The position numbers and the translations under genes were made by a program. The notes beneath the pieces are model-generated. The model had not been told where the DNA came from. It was given only the letters and a program-made list of their open reading frames with translations, and did no database searches. This document shows positions 1-64,000 of a stretch of 64,000 nt of DNA, one piece after another. The stretch lies in assembly GCA_019925095.2 (NCBI GenBank), contig JAHHIN020000030.1, positions 4,013,001 to 4,077,000 on the forward strand, in the 5' to 3' direction. Position 1 is the stretch's first letter, and each line of letters starts with the position of its first letter. This DNA is from Dendrolimus kikuchii (lineage: Eukaryota; Arthropoda; Insecta; Lepidoptera; Lasiocampidae).

Positions 1-1
1 C

Positions 2-1561
2 TTAGATAAATACCACGACAACCGTTTGTTAGTTGGTCTGTATTTAGAAAAAATGCTAAATTTTACACCTTTACAAAAGGAGTCTTCCACTCATTTAAAT
101 ACTTTTATTGAAATATTCGAACACTCATATAAGGCCATTCAGGCATTAAATATAAATAACCTTAATAGTTACGTGATGTGTCATATTGCACTCAGGGCCT
201 TAGATCCACAGTCTCGAAAATTATTTGAACAAGGTCTAGACCAAAGTTCAGTTCCCTCTTTTAATGATTTAATATCTTTCATTCATAACCATATCAAAGT
301 TCTCGATCACTCAGTCTCTTTTTCTAAAAATTTAACACCCGTGCATTTACAAAACAAACAACAGCCTTCCAATACTGAGCCTTTTAAAAATATGTCATTC
401 ACACATACGTCTTCAACCCATTCAAAAAATTTGTGTCTACACTGTGGTGAGAAACATATGATATTTAGATGCGAGAAATTTCGTGATCTAAGCATTATTA
501 ATCGTATCAACCGTGTTGATGCACTTATGCTATGTCATAATTGCCTAAAACCGAACCACAGTGCGGACAATTGTATTAGTAAATTTAAATGTATCGTTTG
601 CCAGCGAGCGCACCACTCCTCCTTGCACGCCGATGATAGCAAACCGGTTTTGAGCACGGGTCGCAACGAATCAAGCGCATCCTATGCCGCTTCATCCGCA
701 CCGCAACGAACGGCGGACCCTCCTTGTCAAAATTCAAAAACTAATAATTATCACGCGGCAGCCACCGAAACGCGTAGCACCTCAGTCTTGTTGGGTACGA
801 CTGTGGTGCATGTTTTAGATAAAAATTATTATTATCAGCCTTGTCGCGTTCTAATCGACTCGGGTGCACAAACTAATTTTATAACAACTGATTGTTTACG
901 ACGTTTAGGGTTATCTTCACGTAAATGCAATCGTGATATCTTTTGTCTGGGGGGCGACAGAGTAAACAATCAAGGCATAACGTCATTCATTATGAAATCG
1001 CGTCATAATAATGACTTCACTTTTAACTTGGACGCTGTTGTGCTCCCTAAGATCACCGGTGAACTGCCGACAGTTCAAATTAATCAACATGTAATTAACC
1101 AATATAAACATCTTACTTTAGCCGACCCGCACTTTTATAAAAGTAGACCAATTGATATTATTTTAGCGAGTGATATTTTTCCAAACATTTATGACGGAAG
1201 AAAATTGAACTTCGGAAATGACATTCCTCAGGCGTTAAATAGTATTTTTGGCTACGTAATTACCGGCAAGTTGGGTCAAGCGGAGAACCGCGGCGTTCAC
1301 GTCTCCGCCACAACTTCGTTGCATGCAGTGTCGTACACTGCCAACAACACACATTGTACACCCACCGTTACTCCGAAATGTTCATGCGAGTTGGAATCTT
1401 TGCCGTGCAGAGTTCCAAATTTGTATCCGCAAGACGTTCTTGCTGGAAAATATAACGGACACCATTATTACCACACAACCGGCTGTTACATTAATTCAAA
1501 GTCAAAGTTCAATAAAAACAACCACTGCGTGGATCCGTGGTGCACCATGGGTACATCATAA
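2..1561 (+). pseudogene. BEL/Pao gag-protease fragment (BEL-1)
   Basis: The reading frame is already open at the left window edge, so the true start lies outside; the first in-window start-like codon is TTG at 26. The N-terminal part has the gag fold typical of BEL/Pao elements. It is followed by cysteine/histidine knuckles (CLHCGEKH at about residue 138, CHNCLKPNH at about 170, CIVCQRAHH at about 189) that would bind the element RNA. A retropepsin-like motif, IDSGAQTNF, lies near residue 275, followed by a stretch like the protease-RT linker of BEL/Pao polyproteins. The frame stops at 1559-1561 before any reverse transcriptase, RNase H or integrase, so this copy cannot move itself. The last 80 or so residues have no family resemblance and probably read across a deletion junction. 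It is a different family from BEL-2, whose protease motif is DDGST. Family assignment is secure; the exact break is inferred. Confidence 0.82.
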
Positions 1562-2085
1562 CCTCAAGTCATCGTGTTAAAATTAATTAAATATCGATCC
1601 ATAATATCTAAAATTAAAACTAATGAAATACACCTACATTAAGATTTGTTATTCTTTACACATTAATTTGATTCTTGTTCTTTACTTAGTTTGAAATTTA
1701 AATTTACTTCACGTCATTTGGCCATTTTTTTAAACTTGTAGTAAATTAACATCATTAACTTGATATAAAATTAATCACACCGAGATTATAAGTTTTATTT
1801 TTCTAATTCGTAGTCTAACTTTAAGGATCCTTGTCTATTTTCTATTTTAAAATAAATATAAATTTGTGATGGCACGTTGCCAACGTTTTATTTAATACTT
1901 AACAAATTTTATTTAATTAAAATGCCGTGATGCATTCATTAATATTGTCAAAACTGCAATTGTGGTTATCCGTGATAATTGCACAGTTATGATTTCGAAA
2001 TAGAGATTTATGGGATGTCACTCTGTACGCTTTCAACCCTGTTTACAGCGATTCCTCAAGGTGGGAGTGGATGATATAAGGACTC
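1562..2085 (+). repeat. AT-rich non-coding tail of BEL-1
   Basis: No gene is visible here. The stretch follows the truncated BEL-1 frame and ends exactly where the BEL-2 LTR begins. A motif resembling GGCACGT-GCC near 1872 recurs near 8192 on the far side of BEL-2. This weakly suggests that both stretches belong to one element interrupted by BEL-2. Confidence 0.4.
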
Positions 2086-2284
2086 TGTTACCGACGCGAA
2101 TGTCTGGCGCCGGCTTTAGGTTCCCGCGAGAGTGCAAATGTTCTTTTATGTAATGTCATTCAAAGTAAAAAATAAAATCCTTCTTCCGTTTTGACTTAAT
2201 GGCGTCGTTTCATTCTCTAACAAAAAATCACCTTTCGCTTCCTAGTGAATATTACATTCTATATTATTATATTCAAAAGTACGA
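2086..2284 (+). repeat. BEL-2 5' LTR
   Basis: It starts TGTTACCGACGCG and matches 7824-8022 over 199 bp with six substitutions. An AATAAA-type polyadenylation signal lies near 2170. The leader that follows (2285-2321) shows no primer-binding site starting with TGG that I can identify. Confidence 0.88.
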
Positions 2285-2321
2285 ACCAGCTACAAACTGA
2301 TCCTGCGACCGGATCTAATAT

Positions 2322-5300
2322 ATGTATTTCACTCCCGAGAAGGAAATGGTGCAGACACGAAAGAATCAAGACGGTGCCGGCGTGAGCAGAAAGGACGCCT
2401 TGCGGGATATGTCACATAATTCTCAAAAATCGACGTCTTCGTCTTTGTTGGCGCGCAAGAAACAATTAGAACTGCAAGCGGCGGAGGCTAAAGCTCGCAT
2501 CGAGATCGATCTTGTTGAAAAACGCTTGGAGGCTAATCTGGCTGAACTGCAAGAGGAATATAATAGCCAAAGGGGCGCAAATGACAAGCGTTCGAATGGT
2601 TCAAATATCGAACAGTGGATGGAGCAAGGCGATCAAGAATTAAAGGCACACACAGCCCAGGAACAAGGACAGCCAGGTCCTATAACATCACATGACAAAG
2701 GCGGGACGACGGTACATCTTCTTGCTAAGGCACTGAATGACCTTACAGCCTCAGCACACAATGGTCCAGACTCTAGCTTGTTGAGTCGCATATCTACACC
2801 CCGAGACTTGCCATCATTTGCCGGGGACTGTATGGAATGGCTTCAGTTTAAACAAGCATATGAAGAGTCCACAGAAGTATGTAAGTTTACCCCCAAAGAG
2901 AACCTGTGGCGCTTACGGAAGTGCCTACATGGGGCAGCCAAGGATTGTGTTGCAGCGCTTCTAATCAGCGCTTCATCCCCGGAGACAGTTATGGATACAT
3001 TGCAACTTCAATTTGGAAACCCAGATAACATAATCACTAAAATTATGCAGGATATTAGAAAAATGCATTCAATGTCACAAGATTATCATAAAGAAATAGT
3101 TTCTTTTTCAGTCAAAGTACAAAATTATGTAGCAGCGGTACAGGCACTTGGCAAACAGGAATATCTGCAGGGCATGAATGTCGCTACCATCATATTGGGT
3201 AAGATGCCTGCCATCCTTATCTCTAAGTGGGTGGACTACAGTCATCCACTCATCGCTTCAGGTAAACCTACACTTGAAATTTTGTCTACCTTCTTGTATG
3301 AAGAAGCAAAAAAAGTATCTCTTTCTAGTGTTCATTTAATAAATTCTAAACCTGATTATTATAACTACAAGCGTAGAGATAACTTTAATGTGAATAAACC
3401 TCAAGTGTTACTGCAGTCTGAATTGCAACAAAATACAAATAAATCAAAGGTGTTAGTGCAATCTGAATTAAATAAAATATGCAAATTTTGTCATTTAGGT
3501 AAACATGTACTTTTAGATTGTAAATTATTCAAAAGATCACTGAGAAAAAACAGATGGTTATTTGTGAAACGGTATGGTATTTGTTATCAGTGTTTAATGT
3601 CTCATCATAAAAGGGACACTTGTACTGCCCCTATGTGTGAAGTAGAGGGATGTGGTTTGCCCCATCATCATTTGCTACATTATAATTTCACTAAACATCC
3701 TTTAGAAAACAATGCAAATGATGAGACACCTCAATCAAGCCAAAATGATGAAATTGTGTCTAATGTTAACAGTAACACATATAATGTTTTGTTAAAAATT
3801 GTACCTATCAAAATATATGGCCATAATGGAAAAATAATAAATACTACAGCTTTGCTAGATGATGGTTCAACTGTCTCACTCATTAATAATAAGTTGGCAA
3901 ATGATTTAGGTTTAAGTGGTAGCCAACGCTGTATGAAGGTGAGTGGGGCATGGCAGAATAGTGAAATTAATTGTATTGCAAATATTGTTAATATTAATTT
4001 GGCAAATAAATGTGGTGAAATGTTCCAATGTCAAATGTTAAGTGTAGAAGGTTTAAATATTCCTATACAAAATATACCAATGGTTAATTGTAAATTTTAT
4101 AAACATTTATATGAAATCAAAAATGAATTTAACTTAGGGTTGTCAAAACCACAAGTCTTGATAGGTCAAGATAATTATCATTTAATTATGCCTTTAGAAA
4201 CTAAGTTAGGTAAACCAAACGAACCGTGTGCCACACTTACTCCTCTAGGCTGGTGCATTCATGGTAGGGTGCAGTTGAACTCGCCCACTTCACATAAGCT
4301 TGGAGTGAACATGTTAAATTGTAACCAAACTACTTTATTTTGTAAAGACACTTCATGTGAGGATAATAATCATATTCTACAAGACATTCATGACTTGGTT
4401 AAGAGTTCATTTTCTCTTGATGCAATTGGCATATCGGCTAAACAACGTCAGAATCCAGATGATTTATATGCTCAGACTCAGTTAGATCAAACAGCTAGGT
4501 TGTTTGATGGAAGATGGGAGGTGGGGCTGCCCTGGAAGAATAGAAATTCAATTATGCCAGACACCTTTCCCACTGCGCTGAAGAGATTGAAGTATGTGGA
4601 AAAAAAGATAATGTTTAACGAAGAGTATGGTGAACAATATAAAGGTAGAATAACTCATCTTTTTCAGAACAATTATGCACATAAAGTGACAGTTCCAGAC
4701 ACTCCACTACCTACCTGGTACCTGCCTCACTTTGGAGTTGACAATCCAAACAAGAAGAAACTGCGACTAGTGTTTGACGCTGCTGCCAGGTCAAATGGTT
4801 TGTCTTTAAACGATTTTTTACTTAAAGGGCCTGACCTATTGGCTTCATTACTTGGCATTATGTTCAGATTTAGAATACATAAGGTAGCTGTAACAGCAGA
4901 TATAAAAGATATGTTTTTAAGAATAAAAATTAGATCTGAGGATCAAAATGCTTTAAGATTTCTTTGGAGAGACAGCCCTAGTAAACCTGTCAATATATAT
5001 GCAATGTCTTCTTTAATTTTCGGTGCTAATTGCTCCCCATTTATAGCTCAATATGTTAAAAACAAAAATGCTAAACAATATGAGTCAACTATGCCATCTG
5101 CGGTAAGTGCTACATGTCAACAACATTTTATGGATGATTATATTGATTCTTTACCTAATGAAAAAATGGCAATTGAATTGACAAAACAAATAATCTTTAT
5201 TCATCAACAAGGTGGATTTAATATTTGTAATTGGACAAGTAATAGTGAAACAGTGTTAAATAATCTGCCAAAGAACATCATTAGTTCATCAGCTGTAAAT

Positions 5301-7793
5301 CTTACAATTGACAAAGAACATACAAGTGAAAGAACGCTCGGATTGTTATGGTATCCTGGTGATGATACTTTAAGGTTTGATTTATCATTCAAGAAGATAT
5401 CTCATGATATAATTAGTGGAAAACAAAGGCCTACTAAACGTGAAATGTTACAAATTATCATGTCAGTGTTCGATGTTTATGGATTTTTGTCACCCTTTAC
5501 AATTAATGGAAAGATTATGCTTCAAGATACTTGGCGGTCAAAGATTAATTGGGATGATTACATTACAGATGAAGTTAACCAAAAATGGCGCAACTGGCTA
5601 AAGCAACTAAAGGTTATTAGTAATATAAGTTTACCAAGATGTTATCAATCTGCCAGTTCTACATGTCAACAAGTTATATTGGGTAATTTGTCACATGGAA
5701 ACCAAACAAGTATATATTCATCTCAGTTCAATAAAACACTGGATTCTAACAAATCGGATATAATTTATTCAAATTTAGAGTTACACGTATTTTGTGATGC
5801 TTCAACAAAGGCAATGTGTGCTGTTGCTTATTGGCGTTGGTTTTACAATGATCAAATTATGGTTGCATTTGTTGCCAGCAAAAGTAGAGTTGCTCCGCTG
5901 AAATCCGTGACTGTGCCACGTCTTGAATTACAAGCGGCTTTGTTAGGAGCGAGACTTGCTAAAACAATTATAGAGGATCATAAATTGACACCGTGTCGTC
6001 GAGTTTTTTGGTGCGACTCGACAACAGTTTTACATTGGATAAATAATAATACACGCTCATATAAAACATATGAAGCGAACAGATTGGCTGAGATTGATGA
6101 AATTACAAAGTCTTGCGAGTGGAGGTATATTCCAACAGGTGTTAATGTGGCAGATATTGCAACTAGGGAGAATTATGATTGTACATCTTTACAAAAGGAA
6201 TGGTTTAGTGGTCCACAGTTCTTATACATGAATAAAGAAGACTGGCCACAATGTACAATCAAATTTGATAAAGATCAAGATGAATTACAATTAGTGAATA
6301 TCATACAGAATTTACCTAAAAATGCTGACTTACCCGTACCTGAGGTGACTAGATTTTCTCAATGGCTGCGCTTACTTCGATCCACTGCGGCAGTATTTAA
6401 GTTTATAAATAAATGTAGAAAACTTATTGTTGATGAAAGTACAATATTAAAGAATGCTGAACTCATGTTGATTCTAAAATCACAACAAGATACATTCTGG
6501 GAAGAAATAATTATGCTTAAAAATAATAAGAATATTGACAAGAAAAGTAGAATACTTACCCTGTCACCTTACCTGGATGAAGATGGACTTCTACGAGTAG
6601 GTGGTCGAATAGATGCTGCTAGAAATGTTAATTTTGAGATGAAAAGACCTGTCATTTTGGATGGAAAGAATTATTTAGCTAAATTAATAGTCAGGCATTA
6701 CCATGTCAGTTTTTTACATGGAAATCAAGAAACTGTAGTCAATGAACTAAAACAAAAATACTGGATTGTGAAAATAAGGCCTACAGTAAAGGAGATCGCT
6801 TCAAAGTGCATATTCTGCCGCATCAGGAAAGCTAAACCGGTACCGCCTCGTATGGGGGATTTACCCGAGGCCAGAGTAGCCCACCATCAACGCCCATTTA
6901 CGTTCTGCGGTCTAGATCTCTTCGGGCCTATGGAAGTCACTGTCACGAGACACAGAGAAAAGAGATATGGAGTTTTATTCACCTGTTTAACTGTTAGAGC
7001 TATACATATAGAGATTGTGAATACACTCACCTCAGATTCCCTTATAATGGCACTACGTCGCATGGCTGCACGAAGAGGTTGGCCACTCAATCTGTATTCC
7101 GATAATGGGACAAACCTTAGAGGAGCAGATGCAGAATTGAAGCTGTCTATTCAAGCCCTGGATATTGAGAAACTGAAAGGTGAAGCTCTCAACAAAGGTA
7201 CCACCTGGAATTTCATTCCACCGGCAAGCCCCCATTGGGGTGGGGCTTGGGAAAGATTGATACGAAGTGTTAAGGTTTCTCTTAAAGTTATCCTACAGGA
7301 GCGTGCACCCAAGGAGGAAACGCTCATTACACTGCTTACAGAGGTTGAAAATATAGTTAATAGCAGACCGTTGACTCACGTCTCCGTGGACCCTTGCAGT
7401 ATGGAGTCACTTACACCTAACCATTTTTTACTTGGTTCTTCAAACAATTTGCCTCGACTTGGAGTTTTTGATGAGTCAGAGATTTATTTGAAGAAGCAGT
7501 GGCACATAGCACAGTGGTTAGCCGATATGTTCTGGAAGAGATGGACAAGGGAGGTCCTTCCAGATATGTTGCCCAGGAGAAAGTGGACAAGTGATGAAGC
7601 TCCTCCTTTAAAAATTGGGGACTTGGTTCTTGTGGTAGACCCAGATGCACCGAGGAACGTGTGGCCACGGGGCGTTATTGAAAATGTTGTTTCTGGTAAA
7701 GATGGACGTGTACGTATGGTTATTGTAAAAACTAAATCGGGAATTCTCAAGAGGTCTGCTATTCGCGTCGCCCGGATCCCTGTTGAGAGTTAG
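2322..7793 (+). CDS. BEL/Pao gag-pol polyprotein (BEL-2), open throughout
   Basis: A single frame of 1823 codons from ATG 2322; the in-frame ATG at 2346 is an equally good start because the gag-like sequence begins there. Order of domains: coiled, charged N-terminus; BEL gag domain (about residues 150-330); cysteine/histidine knuckles (about 388-455); aspartic protease with DDGST near residue 513; reverse transcriptase with the catalytic FMDDY near 937 (the usual Y-x-DD carries M and a leading F); RNase H beginning LHVFCDAS near 1156; integrase zinc-binding region followed by DLFGP near 1531, YSDNG near 1592 and HWGGAWE near 1640 as the D-D-E residues; and the C-terminal domain typical of the family. 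The product would be processed into capsid, protease, RT/RNase H and integrase, which copy the RNA in cytoplasmic particles and insert the cDNA. No stop or frameshift is seen, so it could still be functional. Transcription would start in the 5' LTR. Confidence 0.92.
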   Translation: MYFTPEKEMVQTRKNQDGAGVSRKDALRDMSHNSQKSTSSSLLARKKQLELQAAEAKARIEIDLVEKRLEANLAELQEEYNSQRGANDKRSNGSNIEQWMEQGDQELKAHTAQEQGQPGPITSHDKGGTTVHLLAKALNDLTASAHNGPDSSLLSRISTPRDLPSFAGDCMEWLQFKQAYEESTEVCKFTPKENLWRLRKCLHGAAKDCVAALLISASSPETVMDTLQLQFGNPDNIITKIMQDIRKMHSMSQDYHKEIVSFSVKVQNYVAAVQALGKQEYLQGMNVATIILGKMPAILISKWVDYSHPLIASGKPTLEILSTFLYEEAKKVSLSSVHLINSKPDYYNYKRRDNFNVNKPQVLLQSELQQNTNKSKVLVQSELNKICKFCHLGKHVLLDCKLFKRSLRKNRWLFVKRYGICYQCLMSHHKRDTCTAPMCEVEGCGLPHHHLLHYNFTKHPLENNANDETPQSSQNDEIVSNVNSNTYNVLLKIVPIKIYGHNGKIINTTALLDDGSTVSLINNKLANDLGLSGSQRCMKVSGAWQNSEINCIANIVNINLANKCGEMFQCQMLSVEGLNIPIQNIPMVNCKFYKHLYEIKNEFNLGLSKPQVLIGQDNYHLIMPLETKLGKPNEPCATLTPLGWCIHGRVQLNSPTSHKLGVNMLNCNQTTLFCKDTSCEDNNHILQDIHDLVKSSFSLDAIGISAKQRQNPDDLYAQTQLDQTARLFDGRWEVGLPWKNRNSIMPDTFPTALKRLKYVEKKIMFNEEYGEQYKGRITHLFQNNYAHKVTVPDTPLPTWYLPHFGVDNPNKKKLRLVFDAAARSNGLSLNDFLLKGPDLLASLLGIMFRFRIHKVAVTADIKDMFLRIKIRSEDQNALRFLWRDSPSKPVNIYAMSSLIFGANCSPFIAQYVKNKNAKQYESTMPSAVSATCQQHFMDDYIDSLPNEKMAIELTKQIIFIHQQGGFNICNWTSNSETVLNNLPKNIISSSAVNLTIDKEHTSERTLGLLWYPGDDTLRFDLSFKKISHDIISGKQRPTKREMLQIIMSVFDVYGFLSPFTINGKIMLQDTWRSKINWDDYITDEVNQKWRNWLKQLKVISNISLPRCYQSASSTCQQVILGNLSHGNQTSIYSSQFNKTLDSNKSDIIYSNLELHVFCDASTKAMCAVAYWRWFYNDQIMVAFVASKSRVAPLKSVTVPRLELQAALLGARLAKTIIEDHKLTPCRRVFWCDSTTVLHWINNNTRSYKTYEANRLAEIDEITKSCEWRYIPTGVNVADIATRENYDCTSLQKEWFSGPQFLYMNKEDWPQCTIKFDKDQDELQLVNIIQNLPKNADLPVPEVTRFSQWLRLLRSTAAVFKFINKCRKLIVDESTILKNAELMLILKSQQDTFWEEIIMLKNNKNIDKKSRILTLSPYLDEDGLLRVGGRIDAARNVNFEMKRPVILDGKNYLAKLIVRHYHVSFLHGNQETVVNELKQKYWIVKIRPTVKEIASKCIFCRIRKAKPVPPRMGDLPEARVAHHQRPFTFCGLDLFGPMEVTVTRHREKRYGVLFTCLTVRAIHIEIVNTLTSDSLIMALRRMAARRGWPLNLYSDNGTNLRGADAELKLSIQALDIEKLKGEALNKGTTWNFIPPASPHWGGAWERLIRSVKVSLKVILQERAPKEETLITLLTEVENIVNSRPLTHVSVDPCSMESLTPNHFLLGSSNNLPRLGVFDESEIYLKKQWHIAQWLADMFWKRWTREVLPDMLPRRKWTSDEAPPLKIGDLVLVVDPDAPRNVWPRGVIENVVSGKDGRVRMVIVKTKSGILKRSAIRVARIPVES

Positions 7794-7810
7794 TGCTGCA
7801 GTAGCAGCAC

Positions 7811-7823
7811 TAGGGTGGGGATT
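7811..7823 (+). other. Polypurine tract of BEL-2
   Basis: TAGGGTGGGGATT directly precedes the 3' LTR, the place where plus-strand DNA synthesis is primed in LTR elements. Confidence 0.65.
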
Positions 7824-8022
7824 TGTTACCGACGCGAATGTCTGGCGCCGGCTTTGGGTTCCCGCGAGAGTGCAGGTGTTCTTTTATGTAATGTCATTCA
7901 AAGTAAAAAATAAAATCTTTCTTCCGTTTTGACTTAATGGCGTCGTTTCATTCTCTAACAAAAAATCACCTTTCGCTTCCTAGTGATTATTACATTCTAT
8001 GTTATTATATTCTAAAGTACGA
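7824..8022 (+). repeat. BEL-2 3' LTR
   Basis: A 199-bp match to 2086-2284, with the same TGTTACC start and the same AAGTACGA end. Six mismatches by eye. Confidence 0.88.
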
Positions 8023-8349
8023 GGGGTTAAAATATTATCATTGATTGAAATCGTAAACGTAATAAGTATAATTTTAAACAGTAAATTTAATTTCTTTTTT
8101 TTTTGTATTAAGTGGTGTCATGAAATTCTAATTTAAGCACGTAGTTTAAGGTTTTATATTAGGCTCGTAGCCGTACTATTTTTTTGTATATTATGGCACG
8201 TAGCCATCTAAATTTCTAGCTTATTTGACTCTTAGACATATCTTAATTTCAAACTGTATCTCTAATACTTGTGTAGTTAGTTCGTAGCCTTTTCAATCTT
8301 TTCCTTTCTTTGTTACTGGAAATCATCATACTGATTTCGGTGGGTGGTA
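8023..8349 (+). repeat. Probable BEL-1 3' untranslated remainder
   Basis: No gene is seen. The stretch is AT-rich with recurring CGTAGCC motifs. It ends in a purine-rich run, GGTGGGTGGTA, that could be the polypurine tract of BEL-1. Confidence 0.35.
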
Positions 8350-8747
8350 TGTTCGGTCCTTGCCTAGTATAAAGTAGGTAGAACATCGCTCCATCAATTT
8401 TGCTGTCTACCCTCCTGTGTGAGGCGACGGCCACTACAGAGCAGGGTAGGAGCAGCCTTTTTTTGAACACTTATTGTCGACGTCTTAACGAGACTACAAC
8501 GCGCCGTGCGCTCATAATTTTTGAATAATATTCATTATACTCATTGTGTTTACTGGCCGTGCCAAGAACTTATTATATGTACTTAGACTTGTTAAAAGTG
8601 TTAGCTCTAAGGTGGAGATTAGTGCCGTGTGCTGTTCCTGTGTGTAACCTGAACCGAGCCAGGAGAGGGCGGACCTCAAGGTTGGTGGAGCTTCTGCTTT
8701 TCTAGTGCAAGGATCTAGGTCATATTTCTCTCATACAGTCCATTACA
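8350..8747 (+). repeat. Candidate 3' LTR of BEL-1
   Basis: It begins TGTTCGGTCC right after a purine-rich tract, contains a TATAAAG box near 8370, and a plausible end at CATTACA (8741-8747) gives TG...CA termini. There is no second copy in the window to confirm the limits, so this is an inference from position and motif layout. Confidence 0.4.
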
Positions 8748-9833
8748 AATTGAACCAGCATTTTTTCCGTAGGCTATAGCGCCCCACAATGAGTGTGTAA
8801 CCATAAATAAGAATATTACATGAGATTATATCTCAAACCATACATGCCACATATATGGAGTAATCTACCAATCTGCATCACTGCACATGAGTAAAGCAGA
8901 TCAAGTATATCACTCCACATACCCATACACATAGGTTTCTGATATACACTCATGAGTATAGAATTAACTTTATATTATTTGGCGTGAATCGTCAGAGTAG
9001 GACTCTTTTTTGTGTATTGTAGTAACCCTTAGTCTTTTATGGAGGTCTATCGAACAGGACTGCTTAGTCAAACAAAATGTCTTGAAATGAAACCAGTAAA
9101 TCACAAGTTTAATTAAATTTATTTATTTAAAACCTTACTATAATTAGCTTCATTTAACAACCAATTTAGAGAATAATTATTATACATCCATATATTAATT
9201 TGCTTATTATGATACTTATATTCATGAACCTTAATATTTTCTACATGTGATATAAAATACTGATGAAAACTTATTACATAAGAACTTTGGCCCTACACTA
9301 CAATATTAGATATAAGATATACAATTAACAACCAGTTTAGAGAACAGTTATTATACATCCATCTATTAATTTGTTTATTATGATACTTATATTCATAAAC
9401 ACTAAGATTTTCTACATGTATTACAGATACTGATGAAAACCTATTACATATGAACTTGGGCCCTACACTGCAGTATTAGATATAAAATATATTTGTGTTA
9501 TAGATGAATAGAAGTCAATATTACTATATTCTACATAAAGACAAAATAATATAGTATAATACTCATATAACATAAATCATGGGTAAAGTATAAATTTTGA
9601 CAACATCCTAAAACTCATAGTGTTACGGCTGCAAGAACAGTACATTAAATTATAAATAATAAAATTAGAATTGTGTTGTTACGGGTCGCGTATGCAATAT
9701 TATAAAATATATATTCTTTTTCCTCATACATATAAATAATTGGTAAATAGTATATGGATAATAATGTTATATAGAAGGTCGTTATATAGTTGATATAGGG
9801 TAAAGAATAAAAGTATATTTTGGATGAACAATT

Positions 9834-10160
9834 GTGAGGTACTGTTTCTCTCTTCATATTTTATATAAAATATATAAAAATATGGTGAGAGGTCTCCCAA
9901 GAAACCACCGCCCGAACAGCTTAGGGCTGTCCACTACAAACAGGGCATCACCATTGTTTAGGACGGATACAAGGATAAGGTTCGAAACCCTCGTCCAAAA
10001 TATTATATTACTGCTGATAATTGCTTTAGTAATTCCACGCTCAGATTCGTATATCATAAAGGCAGTTTGGTATATTCTCGAGGCTGCAAGCAGACCTGAG
10101 AGCGAAGCTTTCGATGATCCGCCTAGGAGTGCCAGCTTGTCAACGTACATCAATAGATGA
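9834..10160 (+). other. Open frame kept in all three Repeat A copies, function unknown
   Basis: A 108-codon frame is open here and at the matching places in copies 2 (37804-38130) and 3 (59676-60002); an antisense frame of 99 codons is open in all three too. The three differ by only a few substitutions. Some change amino acids in both frames, and none introduces a stop. I recognise no domain. An uncharged stretch near residues 55-65 could span a membrane, but the sequence is too short and too similar between copies to show selection. It may be chance. Confidence 0.2.
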
Positions 10161-10389
10161 GTCTACAATATTTGTGACTTACGTGACTAAAGAAGCTGAT
10201 ATATGCAACTCCGCGGTGTAACAGCTCGCATATGTGTATTTGAAGCCTGATAAAATGGAAGTCATAAGACAACCACTCGAACGTTTCATTTACTTCAAGC
10301 ATAAATCAACTGTGTATGATAATACTTCATACATCATTAAATTTATTCATTATAAGATCTCGAACCCATAAGGACGGATCAGACAGGTA

Positions 10390-10805
10390 ATTTGGGGAAT
10401 TTCACCACCACCTGTGTATACTATGATATATGTAAATATATAATATATATCAAACCAATAATGGATATATCAACAGGTAAATTCGGGGATTTTCACCACC
10501 ACCTGGTATAGTTTGTAATATATGTAAGTATATGATCTTAATCAATAGTAGTTAGATCAACAGGTAAGTTTGGGGAATTTCACCACCACCTGGTATAGTT
10601 TGTATATATATAAATATCGGACAGGTATATTGGAGGATTTTACCACCACCTGTATAGTTTATAATATATGTAAGAATATGATCTTAAATCAATAGTAGTT
10701 AAATCAACAGGTAAATCTGGGGAATTTCACCACCACCTGGTATAGTTTGTATATATAAAAATATCGGACAAGTATATTGGAGGATTTTACCACCACCTGT
10801 TTAGT
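10390..10805. repeat. Six-unit minisatellite with CAGGTAA...CACCTG units (Repeat A copy 1)
   Basis: Six units share the core CAGGTAAATTNGGGG, then TTTCACCACCACCTG, with unit-to-unit spacing of about 60-85 bp. Each unit has an imperfect inverted CAGGT...ACCTG pair. Copy 2 also has six units and copy 3 has four. Confidence 0.8.
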
Positions 10806-11439
10806 CTGTAATATATGTGTTTCAGATCATAAGAACCGATCGTTGATTATACAATCGTTTTTAGGCCAACATTGGGCCCTCAGTGGATACCAACACAAAG
10901 AGGACATACCTAGACTATCAGTATAAGCTGACAGTTCTGTTTGGTTGAAAGATTCGACCCCTGTCTCGCAACACGTTAAACTGGCATATAGGACATGAAG
11001 TCTAAACCAGACATAACATAGGAAGGCCTAGTTATCCTACGACTGGTTAGGCTCCTAGCCAAATCATTGTTTAACAATGCTGGAACGATACGAAATCAAA
11101 GCAATTCACTAAGAAGCCAACGACTTTGATGACGTACAACGGTAGATACACTAAATCTCGTTATCGCTCGCCTAGGGCCGATTCAGATCAACTCACAGAC
11201 TTGGGAACCCTATAGTAAAACGCCTTTTGTGAGAGTCGAACGTTGGACTACGATTGGCATCGATGTCTTAAAAACCTCAACACATACTTCACCAGAAGCA
11301 CAACTAGTGAATCTAGTTTATTTGTCGAGTGTAACGTGTCAAAGAAAATATATTGTAAATACATATAAAATGTACCATAGATTATTGTATGTTATTGTAA
11401 ATAGTCTTACATGCAAATAATATACATACTTAAACATGT

Positions 11440-11770
11440 AAATCAGGGTTTATATACATAATAAACCATTAAATAATAAATCCAATAGTATTATGGAATA
11501 TGTATGCATGCAGCATTTATCCACACATATAAATACTTATAAAATATGATATCAATAGATATGCAATTATATACATAGTATCCCATTAACGCATATAAGT
11601 TCAATAGTATTATAGAATATGTATGCATGCAGCATATATCCACACGTACATAAATACTTATAAAGTGGGGTATCAATAGATATGTAATTATATACATAGC
11701 AATCTATTAAAATAGAATTATGGGACTTGGATACATGTAGCATATGTTCATACATAAATAACTAAACTGT
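11440..11770. repeat. AT-rich tandem units of about 120 bp (Repeat A copy 1)
   Basis: Units carry TATGCATGCAGCAT, then TATCCACAC, then ATAAATACTTATAAA, repeated about every 120-130 bp. Related arrays occur at 39410-39850 and 61150-61560 with different unit numbers. Confidence 0.7.
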
Positions 11771-12419
11771 GTATGTAGTAGGTATATATTTATATTATAA
11801 TACAGGTATATTCCTTTAGAATATTGATATTAACCTTATCTTAGAGTTTGGTATATATATTATCATATAAACATTTCATTAAGGCAGAGTACGAATACAT
11901 ATATAATACATACATAAATCTTGGTATCTCGATTCATTACTGATATTGGGCCCAGTATGTATAGATATTTTATGGAATGGGGCTTTAAATATATGTAATA
12001 AATACATAACTCTTGGACTATAATAACACATAAGTGTTAAGATATTTAATTATTGTTTGTATTCCAAGCTTTAGCATTATGTATAGATATTTAGTGATAT
12101 AAGTATTGAACCTATATAATAGTATCTAACCCTTGGACTACGATAACACCAGTGTTATAATATTTAAATTTGTTTATATCACATACATAACAAACTATTT
12201 AACAAGTCCTTGAGATGAACCATTTTAACCCTGTACCATTTTGAATAACCTTCTGCGAAGGAGGCTCGGCTTATTTCATATGTAATGAAAACATAGTTTA
12301 AGGGTAGACATAAACCGTTAAGGTAGCACTGTAAAATTTATTTAAAATTTACTTCGAATTAACCAGTAGATGGAAGACAAGCTTCAGGTTATTTATGATA
12401 ATTCTTAGTTAATTGATTT

Positions 12420-13930
12420 AGTTATTTATACAAGTTCCTATAGATATCATTCAATGTTCCTACCGCCTATTCGATATTTTACAACGCACTATTAATAATG
12501 TATTGGCCAGTTCCTATATATATTATATCTAATGAACGCTTAAATACTTCTAATTAATGATTCATCATCGCATAAATAATAACGTTTTGCCGGTTCCTAT
12601 AGTAGTGCCTAACGAACGTTTCGACCGCCTACCTACTTATAAATAACGCCTAAACCAACGCACTAGCAATAACGTTTTAGCCGTTCCTATCGGTATCTGA
12701 TAGACTTAATTCGCTTACAACTAACGTAACCCTATACGCTTAACCTAAACGTTCCGCTATTTTTCGTTCATATCCATTTATAATTGCCGCACTTAAATCT
12801 AAAGCCGTTCGTATCACTTACAAACTAACGCACCGCAAATTATCGTAAAGCCTTAAAATTATACGTAATTTCTACTTACTTCATTAACCTTATAACTGTA
12901 AACCTACCTATAAATAACGCCTAAATCAACGCACTAGAAATAACGTTATAGCCATTTCTATCAGTATCCGATAGACATAGTTCGCTTACAACTAACGCAA
13001 CACTATACGCTTAACCTAAACGTTCCGCTATTTTTTGTTTATATCTATTTATAATTGCTGCACTTAAATCTAAAGCTGTTCGTATCACTTATAAAGTAAC
13101 GCACCGCAAATTATGATAACGCCTTAAAATTATACGTAATTTCTACTTACTACATTAACCTTATAACCGCCTACCTACCTATAAATAACGCCTAAATCAA
13201 CGCACTAGAAATAACGTTATAGCCATTTCTATCAGTATCTGATAGACATAGTTCGCTTACAACTAACGCAACACTATACGCTTAACCTAAACGTTGCGCT
13301 ATTTCTATTTATATCCATTTATAATTGCCGCACTTAAATCTAAAGCCGTTCGTATCACTTACAAACTAACGCATCGCAATTACCATAACGCCTTAAAATT
13401 ATACGTAATTTCTACTTACTACATTAATCTTATAACCGCCTACCTACCTATAAATAACGCCTAAATCAACGCACTAGAAATAACGTTATAGCCATTTCTA
13501 TCAGTATCTGATAGACATAGTTCGCTTACAACTAACGCAACCCTATACACTTAACCTAAACGTTCCGCTATTTTTTGTTTATATCTATTTATAATTGCCG
13601 CACTTAAATCTAAAGCCGTTCGTATCACTTACAAACTAATGCATCACAATTACGGTAACGCCTTAACACTATATGCAATCTTACTTATTACATTAACCTT
13701 ATAACCGCCTACCTACCTATAAATAACGCCTAAATCAACGCACTAGAAATAACGTTTTAGCCGTTTCCATATCAGTATCTGATAGACGTAATTCGCTTAC
13801 AACTAACGCAACCCTATACGCTTAACCTAAACGTTCCGTTAATTTCGTTTATAACCATTTATAATTGACGCACTTAAATCTAAGGCCGTTTGTATCATTC
13901 TTACAACTAACGCATCGCAATTACCATGTC
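12420..13930. repeat. Tandem array of about 270-bp units (Repeat A copy 1)
   Basis: About five units begin near 12628, 12900, 13171, 13439 and 13708, each with CCTACCTATAAATAACGCC and later CCGTTCGTATCACTTAC. Copy 3 keeps two units (62040-62560). In copy 2 the array is almost gone, and a DNA element sits between its edges. Confidence 0.82.
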
Positions 13931-16892
13931 TTAAAATTATACATCCTCTCCGCCCTACCTACATTACAACCGACTCTGTTATATATTACATTGATAACAT
14001 TTAAATTCTGAATAACATGTATTTTGGTCACAGGTATATACATAGTGCACATTATAAAACCTTTCAGCAAAACAATAAATGCATAAATTAAATATAACTT
14101 GAGAATCCCTGTCAATTTGTTCAAAAACTCACTGAAGTCGGGAGCTCCTGTCCCGACTTACCTTAGTCCTTGGAGATTCTAACACAGAATATCCTATTAG
14201 ACCCACGGCACTGGTCTCCTACACTAAGATACCTCCCGACACTAGGTATTCTACCATCTATACGCAGATCACAATTACTAATTTACAGATTCAATCAAGC
14301 CTACAATACCAGGATTAATTTACACGTAACGGCTCCACTAATATATCATTGTTTTATTTTTTTAAGCAATCTAACGTAATTCAACAATATTTAAAGCAAA
14401 TCTATACCCCTTTTATTCTACATTTGTTTAACTAAATTTGTTGCATCAGACATGTCTTGCAGGAAATAATTTATTCGTTTATGTTATACAGATCTGAATT
14501 AATTTTACATCAAATTTTATTATAACTTAACCGAAACGATTGCTTTATAAAACTTAAAAATATTAAATTCCCTAGACAAACCATCTCTTAAAATTGTATA
14601 TTTTAAATTGGATTTTATATCGTTTAATTTCCTGTATAATTTTTATTTCCTCATTTTTTTATATCAAATTAAGAAGGTAGATTTATTTTTGAATATTTTT
14701 AATATATTCATCGTCGTTTCATTTAGCGAATCAATGTATTTATTTTTCGATGATTTAAAAGAAGGTAGACTTTATTTAACGCGACGTCTTATGATTATAT
14801 TAAAATATTACATTATTTCCCGTATTAATTTGGTAAGGAACAAGAATTTAGAAATAATATTACACGAGCCGTTTATATGATTTTAAAGCAAATTAAACAA
14901 TCGTTTATTAATTAAAATCGCATGAACTCACGTAATTTCTTACATTTTAAAATTTGCTCAACCACGACTATAAATTACACTTTTGATTTTGATTTAATTA
15001 GAACCTGATTGAATCACCTAGCTATTCTATTCTAAATCGAAATATAAATGATTTAACTTTACCGCAGGCCTCCTCGACGACGCAGCACTATTGAATTATT
15101 TAAATTTTTATTTAATTTGATAATTAATTACCGGCGCAGAGCGGCAGCGCTTCGCCCTAGGAATGGTCACTAGAAGGTGCTAGTAACCGACTAGCAGCAC
15201 TTCGTGGTAGGAGAATATCACGTCGACTGTCTCAATTCTTCTCCACCCCTTGGTATTTATATTTTTTTCACCAGTCCCCGTAACTTTCCTACTATTGCAT
15301 CATCTTTCCCCCCCAATGCACCCCCTCGTACTTTCACCACTTATTTTTAACCAATCATAAAACAGCATTGCTTTTTACATGTTATTTTGTAAAATGAGAA
15401 ACTTCGAATCATTGTATTATAATAAAACCTTTTTAAACTATTTTGCTATCTTCTGATATAAATATTTTATACGTATTTCTAATAATTACCGAAATATTCC
15501 ATATTAAATGATCCGACATCGCTAAAAGCGCCCCCTACTTAGCATTCGTATTTTGTATTTTCCTTTCAATAATTTCTTGTTTTCCTACCTATGACGTTTA
15601 TTACTTTATGCACTATTAATTACTTAAATTTTAACTATTTTATCTAATCAAAAATAGATATATTTCTTTAATAATGTAAATTAACTATAAAATGCTAATT
15701 CCTTATTTTTTGAAACTACCCTCTTTTATCTTTCTCAAATTTAATTATTTCCTATTTCACATAATTAATCATTTCCTAATTATATTCATCATAGAATTTT
15801 TAACATTTAATTACTAATTTGTGTACATAAATTTATATTTTTAATTGTAATAACTAATTGTATACTTATAAACCTATATTGATAATTTCTTATCTTTATT
15901 GTGAAGTGTTATCGGCTAAATTATTTCAGTTTATTCCTTTTATCTTTAAATTTCCAATTCTAATCGGCTTTTGCAAGTGATGTTACTTCTTCTACATTAA
16001 TCTAGCATATCTATTCATAAGTTTCTTAACTCTTAACTCCGTTTTAACAAGGTAAAATAACTTAAATCGTTTTTGTGAGTTTTCCCTTCTAAATCACATT
16101 TCTTTTTTTACCAATAACTTATTCATTCTCTAACATTTCTAAAATTTGTTAATTATACTACGATATACATGTTATCTAACGTCTGCAAATCACTAACTAC
16201 TTACTCCAGTTTGTAAACTTTATTCATATTTTGATTTCATAACATAAATGTCTATTTTTCCAGAGATATGCTTTTGTTCTTTGAACTTGCTTATCAAATG
16301 CAAAACACATACTTCTTTACGGAACCCAAGAACGACACGCTCTTCACAAACATATACTGAAGTGTATATTCAGCAAATAAGAAGAAGAATCCTAAAGTTT
16401 TAGCTATTTTCCCAGAATGTGTTTTGACTACTACACTAATCAATGAATCCTGCATTCCCAACATAATAAAGGTAATATATTTTGTTAATTCATCATAGAT
16501 TAGATGCTTGTGGTTATTTCTAATGCATTTTGCATGCCCTAATCTCTGAATTTCGGAAGAAAATCAGAATTTCAAAATGCAACGCCCCTATGTTAACATA
16601 TTTTTGTTTCAGCGCCATCTATTATCGCACGCTGAAACTACATGAAAATGAAGAATGTCTGACAACGATTTATACGAATTAACCAATTTAATGACGCCAG
16701 ATGTCATCGTTCTTGATTTAATTTTAATATATCTTATTAAAAGAATGTCATTATCATTTTTATTAATCAATATTCGATTGATCGAATATGTAATTTAATA
16801 TATTCAATAAAATACACAGTTCTCACATGTAATCAATGTCTTTAATTGAAATATTGATTATTTTATTTACATATATGGTTTTAATCGTATTT

Positions 16893-19800
16893 TTATATCA
16901 AAACCCCCACCTTTGACAACGTCGGGTCCGTCACACACTCTTCGTCTGGAGTAGGATTTTTCTTTGTTCTTTTACGGCGCGCGGCTGCCACCTTGTTCGT
17001 GGGTCGTTTACATAGTCTGATAAATTGAAGTACGCGTCCCATTGTTCTCACTATGGTAGTCCAACGTGAGAAACGTTTGAAGTCGATGACGATGACGTCG
17101 TTGCCTTCCGTTAATGTCGCGCACTTTTCTTCTCCGGTGGTTGGCACCTCGGTCTTCGTTTCTTGCGGCCATTTTTCTATGTCAAGATACAGGAACTTGG
17201 GGCTCGTAAACCACCTGTGTTGTGGGTTGAAGTCGCTCGGTGTTTTACGCGTTGCGTCGTCTGCAACGTTCTGCGCCGAGGGTAACCATCGCCATTCATT
17301 CTTCTTAGTGAGGTCTTCTATTTCGGCGAGGCGATGGGCCACGAACGTTTTGTAAGTTCGCGGTTCCGCTCGAATCCATGCTAGCGTAGTGCGTGAGTCG
17401 CTCCAGTATGTGTGACGGTGTAATTCCCAGTCGTGTCCCTCTTGCACGGACTTGCTCAGGCGGGCTCTCAGGACGGCCGCTTGGAGTTCGAGTCGCAGAA
17501 TGGAAACTGGTTTCGTTGGTGTCACGCGACTTTTAGCTGCCGCTATCATGACGTTGACCCGGCCGTCCGCCCGTGTCGTGCGTATGTATACAACCGCAGC
17601 GTATGCCTCTTCACTAGCGTCGACGAATGTGTGCAACTCCCTGATCGCTGCCGGTGAATATTCGTAGCAGCGTGGAATACGTAAGTCAGGTAGAGATATC
17701 AAGTCTCTCAGCCAACTTTTCCATTTGTCTTGCAGTTCCTCCGGGATGACTTCGTCCCATGTTGTTTTGTATTTCCATGTATCTTGCATGATGCGTTTCG
17801 CCGGTGTGGTGAGGGGGGAAATGAACCCCAGGGGGTCGAATATCGACATAATGAGTCCTAGTGCTTCTCTCTTCGTCGGCATTCGACTCCCCTCCAATAC
17901 TTCTGCCGGAACTCTTCTCTGATTGACACGAAAGCCAAGCGTGTCTTCTCTCACGTGCCACATCAGACCCAATGTTTTTTGTATTTCACTCCCGCCGATT
18001 TCAACGGTGGTTTGACCGGATGGCGCGAAGCTTGAAATCGCCTCCTTATAATTGGAGGTCCACCCTCGGAGTTGGAAACCCGCTCGCCGCTGTATGTTGT
18101 CAACGGCAGCTGTCATTTTCCTGGCTTCTTCAACTGTTTGAAGGCTTTGCAGATAGTCGTCCATGTAATGATTGACCACTATCGCCCTCGCCGCTTCTCT
18201 GTCTTCATTTTCAAATTCCCTTGCAGTCCTGTTTTTCACGTACAAGGCTACGCAAGGCGAAGACGTTGCACTAAAGATGAGCGACGTCATTCTATATTCC
18301 TCTGGGGGCTCGCTATCGCGGCGGTTGCCACGCCACAGAAAGCGTAATGCATCCCTGTCGGCTTCTATGATCTTCACTTGCATGAACATTTCCTTTATGT
18401 CGGCAGACACTGCCACTGGATACTGCCGGTACTTCATGATGACTCCCGGTAGTGATCGAAGAAGGTCGGGTCCAGGCAGCAACATATCGTTCATACTTCT
18501 GCCATGATACTTGGCGGCTGCGTCGTGGACCACCCTTATTTTCTCCTTGTCTGGATTCACGACGGCGAAGTGGGGAAGATACCACGTCCTCCCGCTGGTG
18601 GGGGGAGTGGAGGCGCGCTCGGCGTAGCCTGACAACATTAAATTTCCAATTCGCTCTTCATACTTCGCTTTAAGCTCTTCATCGCGATCCAATTTCTTTT
18701 CTAAGTTCTGAAGTCTCTTCAATGCATTTTCATAATTATTTGACATAGGTGAACTTTCATCTTTCCATAAAAGTCCCGTTTCAAAATGTCCATTTTCCAA
18801 ACGACGAGTTTTCTTTTCCAAAATTTCCAAAGCGCGTTGTTGTGGATCGCTAACCTGCGTCCTGGGTTCGATTCCCAATGATTCCAACTCGAAATATTTT
18901 TTCATAATTTCTTCAAGCGGGTCGTGGTCTTCTTCCATCATGCTCAAGTGTGAGCAGAACACGACCGGCGATGTGGTTGAGGTGCGGCAGCCGTGCAGCA
19001 CCCAACCCAGCTGCGTACGAGAGGCGACCGGTTGGTGACGCGGGCCTTTACGTACTTCATTTGAAATAATCAGCTCCCAATTATCTTGGCCGATTAGTAT
19101 CTTCGGTGTAGCCCTTTCGTAGATGAGTACATTTTCTATCTCCTGCAGATGTGCACAGCCCTGCACATCGCTCCGGTGAACAGTCTGGCTGAAGAAGCTC
19201 ATGTTCTTTATTGTGCGAGCGTCCCTCAGTGTGTGTTCTTCTGTTTCGTATGAGCCTCTTATCCTGGCGGACACTCGCATGCTATAGTCATGCGATGATT
19301 CTTCACCGTTGACCCCCTGCATCTTCATGGGGTCCCGTGGTCCGCTAAATCCCAGTTGCTCGGCCAGCTGCGCATCAATAATGGTCACGGTGCTGCCTTC
19401 GTCCAATAGTGCGTAGGTGTGACGACTGCCCCTCGGTCCGGTTATAGCGACCGGGGCCACCTTCAGATAGGCACGTCGTTGGTTTCTTCCATCATTGATA
19501 ACGCTGTTGATCGCGGACGCTAACACTTCTCCCGCCGGTTCTGACGTCACACTCACTGCACTTGGACTTACCTCGTTAACTTCAGGTCTTCTTTGGTGAT
19601 GCAGCAAGCGGTGGTGGTGTAGCGTACACCTTTCCACCCCACACGGCGGGGCGCGGCACGAAGAACGTCGATGCCTACGTCGCAGGCAGCGGAAGCACAC
19701 TTTACACTTTTTGGCTAAGTCCCACCGCGCGCTCACATCCGCACCGACGAACTTGCGGCAATCGCTAAGTTTATGATCGCGTTTGCAGACTGGGCACGGT

Positions 19801-20970
19801 TCACTTTTTCTCATATTCACGCGTTCACTGTCGTTGTTCACTATGTGTATGTGCTCCGTCCTCCTTTTGGATCGTGCCATCTCGCTCTCGCGTTCGATCG
19901 GTGCATACGCGGCGCACTTGTCTGCCTCTTCATTCAGGAAGCTCGCAAGTTTCTTAAGTTCCGGAACCCCTTCGGTCTTCACAGCTGCATAGTCGTACCA
20001 CTTGTTCCTCACGATTGGAGTCAGCTTCTCCACTGCCGTGCGTAGTATCTCTGGGCTATGTAAATACTGCGGCTTGTTCAATACTTCAATTGTTGCTACT
20101 AGGTTTGCCATCTTGTTGGTAAATAAGCACAAGTCCCGAGGGCTGTCGGTGACTCGTGTCCATGTCTTCATTTTCTCCATTTCTCCCAGCACAAGGGCAT
20201 CTGGACGGCCGAACCTTCTTTCCAATGCCTTCAAAATATCTTCAGGCCCCGTCTGGGTAATCAGCAGGGCACTGACGGCCTCCAGTGCGGCTTCCCTTAG
20301 GCTTCTACGCAGGCGCGCGACGTTCTCCCCTGCTGAGAAGCTCCCTCCCGATTCCCGAAAGGCTGCCTGGAAGGACAGCCATTCGCCACTATTTCCATTA
20401 AAAGTCGGGAGTTCTTGCATGTATCGCTGCGCCTGCCTTGTGCTCGTTCGCGCCGCTTCAGTGATCGCTTCAGCCAGTGACGTCACATCCATGACGTTTG
20501 TACGTGCAGGCGGGCCTCGTTCTGAGACCCGTTGTCCGCGTGCCATATTTCCGACGTGGACGCCCTGTCCCTGTTCATTCATTCTCCCTATATCGCTGGC
20601 TAACGTCGCTGGGGCGGGGGGGGGGGGTTTCTGTGGCATGCGGTTCCTGCGTTTGCGGCAGTCTCTCGAACCACATGTCCACTCTTCTTGATGGTAGTTC
20701 GCTTTCTTCGATGACGTCATCATCGTCCGATGACTCGGCTTATAGCCTATTTATTCTCGCTTGTTCGAGTTCAACGGCTGCCTCCAACTGTTTCAACTTC
20801 AATGCGGCTAGTCTCTCTTTGGCTTCCAGCTCGGCAACTCGTCTGCGGGAAGTCGTGGAGCGTAGTGACTGCGGTCTTGAAGTTTCTTCTAGAGTGCATT
20901 CTTTTCTGCGAAGTATTTCGCGTAAAACTGGCGGTGGTTGCGGCTGCAAATCCGTAACAGAGACCGGCAT
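16893..20970 (-). pseudogene. BEL/Pao gag-pol, broken and lacking integrase (BEL-3)
   Basis: Read on the minus strand, gag probably begins at ATG 20970 (MPVSVTDLQ) and meets an in-frame TAA at 20740-20742. The frame continues beyond it, and a run of about ten C (plus-strand G, near 20618-20628) then shifts the reading into a second frame that stays open to 16893. That part has the BEL gag domain (LPTFNGNSGEW), the cysteine/histidine knuckles (CPVCKRDHK, CFRCLRRRH), protease LLDEGSTV, reverse transcriptase with YMDDY near 18160 and RNase H (HTFVDAS). It ends before integrase: the last 14 or so codons are read from the edge of Repeat A (from 16935 leftward), so that insertion truncated it. It is clearly more GC-rich than its surroundings. 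The homopolymer shift could be an assembly error, but the stop and truncation make this copy dead. Confidence 0.88.
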
Positions 20971-21165
20971 TGTTGCTTTTACTGTCGTTGCCGACGCCGT
21001 TGGCGTTGCTTTTACGGCAGTTAAAATATGTATTATAAACTTTATAACAAAAATACACAAGACTGTCACATATACATATAACTGAACACACTAGTTAAGT
21101 TACACTTATTTAAATAGCTCTCACCTAAAAATTACTTTCTAAGTTTAAAAAAGTTACATTAAATA
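20971..21165 (-). other. Junction between BEL-3 leader and Copia 3' end
   Basis: No gene is seen. A match to the Copia 5' LTR (24744-24924) was looked for and not found, so the Copia 3' LTR is missing. No BEL-3 5' LTR can be delimited either. Confidence 0.4.
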
Positions 21166-24100
21166 TTAGATGAAATTCAATATTCCAATTTTATTTCTAA
21201 GATATTGATATTTATCTTTAGGCAAGGCTTTAGTAAACAAATCAGCATATTGTTCTTTAGTATATACATAATTTAAATCTATTACTTTCTGAATATATTT
21301 TTCTTTAACAAAATTATATTTAACATGTATATGCTTGCGACGCTTATGATAGTCCACATTTTTAATTAAACATATTGCACTTTGACTATCTATGTTTAAA
21401 CACACTGAATTTTGTTTAAATGCATCAATGTCAACTAACAGAGCTTTCAGCCATAAAGCTTCCTTTGTTGCAGAACATGCAACCATAAATTCGGCTTCAG
21501 TGGTGGACAGTGCCACACTTTGTTGAAGTTGTGTTGCCCATGTTATAGCAGCTCCATTTTTCATGAACACATATCCTGTCAATGAACGACGAGTGTTCGG
21601 ATCTTTGGCATAATCTGCATCACTATAGCCTTCTAGAATGTTGTTCTCCTTTGATGTATAACATAAACCAAAATTCTTGGTTTCTTTTAAATATTTCATT
21701 ATCTTCTTAACAACGTTCCAATGTGTGTGGTCATAATTATTAAGGTATCTACTCACCAGATTGACACCATACATAATATTTGGTCTCCTTACTATTGCTA
21801 GATGCATCAATCACCCAACAGCTTCTCTGTACTGGATATTCTTGTCTGGAGGCTCGATGCTTTTCTCCAAGGTAGTATGAGGGTCAACTGGAATAGCATT
21901 GCAGTTAGCATTATGCATATTAAATTTATACAATAGTTTCTCAATACATTTTGACTGGTGAATGAAGATACATCCTTCAGATTTTTCAAACTGTAGTCCT
22001 ACAAAATTATTTCCTTCACACTGTTTAATTTTAAAAAATTTCTGTAATTCACACATAACTGTGTTTAAAGTTTCATTGGAACAAGACAATAAGAGACCAT
22101 CATCTACATATAATAATAAATATACCTTATTATTGTTTATATGTCCTATATAAACACACTTGTCAGCATGACTGTTTGTAGAACCAAATTTCTTTAAGAA
22201 GTTATCAAACTTATGATTCCAGCACCTTGGTGCTTGTTTGAGACCATAAAGTGAACGGTTAAGTTTACATACCATGTTTGGTGGAGTTTCCAAACCTTGT
22301 GGTGGTGACATGTAGATATCCTCTTTAATCTCTCTATATAAAAAAGCAGTTTTTATGTCAAATTGCATTATTTGCAGGTTATTCTGAGCAGCTTCAGACA
22401 GTAACACTCTTATGGAATCATATCTCACAATAGGTGAAAATATCTCATTGTAATCTATGCCTTGTTTTTGTGAACAGCCCTTAGCACATAGTCTAGGCTT
22501 AAACAGCAAACCAGATGGCTCGTTTTTAATTTTAAAAACCCATTTGCAGCCAATTGTTCGCACTCCTTTTGGTTTTTCAATCAAATCCCAAGTATTATTT
22601 TCGGTGTGTGCTTTTCTTTTTCTCTCTTCTTCAATAGACTGTTTCCATTTTTCTGAATTTACATTTTCCAGAGATGTCGCCTCACTATATGTTTCTGGAG
22701 TATCTTGTTGTTCTGTAAATTTATCTGAACACAAATATGTATTAATATCATAATTTTGTTCTCTCAACTTTCTAGCCTTTGCTCTAGTTATGACATTTTG
22801 TTTTTCTTCTTGATTTATTGTTAAATCAGGCTCATATAAAGACTCTTCCGGTGAGCAGTAAGAATCATCTTCATCTTGTTCAAAGAAATGTTTTAAAGAG
22901 CTATCAAATGAAAGATTTTCATGTGTGTCAGACTGTAATACTGACTCAGACAATGGAATCAAGGCACAGTTTCTTTCGACTGAGTTTTCAAAAAATACTA
23001 CATCTCTACTGATCAAAACTTTTCTGGTTTCAGGATCTATTAATCTATATCCTTTAGTTTGTTCACTATAACCAATAAATATCATCTTACTTGCCTTTTT
23101 ATCCCATTTCTTCAATTTTTCTTTCGGTATGTGCACCATGGCTTCGCATCCAAAAATGTTCATATGGTTTATATTAGGCTTCTTACCAGTCCATATTTCC
23201 TCAGGTGAACAGTATGCAATAGCTCTTGTTGGACAGCGGTTGGTTATGTATGCAACTGTTGAAACCGCTTCAGCCCAATACTGCTTCTGTAATTTAGCAT
23301 TAATTAACACGCACATCTGGCTCTCTCAACCATAGTGCGATTCATCCTCTCCGCTAAGCCATTTTGTTGAGGTGTGTATGGGGTGGACATTTGATGAGTA
23401 ATGCCAGCCATTTTCAGATATCTTTTAAACTCATTACTTAAATATTCTTTGCCATTATCTGTTCGAAAAATCTTTATGGTTAAATTAAGTTGATTTTCCA
23501 ATAATGCTTTAAATTCTTTAAATTTTTCAAAAACATCAGACTTGTTACTTAATAAATAAACAAATAATTTCCTGGTGTAATCATCGATGAAGGTAATGAA
23601 GTAGCGAGCCCCTCCAAGTGACTGAACTTCCATCGGCCCACACACATCTGAATGAATAAGTTCTAGCATATTTTTAGCTCGGGAACCTTCAGATGGAAAT
23701 GGATTTCTTGTTTGTTTTCCTTCCAGGCATTATATACAACTGAAATTGTGTTTATTTTCAATCTTAATTCCTGTAGACTCAGATAATTTATTCAAATCTT
23801 CAAAGTTAAGATGTGCCATTCTCTGGTGCCATATATAGTATTCATTCTCTTTTGTTGTTAATATGTATGCTGAATCACTGTGTGTATTAAGCCTGTACAT
23901 ATTATTCAATAATTTTCCAGTGGCAACTTCATCATTGTTTTTGTTATATATCTTACAACCTTGTCTTCCAAATTGCACATGATAGCCATTTTTTATCAAT
24001 TGACTAACAGAAAGAAGGTTTGTAGCAAGCTCAGGCACAAAGAGAACATTTTGTACCATAATTTTATTTATTTTTCCACTTTTATCAATTACTCTTAAAT

Positions 24101-24577
24101 TCACCTTTCCACAAGACTTTACAGTTAATTTCTTGTCATCAGCTACTTTGATAGTGCTTATCGGAGGTGTAGTTACATCATAGAGCCAGAATTTCTTACA
24201 TCTTGAAGAAGTTTAGTCTTGACAGAGTCAGCGGTGATAGCCATACCGGAGCTTTCGAGGGCCATGATCATTGGTCTGTACATTTCAGGTAGACCAGCGA
24301 GTAATAATGTTCCAAGCCATTCATCATTTACTTGACAATCAATATTCCTCAATTTGTGGGCTGTTGTCATTATTTTATTCACATAGTCTTCTATGTTTTG
24401 ACAACTTTCTAAGGTTGTTGTGACTAAGTCTCTCAACAGACCTACCCGTCTCGTTAAACCTTTATCATCAAAGGCTTTTGCCAGGTTTTGCCAGACTTCT
24501 TTAGATGTTTTTGCCCAGGTTGGATAGTTTTCTCTTCCAGTTAGCTTTTCAATAGCAATCATCGTATTATTTGACAT
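21166..24577 (-). pseudogene. Copia-type gag-pol, several lesions
   Basis: The start is placed at ATG 24577 (MSNNTMIAIEKL), the usual Copia gag opening. Gag then lacks a central block: the text jumps from NYPTWA to KTSKEVW in frame. A second deletion near 24173 removes the zinc knuckle and the protease active site. Downstream come the GAG-pre-integrase region, an in-frame TAA at 23728-23730, integrase (FITFIDDY, then FRTDNGKEY, then NGLAERMN), a frameshift near 23310, reverse transcriptase with LLLYVDD at about 22100, an in-frame TGA at 21808-21810, and RNase H (STTEAEF) to the stop at 21166. The domain order integrase before reverse transcriptase is diagnostic of Copia. With two deletions, two stops and a frameshift it cannot encode a working polyprotein. 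Confidence 0.9.
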
Positions 24578-24729
24578 TTTAAATGTAATTTTATAAGTGT
24601 GGCACGGCAAGACGAACAATACAGCAGAACAATACAGCACGTTGAGTTTTAATTTTCAAATCACTTTACTAATGCGAAATATTACTTTATTTATATTACT
24701 AATTATATTTAATTGCACAATCAGGAGGC

Positions 24730-24743
24730 CTGGGCCCATAACC
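24730..24743 (-). promoter_or_regulatory. Copia primer-binding site, half-tRNA type
   Basis: On the minus strand GGTTATGGGCCCAG follows the LTR directly. It is complementary to the anticodon arm of initiator tRNA-Met, the half-tRNA primer known for Copia elements, rather than to a tRNA 3' end. Confidence 0.75.
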
Positions 24744-24924
24744 TGATGTGATTTTAAAGTTTTAAAGTAATTAAAACTCAATATATTTTAACGGAGCACT
24801 GTATTTGTATTCGTAGGTTTTGAGAATTGACAGCAGAGTGAATGTTCATTAGTGCTGTGACAATATGCAACTACATGACTAAAAAATAGTGATGTGACAG
24901 TTCTTTAAATTTACTATTTTAACA
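24744..24924 (-). repeat. Copia 5' LTR (181 bp)
   Basis: On the minus strand it runs from TGTTAAAATAG to ATCACATCA, ending exactly at the primer-binding site. There is no partner copy in the window to check the limits, so they rest on the TG...CA ends and the neighbouring sites. Confidence 0.65.
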
Positions 24925-25955
24925 CAGTGGACTGTTGGACTGTAGAGGGTTGGTCGCTGGTTCGGGTAACTGAGTTTCCGAAATGAAACAACCGAAAAAC
25001 GATGCTACGGGAGGCTTCAACTTCGTTGGCGTCGGCGGGAGGGAGCTTCTTCTTACGAACTACGAACTAAACGTACTATCACGAACTACTACGAACTACA
25101 AAACGAACTACAAAATGCGCCTTGAAGGCGTCTCATATTTATAGAAGCCGCCGACCCCTCGCTTCGTCGTAACACCCCCTTTACTTTATTTCCTTAATTT
25201 TACATATATTAAGCCTTATTTTAACTTATCACTATCATACATTTTGGTACACCCTAGATCCTAGCCTATCCTGAGGGTCCTTACACAGTTATGACCCATG
25301 GTTTTTGTTAGCGGGACGTCGTTATGGGCATTTTCCTCGCCCCCCGCTTCATTAGTATAAATATAAAGCGCTGAGCGCTCTTACCGTTACCTCATTACAA
25401 AAACATGCGCTGTCGAGCGCGGACCTCTGCCTGCACTATCATTATGGCCTACTCGCTTTCGGTGTAGGCAGTAGTGCAGGCATACCTCACGGATCCCGGG
25501 CTCCGGTTGCGTTCTGCAGTCCCGTAGCCCGGTTTCCGCTACCCTTTTGGGTCCCGGGTTCCAGGCTGCGTTCTGCACGCCTGTAACCCGGTTCCCTTTT
25601 CATGTTGAGTCCCGGGCTCCAGGCGGCGTTCTGCACGCCCGTAGCCCGGTCTCATTTACCAGGATCTAATAGGGGTCCTACTTTCAATAAAAGGCAAAAC
25701 GCTATAACATTTATTTCCTAGTGAGTTAAGGCTTATTACATTTTATACATTTAATTCTTATAATTTATTTATTTAATTTCAAATTAATAACGGTTAAAAA
25801 TAAAACTATATCTGTCTCAGTCCGACCCGTCTCTTTCCTGCGCTTAACGGTCGCGTCTACATGATCTATGAGGCTTAGCAAATTATACCTATGTTCTTAT
25901 CGCCTGTTTAGACGGGTCGGTGAGTTTCATACATTAGTGTTCGTCGTCGTCAACA
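24925..25955 (-). repeat. Solo LTR, family LTR-X, interrupted by Copia
   Basis: It matches 58168-59206 in reverse orientation. It begins (minus strand) TGTTGACGACGACG at 25955 and is missing its last 11 bp because Copia begins at 24924. It carries the same GC-rich internal tandem units (about 25490-25640), a TATA-like TTATATTTATAC near 25365 (minus-strand sense) and AATAAAG near 25190. No coding sequence adjoins it, so it is a solo LTR. Its start abuts an exon of the zinc-finger gene. Confidence 0.8.
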
Positions 25956-25956
25956 G

Positions 25957-26106
25957 ATTATAAGTGTGTCATCGAACACTTAGACCCCTTGGATTATACA
26001 CCATTTGTGAGAAATACTGTGCAAGAAATTAAAAAAAAAAATGAAGAAGAAAGTGAAGAGGACAATGAAGAAGGGACAGTCATTAACATCAAAAAAGAGG
26101 AAGAAG
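25957..26106 (+). CDS. Zinc-finger gene, visible exon A
   Basis: The frame reads DYKCVIEHLD, then DYTPFVRNTVQEI, followed by a lysine and glutamate-rich acidic run, and has no stop. It ends at a GC-type splice donor, G|GCAAGT at 26107-26112, which fits the known GC-AG donor consensus. It leaves one base of a codon that the next exon completes. The left edge is set by the AG at 25955-25956, whose A is the last base of the LTR-X insertion, so the original exon may have extended further left and been cut. Earlier exons and the true start codon were not found. The role is inferred from exon C: a nuclear DNA-binding protein. Confidence 0.55.
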
Positions 26107-26519
26107 GCAAGTTGCTAGTATAGTAGACTAATATGGTTTTACATGGTTTTAATTGTTTACATTTGGATCTATATACTTATTGATTTTCTGGGATGTAAAG
26201 TATCCTATGTTCATCTGTGGTCCTTGAAGCACATGTATAAGCATCAACATATGTATATGTATTTTTGTAAGATTTGTAGCTCTGCTGTACTCTCCTTCAT
26301 TTATACACTTACAGGCACAATTAATTGTCCCCCTTTGAAGGGTTTTTTTGTTGCCATCAAATTAATAATACTTACCACACTCTGTACAATTGCTTAAGTG
26401 GGTGTTTTAACAATAAATTAAACAATCTATTGTTCGTTTTGAAAGAAGATTTGACTCTGAGTTAATTTTTGTTAATTTTGTTATAATTTGACATTTTTAC
26501 AGGTTATTTTGAATAAATG

Positions 26520-26985
26520 GCATCACATCAGAGGTAGCTTCGGTGAACCTGCAGCCCACCTCTCTACACCCCTTAGCCACTCACACCCATGTTGCCCCTG
26601 TCTTATATGGCATTTTTTTGGGACCCATGCAGGGAGTGGCGAGTCACCGTCTGCTCATTTTTTCCATGTTCCCCGAATATTGCGACGGGCAGACGCCATA
26701 GTCCTCATATCCCCAGACCCCTAGTACCACTAGCAGTTCACCCCAATAGCCCGGACTTTGTTTTCTCATTTCTCACAATAGTCCTACACTGGCCGGGGCT
26801 TGTCCTTGGTTGCATTATTATATGGTGTAGACAGGGATAATCGCCGGTCAGTGTCATGCCACATTTACATTAAATTTGTCTAGGGGCCTCCACATGTTGA
26901 CCTTCCCATGGCACCAGGCAAGCCGTCCAAAAGTCTGGGGCATTTTTATGGCTCATGGTCTTCAAAGACATATAATAATAATAAT
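26520..26985 (+). repeat. Unclassified interspersed repeat with ATAATA tail
   Basis: A moderately GC-rich block in AT-rich surroundings that ends in a short ATAATAATAATAAT run, like the microsatellite tails of many non-LTR elements. No coding motif is seen and the family is not identified. Confidence 0.3.
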
Positions 26986-27479
26986 TTGTTTATTTCACAC
27001 ATAAAGATCCATAATTACAACACATTTTTACAGACTGTTATTACCTATTAAATTAAATTAAAACCTTAAAAATAAAAACTATTGTGTTTAAACATTATCG
27101 ATAGCATTTCATGACACTATATCACAATAATGCCACTTGATGCAGCTAGAGTAGCCAAGACTGGTTGTTTATGATATTGGTTTTAGCCAGCGTCCAAACG
27201 GTTCTATGCTTGTTTATCCATGAACCATGGTCATCAATGCCATATGACTTCACTAAGAGAGTGAAATTTCAGAAAGAAACAACCAAAAACAATGTTTTGA
27301 ATTTCTAAGAAATCACCATCACGAGTTTTTGGGGGTAATAACTGCCTTTTGGTGACAGGATGTCAAAATAATGAGAAAAACCATCACAGGAAGATTAGAA
27401 GTGAGAAATTTAAGGATGTATCAATGTGCTTGTGTTCTAAAAAATCTACAGCTCTTTAGAAAGCAAAACTTCAGTTTTT

Positions 27480-27640
27480 CTGAAAACATAGATTTGGCCT
27501 TTGTAGCACTAGAAGACAGTTCTTATTTTTGATGAGTCCAAAATTGCTCTCGGATGTCTTGATGGACATTGCCATATATATATATGCTGTGGTGAACCAT
27601 TTCATGTATTTAGTGTCTTAAAACAGTATGTTTTCAAAGG
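27480..27640 (+). pseudogene. Possible Tc1/mariner transposase remnant
   Basis: One frame near 27512 reads VLIFDESKIALG, then a DGH and a CGEPF segment. This resembles the second catalytic block of Tc1-like transposases (DES followed by a GxDG and a GE motif). Stops and shifts surround it, the terminal repeats are not found, and the match is from memory, so the call is tentative. Confidence 0.3.
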
Positions 27641-28530
27641 GACTCATTATTCCTACAGAGCATGAACCTTCTAAGATGGAACCACCACAAATTGGTTGCC
27701 GAACTGTCACACACGATTAATTGGGAAGCACCACAAATTTGTGGTCAAATACAGATAATTGAAACAAACGTTGAACTGATGCTTTCTCCCTCTACATAGA
27801 ATTTGTATTAGAATAAAAGAGGTGATATAATTCTCTTTGTTTTGGCGCGGCAATTTCAGATGCCAGCTTTTGGAAAAAACTAATATTTTTGATCCCCATT
27901 TGAGGGTTAAGACTTACGAGACCCATACTGAATTGTATTGAATAGAATGAAACTCATCACTCCCCAATACATGTAAGGTGTCCTAGAAACACATTACATG
28001 CCATTTACGTTATTTATTGATTATTCTTTACAGTAACATTAATAACATTCAATACAATAATAAAAACAAGGAGTTAGAGTTTAATTTTCATTTAATCTGC
28101 ATAATGTTAGGTTGGCGGTTAATTATGCCCGTAAGTGTAAATTATCTTGCTCGTTTCGACTTAGAAAAATTGAGTTTTTTTTCATCATCCATTACTTTTG
28201 TGATTTTCCCAAAGGCATCTTATAAAAAGCACATTATCAAAAATATGCAATTGCTTTATTAAAGCCTCCTTACAGTTTCTTACTTACATTATCGTTTAAT
28301 GTTTATGCAAATTTCAAATGTAGTTTGTAAAATCCTGTTTGAGTGTAACTCGCAGTCCCTATGTACACCGATCCTCATTTCACCCAAAGGTTAAGAGTAT
28401 TTTGATTATGTGCTAATTTTCGATATGTCACTTGGTTCCATAATATCTTTTCTGGAATAAGAAAATGGGATATGCAAATAAAGCTGCAATTATTACCATA
28501 GTTAACATGAAAAAACATGTTCTCTGATAG

Positions 28531-28656
28531 AGTCAAGTCAGGAAGACAATCTTGAAAATGCTGATGTTGAGTCAGACACACATTCGGAGTATAATACACT
28601 TCTGAAGCCGAAACTGGAAAGAGAAGTTCAAATTGTTTTGGAGAGGATTGATACAG
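28531..28656 (+). CDS. Zinc-finger gene, visible exon B
   Basis: A 126-base block bounded by acceptor TCTGATAG (ending 28530) and donor ACAG|GTAACA (28657). Translation is open and acidic: SSQEDNLENADVESD, then a basic-acidic helix-like KLEREVQIVLERID. It begins with two bases that complete the codon left open by exon A and ends with one base that exon C completes to GAC (D). Three exons with consistent phases are good evidence for a real gene although each one is short. No domain is recognised in this linker segment. Confidence 0.65.
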
Positions 28657-28819
28657 GTAACAGTTTCTTGTTTCATTCTCATTATCACCATTATCTGATC
28701 CTCCTCATCCATCCTTTAAAAAGATCTATTTGTCCAACTCCATTAAGATCCAAGTATTGGCTATCTTTCATTTTAAAATTATGGCATGTACTTCATAACA
28801 TATAAAATTATTTTACTTT

Positions 28820-28985
28820 ACATACATACGTAACTTCACGCCAGTTCCCTTGCGGGGTATGCACGAACAACAGAGCGTCATTTAGGCTTATTTTTAGACA
28901 CCTCACTTGCTTCTTTGACTTTCATAGCTCTTGTCATGCACGCTCGTCTGTTCTTAAGGCTCCTGACACTATTTTACTTTAGCCC
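28820..28985. repeat. Fragment of an interspersed repeat
   Basis: ACATACATACG followed by a TCACGCCAGTTCCCTTGCGG-like segment resembles a repeat end that is common in moth and butterfly genomes. This is recognition from memory, with limits estimated. Confidence 0.3.
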
Positions 28986-29295
28986 TTTTTAAAGCTACCA
29001 ATGTATAATCGTAGATATTCTTCACCAAGATATGCATCTCTGAATTTCAACATACCACAGCGATACCCTCTTTCCTCTTGCTCTTTTCCCTTTTGCTACC
29101 CCTATTTCCAGAACTAACTATAAACAAAATGAATATTTGTGTCCTTGTACAAATACCTATGACAATTTTTTTAAATTCTTCTAAACAAATATTTAAGTCA
29201 TCAGTTGTTAGTAAAACTATGAGCATAATTTTACTAACAACTGATGCTTCATAAGGAAGACGATGTTTACATATAGGCTTAATCATTCATTTGCA

Positions 29296-29610
29296 GTCAT
29301 GGTAACGTAATGGCTAGCGCACGCGTCCCAAAATCAAAGGGTGCGGGGTCGAATCCTGGCCGGAACACATGCACCACTTAGGCAGTGTTCTGACCTATGT
29401 GCATAATGTTACAATTACATGCTATAACAACCATGAAGGAAAACATCGTGATGAAACCTGCACATTGAGATAACAGATGTGTCAAACCCGCCAAACCGCC
29501 TTGGACGATTGGACAAGCGTGGCGGGTATACTGTCTATTCCCAGGTAGTGGGACACCGGAACTCAGCGGTGGGACGTTTATGGGCTGTTATTATTACTAT
29601 TAATTTGTCG
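29296..29610 (+). repeat. tRNA-derived SINE
   Basis: The head has pol III box A-like TGGCTAGCGCACG (29311) and box B GGTCGAATCC (29347-29356). The body contains GATGAAACCTGCAC and CAAGCGTGGCGGGTATAC, resembling the conserved body of lepidopteran SINEs, and it ends in a TTATTATTACTATTA run. The anticodon and acceptor stems do not fold as a functional tRNA. It lies in the second visible intron of the zinc-finger gene, in the gene's sense direction. Confidence 0.65.
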
Positions 29611-30089
29611 TGTTCCCCTCAGAAGTGTCACAGTATTATGATAGATTGTGAAGGGAGTGCCCTGTATAGGGTGGAGCGAGTCGGACTGCTCCTCCGTCTG
29701 AAAAGAAGATCTTCCTTTCATCCTATTCTTTTCATCTATTACTGTTGGACATTTTGTATATATACTTTGTACGTTTCGGCGTTCCTTTGCGACGTCAAAT
29801 ATTGTACAGCGCCATCTATTCGCTTGTAAGTGTTCCACTACAATTGGATAATTAATTTTGGGGTATTTAACTTACTTTTTATACTTCTGATCTTTTCTAG
29901 ATCATAACTATCCATTTTTGGTTTATATATATTATTCTGTACTTTTGGCCTCTAAATTTATGAAAATACTGTAGGATACCTTTTAATTAAAAATAAACAT
30001 TATTTCATTTCAAGATATTCTAAATTTTGGATGCAAAAAACTTTAAAAGCAAACTCTGTATTTACTGAATGAATGTTCAGGTCGTAAGC

Positions 30090-30230
30090 GAGAGATATTT
30101 CTAAATACTTTTTAGGGCTTTTTAATAAAAACAACAACTGTGCGTAATACTTTCTATTGCGAGAATGAATGTACATGATTTTTGTATCTACCTACTTGTT
30201 ATAACCTTTTTTTGGTTTACATACATAACA
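30090..30230 (-). repeat. Gypsy 3' LTR (141 bp)
   Basis: On the minus strand it starts TGTTATGTATGTAAACC and ends AAATATCTCTC. Directly before it on that strand is GTGGTGAGG, a fitting polypurine tract. Confidence 0.88.
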
Positions 30231-30307
30231 CCTCACCACTTAATTTAGACTTAACAACTAATAAACTAAAACTAAACTCACTTAAACTAAAATTATAAAT
30301 ATCTAAA

Positions 30308-33300
30308 TCAATCAATTTGAAACCGAACTACAGGTTTCCGATTGCGGTTGGCATGACTCACTGGCTGGGATGAAGGCTCTTGTATTACGGCATCTGGTTC
30401 CGTGGGTTCAATTTCTCCCTTATTGTTACTCTCCCCTTGACTCATATCCGTCTCTACTCCATCCGCTGGCCCCTGCTCTTGCGGGGCTCCATCCTCACGC
30501 CCAACCACTTTCGCCTGTATTATATCATCCTCTGAAATGGTACTCCCAGAACCGACCGCTCCCGACAGTCTAGATCTACGCCTTAAGTGGTCTATATGTT
30601 TTTTTATAGGTCGACCGTTACTGTCCTCCACGAGATACTCCCGTGCACCTACTTTTGTTTCAATTACCCCCTTTGACCATTTATCACCGCTAGCATAATT
30701 TCTCATCCAAACCGTATCACCTTCATTTAATTCACGCAATACTCCGCCGGAATACTCGATCTGCTTTTGCTGTGACGCACGCACCCTATCCTCGAGTGAC
30801 CGTTCACTACGTAACAGATCCAAACGAGACCGAAGCGTACGTCTCTGCAAAAGCATTGCCGGTGTCTCTCCCGTTGTACTCTGCGGGGTGTTTCTATATG
30901 CCAGCAGAAAAGTTTGCAAGGCCGTATCTAAATCTTTGTTTTCCCTATACGCTTTTTTTATCGCTGATTTACACAATTTTACCGCATTTTCTGCCGCACC
31001 GTTTGATGCTGGATGATAAGTTGGTGAAAGATATTGAGAAATGCCATTCCGTTTTAAAAAGTCTCTAAACTCAGCACTAGTAAATGGGGGACCTTGGTCA
31101 GACACTATCTCAATGGGCAAGCCAAACCTAGCAAAACAACTTCTTAAAACTTTTATAACCTGAGATGCTGTCGTTCGTAACATTTCATACACTTCTAACC
31201 ATTTTGAAGACGTGTCAATTATTACCATAAAGGTCTTACCCCGTATGGGTCCAAGAAAGTCGATATGTAGCCTGCTCCAAGGCTGTGCGTAGAAGGGCCA
31301 GGGTTGTGGCGGAGCGCGTGGGGGAGCACTTGCCTCTGCCGCGCAAGTCTCGCAACTCTGACATATATTTTCTATATCCTTGTCCAGATTTGGCCACCAG
31401 ACATAACTGCGCGCTAAAGATTTTGTTCTAACAATCCCCATGTGGCTACTGTGTAGCTGTTTCAATATGGTATCTCTTAATGAGTACGGTATTATTATTC
31501 GATATCCCCACATTAAGCATCCGCAATCCAAATATAATTCATTGCGTCGTATGAAATACGGTTTATGATTTTCGTCTAAGCATGATGACGGCCAACCTGA
31601 TTGTACATAAAGCAATATTTTACTAAGGTCTTTGTCTTTCGAAGTTGCTATTTTTACATCCTTATGCGTAACGGGTAAAAAGTTTTCAACAAAATTTAAA
31701 TAAGTTACTTCGACTTTCGTATCAGGTTGTTTCCCTTGAGGTAAACGTGAGAGTGCGTCTGCGCAATTCTTTTTAGACGTCACATACTCGATATTGTAAT
31801 TATAGCCCGATAATAAAATCACCCAACGCTGTAATCTTGAAGCCGCCATAATCGGTATCCCTACTTTGTTTCCGAAAATATATGTCAAAGGTTTATGATC
31901 TGTACGCAGAATAAATTTACGGCCGTACAAATACTGATGGTATTTTCGAATACCAAAGACGATGGCCAGGGCTTCTGTCTATTTGCGAATATGCCCGCTC
32001 GGCGGTTGTAAGCGAGCGTGACGCGTACGCAACGGGCCGCTCCCCGTCCGGCATGATGTGAGTCAGCACGGCACCGACGCCGACGCCGCTCGCGTCCGCG
32101 GTCAACACTAATGGCAGATCTAACGAGTAATGTACTAACACCTCACTTGAAACTAGTAACCGCTTAATCTTTTCAAACGCTTCTTGACATTTAACACACC
32201 ATACATACGGGACGTTCGAACGAAGTAAGTTGTACAATGGCGCGAGTATTGTGCTCACATTTTTTATAAACTTAGCATAATACATCGTCATTCCTATAAA
32301 AGCCCTTAACTCGGACACATTTGAAGGTGTTGGAGTATTATTGATAGTATTTACTTTATCGGGGCAAGTATGTACGCCGTTTTTACTAATGACATATCCT
32401 AAGTAAGTAACCGATTTTGCAAAAAATGTACATTTTTCTTTTTTTACTTTAAGTCCATAAAATTGCAACCGTTCAAAAACTTTATGTAACGTTTGTATGT
32501 GATCCTGGGTATTCGATCCTGTTATTATTATATCGTCCAAAAACACACCTACTTTGGGTAAATCAGCAAACAATTGTTCTAATCGCCGTTGAAAAATTTC
32601 CGGACTAGAGGCCAAACCATATACAAGTCTATTAAATATAAATAAACCCTTATGAGTATTTATAACAGTGTATTTTTTTGATTCATCGAGAGACAGTTGT
32701 GCATAAGCTTGTGATAGGTCAATTTTACTATAACGTTCACCCCCTTGCAAGCGGACCGGCAAGTCTTCTACACGCGGCAACGGGTAACGATCGACTTCCA
32801 ATACCTTATTTAAAGTAAGTTTATAATCGGCGCAAATTCTAATAGTACCATCTTTCTTTATCACGGGTACGATAGGCGTGGCCCAGTCAGAGTGGTCGAC
32901 AGGTGTAAGGATGCCGTCCCGCACCAGCTGGTCCAGGGCGCGCTCCACGGGCTCGCGCATCGCGTACGCCAGCGGGCGCGCGCGCATGAACACCGGCTGC
33001 GCGCCGTCGCGCACTCGGATGCTCACCACCCCGCCAGTGAATCGCCCCAGGCCCGCCTCGAAGAACACTTTACAGTATCTGGAACTGAATTCCGAAAAAT
33101 TCAACTCTCCACTTTTTATTTTATTAATAGTTACATTATCATCATAGGTTATATTAGGCAATTTGAAATTTAATTCAGCCATCCACTGTCGGCCCAATAA
33201 ATTAGTTTTGCCCTTATTTATAAGAAATAGATCTAGGATTTTACAAATATCATTATGTTTGACCAAAGGTTTTATAACACCTATTGGTTTAATTGTTTCC

Positions 33301-34414
33301 CCGGTATAGTATTTTAAAGATAAATTACAATTCTTTATTTCTAGTGTATTAAATAATTTATTATAAACTTCATAATTTATACAGGAAATTGCGCTCCCCG
33401 TATCACATTCCATTAATAATTTTCTACCTTGCACATTTAACGTTACATGGATAGGCGTGATTCAGCTATCGACAATTTATTTATAATTGTAACATTTACC
33501 TCGTCACTAGATTCGTTCTGCAAATTGTTTCCTGACCTCAAAAGCTCGTCTGAAGTAGCCGTAGCCCCTTGCCAGTGAGCGTGTTGTACTACGAGTGGAC
33601 ACATCCTCCGAAGGTGCCCGCCCTTGCTTGTTACAGACACGGCACACATAATTCACAAACTTACATCGAGTCTCGTCATGATACTTGCCGCACACCTTAC
33701 ACAGTTGATAGCGCTGAGCCCGCTCATCCGACTTCGAGGGCGATGCTGTCGCTGCGGGGCGGCAATAGCTGCGCGTACGCGTTCTGGGTGTATAGGCCGG
33801 TCGCCTATCTCCACCATGAGCGTCCCTCCGCCTTGTACTCGTTATCGCCAGGTACTCCGCAGCGTGCCCTGTCCGTGTGCGGCCCAATGGTATGCTACTG
33901 TCGACTGCGGCCGCGTTTTTCTCAGCCGCCTCCATGCTCATTGCTAAACTATAGGCTTTTGCATAATCCAACTTGTCCTCCGCAAACAGTCGTTGCCGTA
34001 TTATTTCGCTGCTAATACCACAAACAAACTGGTCTCGAATACTTTCTTCTAGCCAAGAGCCAAAGTCACAAGACTTCGTCATTTTTTTAAAACGGCAGAA
34101 TATTCAGAGATACTCTCCCCTTCCTGTTGTTTACGTTGTCGAAATTTGAAACGTTCTGCTAATATACTTGGCTTTGGTTGCAAGTGTTTTTCCATAATGG
34201 CCGTTAACTGCTCAAATTTCATACTACTTGGTTTACGCGGCGTACATAAATTTACCAACAATTCGTAGGTTTCGGCTCCCATTACTGTTATAAGTGTCGA
34301 TACATATAACTCACTTTTGATTCCATTTACAATAAAATAATGTTCCAACCGCTCCACGTATAAATTCCAGGCATCTGTTGCCACTTGAAACTCACTTATC
34401 TTTCTAATCGACAT
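30308..34414 (-). pseudogene. Gypsy gag-pol, four frame breaks
   Basis: The start is taken at ATG 34414 (MSIRKISEFQ). Gag runs to a seven-A tract at about 34083 where the frame shifts. The gag zinc knuckle (CKVCGKYHDETRC) follows, then an extra 4 bp near 33610 and another shift near 33450 before the protease (MECDTGSAI). Reverse transcriptase has VFLDDI near 32540 and RNase H begins VLTADAS. A 2-bp loss near 31980 splits RNase H from the rest. The second part holds the HHCC zinc-binding domain (CQSCETC), integrase with HIDFLGP, IVSDQGPPF and SNGAAENA, and a C-terminal tail without a recognisable chromodomain. All catalytic motifs remain, but the frame breaks stop full-length synthesis. One break is in a homopolymer and could be an assembly error; the 4-bp and 2-bp changes are less easily explained that way. 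Confidence 0.9.
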
Positions 34415-34487
34415 CTTGTTAAAATTATAGTTATTTAACGTCACAACAATATAAACTTGATTTAGTGCACTATTTAGGGTCCGTTTT

Positions 34488-34502
34488 CGATCCTAGTCGC
34501 CA
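34488..34502 (-). promoter_or_regulatory. Gypsy primer-binding site
   Basis: TGGCGACTAGGATCG on the minus strand, two bases inside the 5' LTR. It has the TGG start expected for pairing with a tRNA 3' CCA end; the TGGCGAC opening is common in insect Gypsy elements. Confidence 0.7.
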
Positions 34503-34504
34503 CT

Positions 34505-34645
34505 GAGAGATATTTCTAAATACTTTTTAGGGCTTTTTAATAAAAACAACAACTGTGCGTAATACTTTCTATTGCGAGAATGAATGTACATGATTTTTGT
34601 ATCTACTTACTTGTTATAACCTTTTTTTGGTTTACATACATAACA
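34505..34645 (-). repeat. Gypsy 5' LTR (141 bp)
   Basis: It matches 30090-30230 with a single C/T difference (near 34606 versus 30191). Confidence 0.88.
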
Positions 34646-34863
34646 GACGTTTTAAAGCCTGAGCCACAAATAAATTCTGAAGAATCAATTTATAGAATAG
34701 ATTTAATCATCTAAAATAAATTTAATGCTTTGTGGTGTGACACAGGGCGGGGAAGACTTACGCCAGAATAGAGGAGTATGAAAGGAAAAGGCATGTTGTG
34801 CCGATCCCAATGATTTCGAAAATGAAATGAAATTCAGTTAGTCACATTTATCTTTGCTTTCAG

Positions 34864-36014
34864 ACGCATCTGCACGGAAACCCACAATAAAAGAAGAACC
34901 CCTAAACGCGAAGCGAATTAAGTTCGAGGAAACAACTCAAGACATAAATCCTTTAACTGATGATGTTTTGGAAGGTTTGCCACAAAATCATTCCAAAGTG
35001 CCATACAAAAGCTTTTCTAAAAACTTATCTGTAGCCTCAATTGTGAAAATTTGTAAGAACACTCAAAATGTAAAATGAGTTGTAATTTGCCATCAGGTAA
35101 ATAGTATTTCACCAAAAGTTAATATTGTACCAAGACATAAGATTGGAATTAAAAATGTGATTGCACAAGACAATGAGACACTTACTTCTAAAGATATTTG
35201 TAATAATGCTGAAAATGAAATGCATTGTCTTCCGAAGAGTACAGGTGCAGTTGCTCCAAGTGCTTCATTAGACAAAAGCAATGAAGGAATGCAATCAAGT
35301 ATCTGTAATCCAATAAAAGGATTAAAAAATGGGCTTTCGTGTCATACATGTCCATACAAATGTGTCACTAAATACGAGTTAAATAGACACCTTCGTAAAC
35401 ACACTGGAGAGAAGCCATACAAATGTGATTTATGTGATAATAGATTTTCACGAAGAGAAAATTTGGAAATGCATATAAAGTATAAACACACAAAGGAGAA
35501 GAACTTCTCATGTCATGTGTGTCAGTACAAATGTGTCAGAAAAAACCAATTAAATTTACACCTTCGTAAACACACTGGCGAGAAGCCATACAAATGTGAT
35601 ATATGTGATAATCGATTTCCACATAGAGCTAATTTAGAAAGTCATATAAAGTTTAAACACACAAAGGAGAAGAACTTCTCATGTCATATGTGTCAGTACA
35701 AATGTGTCACAAAAAGCAACTTAAATTTACATCTTCGTAAACACACTGGCGAGAAGCCATACAAATGTGATTTGTGTGATAATGGATTTTCACACAGAAC
35801 TAGTTTAGAACGTCATATAAAGTTAAACCACACAAAGGAGAAGAACTTCTCATGCCACATGTGCCAATACAAATGCGTCAGCAAAGGTGACTTAAATATA
35901 CACCTTCGTAAACACACTGGAGAGAAGCCATACAAATGTGATTTGTGTGATTATAAATTTTCATATAAGACCACTTTAAATTCACATATAATATCAAAAC
36001 ATTATAATAAATAA
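34864..36014 (+). CDS. Zinc-finger gene, last exon (eight C2H2 fingers) with an in-frame TGA
   Basis: The acceptor TTTGCTTTCAG ends at 34863, and the first two bases complete an Asp codon with exon B. The first part (DASARKPTIKEEPLNAKRIK) contains an IKEEP motif of the sumoylation type. A TGA at 35076-35078 interrupts the frame, which then continues in the same frame to TAA at 36012-36014. The C-terminal half has eight C2H2 fingers in four tandem pairs of 57 residues (171-bp period), joined by HTGEKPYKCD linkers and HTKEKNFSCH linkers. All zinc ligands are present. Such proteins bind DNA in the nucleus, usually as transcription regulators; the target is unknown. The TGA means either a pseudogene, readthrough, an unusually short intron (a GT...AG stretch of 27 nt, 35070-35096, would keep frame), or an assembly error. 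Confidence 0.75.
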
Positions 36015-36816
36015 TGAGCCTGCTCATAACTGGCAGTGAAAAGGTGTTCAGAGACTATGTATGGACTCCGACTAAACAAATAAGTGTGTTTCATGGCATG
36101 TTCAGTGAACATCTGCTCTCTATATATTGTGGTTGTAGGAAGCTATAAAAAATCTATGTGCATGTATATCTGTACACACATACACACAAGTGACATTTCT
36201 TTATGATACACATGTTTTACATTGGTTATCTCTATGCAACCTTCATAGTTGTGGACTTCTACACGTGCACCTAGCCGTGACAGTTATGTATTAAGGAATG
36301 AAAGCTGCAATTACCGAGCAGATTCTGCGAAAATAGGCAATACTAATGGCAAGGACTTTGGTTCCCAGTGAGCGGTTATTGTAATTTGCTTGTCATAGGT
36401 TTTTGATGAAATCTAGTGTTTGAATAAAAACCTGAAGAAAAAAAGTCACAAACCTGAGTTAAACCAGGTTTTTTTGTCAACAACCTATGCTGACTTTGTG
36501 ATACAATATAATATTGGTTGCTATTTAAGTATGTAAATGTAGGAATGTTAATAATAATAACATAAAATTCAATACAGTGTTTTTTAAATAGCGTGTTTAT
36601 ATAGTATTTAAAATAAAATGTAATTAATTTGATATAAAATAAATATATGAATAATGTTGAAGCTTTATTTCGGACCGGGGTCCATATTTAGTTAGTATAC
36701 TAGTTACAAATGTCTTGCAAATTGAAGTTAGTATTGTTGTAGTTTATTATATTTGAAACAAAATAAGTAACTTTCAGCATCTTACTATTACCCTAAGAGA
36801 GGCTCAAGATTGACCT
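36015..36816 (+). other. Zinc-finger gene 3' region
   Basis: AT-rich, no frame worth calling. AATAAA-type polyadenylation signals occur near 36424 and 36612, so the transcript probably ends within this stretch. Repeat A begins at 36817. Confidence 0.5.
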
Positions 36817-38349
36817 TGTAACATCCCCCCCCCCTCTAAAACATTTTTTGACTATTACTACAGCATGAGTAGAATAAACACACATGAACAAGACATATGA
36901 TATATGATGTGTGTGTAACCATCAATTATTACAATACATGAGGTTATATCTCAAACCATACATGCCACATATATGGAGTAATCTACCAATCTGAATCACT
37001 ACACATGAGTAAAGCAGATCACATATATCACTCCACATACCCATACACATAGGCTTCTGATATACACTCATGAGTACAGAATTAACTTTATATTATTTGG
37101 CGTGAATCGTCAAGAGTAGGACTCTTTGTTGTGTATTGTAGTAACCCTTAGTCTTTTATGGAGGTCTATCGAACAGGACTGCTTAGCCAATCGAAATGTC
37201 TTGAAATGAAACCAGTAAATCACAAGTTTAATTAGATTTATTTACCTAAAACTTTACTACAATTAACTTCATTTAACAACCAATTTAAAGAGTAGTTATT
37301 ATACATCCATAAAGTAATTTGCTTATTATGATACCTATAGTCATGAACATTAATATTTTCTACATGTATTACAGATACTGATGAAAACCTATTACATATG
37401 AACTTTGGCCCTACACTGCAGTATTAGATATAAAATATATTTGTGTTATAGATGAATAGAAGTCAATATTACTATATTCTACATAAAGACAAAATAATAT
37501 AGTATAATACTCATATAACATAAATCATGGGTAAAGTATAAATTTACTATGATATAAATTTTGACAATATCCTAAAACTCATAGTGTTACGGCTGCAAAA
37601 ACAGTATATTAAATTATAAATAATAAAATTAGAATTGTGTTGTTACGGGTCGCGTATGCAATATTATAAAATATATATTCTTTTTCCTCATACATACTCG
37701 TATAAATAATTGGTAAATAGTATATGGATAATAATGTTATATAGAAGGTCGTTATATAGTTGATATAGTATAATGAATAAAAGTATATTTTGGATGAACA
37801 ATTGTGAGGTACTGTTTCTCTCTTCATATTTTATATAAAATATATAAAAATATGGTGAGAGGTCTCCCAAGAAACCACCGCCCGAACAGCTTAGGGCTGT
37901 CCACTACAAACAGGGCATCACCATTGTTTAGGACGGATACAAGGATAAGGTTCGAAACCCTCGTCCAAAATATTATATTACTGCTGATAATTGCTTTAGC
38001 AATTCCACGTTCGGATTCGTGTATCATAAAGGCAGTTTGGTATATTCTCGAGGCTGCAAGCAGACCTGAGAGCGAAGCTTTAGATGATCCGCCTAGGAGT
38101 GCCAGCTTGTCAACGTACATCAATAGATGAGTCTACAATATTGTGACTTACGTGACTAAAGAAGCTAATATATGCAACTCCGCGGTGTAACAGCTCGCAT
38201 ATGTGTATTTGAAGCCTGATAAAATGGAAGTCATAAGACAACCACTCGAACGTTTCATTTACTTCAAGCATAAATCAACTGTGTATGATAATATTTCATA
38301 CATCATTAAATTTATTCATTATAAGATCTCGAACCCATAAGGACGGATC

Positions 38350-38770
38350 AGACAGGTAATTTGGGGAATTTCACCACCACCTGTGTATACTATGATATAT
38401 ATAAATATATAATATATATCAAACCAATAATGGATAGATCAACAGGTAAATTCGGGGATTTTCACCACCACCTGGTATAGTTTGTAATATATGTAAGTAT
38501 ATGATCTTAATCAATAGTAGTTAGATCAACAGGTAAATTTGGGGAATTTCACCACCACCTGGTATAGTTTGTATATATAAAAATATCGGACAGGTATATT
38601 GGAGGATTTTACCACCACCCGTTTAGTTTATAATATATGTAAGAATATGATCTTAAATCAATAGTAGTTAGATCAACAGGTAAATTTGGAGAATTTCACC
38701 ACCAACTGGTATAGTTTGTATATATAAAAATATCGGACAGGTATATTGGAGGATTTTACCACCACCTGTT
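38350..38770. repeat. Six-unit CAGGTAA minisatellite (Repeat A copy 2)
   Basis: Six units in the same order as 10390-10805, one of them with ACCAACTGG in place of ACCACCTGG. Confidence 0.8.
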
Positions 38771-39409
38771 TAGTCTGTAATATATGTGTTTCAGCTCATA
38801 AGAACCGATCGTTGATTATACAATCGTTTTTAGGCCAACATTGGGCCCTCAGTGGATACCAACACAAAGAGGACATACCTAGACTATCAGTACAAGCTGA
38901 CAGTTCTGTTTGGTTGAAAGATTCGACCCCTGTCTCGCAACACGTTAAACTGACATATAGGACATGAAGTCTAAACCAGACATAACATAGGAAGGCCTAG
39001 TTATCCTACGACTGGTTAGGCTCCTAGCCAAATCATTGTTTAACAATGCTGGAACGATACGAAATCAAAGCAATTCACTAAGAAGCCAACGACTTTGATG
39101 ACGTACAACGGTAGATACACTAAATCTCGTTATCGCTCGCCTAGGGCCGATTCAGATCAACTCACAGACTTGGGAACCCTATAGTAAAACGCCTTTTGTG
39201 AGAGTCGAATGTTAGACTACGATTGGCATCGGTGTCTTAAAAACTTCAACACATACTTCACCAGAAGCACAACTAGTGAATCTAGTTTATTTGTTGAGTG
39301 TAACGTGTCAAAGAAAATATATTGTAAATACATATAAAATGTACCATAGATTATTGTATGTTATTGTAAATAGTCTTACATCCAAATAGTATACATACTC
39401 AAACATGTA

Positions 39410-39850
39410 AAGCAGGGTTTATATACATAATAAATCATTAAATGTTAAATCCAATAGTGTTATGGAATATGTATGCATGCAACATTTATCCACACATAAA
39501 TATTTATAAAATAAGATATATATTATATAGATATAGATATGTAGTTATATACATAGTAACCCATTACAGCATATAATTTCAATAGTATTATAGAATACGT
39601 ATGCATGCAACATATATCCACACGTACTTAAATGCTTATAAAGTAGGGTATCAATAGATATGTAATTATATACATAATAACCCATTAAAGCATATAACTT
39701 CAATAGTATTATAGAATACGTATGCATGCAGCATATATCCACACGTACTTAAATGCTTATAAAGTAGGGTATCAATAGATATGTAATTATATACATAATA
39801 ACCTATTAAAATAGAATTATGGGACATGGATACATGTAGCATATGTTCAT
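39410..39850. repeat. AT-rich tandem units (Repeat A copy 2)
   Basis: Roughly 120-bp units containing TATGCATGCA and TTATAAAGTAGGGTATC; two adjacent units near 39590-39800 are nearly identical, so the array has recently duplicated. Confidence 0.72.
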
Positions 39851-40918
39851 ACATAAATAACTAAACTGTGTATGTAGTAGGTATATATTTATATTATTAT
39901 ACAGGTATATTCCTTTAGAATTTTGATATTAACCTTATCTTAGAGTTTGGTATATATATTATCATATAAACATTTCATTAAGGCAGAGTACGAATACTTA
40001 TATAATACATACATAAATCTTGGTATCTCGATTCATTACTGATATTGGGCCCAGTATGTATAGATATTTTATGGAATGGGGCCTTAAATACATGTAATAA
40101 ATACATAACTCTTGGACTATAATAACACATAAGTGTTAAGTTATTTAATTATTGCTTGTATTCCAAACTTTAGTTTTATGTATAGATTTAGTGATATAAG
40201 TATTGAACCTATGTAATAGTATCTAACCCTTTGACTATAATAACACATAAGTGTTATAATATTTAAATTTGTTTATATTATATACATAACAGACTATTAA
40301 ACAAGTTCTTGAGATGAACCATTTTTAAGCCTGTGCCATTTTGAATAACCTTCTGCGAAGGAGGCTAGGCTTATTTCATATGTAATGAAAACATAGTTTA
40401 AGGACAGACATAAACCGTTAAGGTAGCACTGTAAAATTTATTTAAAATTTACTTCGAATTAACCAGTAGATGGAAGACAAGCTTCAGGTTATTTATGATA
40501 ATTCTTAGTTAATTGATTAAATTTGCATAAAGGCGGAACCCGAAAATTATGCGTTTTTTTTATATACAAGATTATAATTATGGTTTGCTATGGTACAATA
40601 ACGAAATTAAAATTGTCGGAAAGCCTTCATTTAGGCACATAATTAATAAACAATACAATTACCTTAGAATATACACAGACTGCCTACTATGCTAATATTA
40701 TTATTGTAAAGTAATAGGGCACGTTGCTAAACACTTATGATTTTGAGCACAAACACATAAGTTAACTTAAAAACAATCAATATCTTACTTTATTAAATTT
40801 TAAAGCACATTTTATTAGGTTAAAAACTACAAAACACTTCCCAGATAAAACCGCCATGCTACATAAAGTAAACTACACTGCTAAAGACAAATCTTTTTGT
40901 TGTAATTTAGTTCATCAG

Positions 40919-41013
40919 AGTGGCAGGCAAAGGAAATAAATCCATACAGCGTTGTCTGATGTATTCTTAATAAAAAATAGGCTGTTTGGATTTATTTCCT
41001 TTGCTTGCCACTC
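40919..41013. repeat. Short hairpin within the DNA element
   Basis: GTGGCAGGCAAAGGAAATAA is mirrored by TTATTTCCTTTGCTTGCCAC about 50 bp later. Confidence 0.7.
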
Positions 41014-41207
41014 TTTAGGTTGGGTTAGCTTCACACTAGAGCTCAAATATGCAATGCCAATGTTAGCAACACAAAAAATAGGTTGTGAGGAGCGGTTGAA
41101 GGTTGCGACCAATGAGAAGGTCAATGGGTTAGGTTAGGTTAGCTTCAGACCAAAGCCGCAGGCAGAATCGACTTTAACCATAATTAATGGTAAGCAGTCG
41201 GTTCTGC

Positions 41208-41938
41208 CACTTTGCTACTTGTTAGGCAAAAACACTAAATCCATACAGCATGAATATCAATATTTTTCAATCAATCTGAAGATCATTGAATGACATGAAA
41301 GTATGGAATTTTAGATTTTTCACATTATTGTAACTAAGATAATTAATATATTTTTCTAGTTTGTATATATAAATACTGACTACATGCAATACCAATGTAA
41401 GCAGAACAAAGTATAGGTGTAAGGGGTGGTCGAAGGTGTAACCAGTGACAAGGACAGTGGGTTAGGTTAGGTTATCTTTAGACCAAAGCCCACGAGCCGA
41501 GCGAGCGAAGCGAGCGTGCCGCGGTAGCGCCCGGCGAGTGGCAGAACCGACTGGTTTCCATTTATTCGTTGATAATTTTAATAAAAGTTAAAGTCGGTTC
41601 TGCCACTCGCTGGCCGCTACCGCGGCACGCTCGCTTCGCTCGCTCGGCTCGTGGGCTTTGGTCTAAAGATAACCTAACCTAACCCACTGTCCTTGCCATA
41701 ACCTTCGAACACCCCTCACACCTATATATTGTTTGTCTAACATTAGTATTGCATGTTGTCGGTAATTATATATACAAACTACAAAAATATAATAATGATC
41801 TTAATCACAATAATGTGAAAAATCTAAAATTCCGTATTTTTATGTCATTCAAAGATGTTCAGTTTGATTGAATAATATTGATATTCATGCTGTACGGATT
41901 TAGTTCCTTTGCCTGACATTTAGCAAAGTGAGGTAAAA
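41208..41938. mobile_element. Foldback element, arms about 340 bp, nested
   Basis: The arms are inverted copies of each other: the left contains CATACAGCATGAATATCAAT, the right ATTGATATTCATGCTGTACG. The inner 100 bp (41451-41552 against 41592-41693) is almost perfect, very GC-rich with CGAGCGAGCGAAGCGAGCG, and carries GGTTAGGTTAGG next to it. Central spacer about 39 bp. No coding sequence. The transcript or single strand would form a very stable hairpin. Confidence 0.8.
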
Positions 41939-44900
41939 ACTTTGTCTCTCAATATTATTAATCTGAGGTTTTACTTACAAATTACAAAATGTCGTGATTT
42001 TTTAGCAATGCCGTAATATTTGATTTTATAATTATTAATTATTTTGATCATGTCATATATGTTACATTTGCAGACTAATCCCAAAATTAAAATAATTGTG
42101 TTTTTATTATAATTAGTAGGTAAGTCGTCACGCTAAAATTGAACATTATTTCTAGCGATATAATGCACGTATTTCGTACCTAATTAATTGTATTGTTTAT
42201 TAATTTTTTGCCTAAATGATGGCTTACCGATGATTTTAGTGTCGTTATTGTACCATAGAAAACCATATGTAAAGTCTTTGAATACAAAAAATGCGTAATT
42301 TTCAGGTTCCGCCTTTATGCCGTTCGTATCACTTACAAACTAACGCACCGCAAATTATCACAGCGCTTTACAATTACACATCTTATCCGCCCTACCTACA
42401 TTACAACCGACTCTGATATATATAATATTGATCACATTTAAATTCTGAATAACATGTATTTTGGCCATAGACATATACATAGTACACATTATAAAACCCT
42501 TCAGCAAAACAATAAATGCGTAAATTAAATATAACTTGAGAATCCCTGTCAAATTGTTCAAAAACTCACTGAAGTCGGGAGCTCCTGTCCCGACTTACCT
42601 TAGTCCTTGGAGATTCTAACATAAAATATCCTATTAGACCCACGGCACTGGTCTCCTACACTAAGTAAGATACCTCCCGACACTAGGTATTCTAGCATCT
42701 ATACGCAGACCATAAATTACTTATTTACTGATTCAATCAAGCCTAAAATACCAGGATTAGTTTACACGTAACAGCTCCACTAATATCATTGTTTTATTTT
42801 TTTAAGTAATCTAACGTAATTCAACAATATTTAAAGCAAATCAATACCCCTTTTATTCTACATTTGTTACACTAAATTTGTTGCATCAGGCATGTCTTGC
42901 AGGAAATAATTTATTAGTTTATGTTATACAGATCTGAATTAATTTTACATCAAATTTTATTATAACTTAACCGAAACGATTGCTTTATAAAACTTAAAAA
43001 TATTAAATTCCCTAAACAAACCATCTCTTAAAATTGTATATTTTAAATTGGATTTTATATCGTTTAATTTCTTGTATAATTTTTATTTTCTCATTTTTTA
43101 TATCAAATTAAGAAGGTAGATTTATTTTTGAATATTTTTAATGAATTCATCGTCGTTTCATTTAGCGAATCGATGTATTTATTTTTCGATGATTTAAAAG
43201 AAGGTAGACTTTATTTAACGCGACGTCTTATGATTATATTAAAATATTACATTATTTCCCATATTAATTTGATAACGAACAAGAAATTAGAAATAATATT
43301 ACACGAGCCGTTTATATGATTTTAAAGCAAATTAAACAATCGTTTATTAATTAAAATCGCATGAACTCACGTAATTCCTTACATTTTAAAATTTACTTAA
43401 CCACGACTATATTTTGATTTTAATTTAATTAGTACCTGATTGAATCACCTAGCTATTCTATTCTAAATCGAAATATAAATGATTTAACTTTACCGCAGGC
43501 CTCCTCGACGACGCAGCACTATTGAATTGTTTAATTTTTAAATTAATTTAATAATTATTTAACAGCGCAGAGCGGCAGCACTTTCGCCCTAGGAATGGCC
43601 ACTAGAGGGCGCTAGTATCCGACTAGCAGCACTTCGTGGTAGTAGAATATCACGTTGACTGTCCCGATTCTTCTCCACCCCTTGGTATTTATATTTTTTT
43701 CACCAGTCCCCGTAACTTTCCTACTATTGCATCATCTTTTCCCCCCAATGTACCCCCCTCGTACTTGCACCACTTATTTTTAACCAATCATAAAACAGCA
43801 TTGCTTTTTACATGTTATTTTGTAAAATTAGAAACTTCGAATCATTGTATTATAATAAAACCTTTTTAAACTATTTTGCTATCTTCTGATATAAATATTT
43901 TATACGTATTTCTAATAATTACCGAAATATTCCATATTAAATGATCCGACATCGCTAAAAGCGCCCCCTTCTTAGCATTCGTATTTTGTATTTTCCTTAC
44001 AATAATTTCTTGTTTTCCTACCTATGTTGTTTATTACTTTACGCACTATTAATTACTTAAATTTTAACCATTTTATCTAATCAAAATAGATATATTTCTT
44101 TAATAATGTAAATTAACTATAAAATGCTAATTCCTTATTTTTTGAAACTACCCTCTTTTATCTTTCTCAAATTTAATTATTTCCTATTTCACATAATTAA
44201 TCATTTCCTAATTACATTCATCATAGAATTTTTAATATTTAATTACTAATTTGTGTACATAAATTTATATTTTTAATTGTAATAACTAATTGTATACTTA
44301 TAAACCTATATTGATAATTTCTTATCTTTATTGTGAAGTGTTATTGGCTAAATTATTTCAGTTTATTCCTTTTATCTTTAAATTTCCAATTCTAATCGGC
44401 TTTTGCAAGTGATGTTACTTCTTCTACATTAATCTAGCATATCTATTCATAAGTTTCTTAACTCTTAACTCCGTTTTAACAAGGTAAAATAACTTAAATC
44501 GTTTTTGTGAGTTTTCCCTTCTAAATCACATTTCTGTTTTTACCAATAACTTATTCATTCTCTAACATTTCTAAAATTTGTTAATTATACTACGATATAC
44601 ATGTTATCTAACGTCTGCAAATCACTAACTACTTACTCCAGTGTGTAAACTTTATTCATATTTTGATTTCATAACTAATTGTCTATTTTTCCAGAGATAT
44701 GCTTTTGTTCCTTGAACTTGCTATCAAATGCAAAACACATACTTCTTTACGGAACTCAGGAACAACACGCTCCCCACAAACATATACTGAAGCGTATATT
44801 CAGCAAATGAGAAGAAAAATCCTAAAGTGTTAGCTATTTTTCCAGAATGTGTTTTGACTGCTACACTAATCAATGAATCCTGCATTCCCAACATAATAAA

Positions 44901-45390
44901 GGTTACATATTTTGTTAATTCACCATAGATTAGATGCTTGTGGTTATTTCTAATGCATTTTGCATGCCCTAATCTCTGAATTTCTGAAGAAAATCAGAAT
45001 TTCAAACTGCAACGCCCCATATTAACATATTTTTGTTTCAGCGCCATCTATTATCGCACGCTAAAACTACATGAAAATGAAGAATGTCTGACAATGATTT
45101 ATATGAATTACCCAAGTTAATGACGCCAGATGTCATTATTCTTATTTTAATTTTAATATATAAAAAGAATGTCATTATCATTTTTATTAATCAATATTCG
45201 ATTGATTGAATATGTAATTTAATATATTCAATAATTTGCTCGCTGTAATTTTATATGTTCAATAAAATACACGCTTCTCACATGTAATCAATGTCTTTAA
45301 TTGAAATCTTGATTATTTTATTTACATATATGGTTTTAATCGTATTTTTATATCAAAACCCCACCTTTTGACAACGTTGGGTCCGTCACA

Positions 45391-46294
45391 GTCGCCCTAC
45401 TAGATTTTATGTAGTTTATCGAAATAAAATATAATTAACCTACAAGACTGCAGTTGTCAAATGGTTTCATAAAAATTCACCTTAACGAGATCTAAACTTC
45501 ACTATATATAGTAATTCTAACAATCAACTAACTATCAAAAGTAGATGAACAGCAAATTCATACTTAAATAAATTAAAAGAAGAAAAAATTTCTCCGAAAT
45601 GTTTACATTTCCCTTTAATATTTATATGACCTAAAATAATTAACACTAATAGCCCAGAATTGTTTAAATTCCCTTAAGATGAAACAATGAAAACGAAATT
45701 CATAATTCATTGTTTATACCCATACTTAACTGCCCCTGACGGAAAGTTTATAGCAATAAATCGTTCTCATGAATTTTTGTTTAAAAATTTTTATAGGCTG
45801 TGACTCCGTTTTGTTGTCTACTTCAAATGCATAAATATATTATGTATATGGATCACATTATCAAATAATTATATAATCGTTTGTCCTAAATTTTTAACTA
45901 TAATAAAAGTGACTAAGTTACAAACTCCTACTCTCAATTTTTATTTAAGTTTAAATTTAGTCGCATAGAATATATTATCCCCAATCTATTAGATCTCCCA
46001 CAAAAAAAAAATATCCTTATATCCCCAAATGCCCTCTTGGGAGAATTATTTATCTAGACGAACTAAATTCCGAGATAGTACTTACTAAATTACGAACAAC
46101 TCCGCATCTAATTCTCCATTTCCTCTATAGTGCGTTGTTATCTATCCCGAACGACTTATTCTCATGCCTCCAAATTCAAATAACTTTCTTCAAACCATTT
46201 CATAATACAATAACCACTTACACATCTCTATATAACTTTCCGCGTATCTTAATTCTATCTTCCACACTAACATCCCTTCCCAGTTATTAACTCT
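45391..46294. other. AT-rich stretch, nothing recognised
   Basis: Neither a frame with a recognisable product nor a repeat shared with the rest of the window was found. Confidence 0.4.
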
Positions 46295-46312
46295 ATCGTT
46301 CTATGTATAAAG

Positions 46313-46616
46313 GTAAGTCGAATTACTCCACCACGTTCCATGCCCGTGCAATGAGGCTTCAACTCCTGGCCTGATGTTCCGGGCCCGGGCTTCCCCGGGT
46401 AAGTTATATCACACTCGTGGACACGGAAAACGCCACGAATTGACTCCCTACGTCACTCCGGTTAAGGTAGTGCCGTTGACTCCCAGTGCGCATCGTGGCA
46501 CGGCTTTCCGTCGAATGAATGTTTGCACACCCATCCAAGTACTGACCGCACCAAGCGACGCTTAACATTTATGATCGACTCGATAATGCACGTTCCACTG
46601 TGCCAACTGGCCGCTC
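46313..46616 (-). repeat. 5S-rRNA-derived SINE with 18-bp target duplication
   Basis: On the minus strand the head contains TGTTAAGCGTCGC, then GGTCAGTACTTGGATGGGTG, which are the box A and box C regions of the 5S rRNA internal promoter. It is flanked by ATCGTTCTATGTATAAAG at 46295-46312 and 46617-46634, an exact 18-bp duplication showing target-primed insertion. Only the middle of 5S is kept, so this is not a working rRNA gene. Confidence 0.8.
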
Positions 46617-46634
46617 ATCGTTCTATGTATAAAG

Positions 46635-46663
46635 CCTCGACCTAATCTAACCTAACCTAAACC
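46635..46663. repeat. Telomere-type repeats (CCTAA)n, 3' side of the TRAS/SART-like element
   Basis: CTAATCTAACCTAACC and variants lead directly into the poly(T) of the minus-strand element. Confidence 0.7.
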
Positions 46664-46683
46664 TTTTTTTTTTTTTTTTTTTT
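46664..46683 (-). other. Poly(A) tail of the TRAS/SART-like element
   Basis: Twenty T on the plus strand, fused to telomere-type repeats; it marks the 3' end at which target-primed reverse transcription began. Confidence 0.88.
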
Positions 46684-47028
46684 GATAACGCAGGGGGAAT
46701 GTCTTTTCTTGCGACACTCCCTCGGGCCCTGGGGGAGGGTGACCGAGGGGAGTGTGGGACTCCCAGCGGAATGGATCTCCACGCATAACTACCGCCGCGG
46801 GCGGTAGTAGTCGCGAGATCCCGTCCGCCGGACTACCCACTAAACCTAACCTGCGCCTCTTTCCCACGCTTTTACGGGGCGCCACGAGAACTAGAGCGGT
46901 GCTACTACATTCGTGACGCCCCTACGCCTGGCAATCTTCAGGACACCCCGAAGGCAAGGTGCCCTGCTTCATCAACAGGGGGGGAAGTCCGCGGGTACCC
47001 CCGGTCCCCGCGGCCCCCTGTGACGGCA

Positions 47029-50000
47029 CTAAGGGAGGTGGGCTGCGTAGCGACGCCGCCGGCCGCCAGTCCGCCGTCGCCGGATCGGGTCTGCGTACGC
47101 ATCCACCTCCCTGGTCCTCTCCGCGGCCTCCTTCAGGGACATTACCGTCTCGCTGAAGGAGGAGGAGACCGCACTCCATCCGTCCTCGCTCGACAGCATG
47201 GCTTCTACCAACTGCTGGAGCGAGGACACAGGACCGACAATACTTTCTAGCTGATGACGCTGAGGTCCCCAGGCGGCGCACTCCACCAGCGTGTGATACG
47301 CTGTATCGTAGGGTGCGCCGCACTCTGCACATTCTGGCGTCGGTTCACGCCCCGCTGTCTGATGCAGATACTTACCGAAGCACCCATGCCCGGTAAGTAT
47401 CTGCGTCAGCCTGTACGTTAGGGTCCCGTACTTCCTCGAGACCCAACGAGACAGGTGGGGGCGGACCGCCGACACCGTCTCAGCTCCTGCTTCTGGGGTC
47501 CTCAGGTCATCAGCCCAATCTTGGATCAGGGCCTCGGTCGCCAAGACCCTGATCCTTCTCACAACTGCCGGACACGGCCTCTCTCGTCTCTCCCTGGTGT
47601 CCTGCCGGTAGCGGTGCACTGCCGCGAGCACCTCCGCCTGGCGCTCCCAGGGCGCATCACTCGCGAGCAGTGTCGCCGCTGTCCACGACACTGTCCGGTA
47701 CCCCCGGATGGCCCGCACCGCCAGGACCCTCTGAGAACGTCTCAGATGGGTCCTGTTCTTGCGGTGAAGAGCATCGACCCATACGGGGGCGCCGTACAGC
47801 GCCATGCTCCGCAGGACACCAGTATACAACTTTCTACAGACCGTGCCCGGCCCTCCCACATTGGGTAAGAGTCTGGCCAGGGCGGCAGCGGCACCTAGCA
47901 ATCTCGGGGCCAGCTGGGTGAAGTGGGCCCCGAAATTCCATTTTGCATCTAGGACAAGGCCCAGGTACTTCATCTGGGCCTTTACCGCTACCGCCACTCC
48001 CTGGACGGCGACATGCGTGCCCCGAGGCGGTTGTCTACGACGTCCGTAGAACATGAGGGCCTCCGTCTTCTCCGGGGAGACCCTCAAGCCCAAACGCCGC
48101 ACTCTCTCGACTACCAACGCCGTCGCGGCGTTGGCTAGTTCTACGGACTCGTCGTAGGTTCCGCCTCGGGCCGTGATGAGGGTGTCGTCTGCATAGCAGA
48201 TCACCCCCATCCCGGGCAAGACTGGCTCGCGGAGGAGCCAGTCATAACCAATGTTCCACAGGATCGGGCCCAGCACCGAACCCTGTGGAACACCGCACAC
48301 GACACGTCGCCTACCAGAAATCTGGCCAAAGCCGCCCTCCCAGAGGATGAACCTGTCTTGGAGGTACGCCTTCAACAGTCTTACAAGGTAAAGAGGCACT
48401 CCATGAGACCGGAGTGCCTCTAAAATGGTTTCGAAAGGTAGACTGTTGAAGGCATTTTGGATATCCAAAGATACCACCAAGACAGACTCCTCTATGCTCT
48501 CCGCCTCTCTCGTGAGGCTCCTCAGCGCGAACAGGGCGTCCAGAGTGGATCGCCCTGACCTAAATCCGTACTGAGCCTCCGAGAGTCCAGGCCCACCAGA
48601 ATCAAGGTGCTGGACGAGGCGGCTCGCCAAGATCTTCTCGAATACTTTTGCCACCTCGTCCAACAGCACGATGGGCCTGTAGGCGGAGGGATCTTCGGGA
48701 GGGCGGCCCTCTTTAGGGATGAGGCACAGCCGGCCCTCTTTCCACTGCTTCGGGAACTCACCTGTCCTGATGCAGGCGTCAAAGAGTTCCCGAAGCTGGC
48801 CGCCTAGATGTTTGGCGGCCAGGAAGAGGACCCGGCCTGGGACCCCGTCCGGTCCCGGTGCCGTTTTCCGGCCCCGGAGTCTATCCAGGGCCATTTCCAT
48901 TTCTTCCTCGGAGACTGGGGGAGGATCAGTCTCCGAGGGTACAATCCGAGGAGGACACATCCTAGGAGGAGCAAAGGCTCCCGGGTCCGGGAAGAGTCCA
49001 TCTATGATTCTGTTCAGGACCCCGTCTGGCAGGGACTCCGTAACCGGGGTGGAGCAGGCGCGTATTTTCTTGCGCGCCACCCGGTACGGACGTCCCCAGG
49101 GGTCCGCATCCAGTGTGGATAGGATTTCTTCCCGAGCCCGGGTCTTTGCCTGACAAATAGCCACCTGAAGAGCCTTTTTGGCAACCCTATACTCCTCCAA
49201 GCGATGTTCCTCCTCACCTCTGTCCGGAGGATGCCGACGCCGGCAGTTCTTCAGAGATCGGCGAGCCCGAAGGGCTGCCTCCCTCAGACTCCCGATCTCT
49301 GCGGTCCACCAGTAAACCGCTGGTTTCCGCCGACGTCGACGCGACCGTGGCATCGAGGCATCGCAGACCCTCGTAAGGGTTCTGCGCATGCCCTCCGCCA
49401 GATCCTCCGGACAGGTGTTACTCTCTGGGTTGGTCCAGCCCTGGACGACGGCCATTTCCTCAGCCAGCTCGGGATCGAGCCGGCTGATGGCCCATCGAGG
49501 GAACTGGCCGTGACTGCGTGGGGGGTTTGACCCTGTTCTGTTAGGAGGAGGGGAGACCTCGAACCTTATGTAGAGGTGGTCCGACAGAGTCTCCACCTCC
49601 TCCTCCACTTTCCAATTCATCACCCTGCGTGCGATCGCATGGGTGGCAAACGACAGATCTACGACGGAGCCACCCCGCGCTCGCACGCAGGTGTGGACCG
49701 AACCTCGGTTCAAAAGGGTCAAACCACTTTGAAATGCCCACGTTTCCACAGCCAGTCCCCTCAATTCGGTGACAGTGTTTCCCCAGGAGCGGGATTTGGC
49801 GTTGAAGTCGCCGAGTACGAACGTCGCCCTCGGCGACTGTCTGCCCACGGCGGCCCTGACAGAATCCAAGAAACGCTCGAATTCTGCCAGGGGTCGGTTG
49901 GGGGAAAAGTACACACCTATGAAGGTGTGCTCCCCCCACCCTGCCACCGCGTAACCCCGCCCCCGCTCGATCTCGATGAGCGGGGTGCCAGCGCCCGAAC

Positions 50001-50184
50001 TGGCCACCACTGCCACCGTGTCGTCCAGGTCCCCAACCCAGTTGCTCTGGGCGGGGACGTAATACGGCTCCGATATTACGGCCAGACCAACCTCCCACTC
50101 CGCCATGGACTGCAGGAGTAAATCCTGGGCCCCGGCGGAGTGGTTCACGTTTCCTTGCAGGAGTCTTATATGTCGTCCGGGCAT
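47029..50184 (-). CDS. ORF2: endonuclease and reverse transcriptase of the TRAS/SART-like element
   Basis: ATG at 50184; 1051 codons, open throughout. The N-terminal third is an apurinic-type endonuclease: LLQGNVNHS at the start, VLGDFNAKS near residue 123 and LSDHLYIRF near 203. Reverse transcriptase follows, with GRKTAPGPDG, AYRPIVLLD, YGFRSGRSTLDA, VSLDIQNAF, GVPQGSVLGP and the catalytic YADD at residues 664-667. The C-terminus has a CCHC-like group (PECAECGAPYDTAYHTLVEC) that is usual in R1-clade ORF2. The enzyme nicks the target and uses the free end to prime cDNA synthesis from the element RNA in the nucleus. The ATG lies one base after the ORF1 stop (TAA-T-ATG), so translation is probably coupled to termination of ORF1. 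It is much more GC-rich than its surroundings, as expected for a recent mobile insertion. Confidence 0.93.
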   Translation of the reverse strand: MPGRHIRLLQGNVNHSAGAQDLLLQSMAEWEVGLAVISEPYYVPAQSNWVGDLDDTVAVVASSGAGTPLIEIERGRGYAVAGWGEHTFIGVYFSPNRPLAEFERFLDSVRAAVGRQSPRATFVLGDFNAKSRSWGNTVTELRGLAVETWAFQSGLTLLNRGSVHTCVRARGGSVVDLSFATHAIARRVMNWKVEEEVETLSDHLYIRFEVSPPPNRTGSNPPRSHGQFPRWAISRLDPELAEEMAVVQGWTNPESNTCPEDLAEGMRRTLTRVCDASMPRSRRRRRKPAVYWWTAEIGSLREAALRARRSLKNCRRRHPPDRGEEEHRLEEYRVAKKALQVAICQAKTRAREEILSTLDADPWGRPYRVARKKIRACSTPVTESLPDGVLNRIIDGLFPDPGAFAPPRMCPPRIVPSETDPPPVSEEEMEMALDRLRGRKTAPGPDGVPGRVLFLAAKHLGGQLRELFDACIRTGEFPKQWKEGRLCLIPKEGRPPEDPSAYRPIVLLDEVAKVFEKILASRLVQHLDSGGPGLSEAQYGFRSGRSTLDALFALRSLTREAESIEESVLVVSLDIQNAFNSLPFETILEALRSHGVPLYLVRLLKAYLQDRFILWEGGFGQISGRRRVVCGVPQGSVLGPILWNIGYDWLLREPVLPGMGVICYADDTLITARGGTYDESVELANAATALVVERVRRLGLRVSPEKTEALMFYGRRRQPPRGTHVAVQGVAVAVKAQMKYLGLVLDAKWNFGAHFTQLAPRLLGAAAALARLLPNVGGPGTVCRKLYTGVLRSMALYGAPVWVDALHRKNRTHLRRSQRVLAVRAIRGYRTVSWTAATLLASDAPWERQAEVLAAVHRYRQDTRERRERPCPAVVRRIRVLATEALIQDWADDLRTPEAGAETVSAVRPHLSRWVSRKYGTLTYRLTQILTGHGCFGKYLHQTAGREPTPECAECGAPYDTAYHTLVECAAWGPQRHQLESIVGPVSSLQQLVEAMLSSEDGWSAVSSSFSETVMSLKEAAERTREVDAYADPIRRRRTGGRRRRYAAHLP

Positions 50185-50185
50185 A

Positions 50186-52381
50186 TTAGTGGGACATACT
50201 AGACTCCTGCTGGTTCCTTGCTATCCCGACGTTCGCCGGGGGGACAAACTTGCCTCTCACATGCGGAGGGAGGCAGCCCCTCGACAGTGAGACGTGGTTT
50301 GCGTCGAGACCCGACTCGGCGCAAACCACACAGTGAGCGTTAGGCTCGGAGCATTGAGCGACCCTGTGTCCGCTTTTGCCGCAGCGGAAACACAGGGCCG
50401 ACCTGTCAACTCGCCCATCCGGGCACATTACTGTGATGTGGCCCGTGTAGAGGCACCGCATACAACGTATGGGTCGCCTCTCACGGGCCGAGACCTCCGC
50501 TGAGCTGAAGCCCACGCAAATGTGCTTCAGCTCAGTCAGCATTTTCGCGACCGGGATGGGGCATTGGACGTAGGCAGCGCCCATCCCCCCCGGTCCCACA
50601 CCGATACCGCCAGATTTGACGTGCTCGCGAGGGCAGCCCCCTGCGCGAGCGATGGCCTCCTCTAATAACCAAGGCGTGACCGAGTCGTCAAGCCCTGTGA
50701 CACGAATGTCTCCTTTCTTCACAGGCCTGGCGACCTCGGCCACACCTGTCAACACTGCACTGAGGGCCAAAGCCAACCGGTCTGCCTTCTCGATGCCCTC
50801 CGGCCCTGGTGGCAGCTCCAAGAGCCGGGCATCGTTGGCTGTCCGGTTGATCTTAAGGCCCTCCTTAAGGCCCATCGCTTGCAGGTCCACTACCTTCGCG
50901 GCCTGCTCAAAAACCTGGCGGTATGTTACCCCGTTCCTAGCGGCCTCGGGCAGCAGCGTCACCATAACCGCTGCTGCCTTGGCCTCAACCAACGGGGCCG
51001 GCTTCCTAGGAGGAGGTCTCCTCACCGGCGCGTAACTCTGCTGGGGGGCGGAGTATTGAGGTGCGGGGGTCAGGGCAGGGTATCCCCCTGCTCTTCTTGC
51101 GCCCCGTCCTCTCCCTCTGCCCCTCCTACCACCTCCCACCACTGTCCACTCACCCTGGTCCTCCTGGGTGGGGTAGGGGGCAGTGGGGGGGATCGACCAC
51201 ATTGGGGGGGCCGGAGCCACCCCCTGTCTTCTGGGGGCCCTCTGAACGCCGGAGGGGCCCGGTTTCGGCGATGGGCGCGGAGGGCCCACCACTTTGGCAT
51301 ACGACGGGGGTACCGGAGTCGCCACCGTCGAGATTGGCTCACACTCCATCGCCAGGGGCTCCGTCATATCGTCGGAGACCCTGGGAGGAGCAGCCGTGGG
51401 CGGCGTGGCACCCGAGGTCCCGGGTGCCGCCTTGCTTCTTTTATCCGCGGCGAGCGGCGGACGGATGACCGGGGGGGGGAGTAGGCGGTCCTCAAGGCCC
51501 GCGAAGCGGGCGTTGATGAACTCCCCCATCGACAGGATTATGGAGCGTTTCAGCTCCTCCACGTCGAATGGGGGAGATTCGGTGGTGGAACTCCCCCCCT
51601 TTTTCTGGGGCGGGGGCCCTCCATCGCCAGCCGCGGCCTCCTTGGCCGCAGCTTCCCTGGCCGCGGCCTCCTTGGTCGCGGCTTTTCCTTTGTCGCTGGC
51701 CTCCTTGGCCGCGGCCTTCTCCTTTTCCGCGGACTCCTGGGCCGCGGTTTTCATTTCTTCGAACTCCCTACGGTACGACCGAATCTCGGCCCGTAGGGAG
51801 TCCACCTCTCGCTTCAACTTTAAATTGTCGAGGCTCAACTTTCTATTTTCGGCGTCGACGGACCTCTTGGAGAGACTCTCCGTCACCTCCATGAGGGCCG
51901 CCGCCGCCTCCTTCAACTTCTTGATGTAACCCCCCTTGAGGTTCCCCGAGGTCTGGGCAACGTTATAAATCGCTGCCACATGGACGCCGGCCATGGTGCG
52001 GAGTTCCTCCGCATCCAAGAGGTCGACGTCCGTCTGCCTCGGGTCCATCTCGGGGGGCACATCAGCCGTAACTGCAGGCGCAGAGGCCTTCCCCTTCTTC
52101 TTACACTTCTGACGAAGATCAGAGACAAAGGCCTCTGCCTGAGCCTCGACGTTCGCAGTCTCTTCTCGGGATAGCGTCGTTCCGACGCTAACTCCCCTAT
52201 GACGGGCCCCCAGGAGCACCTTGGCGCGCCGGGTCCCTGGCCTTTGGGTGTCCTCCTGGGTCACCAGCTTTCTACCCGACTCGTCCGAGTCGGATTCAGC
52301 ATTCTCACCGCGGGAGTGTGCGTTAGTCCGTTTCCGGACGTCGCACACTCCCGAGGCGTGACTCTGTGCCGAGTCGGCCAT
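50186..52381 (-). CDS. ORF1: gag-like RNA-binding protein of the TRAS/SART-like element
   Basis: The frame extends upstream to 52450 but only with a TTG there; the first ATG is at 52381 (MADSAQSH), giving 731 codons. Features in order: charged N-terminus with a basic KCKKKGKAS patch, a coiled-coil-like heptad region rich in Lys, Glu and Ala, including an EAAAKEAA-type low-complexity run, a proline/arginine-rich stretch with RRGRGRGRGARR, then a conserved gag core and three CCHC knuckles (CMRCLYTGHITVMC, CFRCGKSGHRVAQC, CVVCAESGLDANHVSLSRGC) near residues 640-700. The protein would coat the element RNA and bring it to telomeres. It ends in TAA one base before ORF2. Confidence 0.9.
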   Translation of the reverse strand: MADSAQSHASGVCDVRKRTNAHSRGENAESDSDESGRKLVTQEDTQRPGTRRAKVLLGARHRGVSVGTTLSREETANVEAQAEAFVSDLRQKCKKKGKASAPAVTADVPPEMDPRQTDVDLLDAEELRTMAGVHVAAIYNVAQTSGNLKGGYIKKLKEAAAALMEVTESLSKRSVDAENRKLSLDNLKLKREVDSLRAEIRSYRREFEEMKTAAQESAEKEKAAAKEASDKGKAATKEAAAREAAAKEAAAGDGGPPPQKKGGSSTTESPPFDVEELKRSIILSMGEFINARFAGLEDRLLPPPVIRPPLAADKRSKAAPGTSGATPPTAAPPRVSDDMTEPLAMECEPISTVATPVPPSYAKVVGPPRPSPKPGPSGVQRAPRRQGVAPAPPMWSIPPTAPYPTQEDQGEWTVVGGGRRGRGRGRGARRAGGYPALTPAPQYSAPQQSYAPVRRPPPRKPAPLVEAKAAAVMVTLLPEAARNGVTYRQVFEQAAKVVDLQAMGLKEGLKINRTANDARLLELPPGPEGIEKADRLALALSAVLTGVAEVARPVKKGDIRVTGLDDSVTPWLLEEAIARAGGCPREHVKSGGIGVGPGGMGAAYVQCPIPVAKMLTELKHICVGFSSAEVSARERRPIRCMRCLYTGHITVMCPDGRVDRSALCFRCGKSGHRVAQCSEPNAHCVVCAESGLDANHVSLSRGCLPPHVRGKFVPPANVGIARNQQESSMSH

Positions 52382-52662
52382 TAGAAGAGGGCCCCCCCCA
52401 TGGGGATGGAGAGGGGAGGTCCAAAACGAGCAACAAATCCAATCACGCAAGCAGAATCAAAATCCAGTGGGAAAAAGCCAAGTAATCAGTCAAAGAAGAA
52501 ATCAAACCAAAACAGACAAATCCGGGTCAACAAGTAGGCAAGAATGTCAGAAATCCGATAAACTAGCCAAGTCGTCAACAGTAATCATAAAAAACACCAT
52601 CCAGAATACTTTCGAAAAACCTTCGAAAAAAAACAAAAATGTTGTTCCTCTGATTGTAAGAA
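52382..52662 (-). other. 5' leader of the TRAS/SART-like element
   Basis: A-rich in plus-strand reading and without a supported gene. It bridges ORF1 and the 268-bp units. Confidence 0.5.
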
Positions 52663-53466
52663 AAATGTTGTTCGAATTTATCCACCACTTATCGCACCCG
52701 TGCAATGAGGCTTCAGCTCCTGGCACAGTTGACCGGGCCCGGGCTTCCCCGGGTAAGCTATATCACACTCGTGGGTACGATTAGCCACAAATTCATCTTT
52801 CTAAAGCTAACCGACACACAGTTTTCCAATGTCCGGGCTTCCCCCATCCATGTACTGACTGCGGCCGGTGTCGCTTAACATTCGTGATCGGCTAGAGCGC
52901 GGCATTCCGCCTGCGTCAACTAGCCGCTCAAAATGTTGTTCGAATTTATCCACCACTTATCGCACCCGTGCAATGAGGCTTCAGCTCCTGGCACAGTTGG
53001 CCGGGCCCGGGCTTCCCCGGGTAAGCTATATCACACTCGTGGGTACGATTAGCCACAAATTCATCTTTCTAAAGCTAACCGACACACAGTTTTTCCAATG
53101 TCAGGGGTCACCCATCCATGTACTGACTGCGGCCGGTGTCGCTTAACATTCGTGATCGGCTAGAGCGCGGCATTCCGCCTGCGTCAACTAGCCACTCAAA
53201 ATGTTGTTCGAATTTATCCACCACTTATCGCACCCGTGCAATGAGGCTTCAGCTCCTGGCACAGTTGGCCGGGCCCGGGCTTCCCCGGGTAAGCTATATC
53301 ACACTCGTGGGTACGATTAGCCACAAATTCATCTTTCTAAAGCTAACCGACACACAGTTTTCCAATGTCCGGGCTTCACCCATCCATGTACTGACTGCGG
53401 CCGGTGTCGCTTAACATTCGTGATCGGCTAGAGCGCGGCATTCCGCCTGCGTCAACTAGCCGCTCA
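52663..53466 (-). repeat. Three exact-length 268-bp tandem units with 5S rRNA internal promoter
   Basis: Units 52663-52930, 52931-53198 and 53199-53466 are each 268 bp and differ at only a few bases. On the minus strand each has GATCACGAATGTTAAGCGAC and CAGTCAGTACATGGATGGGT, matching the 5S rRNA box A to box C region, and ends in GTGGTGGATAAATTCGAAC like the SINE at 46313-46616. The outer unit abuts telomere-type repeats. They may be SINE copies or promoter units of the neighbouring element. Confidence 0.85.
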
Positions 53467-53545
53467 ACCTAACCTAAACCTAACCTAACCTAACCAACCC
53501 AAACCAATCTAAACCAACATAAACCAATCTAAACCAATTCCAGAT
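53467..53545. repeat. Telomere-type repeats, degenerating, 5' side
   Basis: CCTAACCTAAACC-type units pass into variants CCAACCCAAACCAATC and fade into AT-rich DNA. Confidence 0.7.
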
Positions 53546-56500
53546 CTTTAACTTCATAAAACTGGAACAGCATTTGATCATTTAACCACATAACACTACT
53601 ATAATACATATACGCCCTACAAAAACCCCCATTTACTATCCTCCTAGTACCATTTTCATACCGTTCTAGCATAAACGCCTAAAATCTGTTCCCTACGACC
53701 TAGCCCTATCTACAGTATACATTCATAAAATACATACACCTTTTATATATTTTTAGTTCTAGCAAATGAAATTATAAATGAATAACTCAGTTATGGTATT
53801 ATGCTATGAAGAATTCTGCAGTTAAAAAAATGTGATTGAGTTGTTTATGGACATTTCATACTGATAACTAGAGATGTGTAACTCAGGAGTGATCGATTTA
53901 AAGGATGTATAATCTCTCAAAATTCGAAATGACTCCTTAAATCTTTGAATTTTAAAAATACATCTTTAAGTCACTACGTTAAGATTGATTTTAGTCACAT
54001 GGAAAGATGAAACTAACAAGTCAGATACTTGGATGCAGTTTGAGACGGTAGCTACAAGATATTGTTAATTGAAATGAGATAACGCGCACTCTAATAATTG
54101 CTATGATAACACACAGTAAATTAGACCCTCTAGAGTTGCCTTTAAGCTTAGAAACCGGTCAGTTGAATGAATTATGTCATTCGAAACTTACTTAGAAGAA
54201 TTAAAGATTTAAAAGAGTGATTTAGACCCTCCAAGAAAAAGATCCATAAATCACTGATCTCATTGGTGATTTACTTCGCGCATAGCTATTGATAACTGTA
54301 AGCTTTTATCTAAAATTTGAATTTATTTCTTTATCTTGTTTGACATTCTAGAACCTTTATTATATAGCACCTATTCAAGCGCATATGATTTTGTCAATAA
54401 AGATTGATTTATTAAATCATAATCTTCTTTACATATACTACTCAAACTAACAATCCACACTGTTGCATATATGCCTACCTAAAATTCATATTTCACTGTA
54501 GCATCGATTAAAAACGCTCAGTGAAATATTTTCTTATCTTAATGATCGTATAACAAGATATGTTTCATAATGCGTTATGCATATATTGCCTAATTTGTAT
54601 CTATTTGAAATAATAACTCAATTATTATCTGACAGTACTATTCATTCCCGAGTCGTATGTGAACACAACATTCCTAACTTATAGAACATCTAATTGTTCA
54701 TAAAAAAAAGTCCTATAATCATCATTCATTATTTCAAACATATCTAGTCATCTTTTGTACTAACTCAATATTTTTATTACCTACAATTATTTTTCAAATA
54801 ACATCCTAAACTAAACACTAAGCAACTCAATCAATCTTCTAGAACAATTGTTATTCATTTATAATTGACACTTTTACACAATACATTTTAATGCATTTGG
54901 AGTTGTACCCAACTTTTAAAGAAATCTTTAACGCCCAAACCCCAATAGTTTGTTAATTTAACTTCAATTGTAAAATAACAACTTTATTTTGGCAGTGGCA
55001 TTGAAAAGTAAATAGATCTACATGTATTAATTTTGTAATAAACAATTAACCCTATTACTAAAATATATATATAGTAATCAGTGATCTAAAGTTACTAATG
55101 TAATTACTAATGCATGCCCTGTCTACTAGATAAATTAATTTGTTTATAATATATTGTAAACTTCCTTTATGACAAAACTGAACTATGATATTATAAAATC
55201 ATTGTATAATGATTCTATACATGCTATGACTACATATGTTTACTAAAATACCTAATTATTATCTTCCATCCCAACTATAGACCTATCCCTACCCAAGTAT
55301 CATTGATTATGTCCAGAAACTGAATTCTTATCACTTCCTTGTCTGGCTATGTTTAATAGTTCTACTATAACCCTTATAGACCTACAAATCTTTCTATTAG
55401 TACTTGTTCTATAGTAGCTAGTCAGACTAAAGTACCGTTCATTCTATTACATATCTCACTACTTCAAACTAAAACATTTAGCTCTTCTAACATATTATAT
55501 CAATAATTCTACTAATCACCTTTAGCTAATTCTCCCTAAGCTACCAGAAGTATTTAAGATTACAATCTTACATCACAACTCACTACATATATCCCCACAA
55601 TCTTTCACTGCAAAATTATATTAACTATTCACTCAATATCCATAAATTTGGGCATAATATACAATATTCTTTGATGATCTTTCATAATATATATCAGAGG
55701 TTATGTTTCACCTCAAAATACTTTTGGTCTTGAACGTTAGTGTTGTGCCTCAATGCACAATTCAACAAATGTATCGATGTATTACATGACATTTAAAACA
55801 ACAATAAATTATTTTAACAACGTTAGAAATCAATGAATAATGTTTAAAGAACCCCAATCATTCCATCATTCATCCTGCTTACTACAAGTCATTCTTTCCC
55901 TTGTAATTTTTTTATTCTTATTATTATTATTTTTTTATTCTAATACAGTTGATACAGTTTGATATCGAATTTCGCAACAATACCACTTCACTACTCAATG
56001 TTGCCACTTAAAAGAATTTATTTGATGTTAATTATTAAAAAAAAAATATATATATATTATTTTCTTTTTCAAATTCTTTAAATCATATCGTATTGTTTTA
56101 TTAATTAAGCGCGATTTCCACTTTACCTACTTACTAGATAATTTTAATCATTTATAATGAGGAAATACCTATTTAATTTAAATCGCAGTGAATTTTAATT
56201 TATTTTCTCGCTTCCTTAGTCTCTATTATACCGATTTATTTATGGAACGCTAAATCAAACGATGATGATATGCCCTCTTATACTATTATTAGTCGATTTG
56301 ATTTTATCCTAATCCTTTACACGATTCTTTAAATTTTTATATATATTGATTTATTAATGAGTTACTTAATTCGATTTGATGTTTATTTTTGAATAAAATA
56401 TTAACATTATCGTGCTCTTAAAGTTTTCCTGGATATTATGATACTGTTAATTCACAAAAATACCCACAGATTAAACCAATGTCGATCGATTTATTTCAAG

Positions 56501-57651
56501 TGTGTAAAATTTTGTCATTTTATTTTCAGTATTTCACCACATGCACTTATAGAATAAGCACCGATTCGTATCTGCTAACATCTAGTAATGGCCGCTCCTT
56601 TTATACTATACATTTATTATCAATAGAACGCAATTTACATCGACTATTCCCACACCAAAATTTTGCTACGATTTAACCAGTACCCGGAATTGATTTTAAT
56701 ATTATTAACTCTCTATTTCTATTTTAATATTAGTTGATTGTAATATTACTCTACCACTTTTTCCTTAACTAGCAACACCGAATCCCTCCAAAAGCGTCAA
56801 ACGTCATTTGTTTTGTTTACAAATAATAATTTCCTATTAATTCTCTAAATTAATTTGCTTCTATAATTCTGACTATTTAACAATGAATATAATTTTATGT
56901 TTGATATATCCAGTTATGTTATTTAAGTACAAATGAACGTAAGTAATAATAATAACCATGTGAAAAGTTTGTATTTCACTTCTTGTGTATTATTGTTTAG
57001 CAATGGAACTTTCGATTTTCAGACGTGAATAAACATGAATAAAACTGACTCCTTATAGCGACTTTAGAACAAGATTAATATTATTTAACCAGCAAGTTAT
57101 CAATATATATGCCTTCAACGCTGAAGACAACTAGTGTTAATTTACATCTCTTACAGAGTTAATGTTTGTTTTTAATTGTATCAGGTAATAAGTTTCCCAT
57201 GTTAATGTATACTAGGTTATTGTTTTGATATTAAATATTTACCTAGAAACTAATATCTATTTTATATTACCTATAGATTAATCTGTAGAAAGTAGAAAGT
57301 TTAAATTCCCTATATTTCAATTGTCAATATTATTCAAGAAGTCTAATCATTTATTTCTCTATTGAACTAGATATTCCTATACTGTGTCTTTATTAATTAG
57401 TACCTAAATTTATAGATTTTATGTTAATATATCAATTTTATATCACATACATAACCCGAGCATTCCTACCAAATTAACATATAAGCATATTTATGTAAAC
57501 TGGTCTACAATTCAAGACAATCGAAACCAACAGCCCATTCGATAGACACTTGGATCCATTCCTTTACACGGACATCAAATTGTACCAACTTAAGTTGGTA
57601 CTTTCTTTGTAGCTCTTATGCAAAACAATCCTTGTCACGGCTACACCATAT
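53546..57651. other. AT-rich stretch of 4.1 kb, nothing recognised
   Basis: No frame with a recognisable product, no exon with clear splice sites and no repeat shared with the rest of the window. It may be intergenic. Confidence 0.4.
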
Positions 57652-58167
57652 TGTAACATCCCCCCTCCCTCTAAAACATTTTTTGACTATTACTACAGCA
57701 TGAGTAGAATAAACACACATGAACAACACATATGATATATGATGTGTGTGTAACCATCAATTAGAATATTGCATGAGATTATATCTCAAACCATACATGT
57801 CACATATATGGAGTAATCTACCAATCTGCATCACTACAAACGAGTAAAGCAGATCATGTATATCACTCCACATACCCATACACATAGGCTTCTGATATAC
57901 ACTCATGAATATAGAATTAACTTTATATTATTTGGCGTGAATCGTCAGAGTAGGACTCTTTGTTGTGTATTGCAGTAACCCTTAGTCTTTTATGGAGGTC
58001 TATCGAACAGGACTGCTTAGCCAATCGAAATATCTTGAAATGAAACCAATAAATCACAAGTTTAATTAAATTTATTTACTTAAAACCTTACTATAATTAA
58101 CTTCATTTCACAACCAATTTAGAGAATAATTATTATACATCCATATATTAATTTGCTTATTATGATA

Positions 58168-59206
58168 TGTTGACGACGACGAACACAATGTATGAAACTC
58201 ACCGACCCGTCTCAACAGGCGATAAGAACATAGGTATAATTTGCTAAGCTTCATAGATTATGTAGACGCGACCGTTAGGCGCAGGAAAGAGACGGGTCGG
58301 ACTGAGATAGATATAGTTTTATTTTTTAACCGTTATTAATTTGAAATTAAATAAATAAATAAGAATTAAATATAAAATGTAATAAGCCTTAACTCACTAG
58401 GAAATAAATGTTGTAGCGTTGTGCCTTTTATTGAAAGTAGGACCCCTATTAGATCCCGGTAAATGAGACCGGGCTACGGGCGTGCAGAACGCCGCCTGGA
58501 GCCCGGGACTCAGCATGTAAAGGGAACCGGGTTACAGGCGTGCAGAACGCCGCCTGGAACCCGGGACCCAAAAGGGTAGCGGAAACCGGGCTACGGGACT
58601 GCAGAACGCAACCGGAGCCCGGGATCCGTGAGGTATGCCTGCACTACTGCCTACTCCGGACGCGAGTAGGCCATAATGATAGTGCAGGCAGAGGTCCGCG
58701 CTCGACAGCGCACGTTTTTGTAATGAGGTAACGGTAAGGGCGCTCAGCGCTTTATATTTATACTAATGAAGCGGGGGGCGAGGTAAATGCCCATTACGAC
58801 GTCCCGCTAACAAAAACTATGGGTCACAACTGTGTAAGGACCCTCGAAATAGACTAAGATCTATGGTGTACCAAAATGTATGATAGTGATAAGTTAAGAT
58901 AAGGCTTAATGTATGTAAAATTAAGGAAATAAAGTAAAGGGGGTGTTACGACGAAGCGAGGGGTCGGCGGAGGCAGCATCTATAAATATAGGACGCCTTT
59001 GGGGCGCATTTTTGTAGTTCATGGTAGTTCGTGACAAGCAGTAGTTCGTTTAGTTCGTAGTTCGTAAGAAGAAGCTCCCTCCCGCCGACGCCAACGAAGT
59101 TGAAGCCTCCCGTAGCATCGTTTTCGGTTGTTTTCATTTCGGAAAATCGGCTACCCGAACCAGCGACCAACCCTCTACAGTCCTACAGTCCACTGCAACA
59201 CCAACA
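58168..59206 (+). repeat. Solo LTR, family LTR-X (1039 bp), with TGATA target duplication
   Basis: TGTTGACGACG...CACCAACA flanked by TGATA at 58163-58167 and 59207-59211. Copies 1 and 2 of Repeat A show the uninterrupted site with a single TGATA, so the insertion and its limits are directly demonstrated. Inside are three GC-rich tandem units of about 58 bp (58460-58625) each with GTGCAGAACGCC or a close variant, a TATA-like TTTATATTTATAC near 58750 and GGAAATAAAG near 58926. The parent element is not in the window. Confidence 0.9.
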
Positions 59207-60222
59207 TGATACTTATATTCAAAAACACTAAAATTTTCTACATGTATTACAGATACTGATGAAAACCTATTACATATGAACTTTGGCCCTACACTGCAGT
59301 ATTAGATATAAAATATATTTGTGTTATAGATGAATAGAAGTCAATATTACTATATTCTACATAAAGACAAAATAATATAGTATAATACTCATATAACATA
59401 AATCATGGGTAAAGTATAAATTTACTATGATATAAATTTTGACAATATCCTAAAACTCATAGTGTTACGGCTGCAAAAACAGTATATTAAATTATAAATA
59501 ATAAAATTAGAATTGTGTTGTTACGGGTCGCGTATGCAATATTATAAAATATATATTCTTTTTCCTCATACATATAAATAATTGGTAAATAGTATATGGA
59601 TAATAATGTTATATAGAAGGTCGTTATATAGTTGATATAGTATAATGAATAAAAGTATATTTTGGATGAACAATTGTGAGGTACTGTTTCTCTCTTCATA
59701 TTTTATATAAAATATATAAAAATATGGTGAGAGGTCTCCCAAGAAACCACCGCCCGAACAGCTTAGGGCTGTCCACTACAAACAGGGCATCACCATTGTT
59801 TAGGACGGATACAAGGATAAGGTTCGAAAACCTCGTCCAAAATATTATATTACTGCTGATAATTGCTTTAGCAATTCCACGTTCGGATTCGTGTATCATA
59901 AAGGCAGTTTGGTATATTCTCGAGGCTGCAAGCAGACCTGAGAGCGAAGCTTTAGATGATCCGCCTAGGAGTGCCAGCTTGTCAACGTACATCAATAGAT
60001 GAGTCTACAATATTGTGACTTACGTGACTAAAGAAGCTAATATATGCAACTCCGCGGTGTAACAGCTCGCATATGTGTATTTGAAGCCTGATAAAATGGA
60101 AGTCATAAGACAACCACTCGAACGTTTCATTTACTTCAAGCATAAATCAACTGTGTATGATAATACTTCATACATCATTAAATTTATTCATTATAAGATC
60201 TCGAACCCATAAGGACGGTTCA

Positions 60223-60497
60223 GACAGGTAATTTGGGGAATTTCACCACCACCTGTGTATACTATGATATATATAAATATATAATATATATCAAACCAAT
60301 AATGGATAGATCAACAGGTAAATTCGGGGATTTTCACCACCACCTGGTATAGTTTGTAATATATGTAAGTATATGATCTTAATCAATAGTAGTTAGATCA
60401 ACAGGTAAATTTGGGGAATTTCACCACCACCTGGTATAGTTTGTATATATAAAAATATCGGACAGGTATATTGGAGGATTTTTACCACCACCTGTTT
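60223..60497. repeat. Four-unit CAGGTAA minisatellite (Repeat A copy 3)
   Basis: Same units as in the other copies, but two fewer, with the last unit type retained. Confidence 0.8.
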
Positions 60498-61149
60498 AGT
60501 CTGTAATATATGTGTTCCAGCTCATAAGAACCGATCGTTGATTATAAAATCGTTTTTAGGTCAATTTTGGGCCCTCAGTGGATACCAACACAAAAAGGAC
60601 ATACCTAGACTATCAGTACAAGCTGACAGTTCTGTTTGGTTGAAAGATTCGACCCCTGTCTCGCAACACGTTAAACTGACATATAGGACATGAAGTCTAA
60701 ACCAGACATAACATAGGAAGGCCTAGTTATCCTACGACTGGTTAGGCTCCTAGCCAAATCATTGTTTAACAATGCTGGAACGATACGAAATCAAAGCAAT
60801 TCACTAAGAAGCCAACGACTTTGATGACGTACAACGGTAGATACACTAAATCTCGTTATCGCTCGCCTAGGGCCGATTCAGATCAACTCACAGACTTGGG
60901 AACCCTATAGTAAAACGCCTTTTGTGAGAGTCGAACGTTAGACTACGATTGGCATCGGTGTCTTAAAAACTTCAACACATACTTCACCAGAAGCACAACT
61001 AGTGAATCTAGTTTATTTGTTGAGTGTAACGTGTCAAAGAAAATATATTGTAAATACATATAAAATGTACCATAGATTATTGTATGTTATTGTAAATAGT
61101 CTTACATCCAAATAGTATACATACTCAAACATGTAAAGCAGGGTTTATA

Positions 61150-61560
61150 TACATAATAAATCATTAAATGTTAAATCCAATAGTGTTATGGAATATGTAT
61201 GCATGCAACATTTATCCACACATAAATATTTATAAAATAAGATATATATTATATAGATATAGATATGTAGTTATATACATAGTAACCCATTACAGCATAT
61301 AATTTCAATAGTATTATAGAATACGTATGCATGCAACATATATCCACACGTACTTAAATGCTTATAAAGTAGGGTATCAATAGATATGTAATTATATACA
61401 TAATAACCCATTAAAGCATATAACTTCAATAGTATTATAGAATATGTATGCATGCAGCATATATCCACACGTATATAAATACTTATAAAGTGGGGTATCA
61501 ATAGATATGTAATTATATACATAGCAATCTATAAAAATAGAATTATAGGACTTGGATACG
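61150..61560. repeat. AT-rich tandem units (Repeat A copy 3)
   Basis: Three to four units of roughly 120 bp with TATGCATGCA. Confidence 0.7.
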
Positions 61561-61605
61561 TGTAGCATATGTTCATACATAATTAACTAAACCGTGTATG
61601 TAGTA

Positions 61606-61606
61606 G

Positions 61607-61632
<26 letters not shown>
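61606..61632. repeat. TA microsatellite
   Basis: About a dozen TA pairs at a site where copies 1 and 2 have a much shorter run. Confidence 0.85.
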
Positions 61633-61638
<6 letters not shown>

Positions 61639-62014
61639 ACAGGTATATTCCTTTAGAATATTGATATTAACCTTATCTTAGAGTTTGGTATATATGTTAT
61701 CATATAAACATCTCATTTAGGCAGAGTACGAATACATATATAATACATACATAAATCTTGGTATCTCGATTCATTACTGATATTGGGCCCAGTATGTATA
61801 GATATTTTATGGAATGGGGCTTTAAATACATGTAATAAATACATAACTTTTGGACTACAATAACACAAGTGTTAAGATATTTAATTGTTGTTTGTATTCC
61901 AAACTTTAGTTTTATGTATAGATTTAGTGATATAAGTATTGAACCTATGTAATAGTATCTAACCCTTTGACTATAATAACACATAAGTGTTATAATATTT
62001 AAATTTGTTTATAT

Positions 62015-62560
62015 ACAAGTTCCTATAGATATCGTTCAATGTTCCTACCGCCTACCTACCTATAAATAACGCCTAAATCAACGCACTAGAAATAACGTTA
62101 TAGCCATTTCTATCAGTATCTGATAGGCATAATTCGCTTACAACTAACGCAACTCTATACACTTAACCTAAACGTTCCGCTATTTTTCGTTTATTATCCA
62201 TTTATAATTGCCGCCTTAAATCTAAAGCCGTTCGTATCACTTACAAACTAACGCACCGCAAATTATCATAACGCTTTAAAATTATACGTAATTTCTACTA
62301 ACCTAACCTAACCTTATAACCGCCTACCTACCTATAAATAACGCCTAAATCAACGCACTAGAAATAACGTTATAGCCATTTCTATCAGTATCTGATAGAC
62401 ATAATTCGCTTACAACTAACGCAAACCTATACGCTTAACCTAAACGTTCAGCTATTTTTCGTTTATTATCCATTTATAATTGCCGCACTTAAATATAAAG
62501 CCGTTCGTATCACTTACAAACTAACGCACCGCAAATATCATAACGCCTTACAATTACACA
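62015..62560. repeat. Two-unit 270-bp array (Repeat A copy 3)
   Basis: Two units with CCTACCTATAAATAACGCC near 62051 and 62326, separated by a short CTAACCTAACCTAACC run near 62299. Confidence 0.8.
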
Positions 62561-62689
62561 TCTTATCCGCCCTACCTACATTACAACCGACTCTGATATA
62601 TATAATATTGATCACATTTAAATTCTGAATAACATGTATTTTGGTCATAGACATATACATAGTGCACATTATAAAACATTATTGGGGTC

Positions 62690-64000
62690 ATGTCAGAAGC
62701 GTGCTCGTCGCGATCCCCGCTGGCCCAGAGGGCCACAATTCTGACCAGAATTCACCCGCGTGCAGTGCACGATAGGGCGTCCCCCGCAGGCGACGCTCAC
62801 CGATGCGCCCCCGTCGGTGTGAATTCTCGCGCATGCGGCGAAGGGGGCCGCCACCCTTCACGCAGCGCCAAACCTGGCGGGTCGAGAGGAGCAGAGTGTC
62901 GTATAGGCACGTGGAATGTGAGAGGTGGGATGAAAGATAAGATGGACGAAATGATTGATATAATGAATGAGAGAAGCCTGGATGCCTTATGTCTGACAGA
63001 GACAAAGCGGAAGGGGTGCGACGTCGATGACCTCCCCGGTGGCATGCTTGCTCTGTGGTCCGGCGTGGACCTGGACGAGCGTGCGAGTGGGGAGGTAGGC
63101 GTCTTACTCTCATCCCGCTTTGTGTCTGGAGTAAAAGCTTATTGTCTGGTGAACCCGAGACTTCTCTGGGTCCGCCTAAAACTGGGGATCACGCGAGTTT
63201 TTCTGGTCGCAGCTTATGCTCCCGTCAGCTCAGCGGATCCTCAAGAACTCGAGAAGTTTTGGGAGTCTGTGAGAGAAATTCTGGATCTGGCTGAAGGGAA
63301 CGAAAGACTAATTATGTGTGGTGATCTTAATGGCTGGGTGGGGACCAAACGAGACGGCCTTGAGGCTGTCCTTGGACCCTATGGTGACAAGAGAGTGAAC
63401 GATGCTGGTAGGCCAATCATAGACGTATGCATGGAAAGAAACTTGCTTGTGTCGAACACCCTATTCCATCATAAGGATATTCACACGTATACATGGAGAA
63501 TGAATGATCAGAAAAGTATGATTGATCTGATTTTAATTGATAGTCGCCTCCGAAACAGAATAATGGATACAAGAGCCTACAGAGGCCCCACTCTTGAAAC
63601 GGACCACTACCTGGTGATAAGCCGGTTTGTGGGCCTTTTCAAGAAGTGGAGACACTGGCGAGAGCGTACCAATTTCGGGGAGCTTGAAAGAATAAAGTGT
63701 GAAAAATTGGAAGATGTTAGTGTAAGGAGTATGTATGCGCGCCTAGTCGAAGAAAGGCTTGCAAAAGCGGACTTCTCCGACTTAGATGTGGATAATGACT
63801 GGGATAGTATGAAAGAAAGTATAGTGGAAAGCGCAAAAGAAGCATGTGGATGCGCGAAGAGGCACATAACAACGAAAGGTGATGAATGGTGGGACGCGGA
63901 TGTTAAATCCAGCGTAGAGAGAAAGAGAAAAGCCTGGCTGGATTATGTTCCTTCTTTGCAACAGAATGACAGTATGAAAGAGATGAAGAAAGAAATTTAT
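62690..64000 (+). CDS. RTE-like LINE: endonuclease part, runs off the window
   Basis: The frame is open from ATG 62690 to the last base, exactly 437 codons, so it is partial at the 3' side. The first 70 residues are a Arg/Ala/Pro-rich segment with no recognised domain. An apurinic-type endonuclease follows: GTWNVRG (73-79), LTETK (102-106), LVAAYAPVSS, CGDLNG with Asp212 and Asn214, a TYTW...SMIDLILID block and ETDHYLV with Asp305-His306. These are the catalytic residues that nick target DNA before reverse transcription. The reverse transcriptase should lie to the right. The order and wording of motifs fit the RTE group, many copies of which are mislabelled as craniofacial development proteins in insect annotations. 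The 5' leader is only about 12 bases from the Repeat A junction, so the copy may be slightly 5'-truncated or naturally short-leadered. Confidence 0.85.
   Translation, partial: MSEACSSRSPLAQRATILTRIHPRAVHDRASPAGDAHRCAPVGVNSRACGEGGRHPSRSAKPGGSRGAECRIGTWNVRGGMKDKMDEMIDIMNERSLDALCLTETKRKGCDVDDLPGGMLALWSGVDLDERASGEVGVLLSSRFVSGVKAYCLVNPRLLWVRLKLGITRVFLVAAYAPVSSADPQELEKFWESVREILDLAEGNERLIMCGDLNGWVGTKRDGLEAVLGPYGDKRVNDAGRPIIDVCMERNLLVSNTLFHHKDIHTYTWRMNDQKSMIDLILIDSRLRNRIMDTRAYRGPTLETDHYLVISRFVGLFKKWRHWRERTNFGELERIKCEKLEDVSVRSMYARLVEERLAKADFSDLDVDNDWDSMKESIVESAKEACGCAKRHITTKGDEWWDADVKSSVERKRKAWLDYVPSLQQNDSMKEMKKEIY

Follow-up and report, generated by a model that had tools for sequence, protein, structure and literature searches.

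Three tandem, near-identical units with a 5S rRNA-like head stand before the coding region of a telomeric retroelement of Dendrolimus kikuchii. This arrangement raises the question of whether the units are inherited with the element, were present at the site before it inserted, or are acquired during insertion itself. We addressed it in the window (the whole stretch of DNA analyzed, 64,000 nucleotides of contig JAHHIN020000030.1) and by searches of the genome, in which loci and contigs carry L and C numbers, respectively. A sequence-only reading of the window had considered the units to be either 5′ promoter monomers of the element or a tandem SINE cluster predating it.

Table 1. Features of the LINE insertion and of the neighboring 5S-headed unit; positions are those of the window.
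Feature	Positions	Strand	Remark
Target-site duplication (TSD), 5′ copy AGGTTTAGGTTAGGTT	53466..53481	-	Equals the 16 nt after the poly(A)
Unit 1, 5S-headed; 4 differences from the commonest genome-wide type	53198..53465	-	Starts at the 5S +1 position
Unit 2; 1 difference from the commonest genome-wide type	52930..53197	-	
Unit 3; 6 differences from the commonest genome-wide type; T5 at end	52661..52929	-	
13-nt filler between unit 3 and partial unit tail	52648..52660	-	Absent from the other junctions listed
Partial unit tail GAACAACATTTTT, interpreted as what is left of an earlier unit	52635..52647	-	
Remaining LINE 5′ UTR, rich in T-runs	52382..52634	-	
ORF1	50186..52381	-	Zinc-knuckle motifs by eye; no Pfam match
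ORF2, APE-type endonuclease and reverse transcriptase	47029..50184	-	
LINE 3′ UTR, GTTATC at end	46684..47028	-	
Poly(A) tract, 20 nt	46664..46683	-	
Target-site duplication, 3′ copy	46649..46664	-	First A common with the poly(A)
Type B unit (second 5S-headed family) between 18-bp direct repeats CTTTATACATAGAACGAT	46312..46616	-	

The element is a 6.8-kb non-LTR retrotransposon on the minus strand, which consists of the units, a 5′ UTR, ORF1, ORF2, a 3′ UTR, and a poly(A) tract (Table 1). Its two reading frames meet at TAATATG. ORF2 matches the Pfam families RVT_1 and Exo_endo_phos_2, and the TRAS1 endonuclease is among its structure matches, so that it carries the APE-type endonuclease and reverse transcriptase (RT) of SART-type telomeric LINEs. 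The closest protein is from Dendrolimus kikuchii (93%), and none of the 120 matches listed is named SART1. The silkworm element SART1Bm is described as inserting between TT and AGG, with its poly(A) joined to AGG (a passage of PMC7265360). The window element occupies such a TT^AGG site with poly(A) joined to AGG, as do L037, L038, L039, and L048; several other copies have GGG in place of AGG. Both 16-nt TSD copies of the window element contain a TTTAGG variant.

Some further observations concern the window copy and its surroundings. Together with L033, this copy looks recombinant, as its 5′ UTR and the start of its ORF1 resemble different copies: The 5′ UTR (52382-52660, minus strand) is about 99-100% like that of L034/L039, whose ORF1 starts are 89-91% alike, and the start of ORF1 (50186-52381, minus strand) is 97-98% like that of L041/L049-L054, whose 5′ UTRs are 78-79% alike. 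A candidate HDV-like (CPEB3-type) ribozyme at 62673-62745 on the plus strand reaches 34.7 bits against a gathering score of 35 and lies shortly upstream of the apparent endonuclease of another LINE, as judged by eye. Antisense within ORF2, a match to the mir-3389 family (48238-48306, plus strand; 48.8 bits, gathering score 75) suggests that this family may derive from a LINE.

Tandem Repeats Finder delimits the units at 52662-53467, with a period of 268, 3.0 copies, and 97% matches; their natural register runs from GAGCGG to the T-run. In ungapped comparison, units 1 and 3 differ at 2 of 268 sites and units 1 and 2 at 10 sites, nine of them within positions 91-104, where unit 2 has a 1-nt deletion and a 1-nt insertion with no net change. 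Repeat finding and pairwise differences thus bear out the earlier description of three near-identical 268-bp units, but the exact equality in length emphasized there is partly coincidence, because the deletion and insertion in unit 2 cancel. The units were also correctly described as oriented with the element, since they share the minus strand with ORF1 and ORF2. Their placement between telomeric repeats and ORF1 holds on the TTAGG side, but a 5′ UTR of about 280 nt separates them from ORF1.

The same reading had assigned a box A to box C block of 5S rRNA to each unit. About 59 nt of the unit align to the genome's own 5S gene (L102) and span the promoter boxes, but an Rfam search of the units gave no 5S match even at E≤10. 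We take the aligned stretch to be box A, IE, and box C. Since TTAAGC sits at +52 in both the unit and the host 5S gene, the first G of the unit corresponds to the 5S +1 position. Compared with 5S sequences of other animals, the unit scores 43 against fruit fly 5S (maximum of 26 in 1000 shuffles) and 25 against frog 5S, which is not above chance (shuffle maximum of 27). The unit possesses, at the 5S register, the 5S-derived head with promoter boxes that characterizes SINE3 elements. At their other end, all units in the window terminate in a T-run. The T-runs at units are mostly T4, compared with T6 after the single 5S gene read, so termination at the units may be incomplete, and read-through could account for some multi-unit RNAs. 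Based on the 5S-like promoter, +1 start, and T-run end, the 268-nt unit is probably a short pol-III-type RNA gene, that is, a SINE-like element with predicted pol III transcription.

The body of the unit gave few further clues. It has no sense match to the 3′ end of the window LINE. Unit nucleotides 14-28 are complementary to the end of the LINE 3′ UTR (about 46686-46702, minus strand), which is a lead at most: 12 of 2000 shuffles were as strong, and the site ranks only 165 of 595 LINE windows. Antisense reading frames across unit joins were unproductive as protein queries, searches of viral contigs gave no match, and searches of genome contigs returned one archaeal contig, which we took as chance.

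A search with the three units yielded at least 60 matches in the D. kikuchii genome. Among 23 non-overlapping array loci (30 fetched), 21 have the LINE 5′ UTR and ORF1 start directly behind the units, which L008 and L017 lack. With this recurrence across the genome, a one-off chimeric insertion was rejected. To avoid a bias toward units, we also searched with the LINE itself, using as query the 5′ UTR and ORF1 with the 13-nt tail remnant and no unit; 40 of 213 candidates were scored, 40 matches were read, and 36 were left after four segmental duplicates had been dropped. Of these LINE-found 5′ ends, 16 carry one to five full units (one in 7 copies, two in 3, three in 2, four in 1, and five in 3), and 20, some of them 5′-truncated, carry none. 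The arrays of L041 and L050, a possibly allelic pair within this set, extend past the sequence examined. Tandem sense units 5′ of a LINE, the layout of L1 monomers, are therefore a recurrent feature of the family. Not all units are complete, and 19 partial ones are listed.

The units also join partners other than an intact copy of this LINE. A search with a single unit gave 104 matches, and among 10 loci examined outside the arrays already read, five precede the LINE 5′ UTR and ORF1 start. L076 (two units) and L078 (one unit) have their units joined to a LINE that is truncated within ORF2, near residue 820 in L076 and near residue 158 in L078. In L073 and L077, a single unit is fused to another LINE at the 3′ end of the latter; in L077, unit and 3′ end lie within one 16-bp TSD, and in L017, this other 3′ end follows an ORF2 that is 66% identical to that of the window LINE. 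One of the 10 loci, L080, is a solo unit (nt 1-244) flanked by a 17-bp TSD, as is typical of SINE3 copies.

A second 5S-headed family, type B, behaves alike. It has 87 matches, and its arrays on C12 and C27 comprise 12 and about 9 units, respectively. Two of six downstream flanks were read as LINE 5′ UTR and ORF1 start, namely L106, whose protein match to ORF1 is 36% and marks a divergent LINE, and L105, assigned by eye only. Type B units also stand on LINEs truncated in ORF1 (L103) or ORF2 (L107), and the flanks of L104 and L109 run into other DNA. In L105, L106, and L107, the join lies behind the T-run, and the upstream flank of L108 is pure TTAGG.

Several features of the surrounding loci may be recorded here. 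The 5′ flanks of L075, L003, L007, and L009 consist of (TTGGG)n tracts as target instead of TTAGG, so that two telomere-type repeats, these tracts and the pure (TTAGG)n of L108, occur in one genome. Contig C47 (69,559 bases) resembles a second version of the end of C32, with three array pairs at a similar offset that differ in unit number; L005/L006, L004/L018, and L041/L050 may accordingly be allelic. In L065, about 46 consecutive T residues separate unit positions 1-261 from the LINE core. Some LINE 3′ UTRs end in GTTATC, lack poly(A), and border directly on truncated units or foreign sequence, on the 5′ side in L005, L006 (where the end is GTTAT), L021, and L043, and on the 3′ side in L009, L026, and L063. 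They look as if LINE RNA 3′ ends without poly(A) could also act as acceptor templates.

Target-site duplications place units and LINE in the same insertion event. In the window, a 16-bp TSD encloses both and lies outside the units, and both were therefore inserted together. The 3′ ends were read in 12 unit-bearing copies, of which seven have a TSD, three have none, and two lack a poly(A) 3′ end; a TSD around units and LINE is thus present in 7 of 10 judgeable copies, in a tally that leaves out the stacked copies L014, L045, L047, and L049, which are not delimitable, and L042, whose examined sequence (L101) stops too early. The direct repeats measure 10-18 bp (window, L035, L036, L040, L008, L076, and L078), and the 10-nt TSD of L076 lies within repeats. 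L007, L043, and the array at C30:4109133 (L098/L099) have no TSD beyond a few nucleotides, and the two copies that lack a poly(A) 3′ end are L009 and L026. Among copies that carry no full unit, L037, L038, L039, L048, and L055 have TSDs of 11-15 nt (one more with the shared A), L070 has one of 6 nt, and L063 lacks a poly(A) 3′ end. Sequences of about 10-12 nt before unit 1, which we had considered as 5′ extensions of the element, turned out to be target sequence where tested. With 7 of 10 judged copies and L077, the genome contains sense fusions inside one TSD, the signature of small-RNA/LINE chimeras, and the earlier view that the units belong to the element's insertion and recur before ORF1 is upheld in many copies.

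The units on different LINE copies come from a shared pool. We collected 109 full units from 39 arrays, or 105 from 35 without segmental duplicates, which represent 37 distinct sequences. One 265-nt sequence accounts for 53 of the 105 and occurs in 27 arrays. Across the array set as a whole (duplicates and L029 left out), LINE cores average 87.7% identity, with a minimum of 81%. Median unit identity, likewise without duplicates and the old array L029, is 99.6% within an array, 99.6% between arrays with LINE cores at least 97% identical, 99.6% at 85-97%, and 98.9% below 85%. Unit identity consequently does not track LINE relatedness. Unit identity is raised by those arrays that had been retrieved through their similarity to the unit (L002-L031 and L072-L081); in the LINE-found set, 11 of 15 arrays contain the commonest sequence, which supplies 18 of the 37 full units. 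In the older array L029, units are 87-96% identical to unit 1.

The joins, by contrast with the unit bodies, are specific to each copy and defined by the ends of the units, being located at a unit's first base and at its T-run. Among 51 pairs of unit-bearing copies with LINE cores at least 97% identical, none has the unit/LINE junction in common, whereas 39 have the downstream 25 nt in common; for LINE-found copies only, the junction is common to 0 of 31 pairs. Among 74 pairs of any copies with cores at least 99% identical, the upstream 25 nt are identical in one (L005/L006, probably allelic) and the downstream 25 nt in 53, with the limit that unit-less copies also enter these pairs and that part of their upstream sequence is target DNA. 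At unit-unit joins, 34 units with identical bodies are followed by T-runs of 2, 3, 4, and 5 nt in 2, 6, 18, and 8 cases, respectively, with the T of the final CAT counted. A near-invariant body with a variable end is as expected of RNA 3′ ends. No extra nucleotide is present at 56 of 76 unit-unit joins; the other 20 contain C, AT, A, GGGTT, ATTAAAAAAA, or others, and many unit-LINE joins also carry extra nucleotides. Since the filler ATTAAAAAAA recurs in L005, L006, and L023, and some pairs have single-base unit variants in common, some joins were inherited or recombined at the DNA level.

From these features, we think it likely that each insertion adds unit RNAs, end to end, to the LINE cDNA, with template jumping as the most plausible route. 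The SART-like LINE would insert by target-primed reverse transcription at TT^AGG, and on reaching the 5′ end of its LINE template, cDNA synthesis would often carry on into a unit RNA, entering it at the oligo-U 3′ end. This RNA would be copied to its first base, and the jump may repeat, giving 1 to 6 head-to-tail units before the LINE (up to about 12 for type B). The units seem not to be inherited but to be drawn anew from a common RNA pool each time the element jumps. Two steps we infer, namely that the donors are pol III transcripts and that RT template jumping is the joining step. As for precedents, the Bombyx mori R2 RT is reported to jump between templates in vitro after non-templated addition, and passages of the same source suggest that such jumping is not physiologically necessary and ascribe human L1 chimeras to RNA pre-ligation (PMC8857657).

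RNA ligation is the main rival to template jumping. It retains the trans origin but places the joining before reverse transcription: Ligation would link the unit RNAs among themselves and to the LINE RNA at its 5′ end, and the fused RNA would then be copied. The joins read are indeed sense and end to end, most unit-unit joins are free of extra nucleotides, pre-ligation is the route given for human L1 chimeras, and ligation or template switching is listed for sense chimeras in a passage of PMC13174262. However, the extra nucleotides at 20 of 76 unit-unit joins and at many unit-LINE joins fit non-templated addition before a jump, and joins to LINEs truncated in ORF2 would require a cleaved RNA with a ligatable end, which makes ligation unlikely in our view.

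A different origin would be inheritance as in mouse L1, where the array would be transcribed and copied with the element and homogenized by recombination or gene conversion. The 5′ UTR of mouse L1 is described as a variable number of tandem sense monomers (PMC9022269), and the tandem sense units before ORF1 in many D. kikuchii copies, the filler common to three of them, and unit-less copies that begin in a unit tail, suggestive of a transcription start there, would agree with this. The earlier proposal of inherited promoter monomers nevertheless fails on several counts: Junctions differ from copy to copy, identical units precede LINEs that average 88% identity, and units stand on truncated LINEs and on another LINE. 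Inspection of the 5′ ends of other copies, the check suggested along with that proposal, found 20 of 36 without a full unit, which refutes a fixed promoter array. Because unit identity is unrelated to LINE kinship, junctions differ, and these copies have no full unit, the arrays are not inherited with the LINE lineage, and we regard this origin as quite improbable. Insertion of the LINE beside a pre-existing tandem SINE cluster, the other origin first proposed, deserves practically no credence: A diverged 5S-headed unit with its own direct repeats does sit 3′ of the element, but the 16-bp TSD outside units and LINE excludes such a cluster for the window copy, and the same arrangement occurs at many other sites.

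What the units contribute to the LINE depends on where its RNA starts. The suggestion that they provide a pol III-type promoter for the whole element was discarded as unlikely, since a T-run closes each unit and eight more (T5, T8, T5, T6, T4, T5, T4, and T4) follow in the 5′ UTR, at which pol III would stop before ORF1. We searched the 75 nt before the LINE core of the 20 unit-less LINE-found copies for unit tails. In eight (L037, L042, L048, L052, L063, L064, L068, and L070), a match that exceeds the 95% shuffle level has its start within unit positions 240-257. L034, L038, and L069 have a weak tail match at or below the shuffle level, L056 and L066 retain other parts of the unit, and L071 has a match just above the shuffle level elsewhere in the unit, in likely target DNA; L033, L039, L044, L054, L055, and L067 have no unit match in these 75 nt. 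Similar tail pieces stand between full units and the LINE core in other copies, and AACAACATTTTGGAG is common to L042, L046, and L047, whose upstream sequences differ. The simplest reading is that transcription would start within the 3′ tail of the last unit and be followed by fresh unit addition; as an alternative, tail starts could mark jumps that were broken off early. Given that some unit-less copies start in a unit tail, the units may supply a putative promoter, and a pol II or TFIIIA-linked role would be compatible with such starts. Under the template-jumping reading, a newly added unit would act as upstream promoter with starts in its 3′ tail, and because starts lie there, the LINE would lose its promoter at each jump and regain it in trans.

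More tentatively, the unit may be a SINE that multiplies mainly as a second template and gives the promoterless cDNA a fresh promoter in trans, with mutual dependence of SINE and LINE. Its pol III RNA would wait at the LINE ribonucleoprotein and be copied after the LINE RNA, often repeatedly, and the SINE would ride on the 5′ end of each new telomeric LINE. If this is true, template jumping answers how LINEs gain 5′ promoter monomers in this system. The genome appears to hold dozens of natural end-to-end template-jumping events with readable junctions, which offer a route for LINEs to gain variable numbers of 5′ promoter-like units and bear on the continued transcription of telomere-targeting elements stacked at chromosome ends. 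In the open-licence literature, as far as its texts were accessible, we found no account of SART-type LINEs that acquire such units in trans, and routine concatemeric addition of promoter-bearing SINE RNA to LINE 5′ ends was not met; the loci point to a 5′-passenger, concatemeric lifestyle of a SINE that we likewise did not meet there.

The individual components are known from the literature, as SINE3 elements, L1 monomers, small-RNA/L1 chimeras, and 5S-promoter TRIMs. Like the window LINE, SART1-type telomeric LINEs (R1 clade, Bombyx mori) have an APE endonuclease, an RT, and a TT/AGG site (PMC7265360), whereas the SART-like LINE of D. kikuchii often has 5′ ends capped by 5S-headed units, and several of its targets are TTGGG-type or mixed repeats. 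The 5S-derived SINEs (SINE3) of Lepidoptera, HaSE3 and PxSE4/PxSE5 (PMC3272025, PMC8010984), resemble the units, in a comparison by description only, in their 5S-derived head with promoter boxes, body of other origin, and TSD-flanked single copies. They differ in that the units mostly form head-to-tail concatemers on LINE 5′ ends and have no 3′ tail in common with the window LINE. Mouse L1 monomers likewise form a variable tandem sense array at a LINE 5′ end (PMC9022269), but those of D. kikuchii are not passed down along the LINE lineage. U6/L1 and other small-RNA/LINE-1 chimeras are similar in that a small RNA is fused in sense upstream of a LINE in one insertion; they are described as occasional (PMC13174262), whereas 16 of 36 LINE 5′ ends in D. 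kikuchii carry units, often several, and the fused RNA is putatively promoter-bearing, with 5S-like boxes. Finally, the Cassandra and Ajax TRIMs are retroelements that have also captured a 5S promoter, but they are LTR elements whose 5S part is copied in cis (PMC10886601), unlike the units of D. kikuchii.
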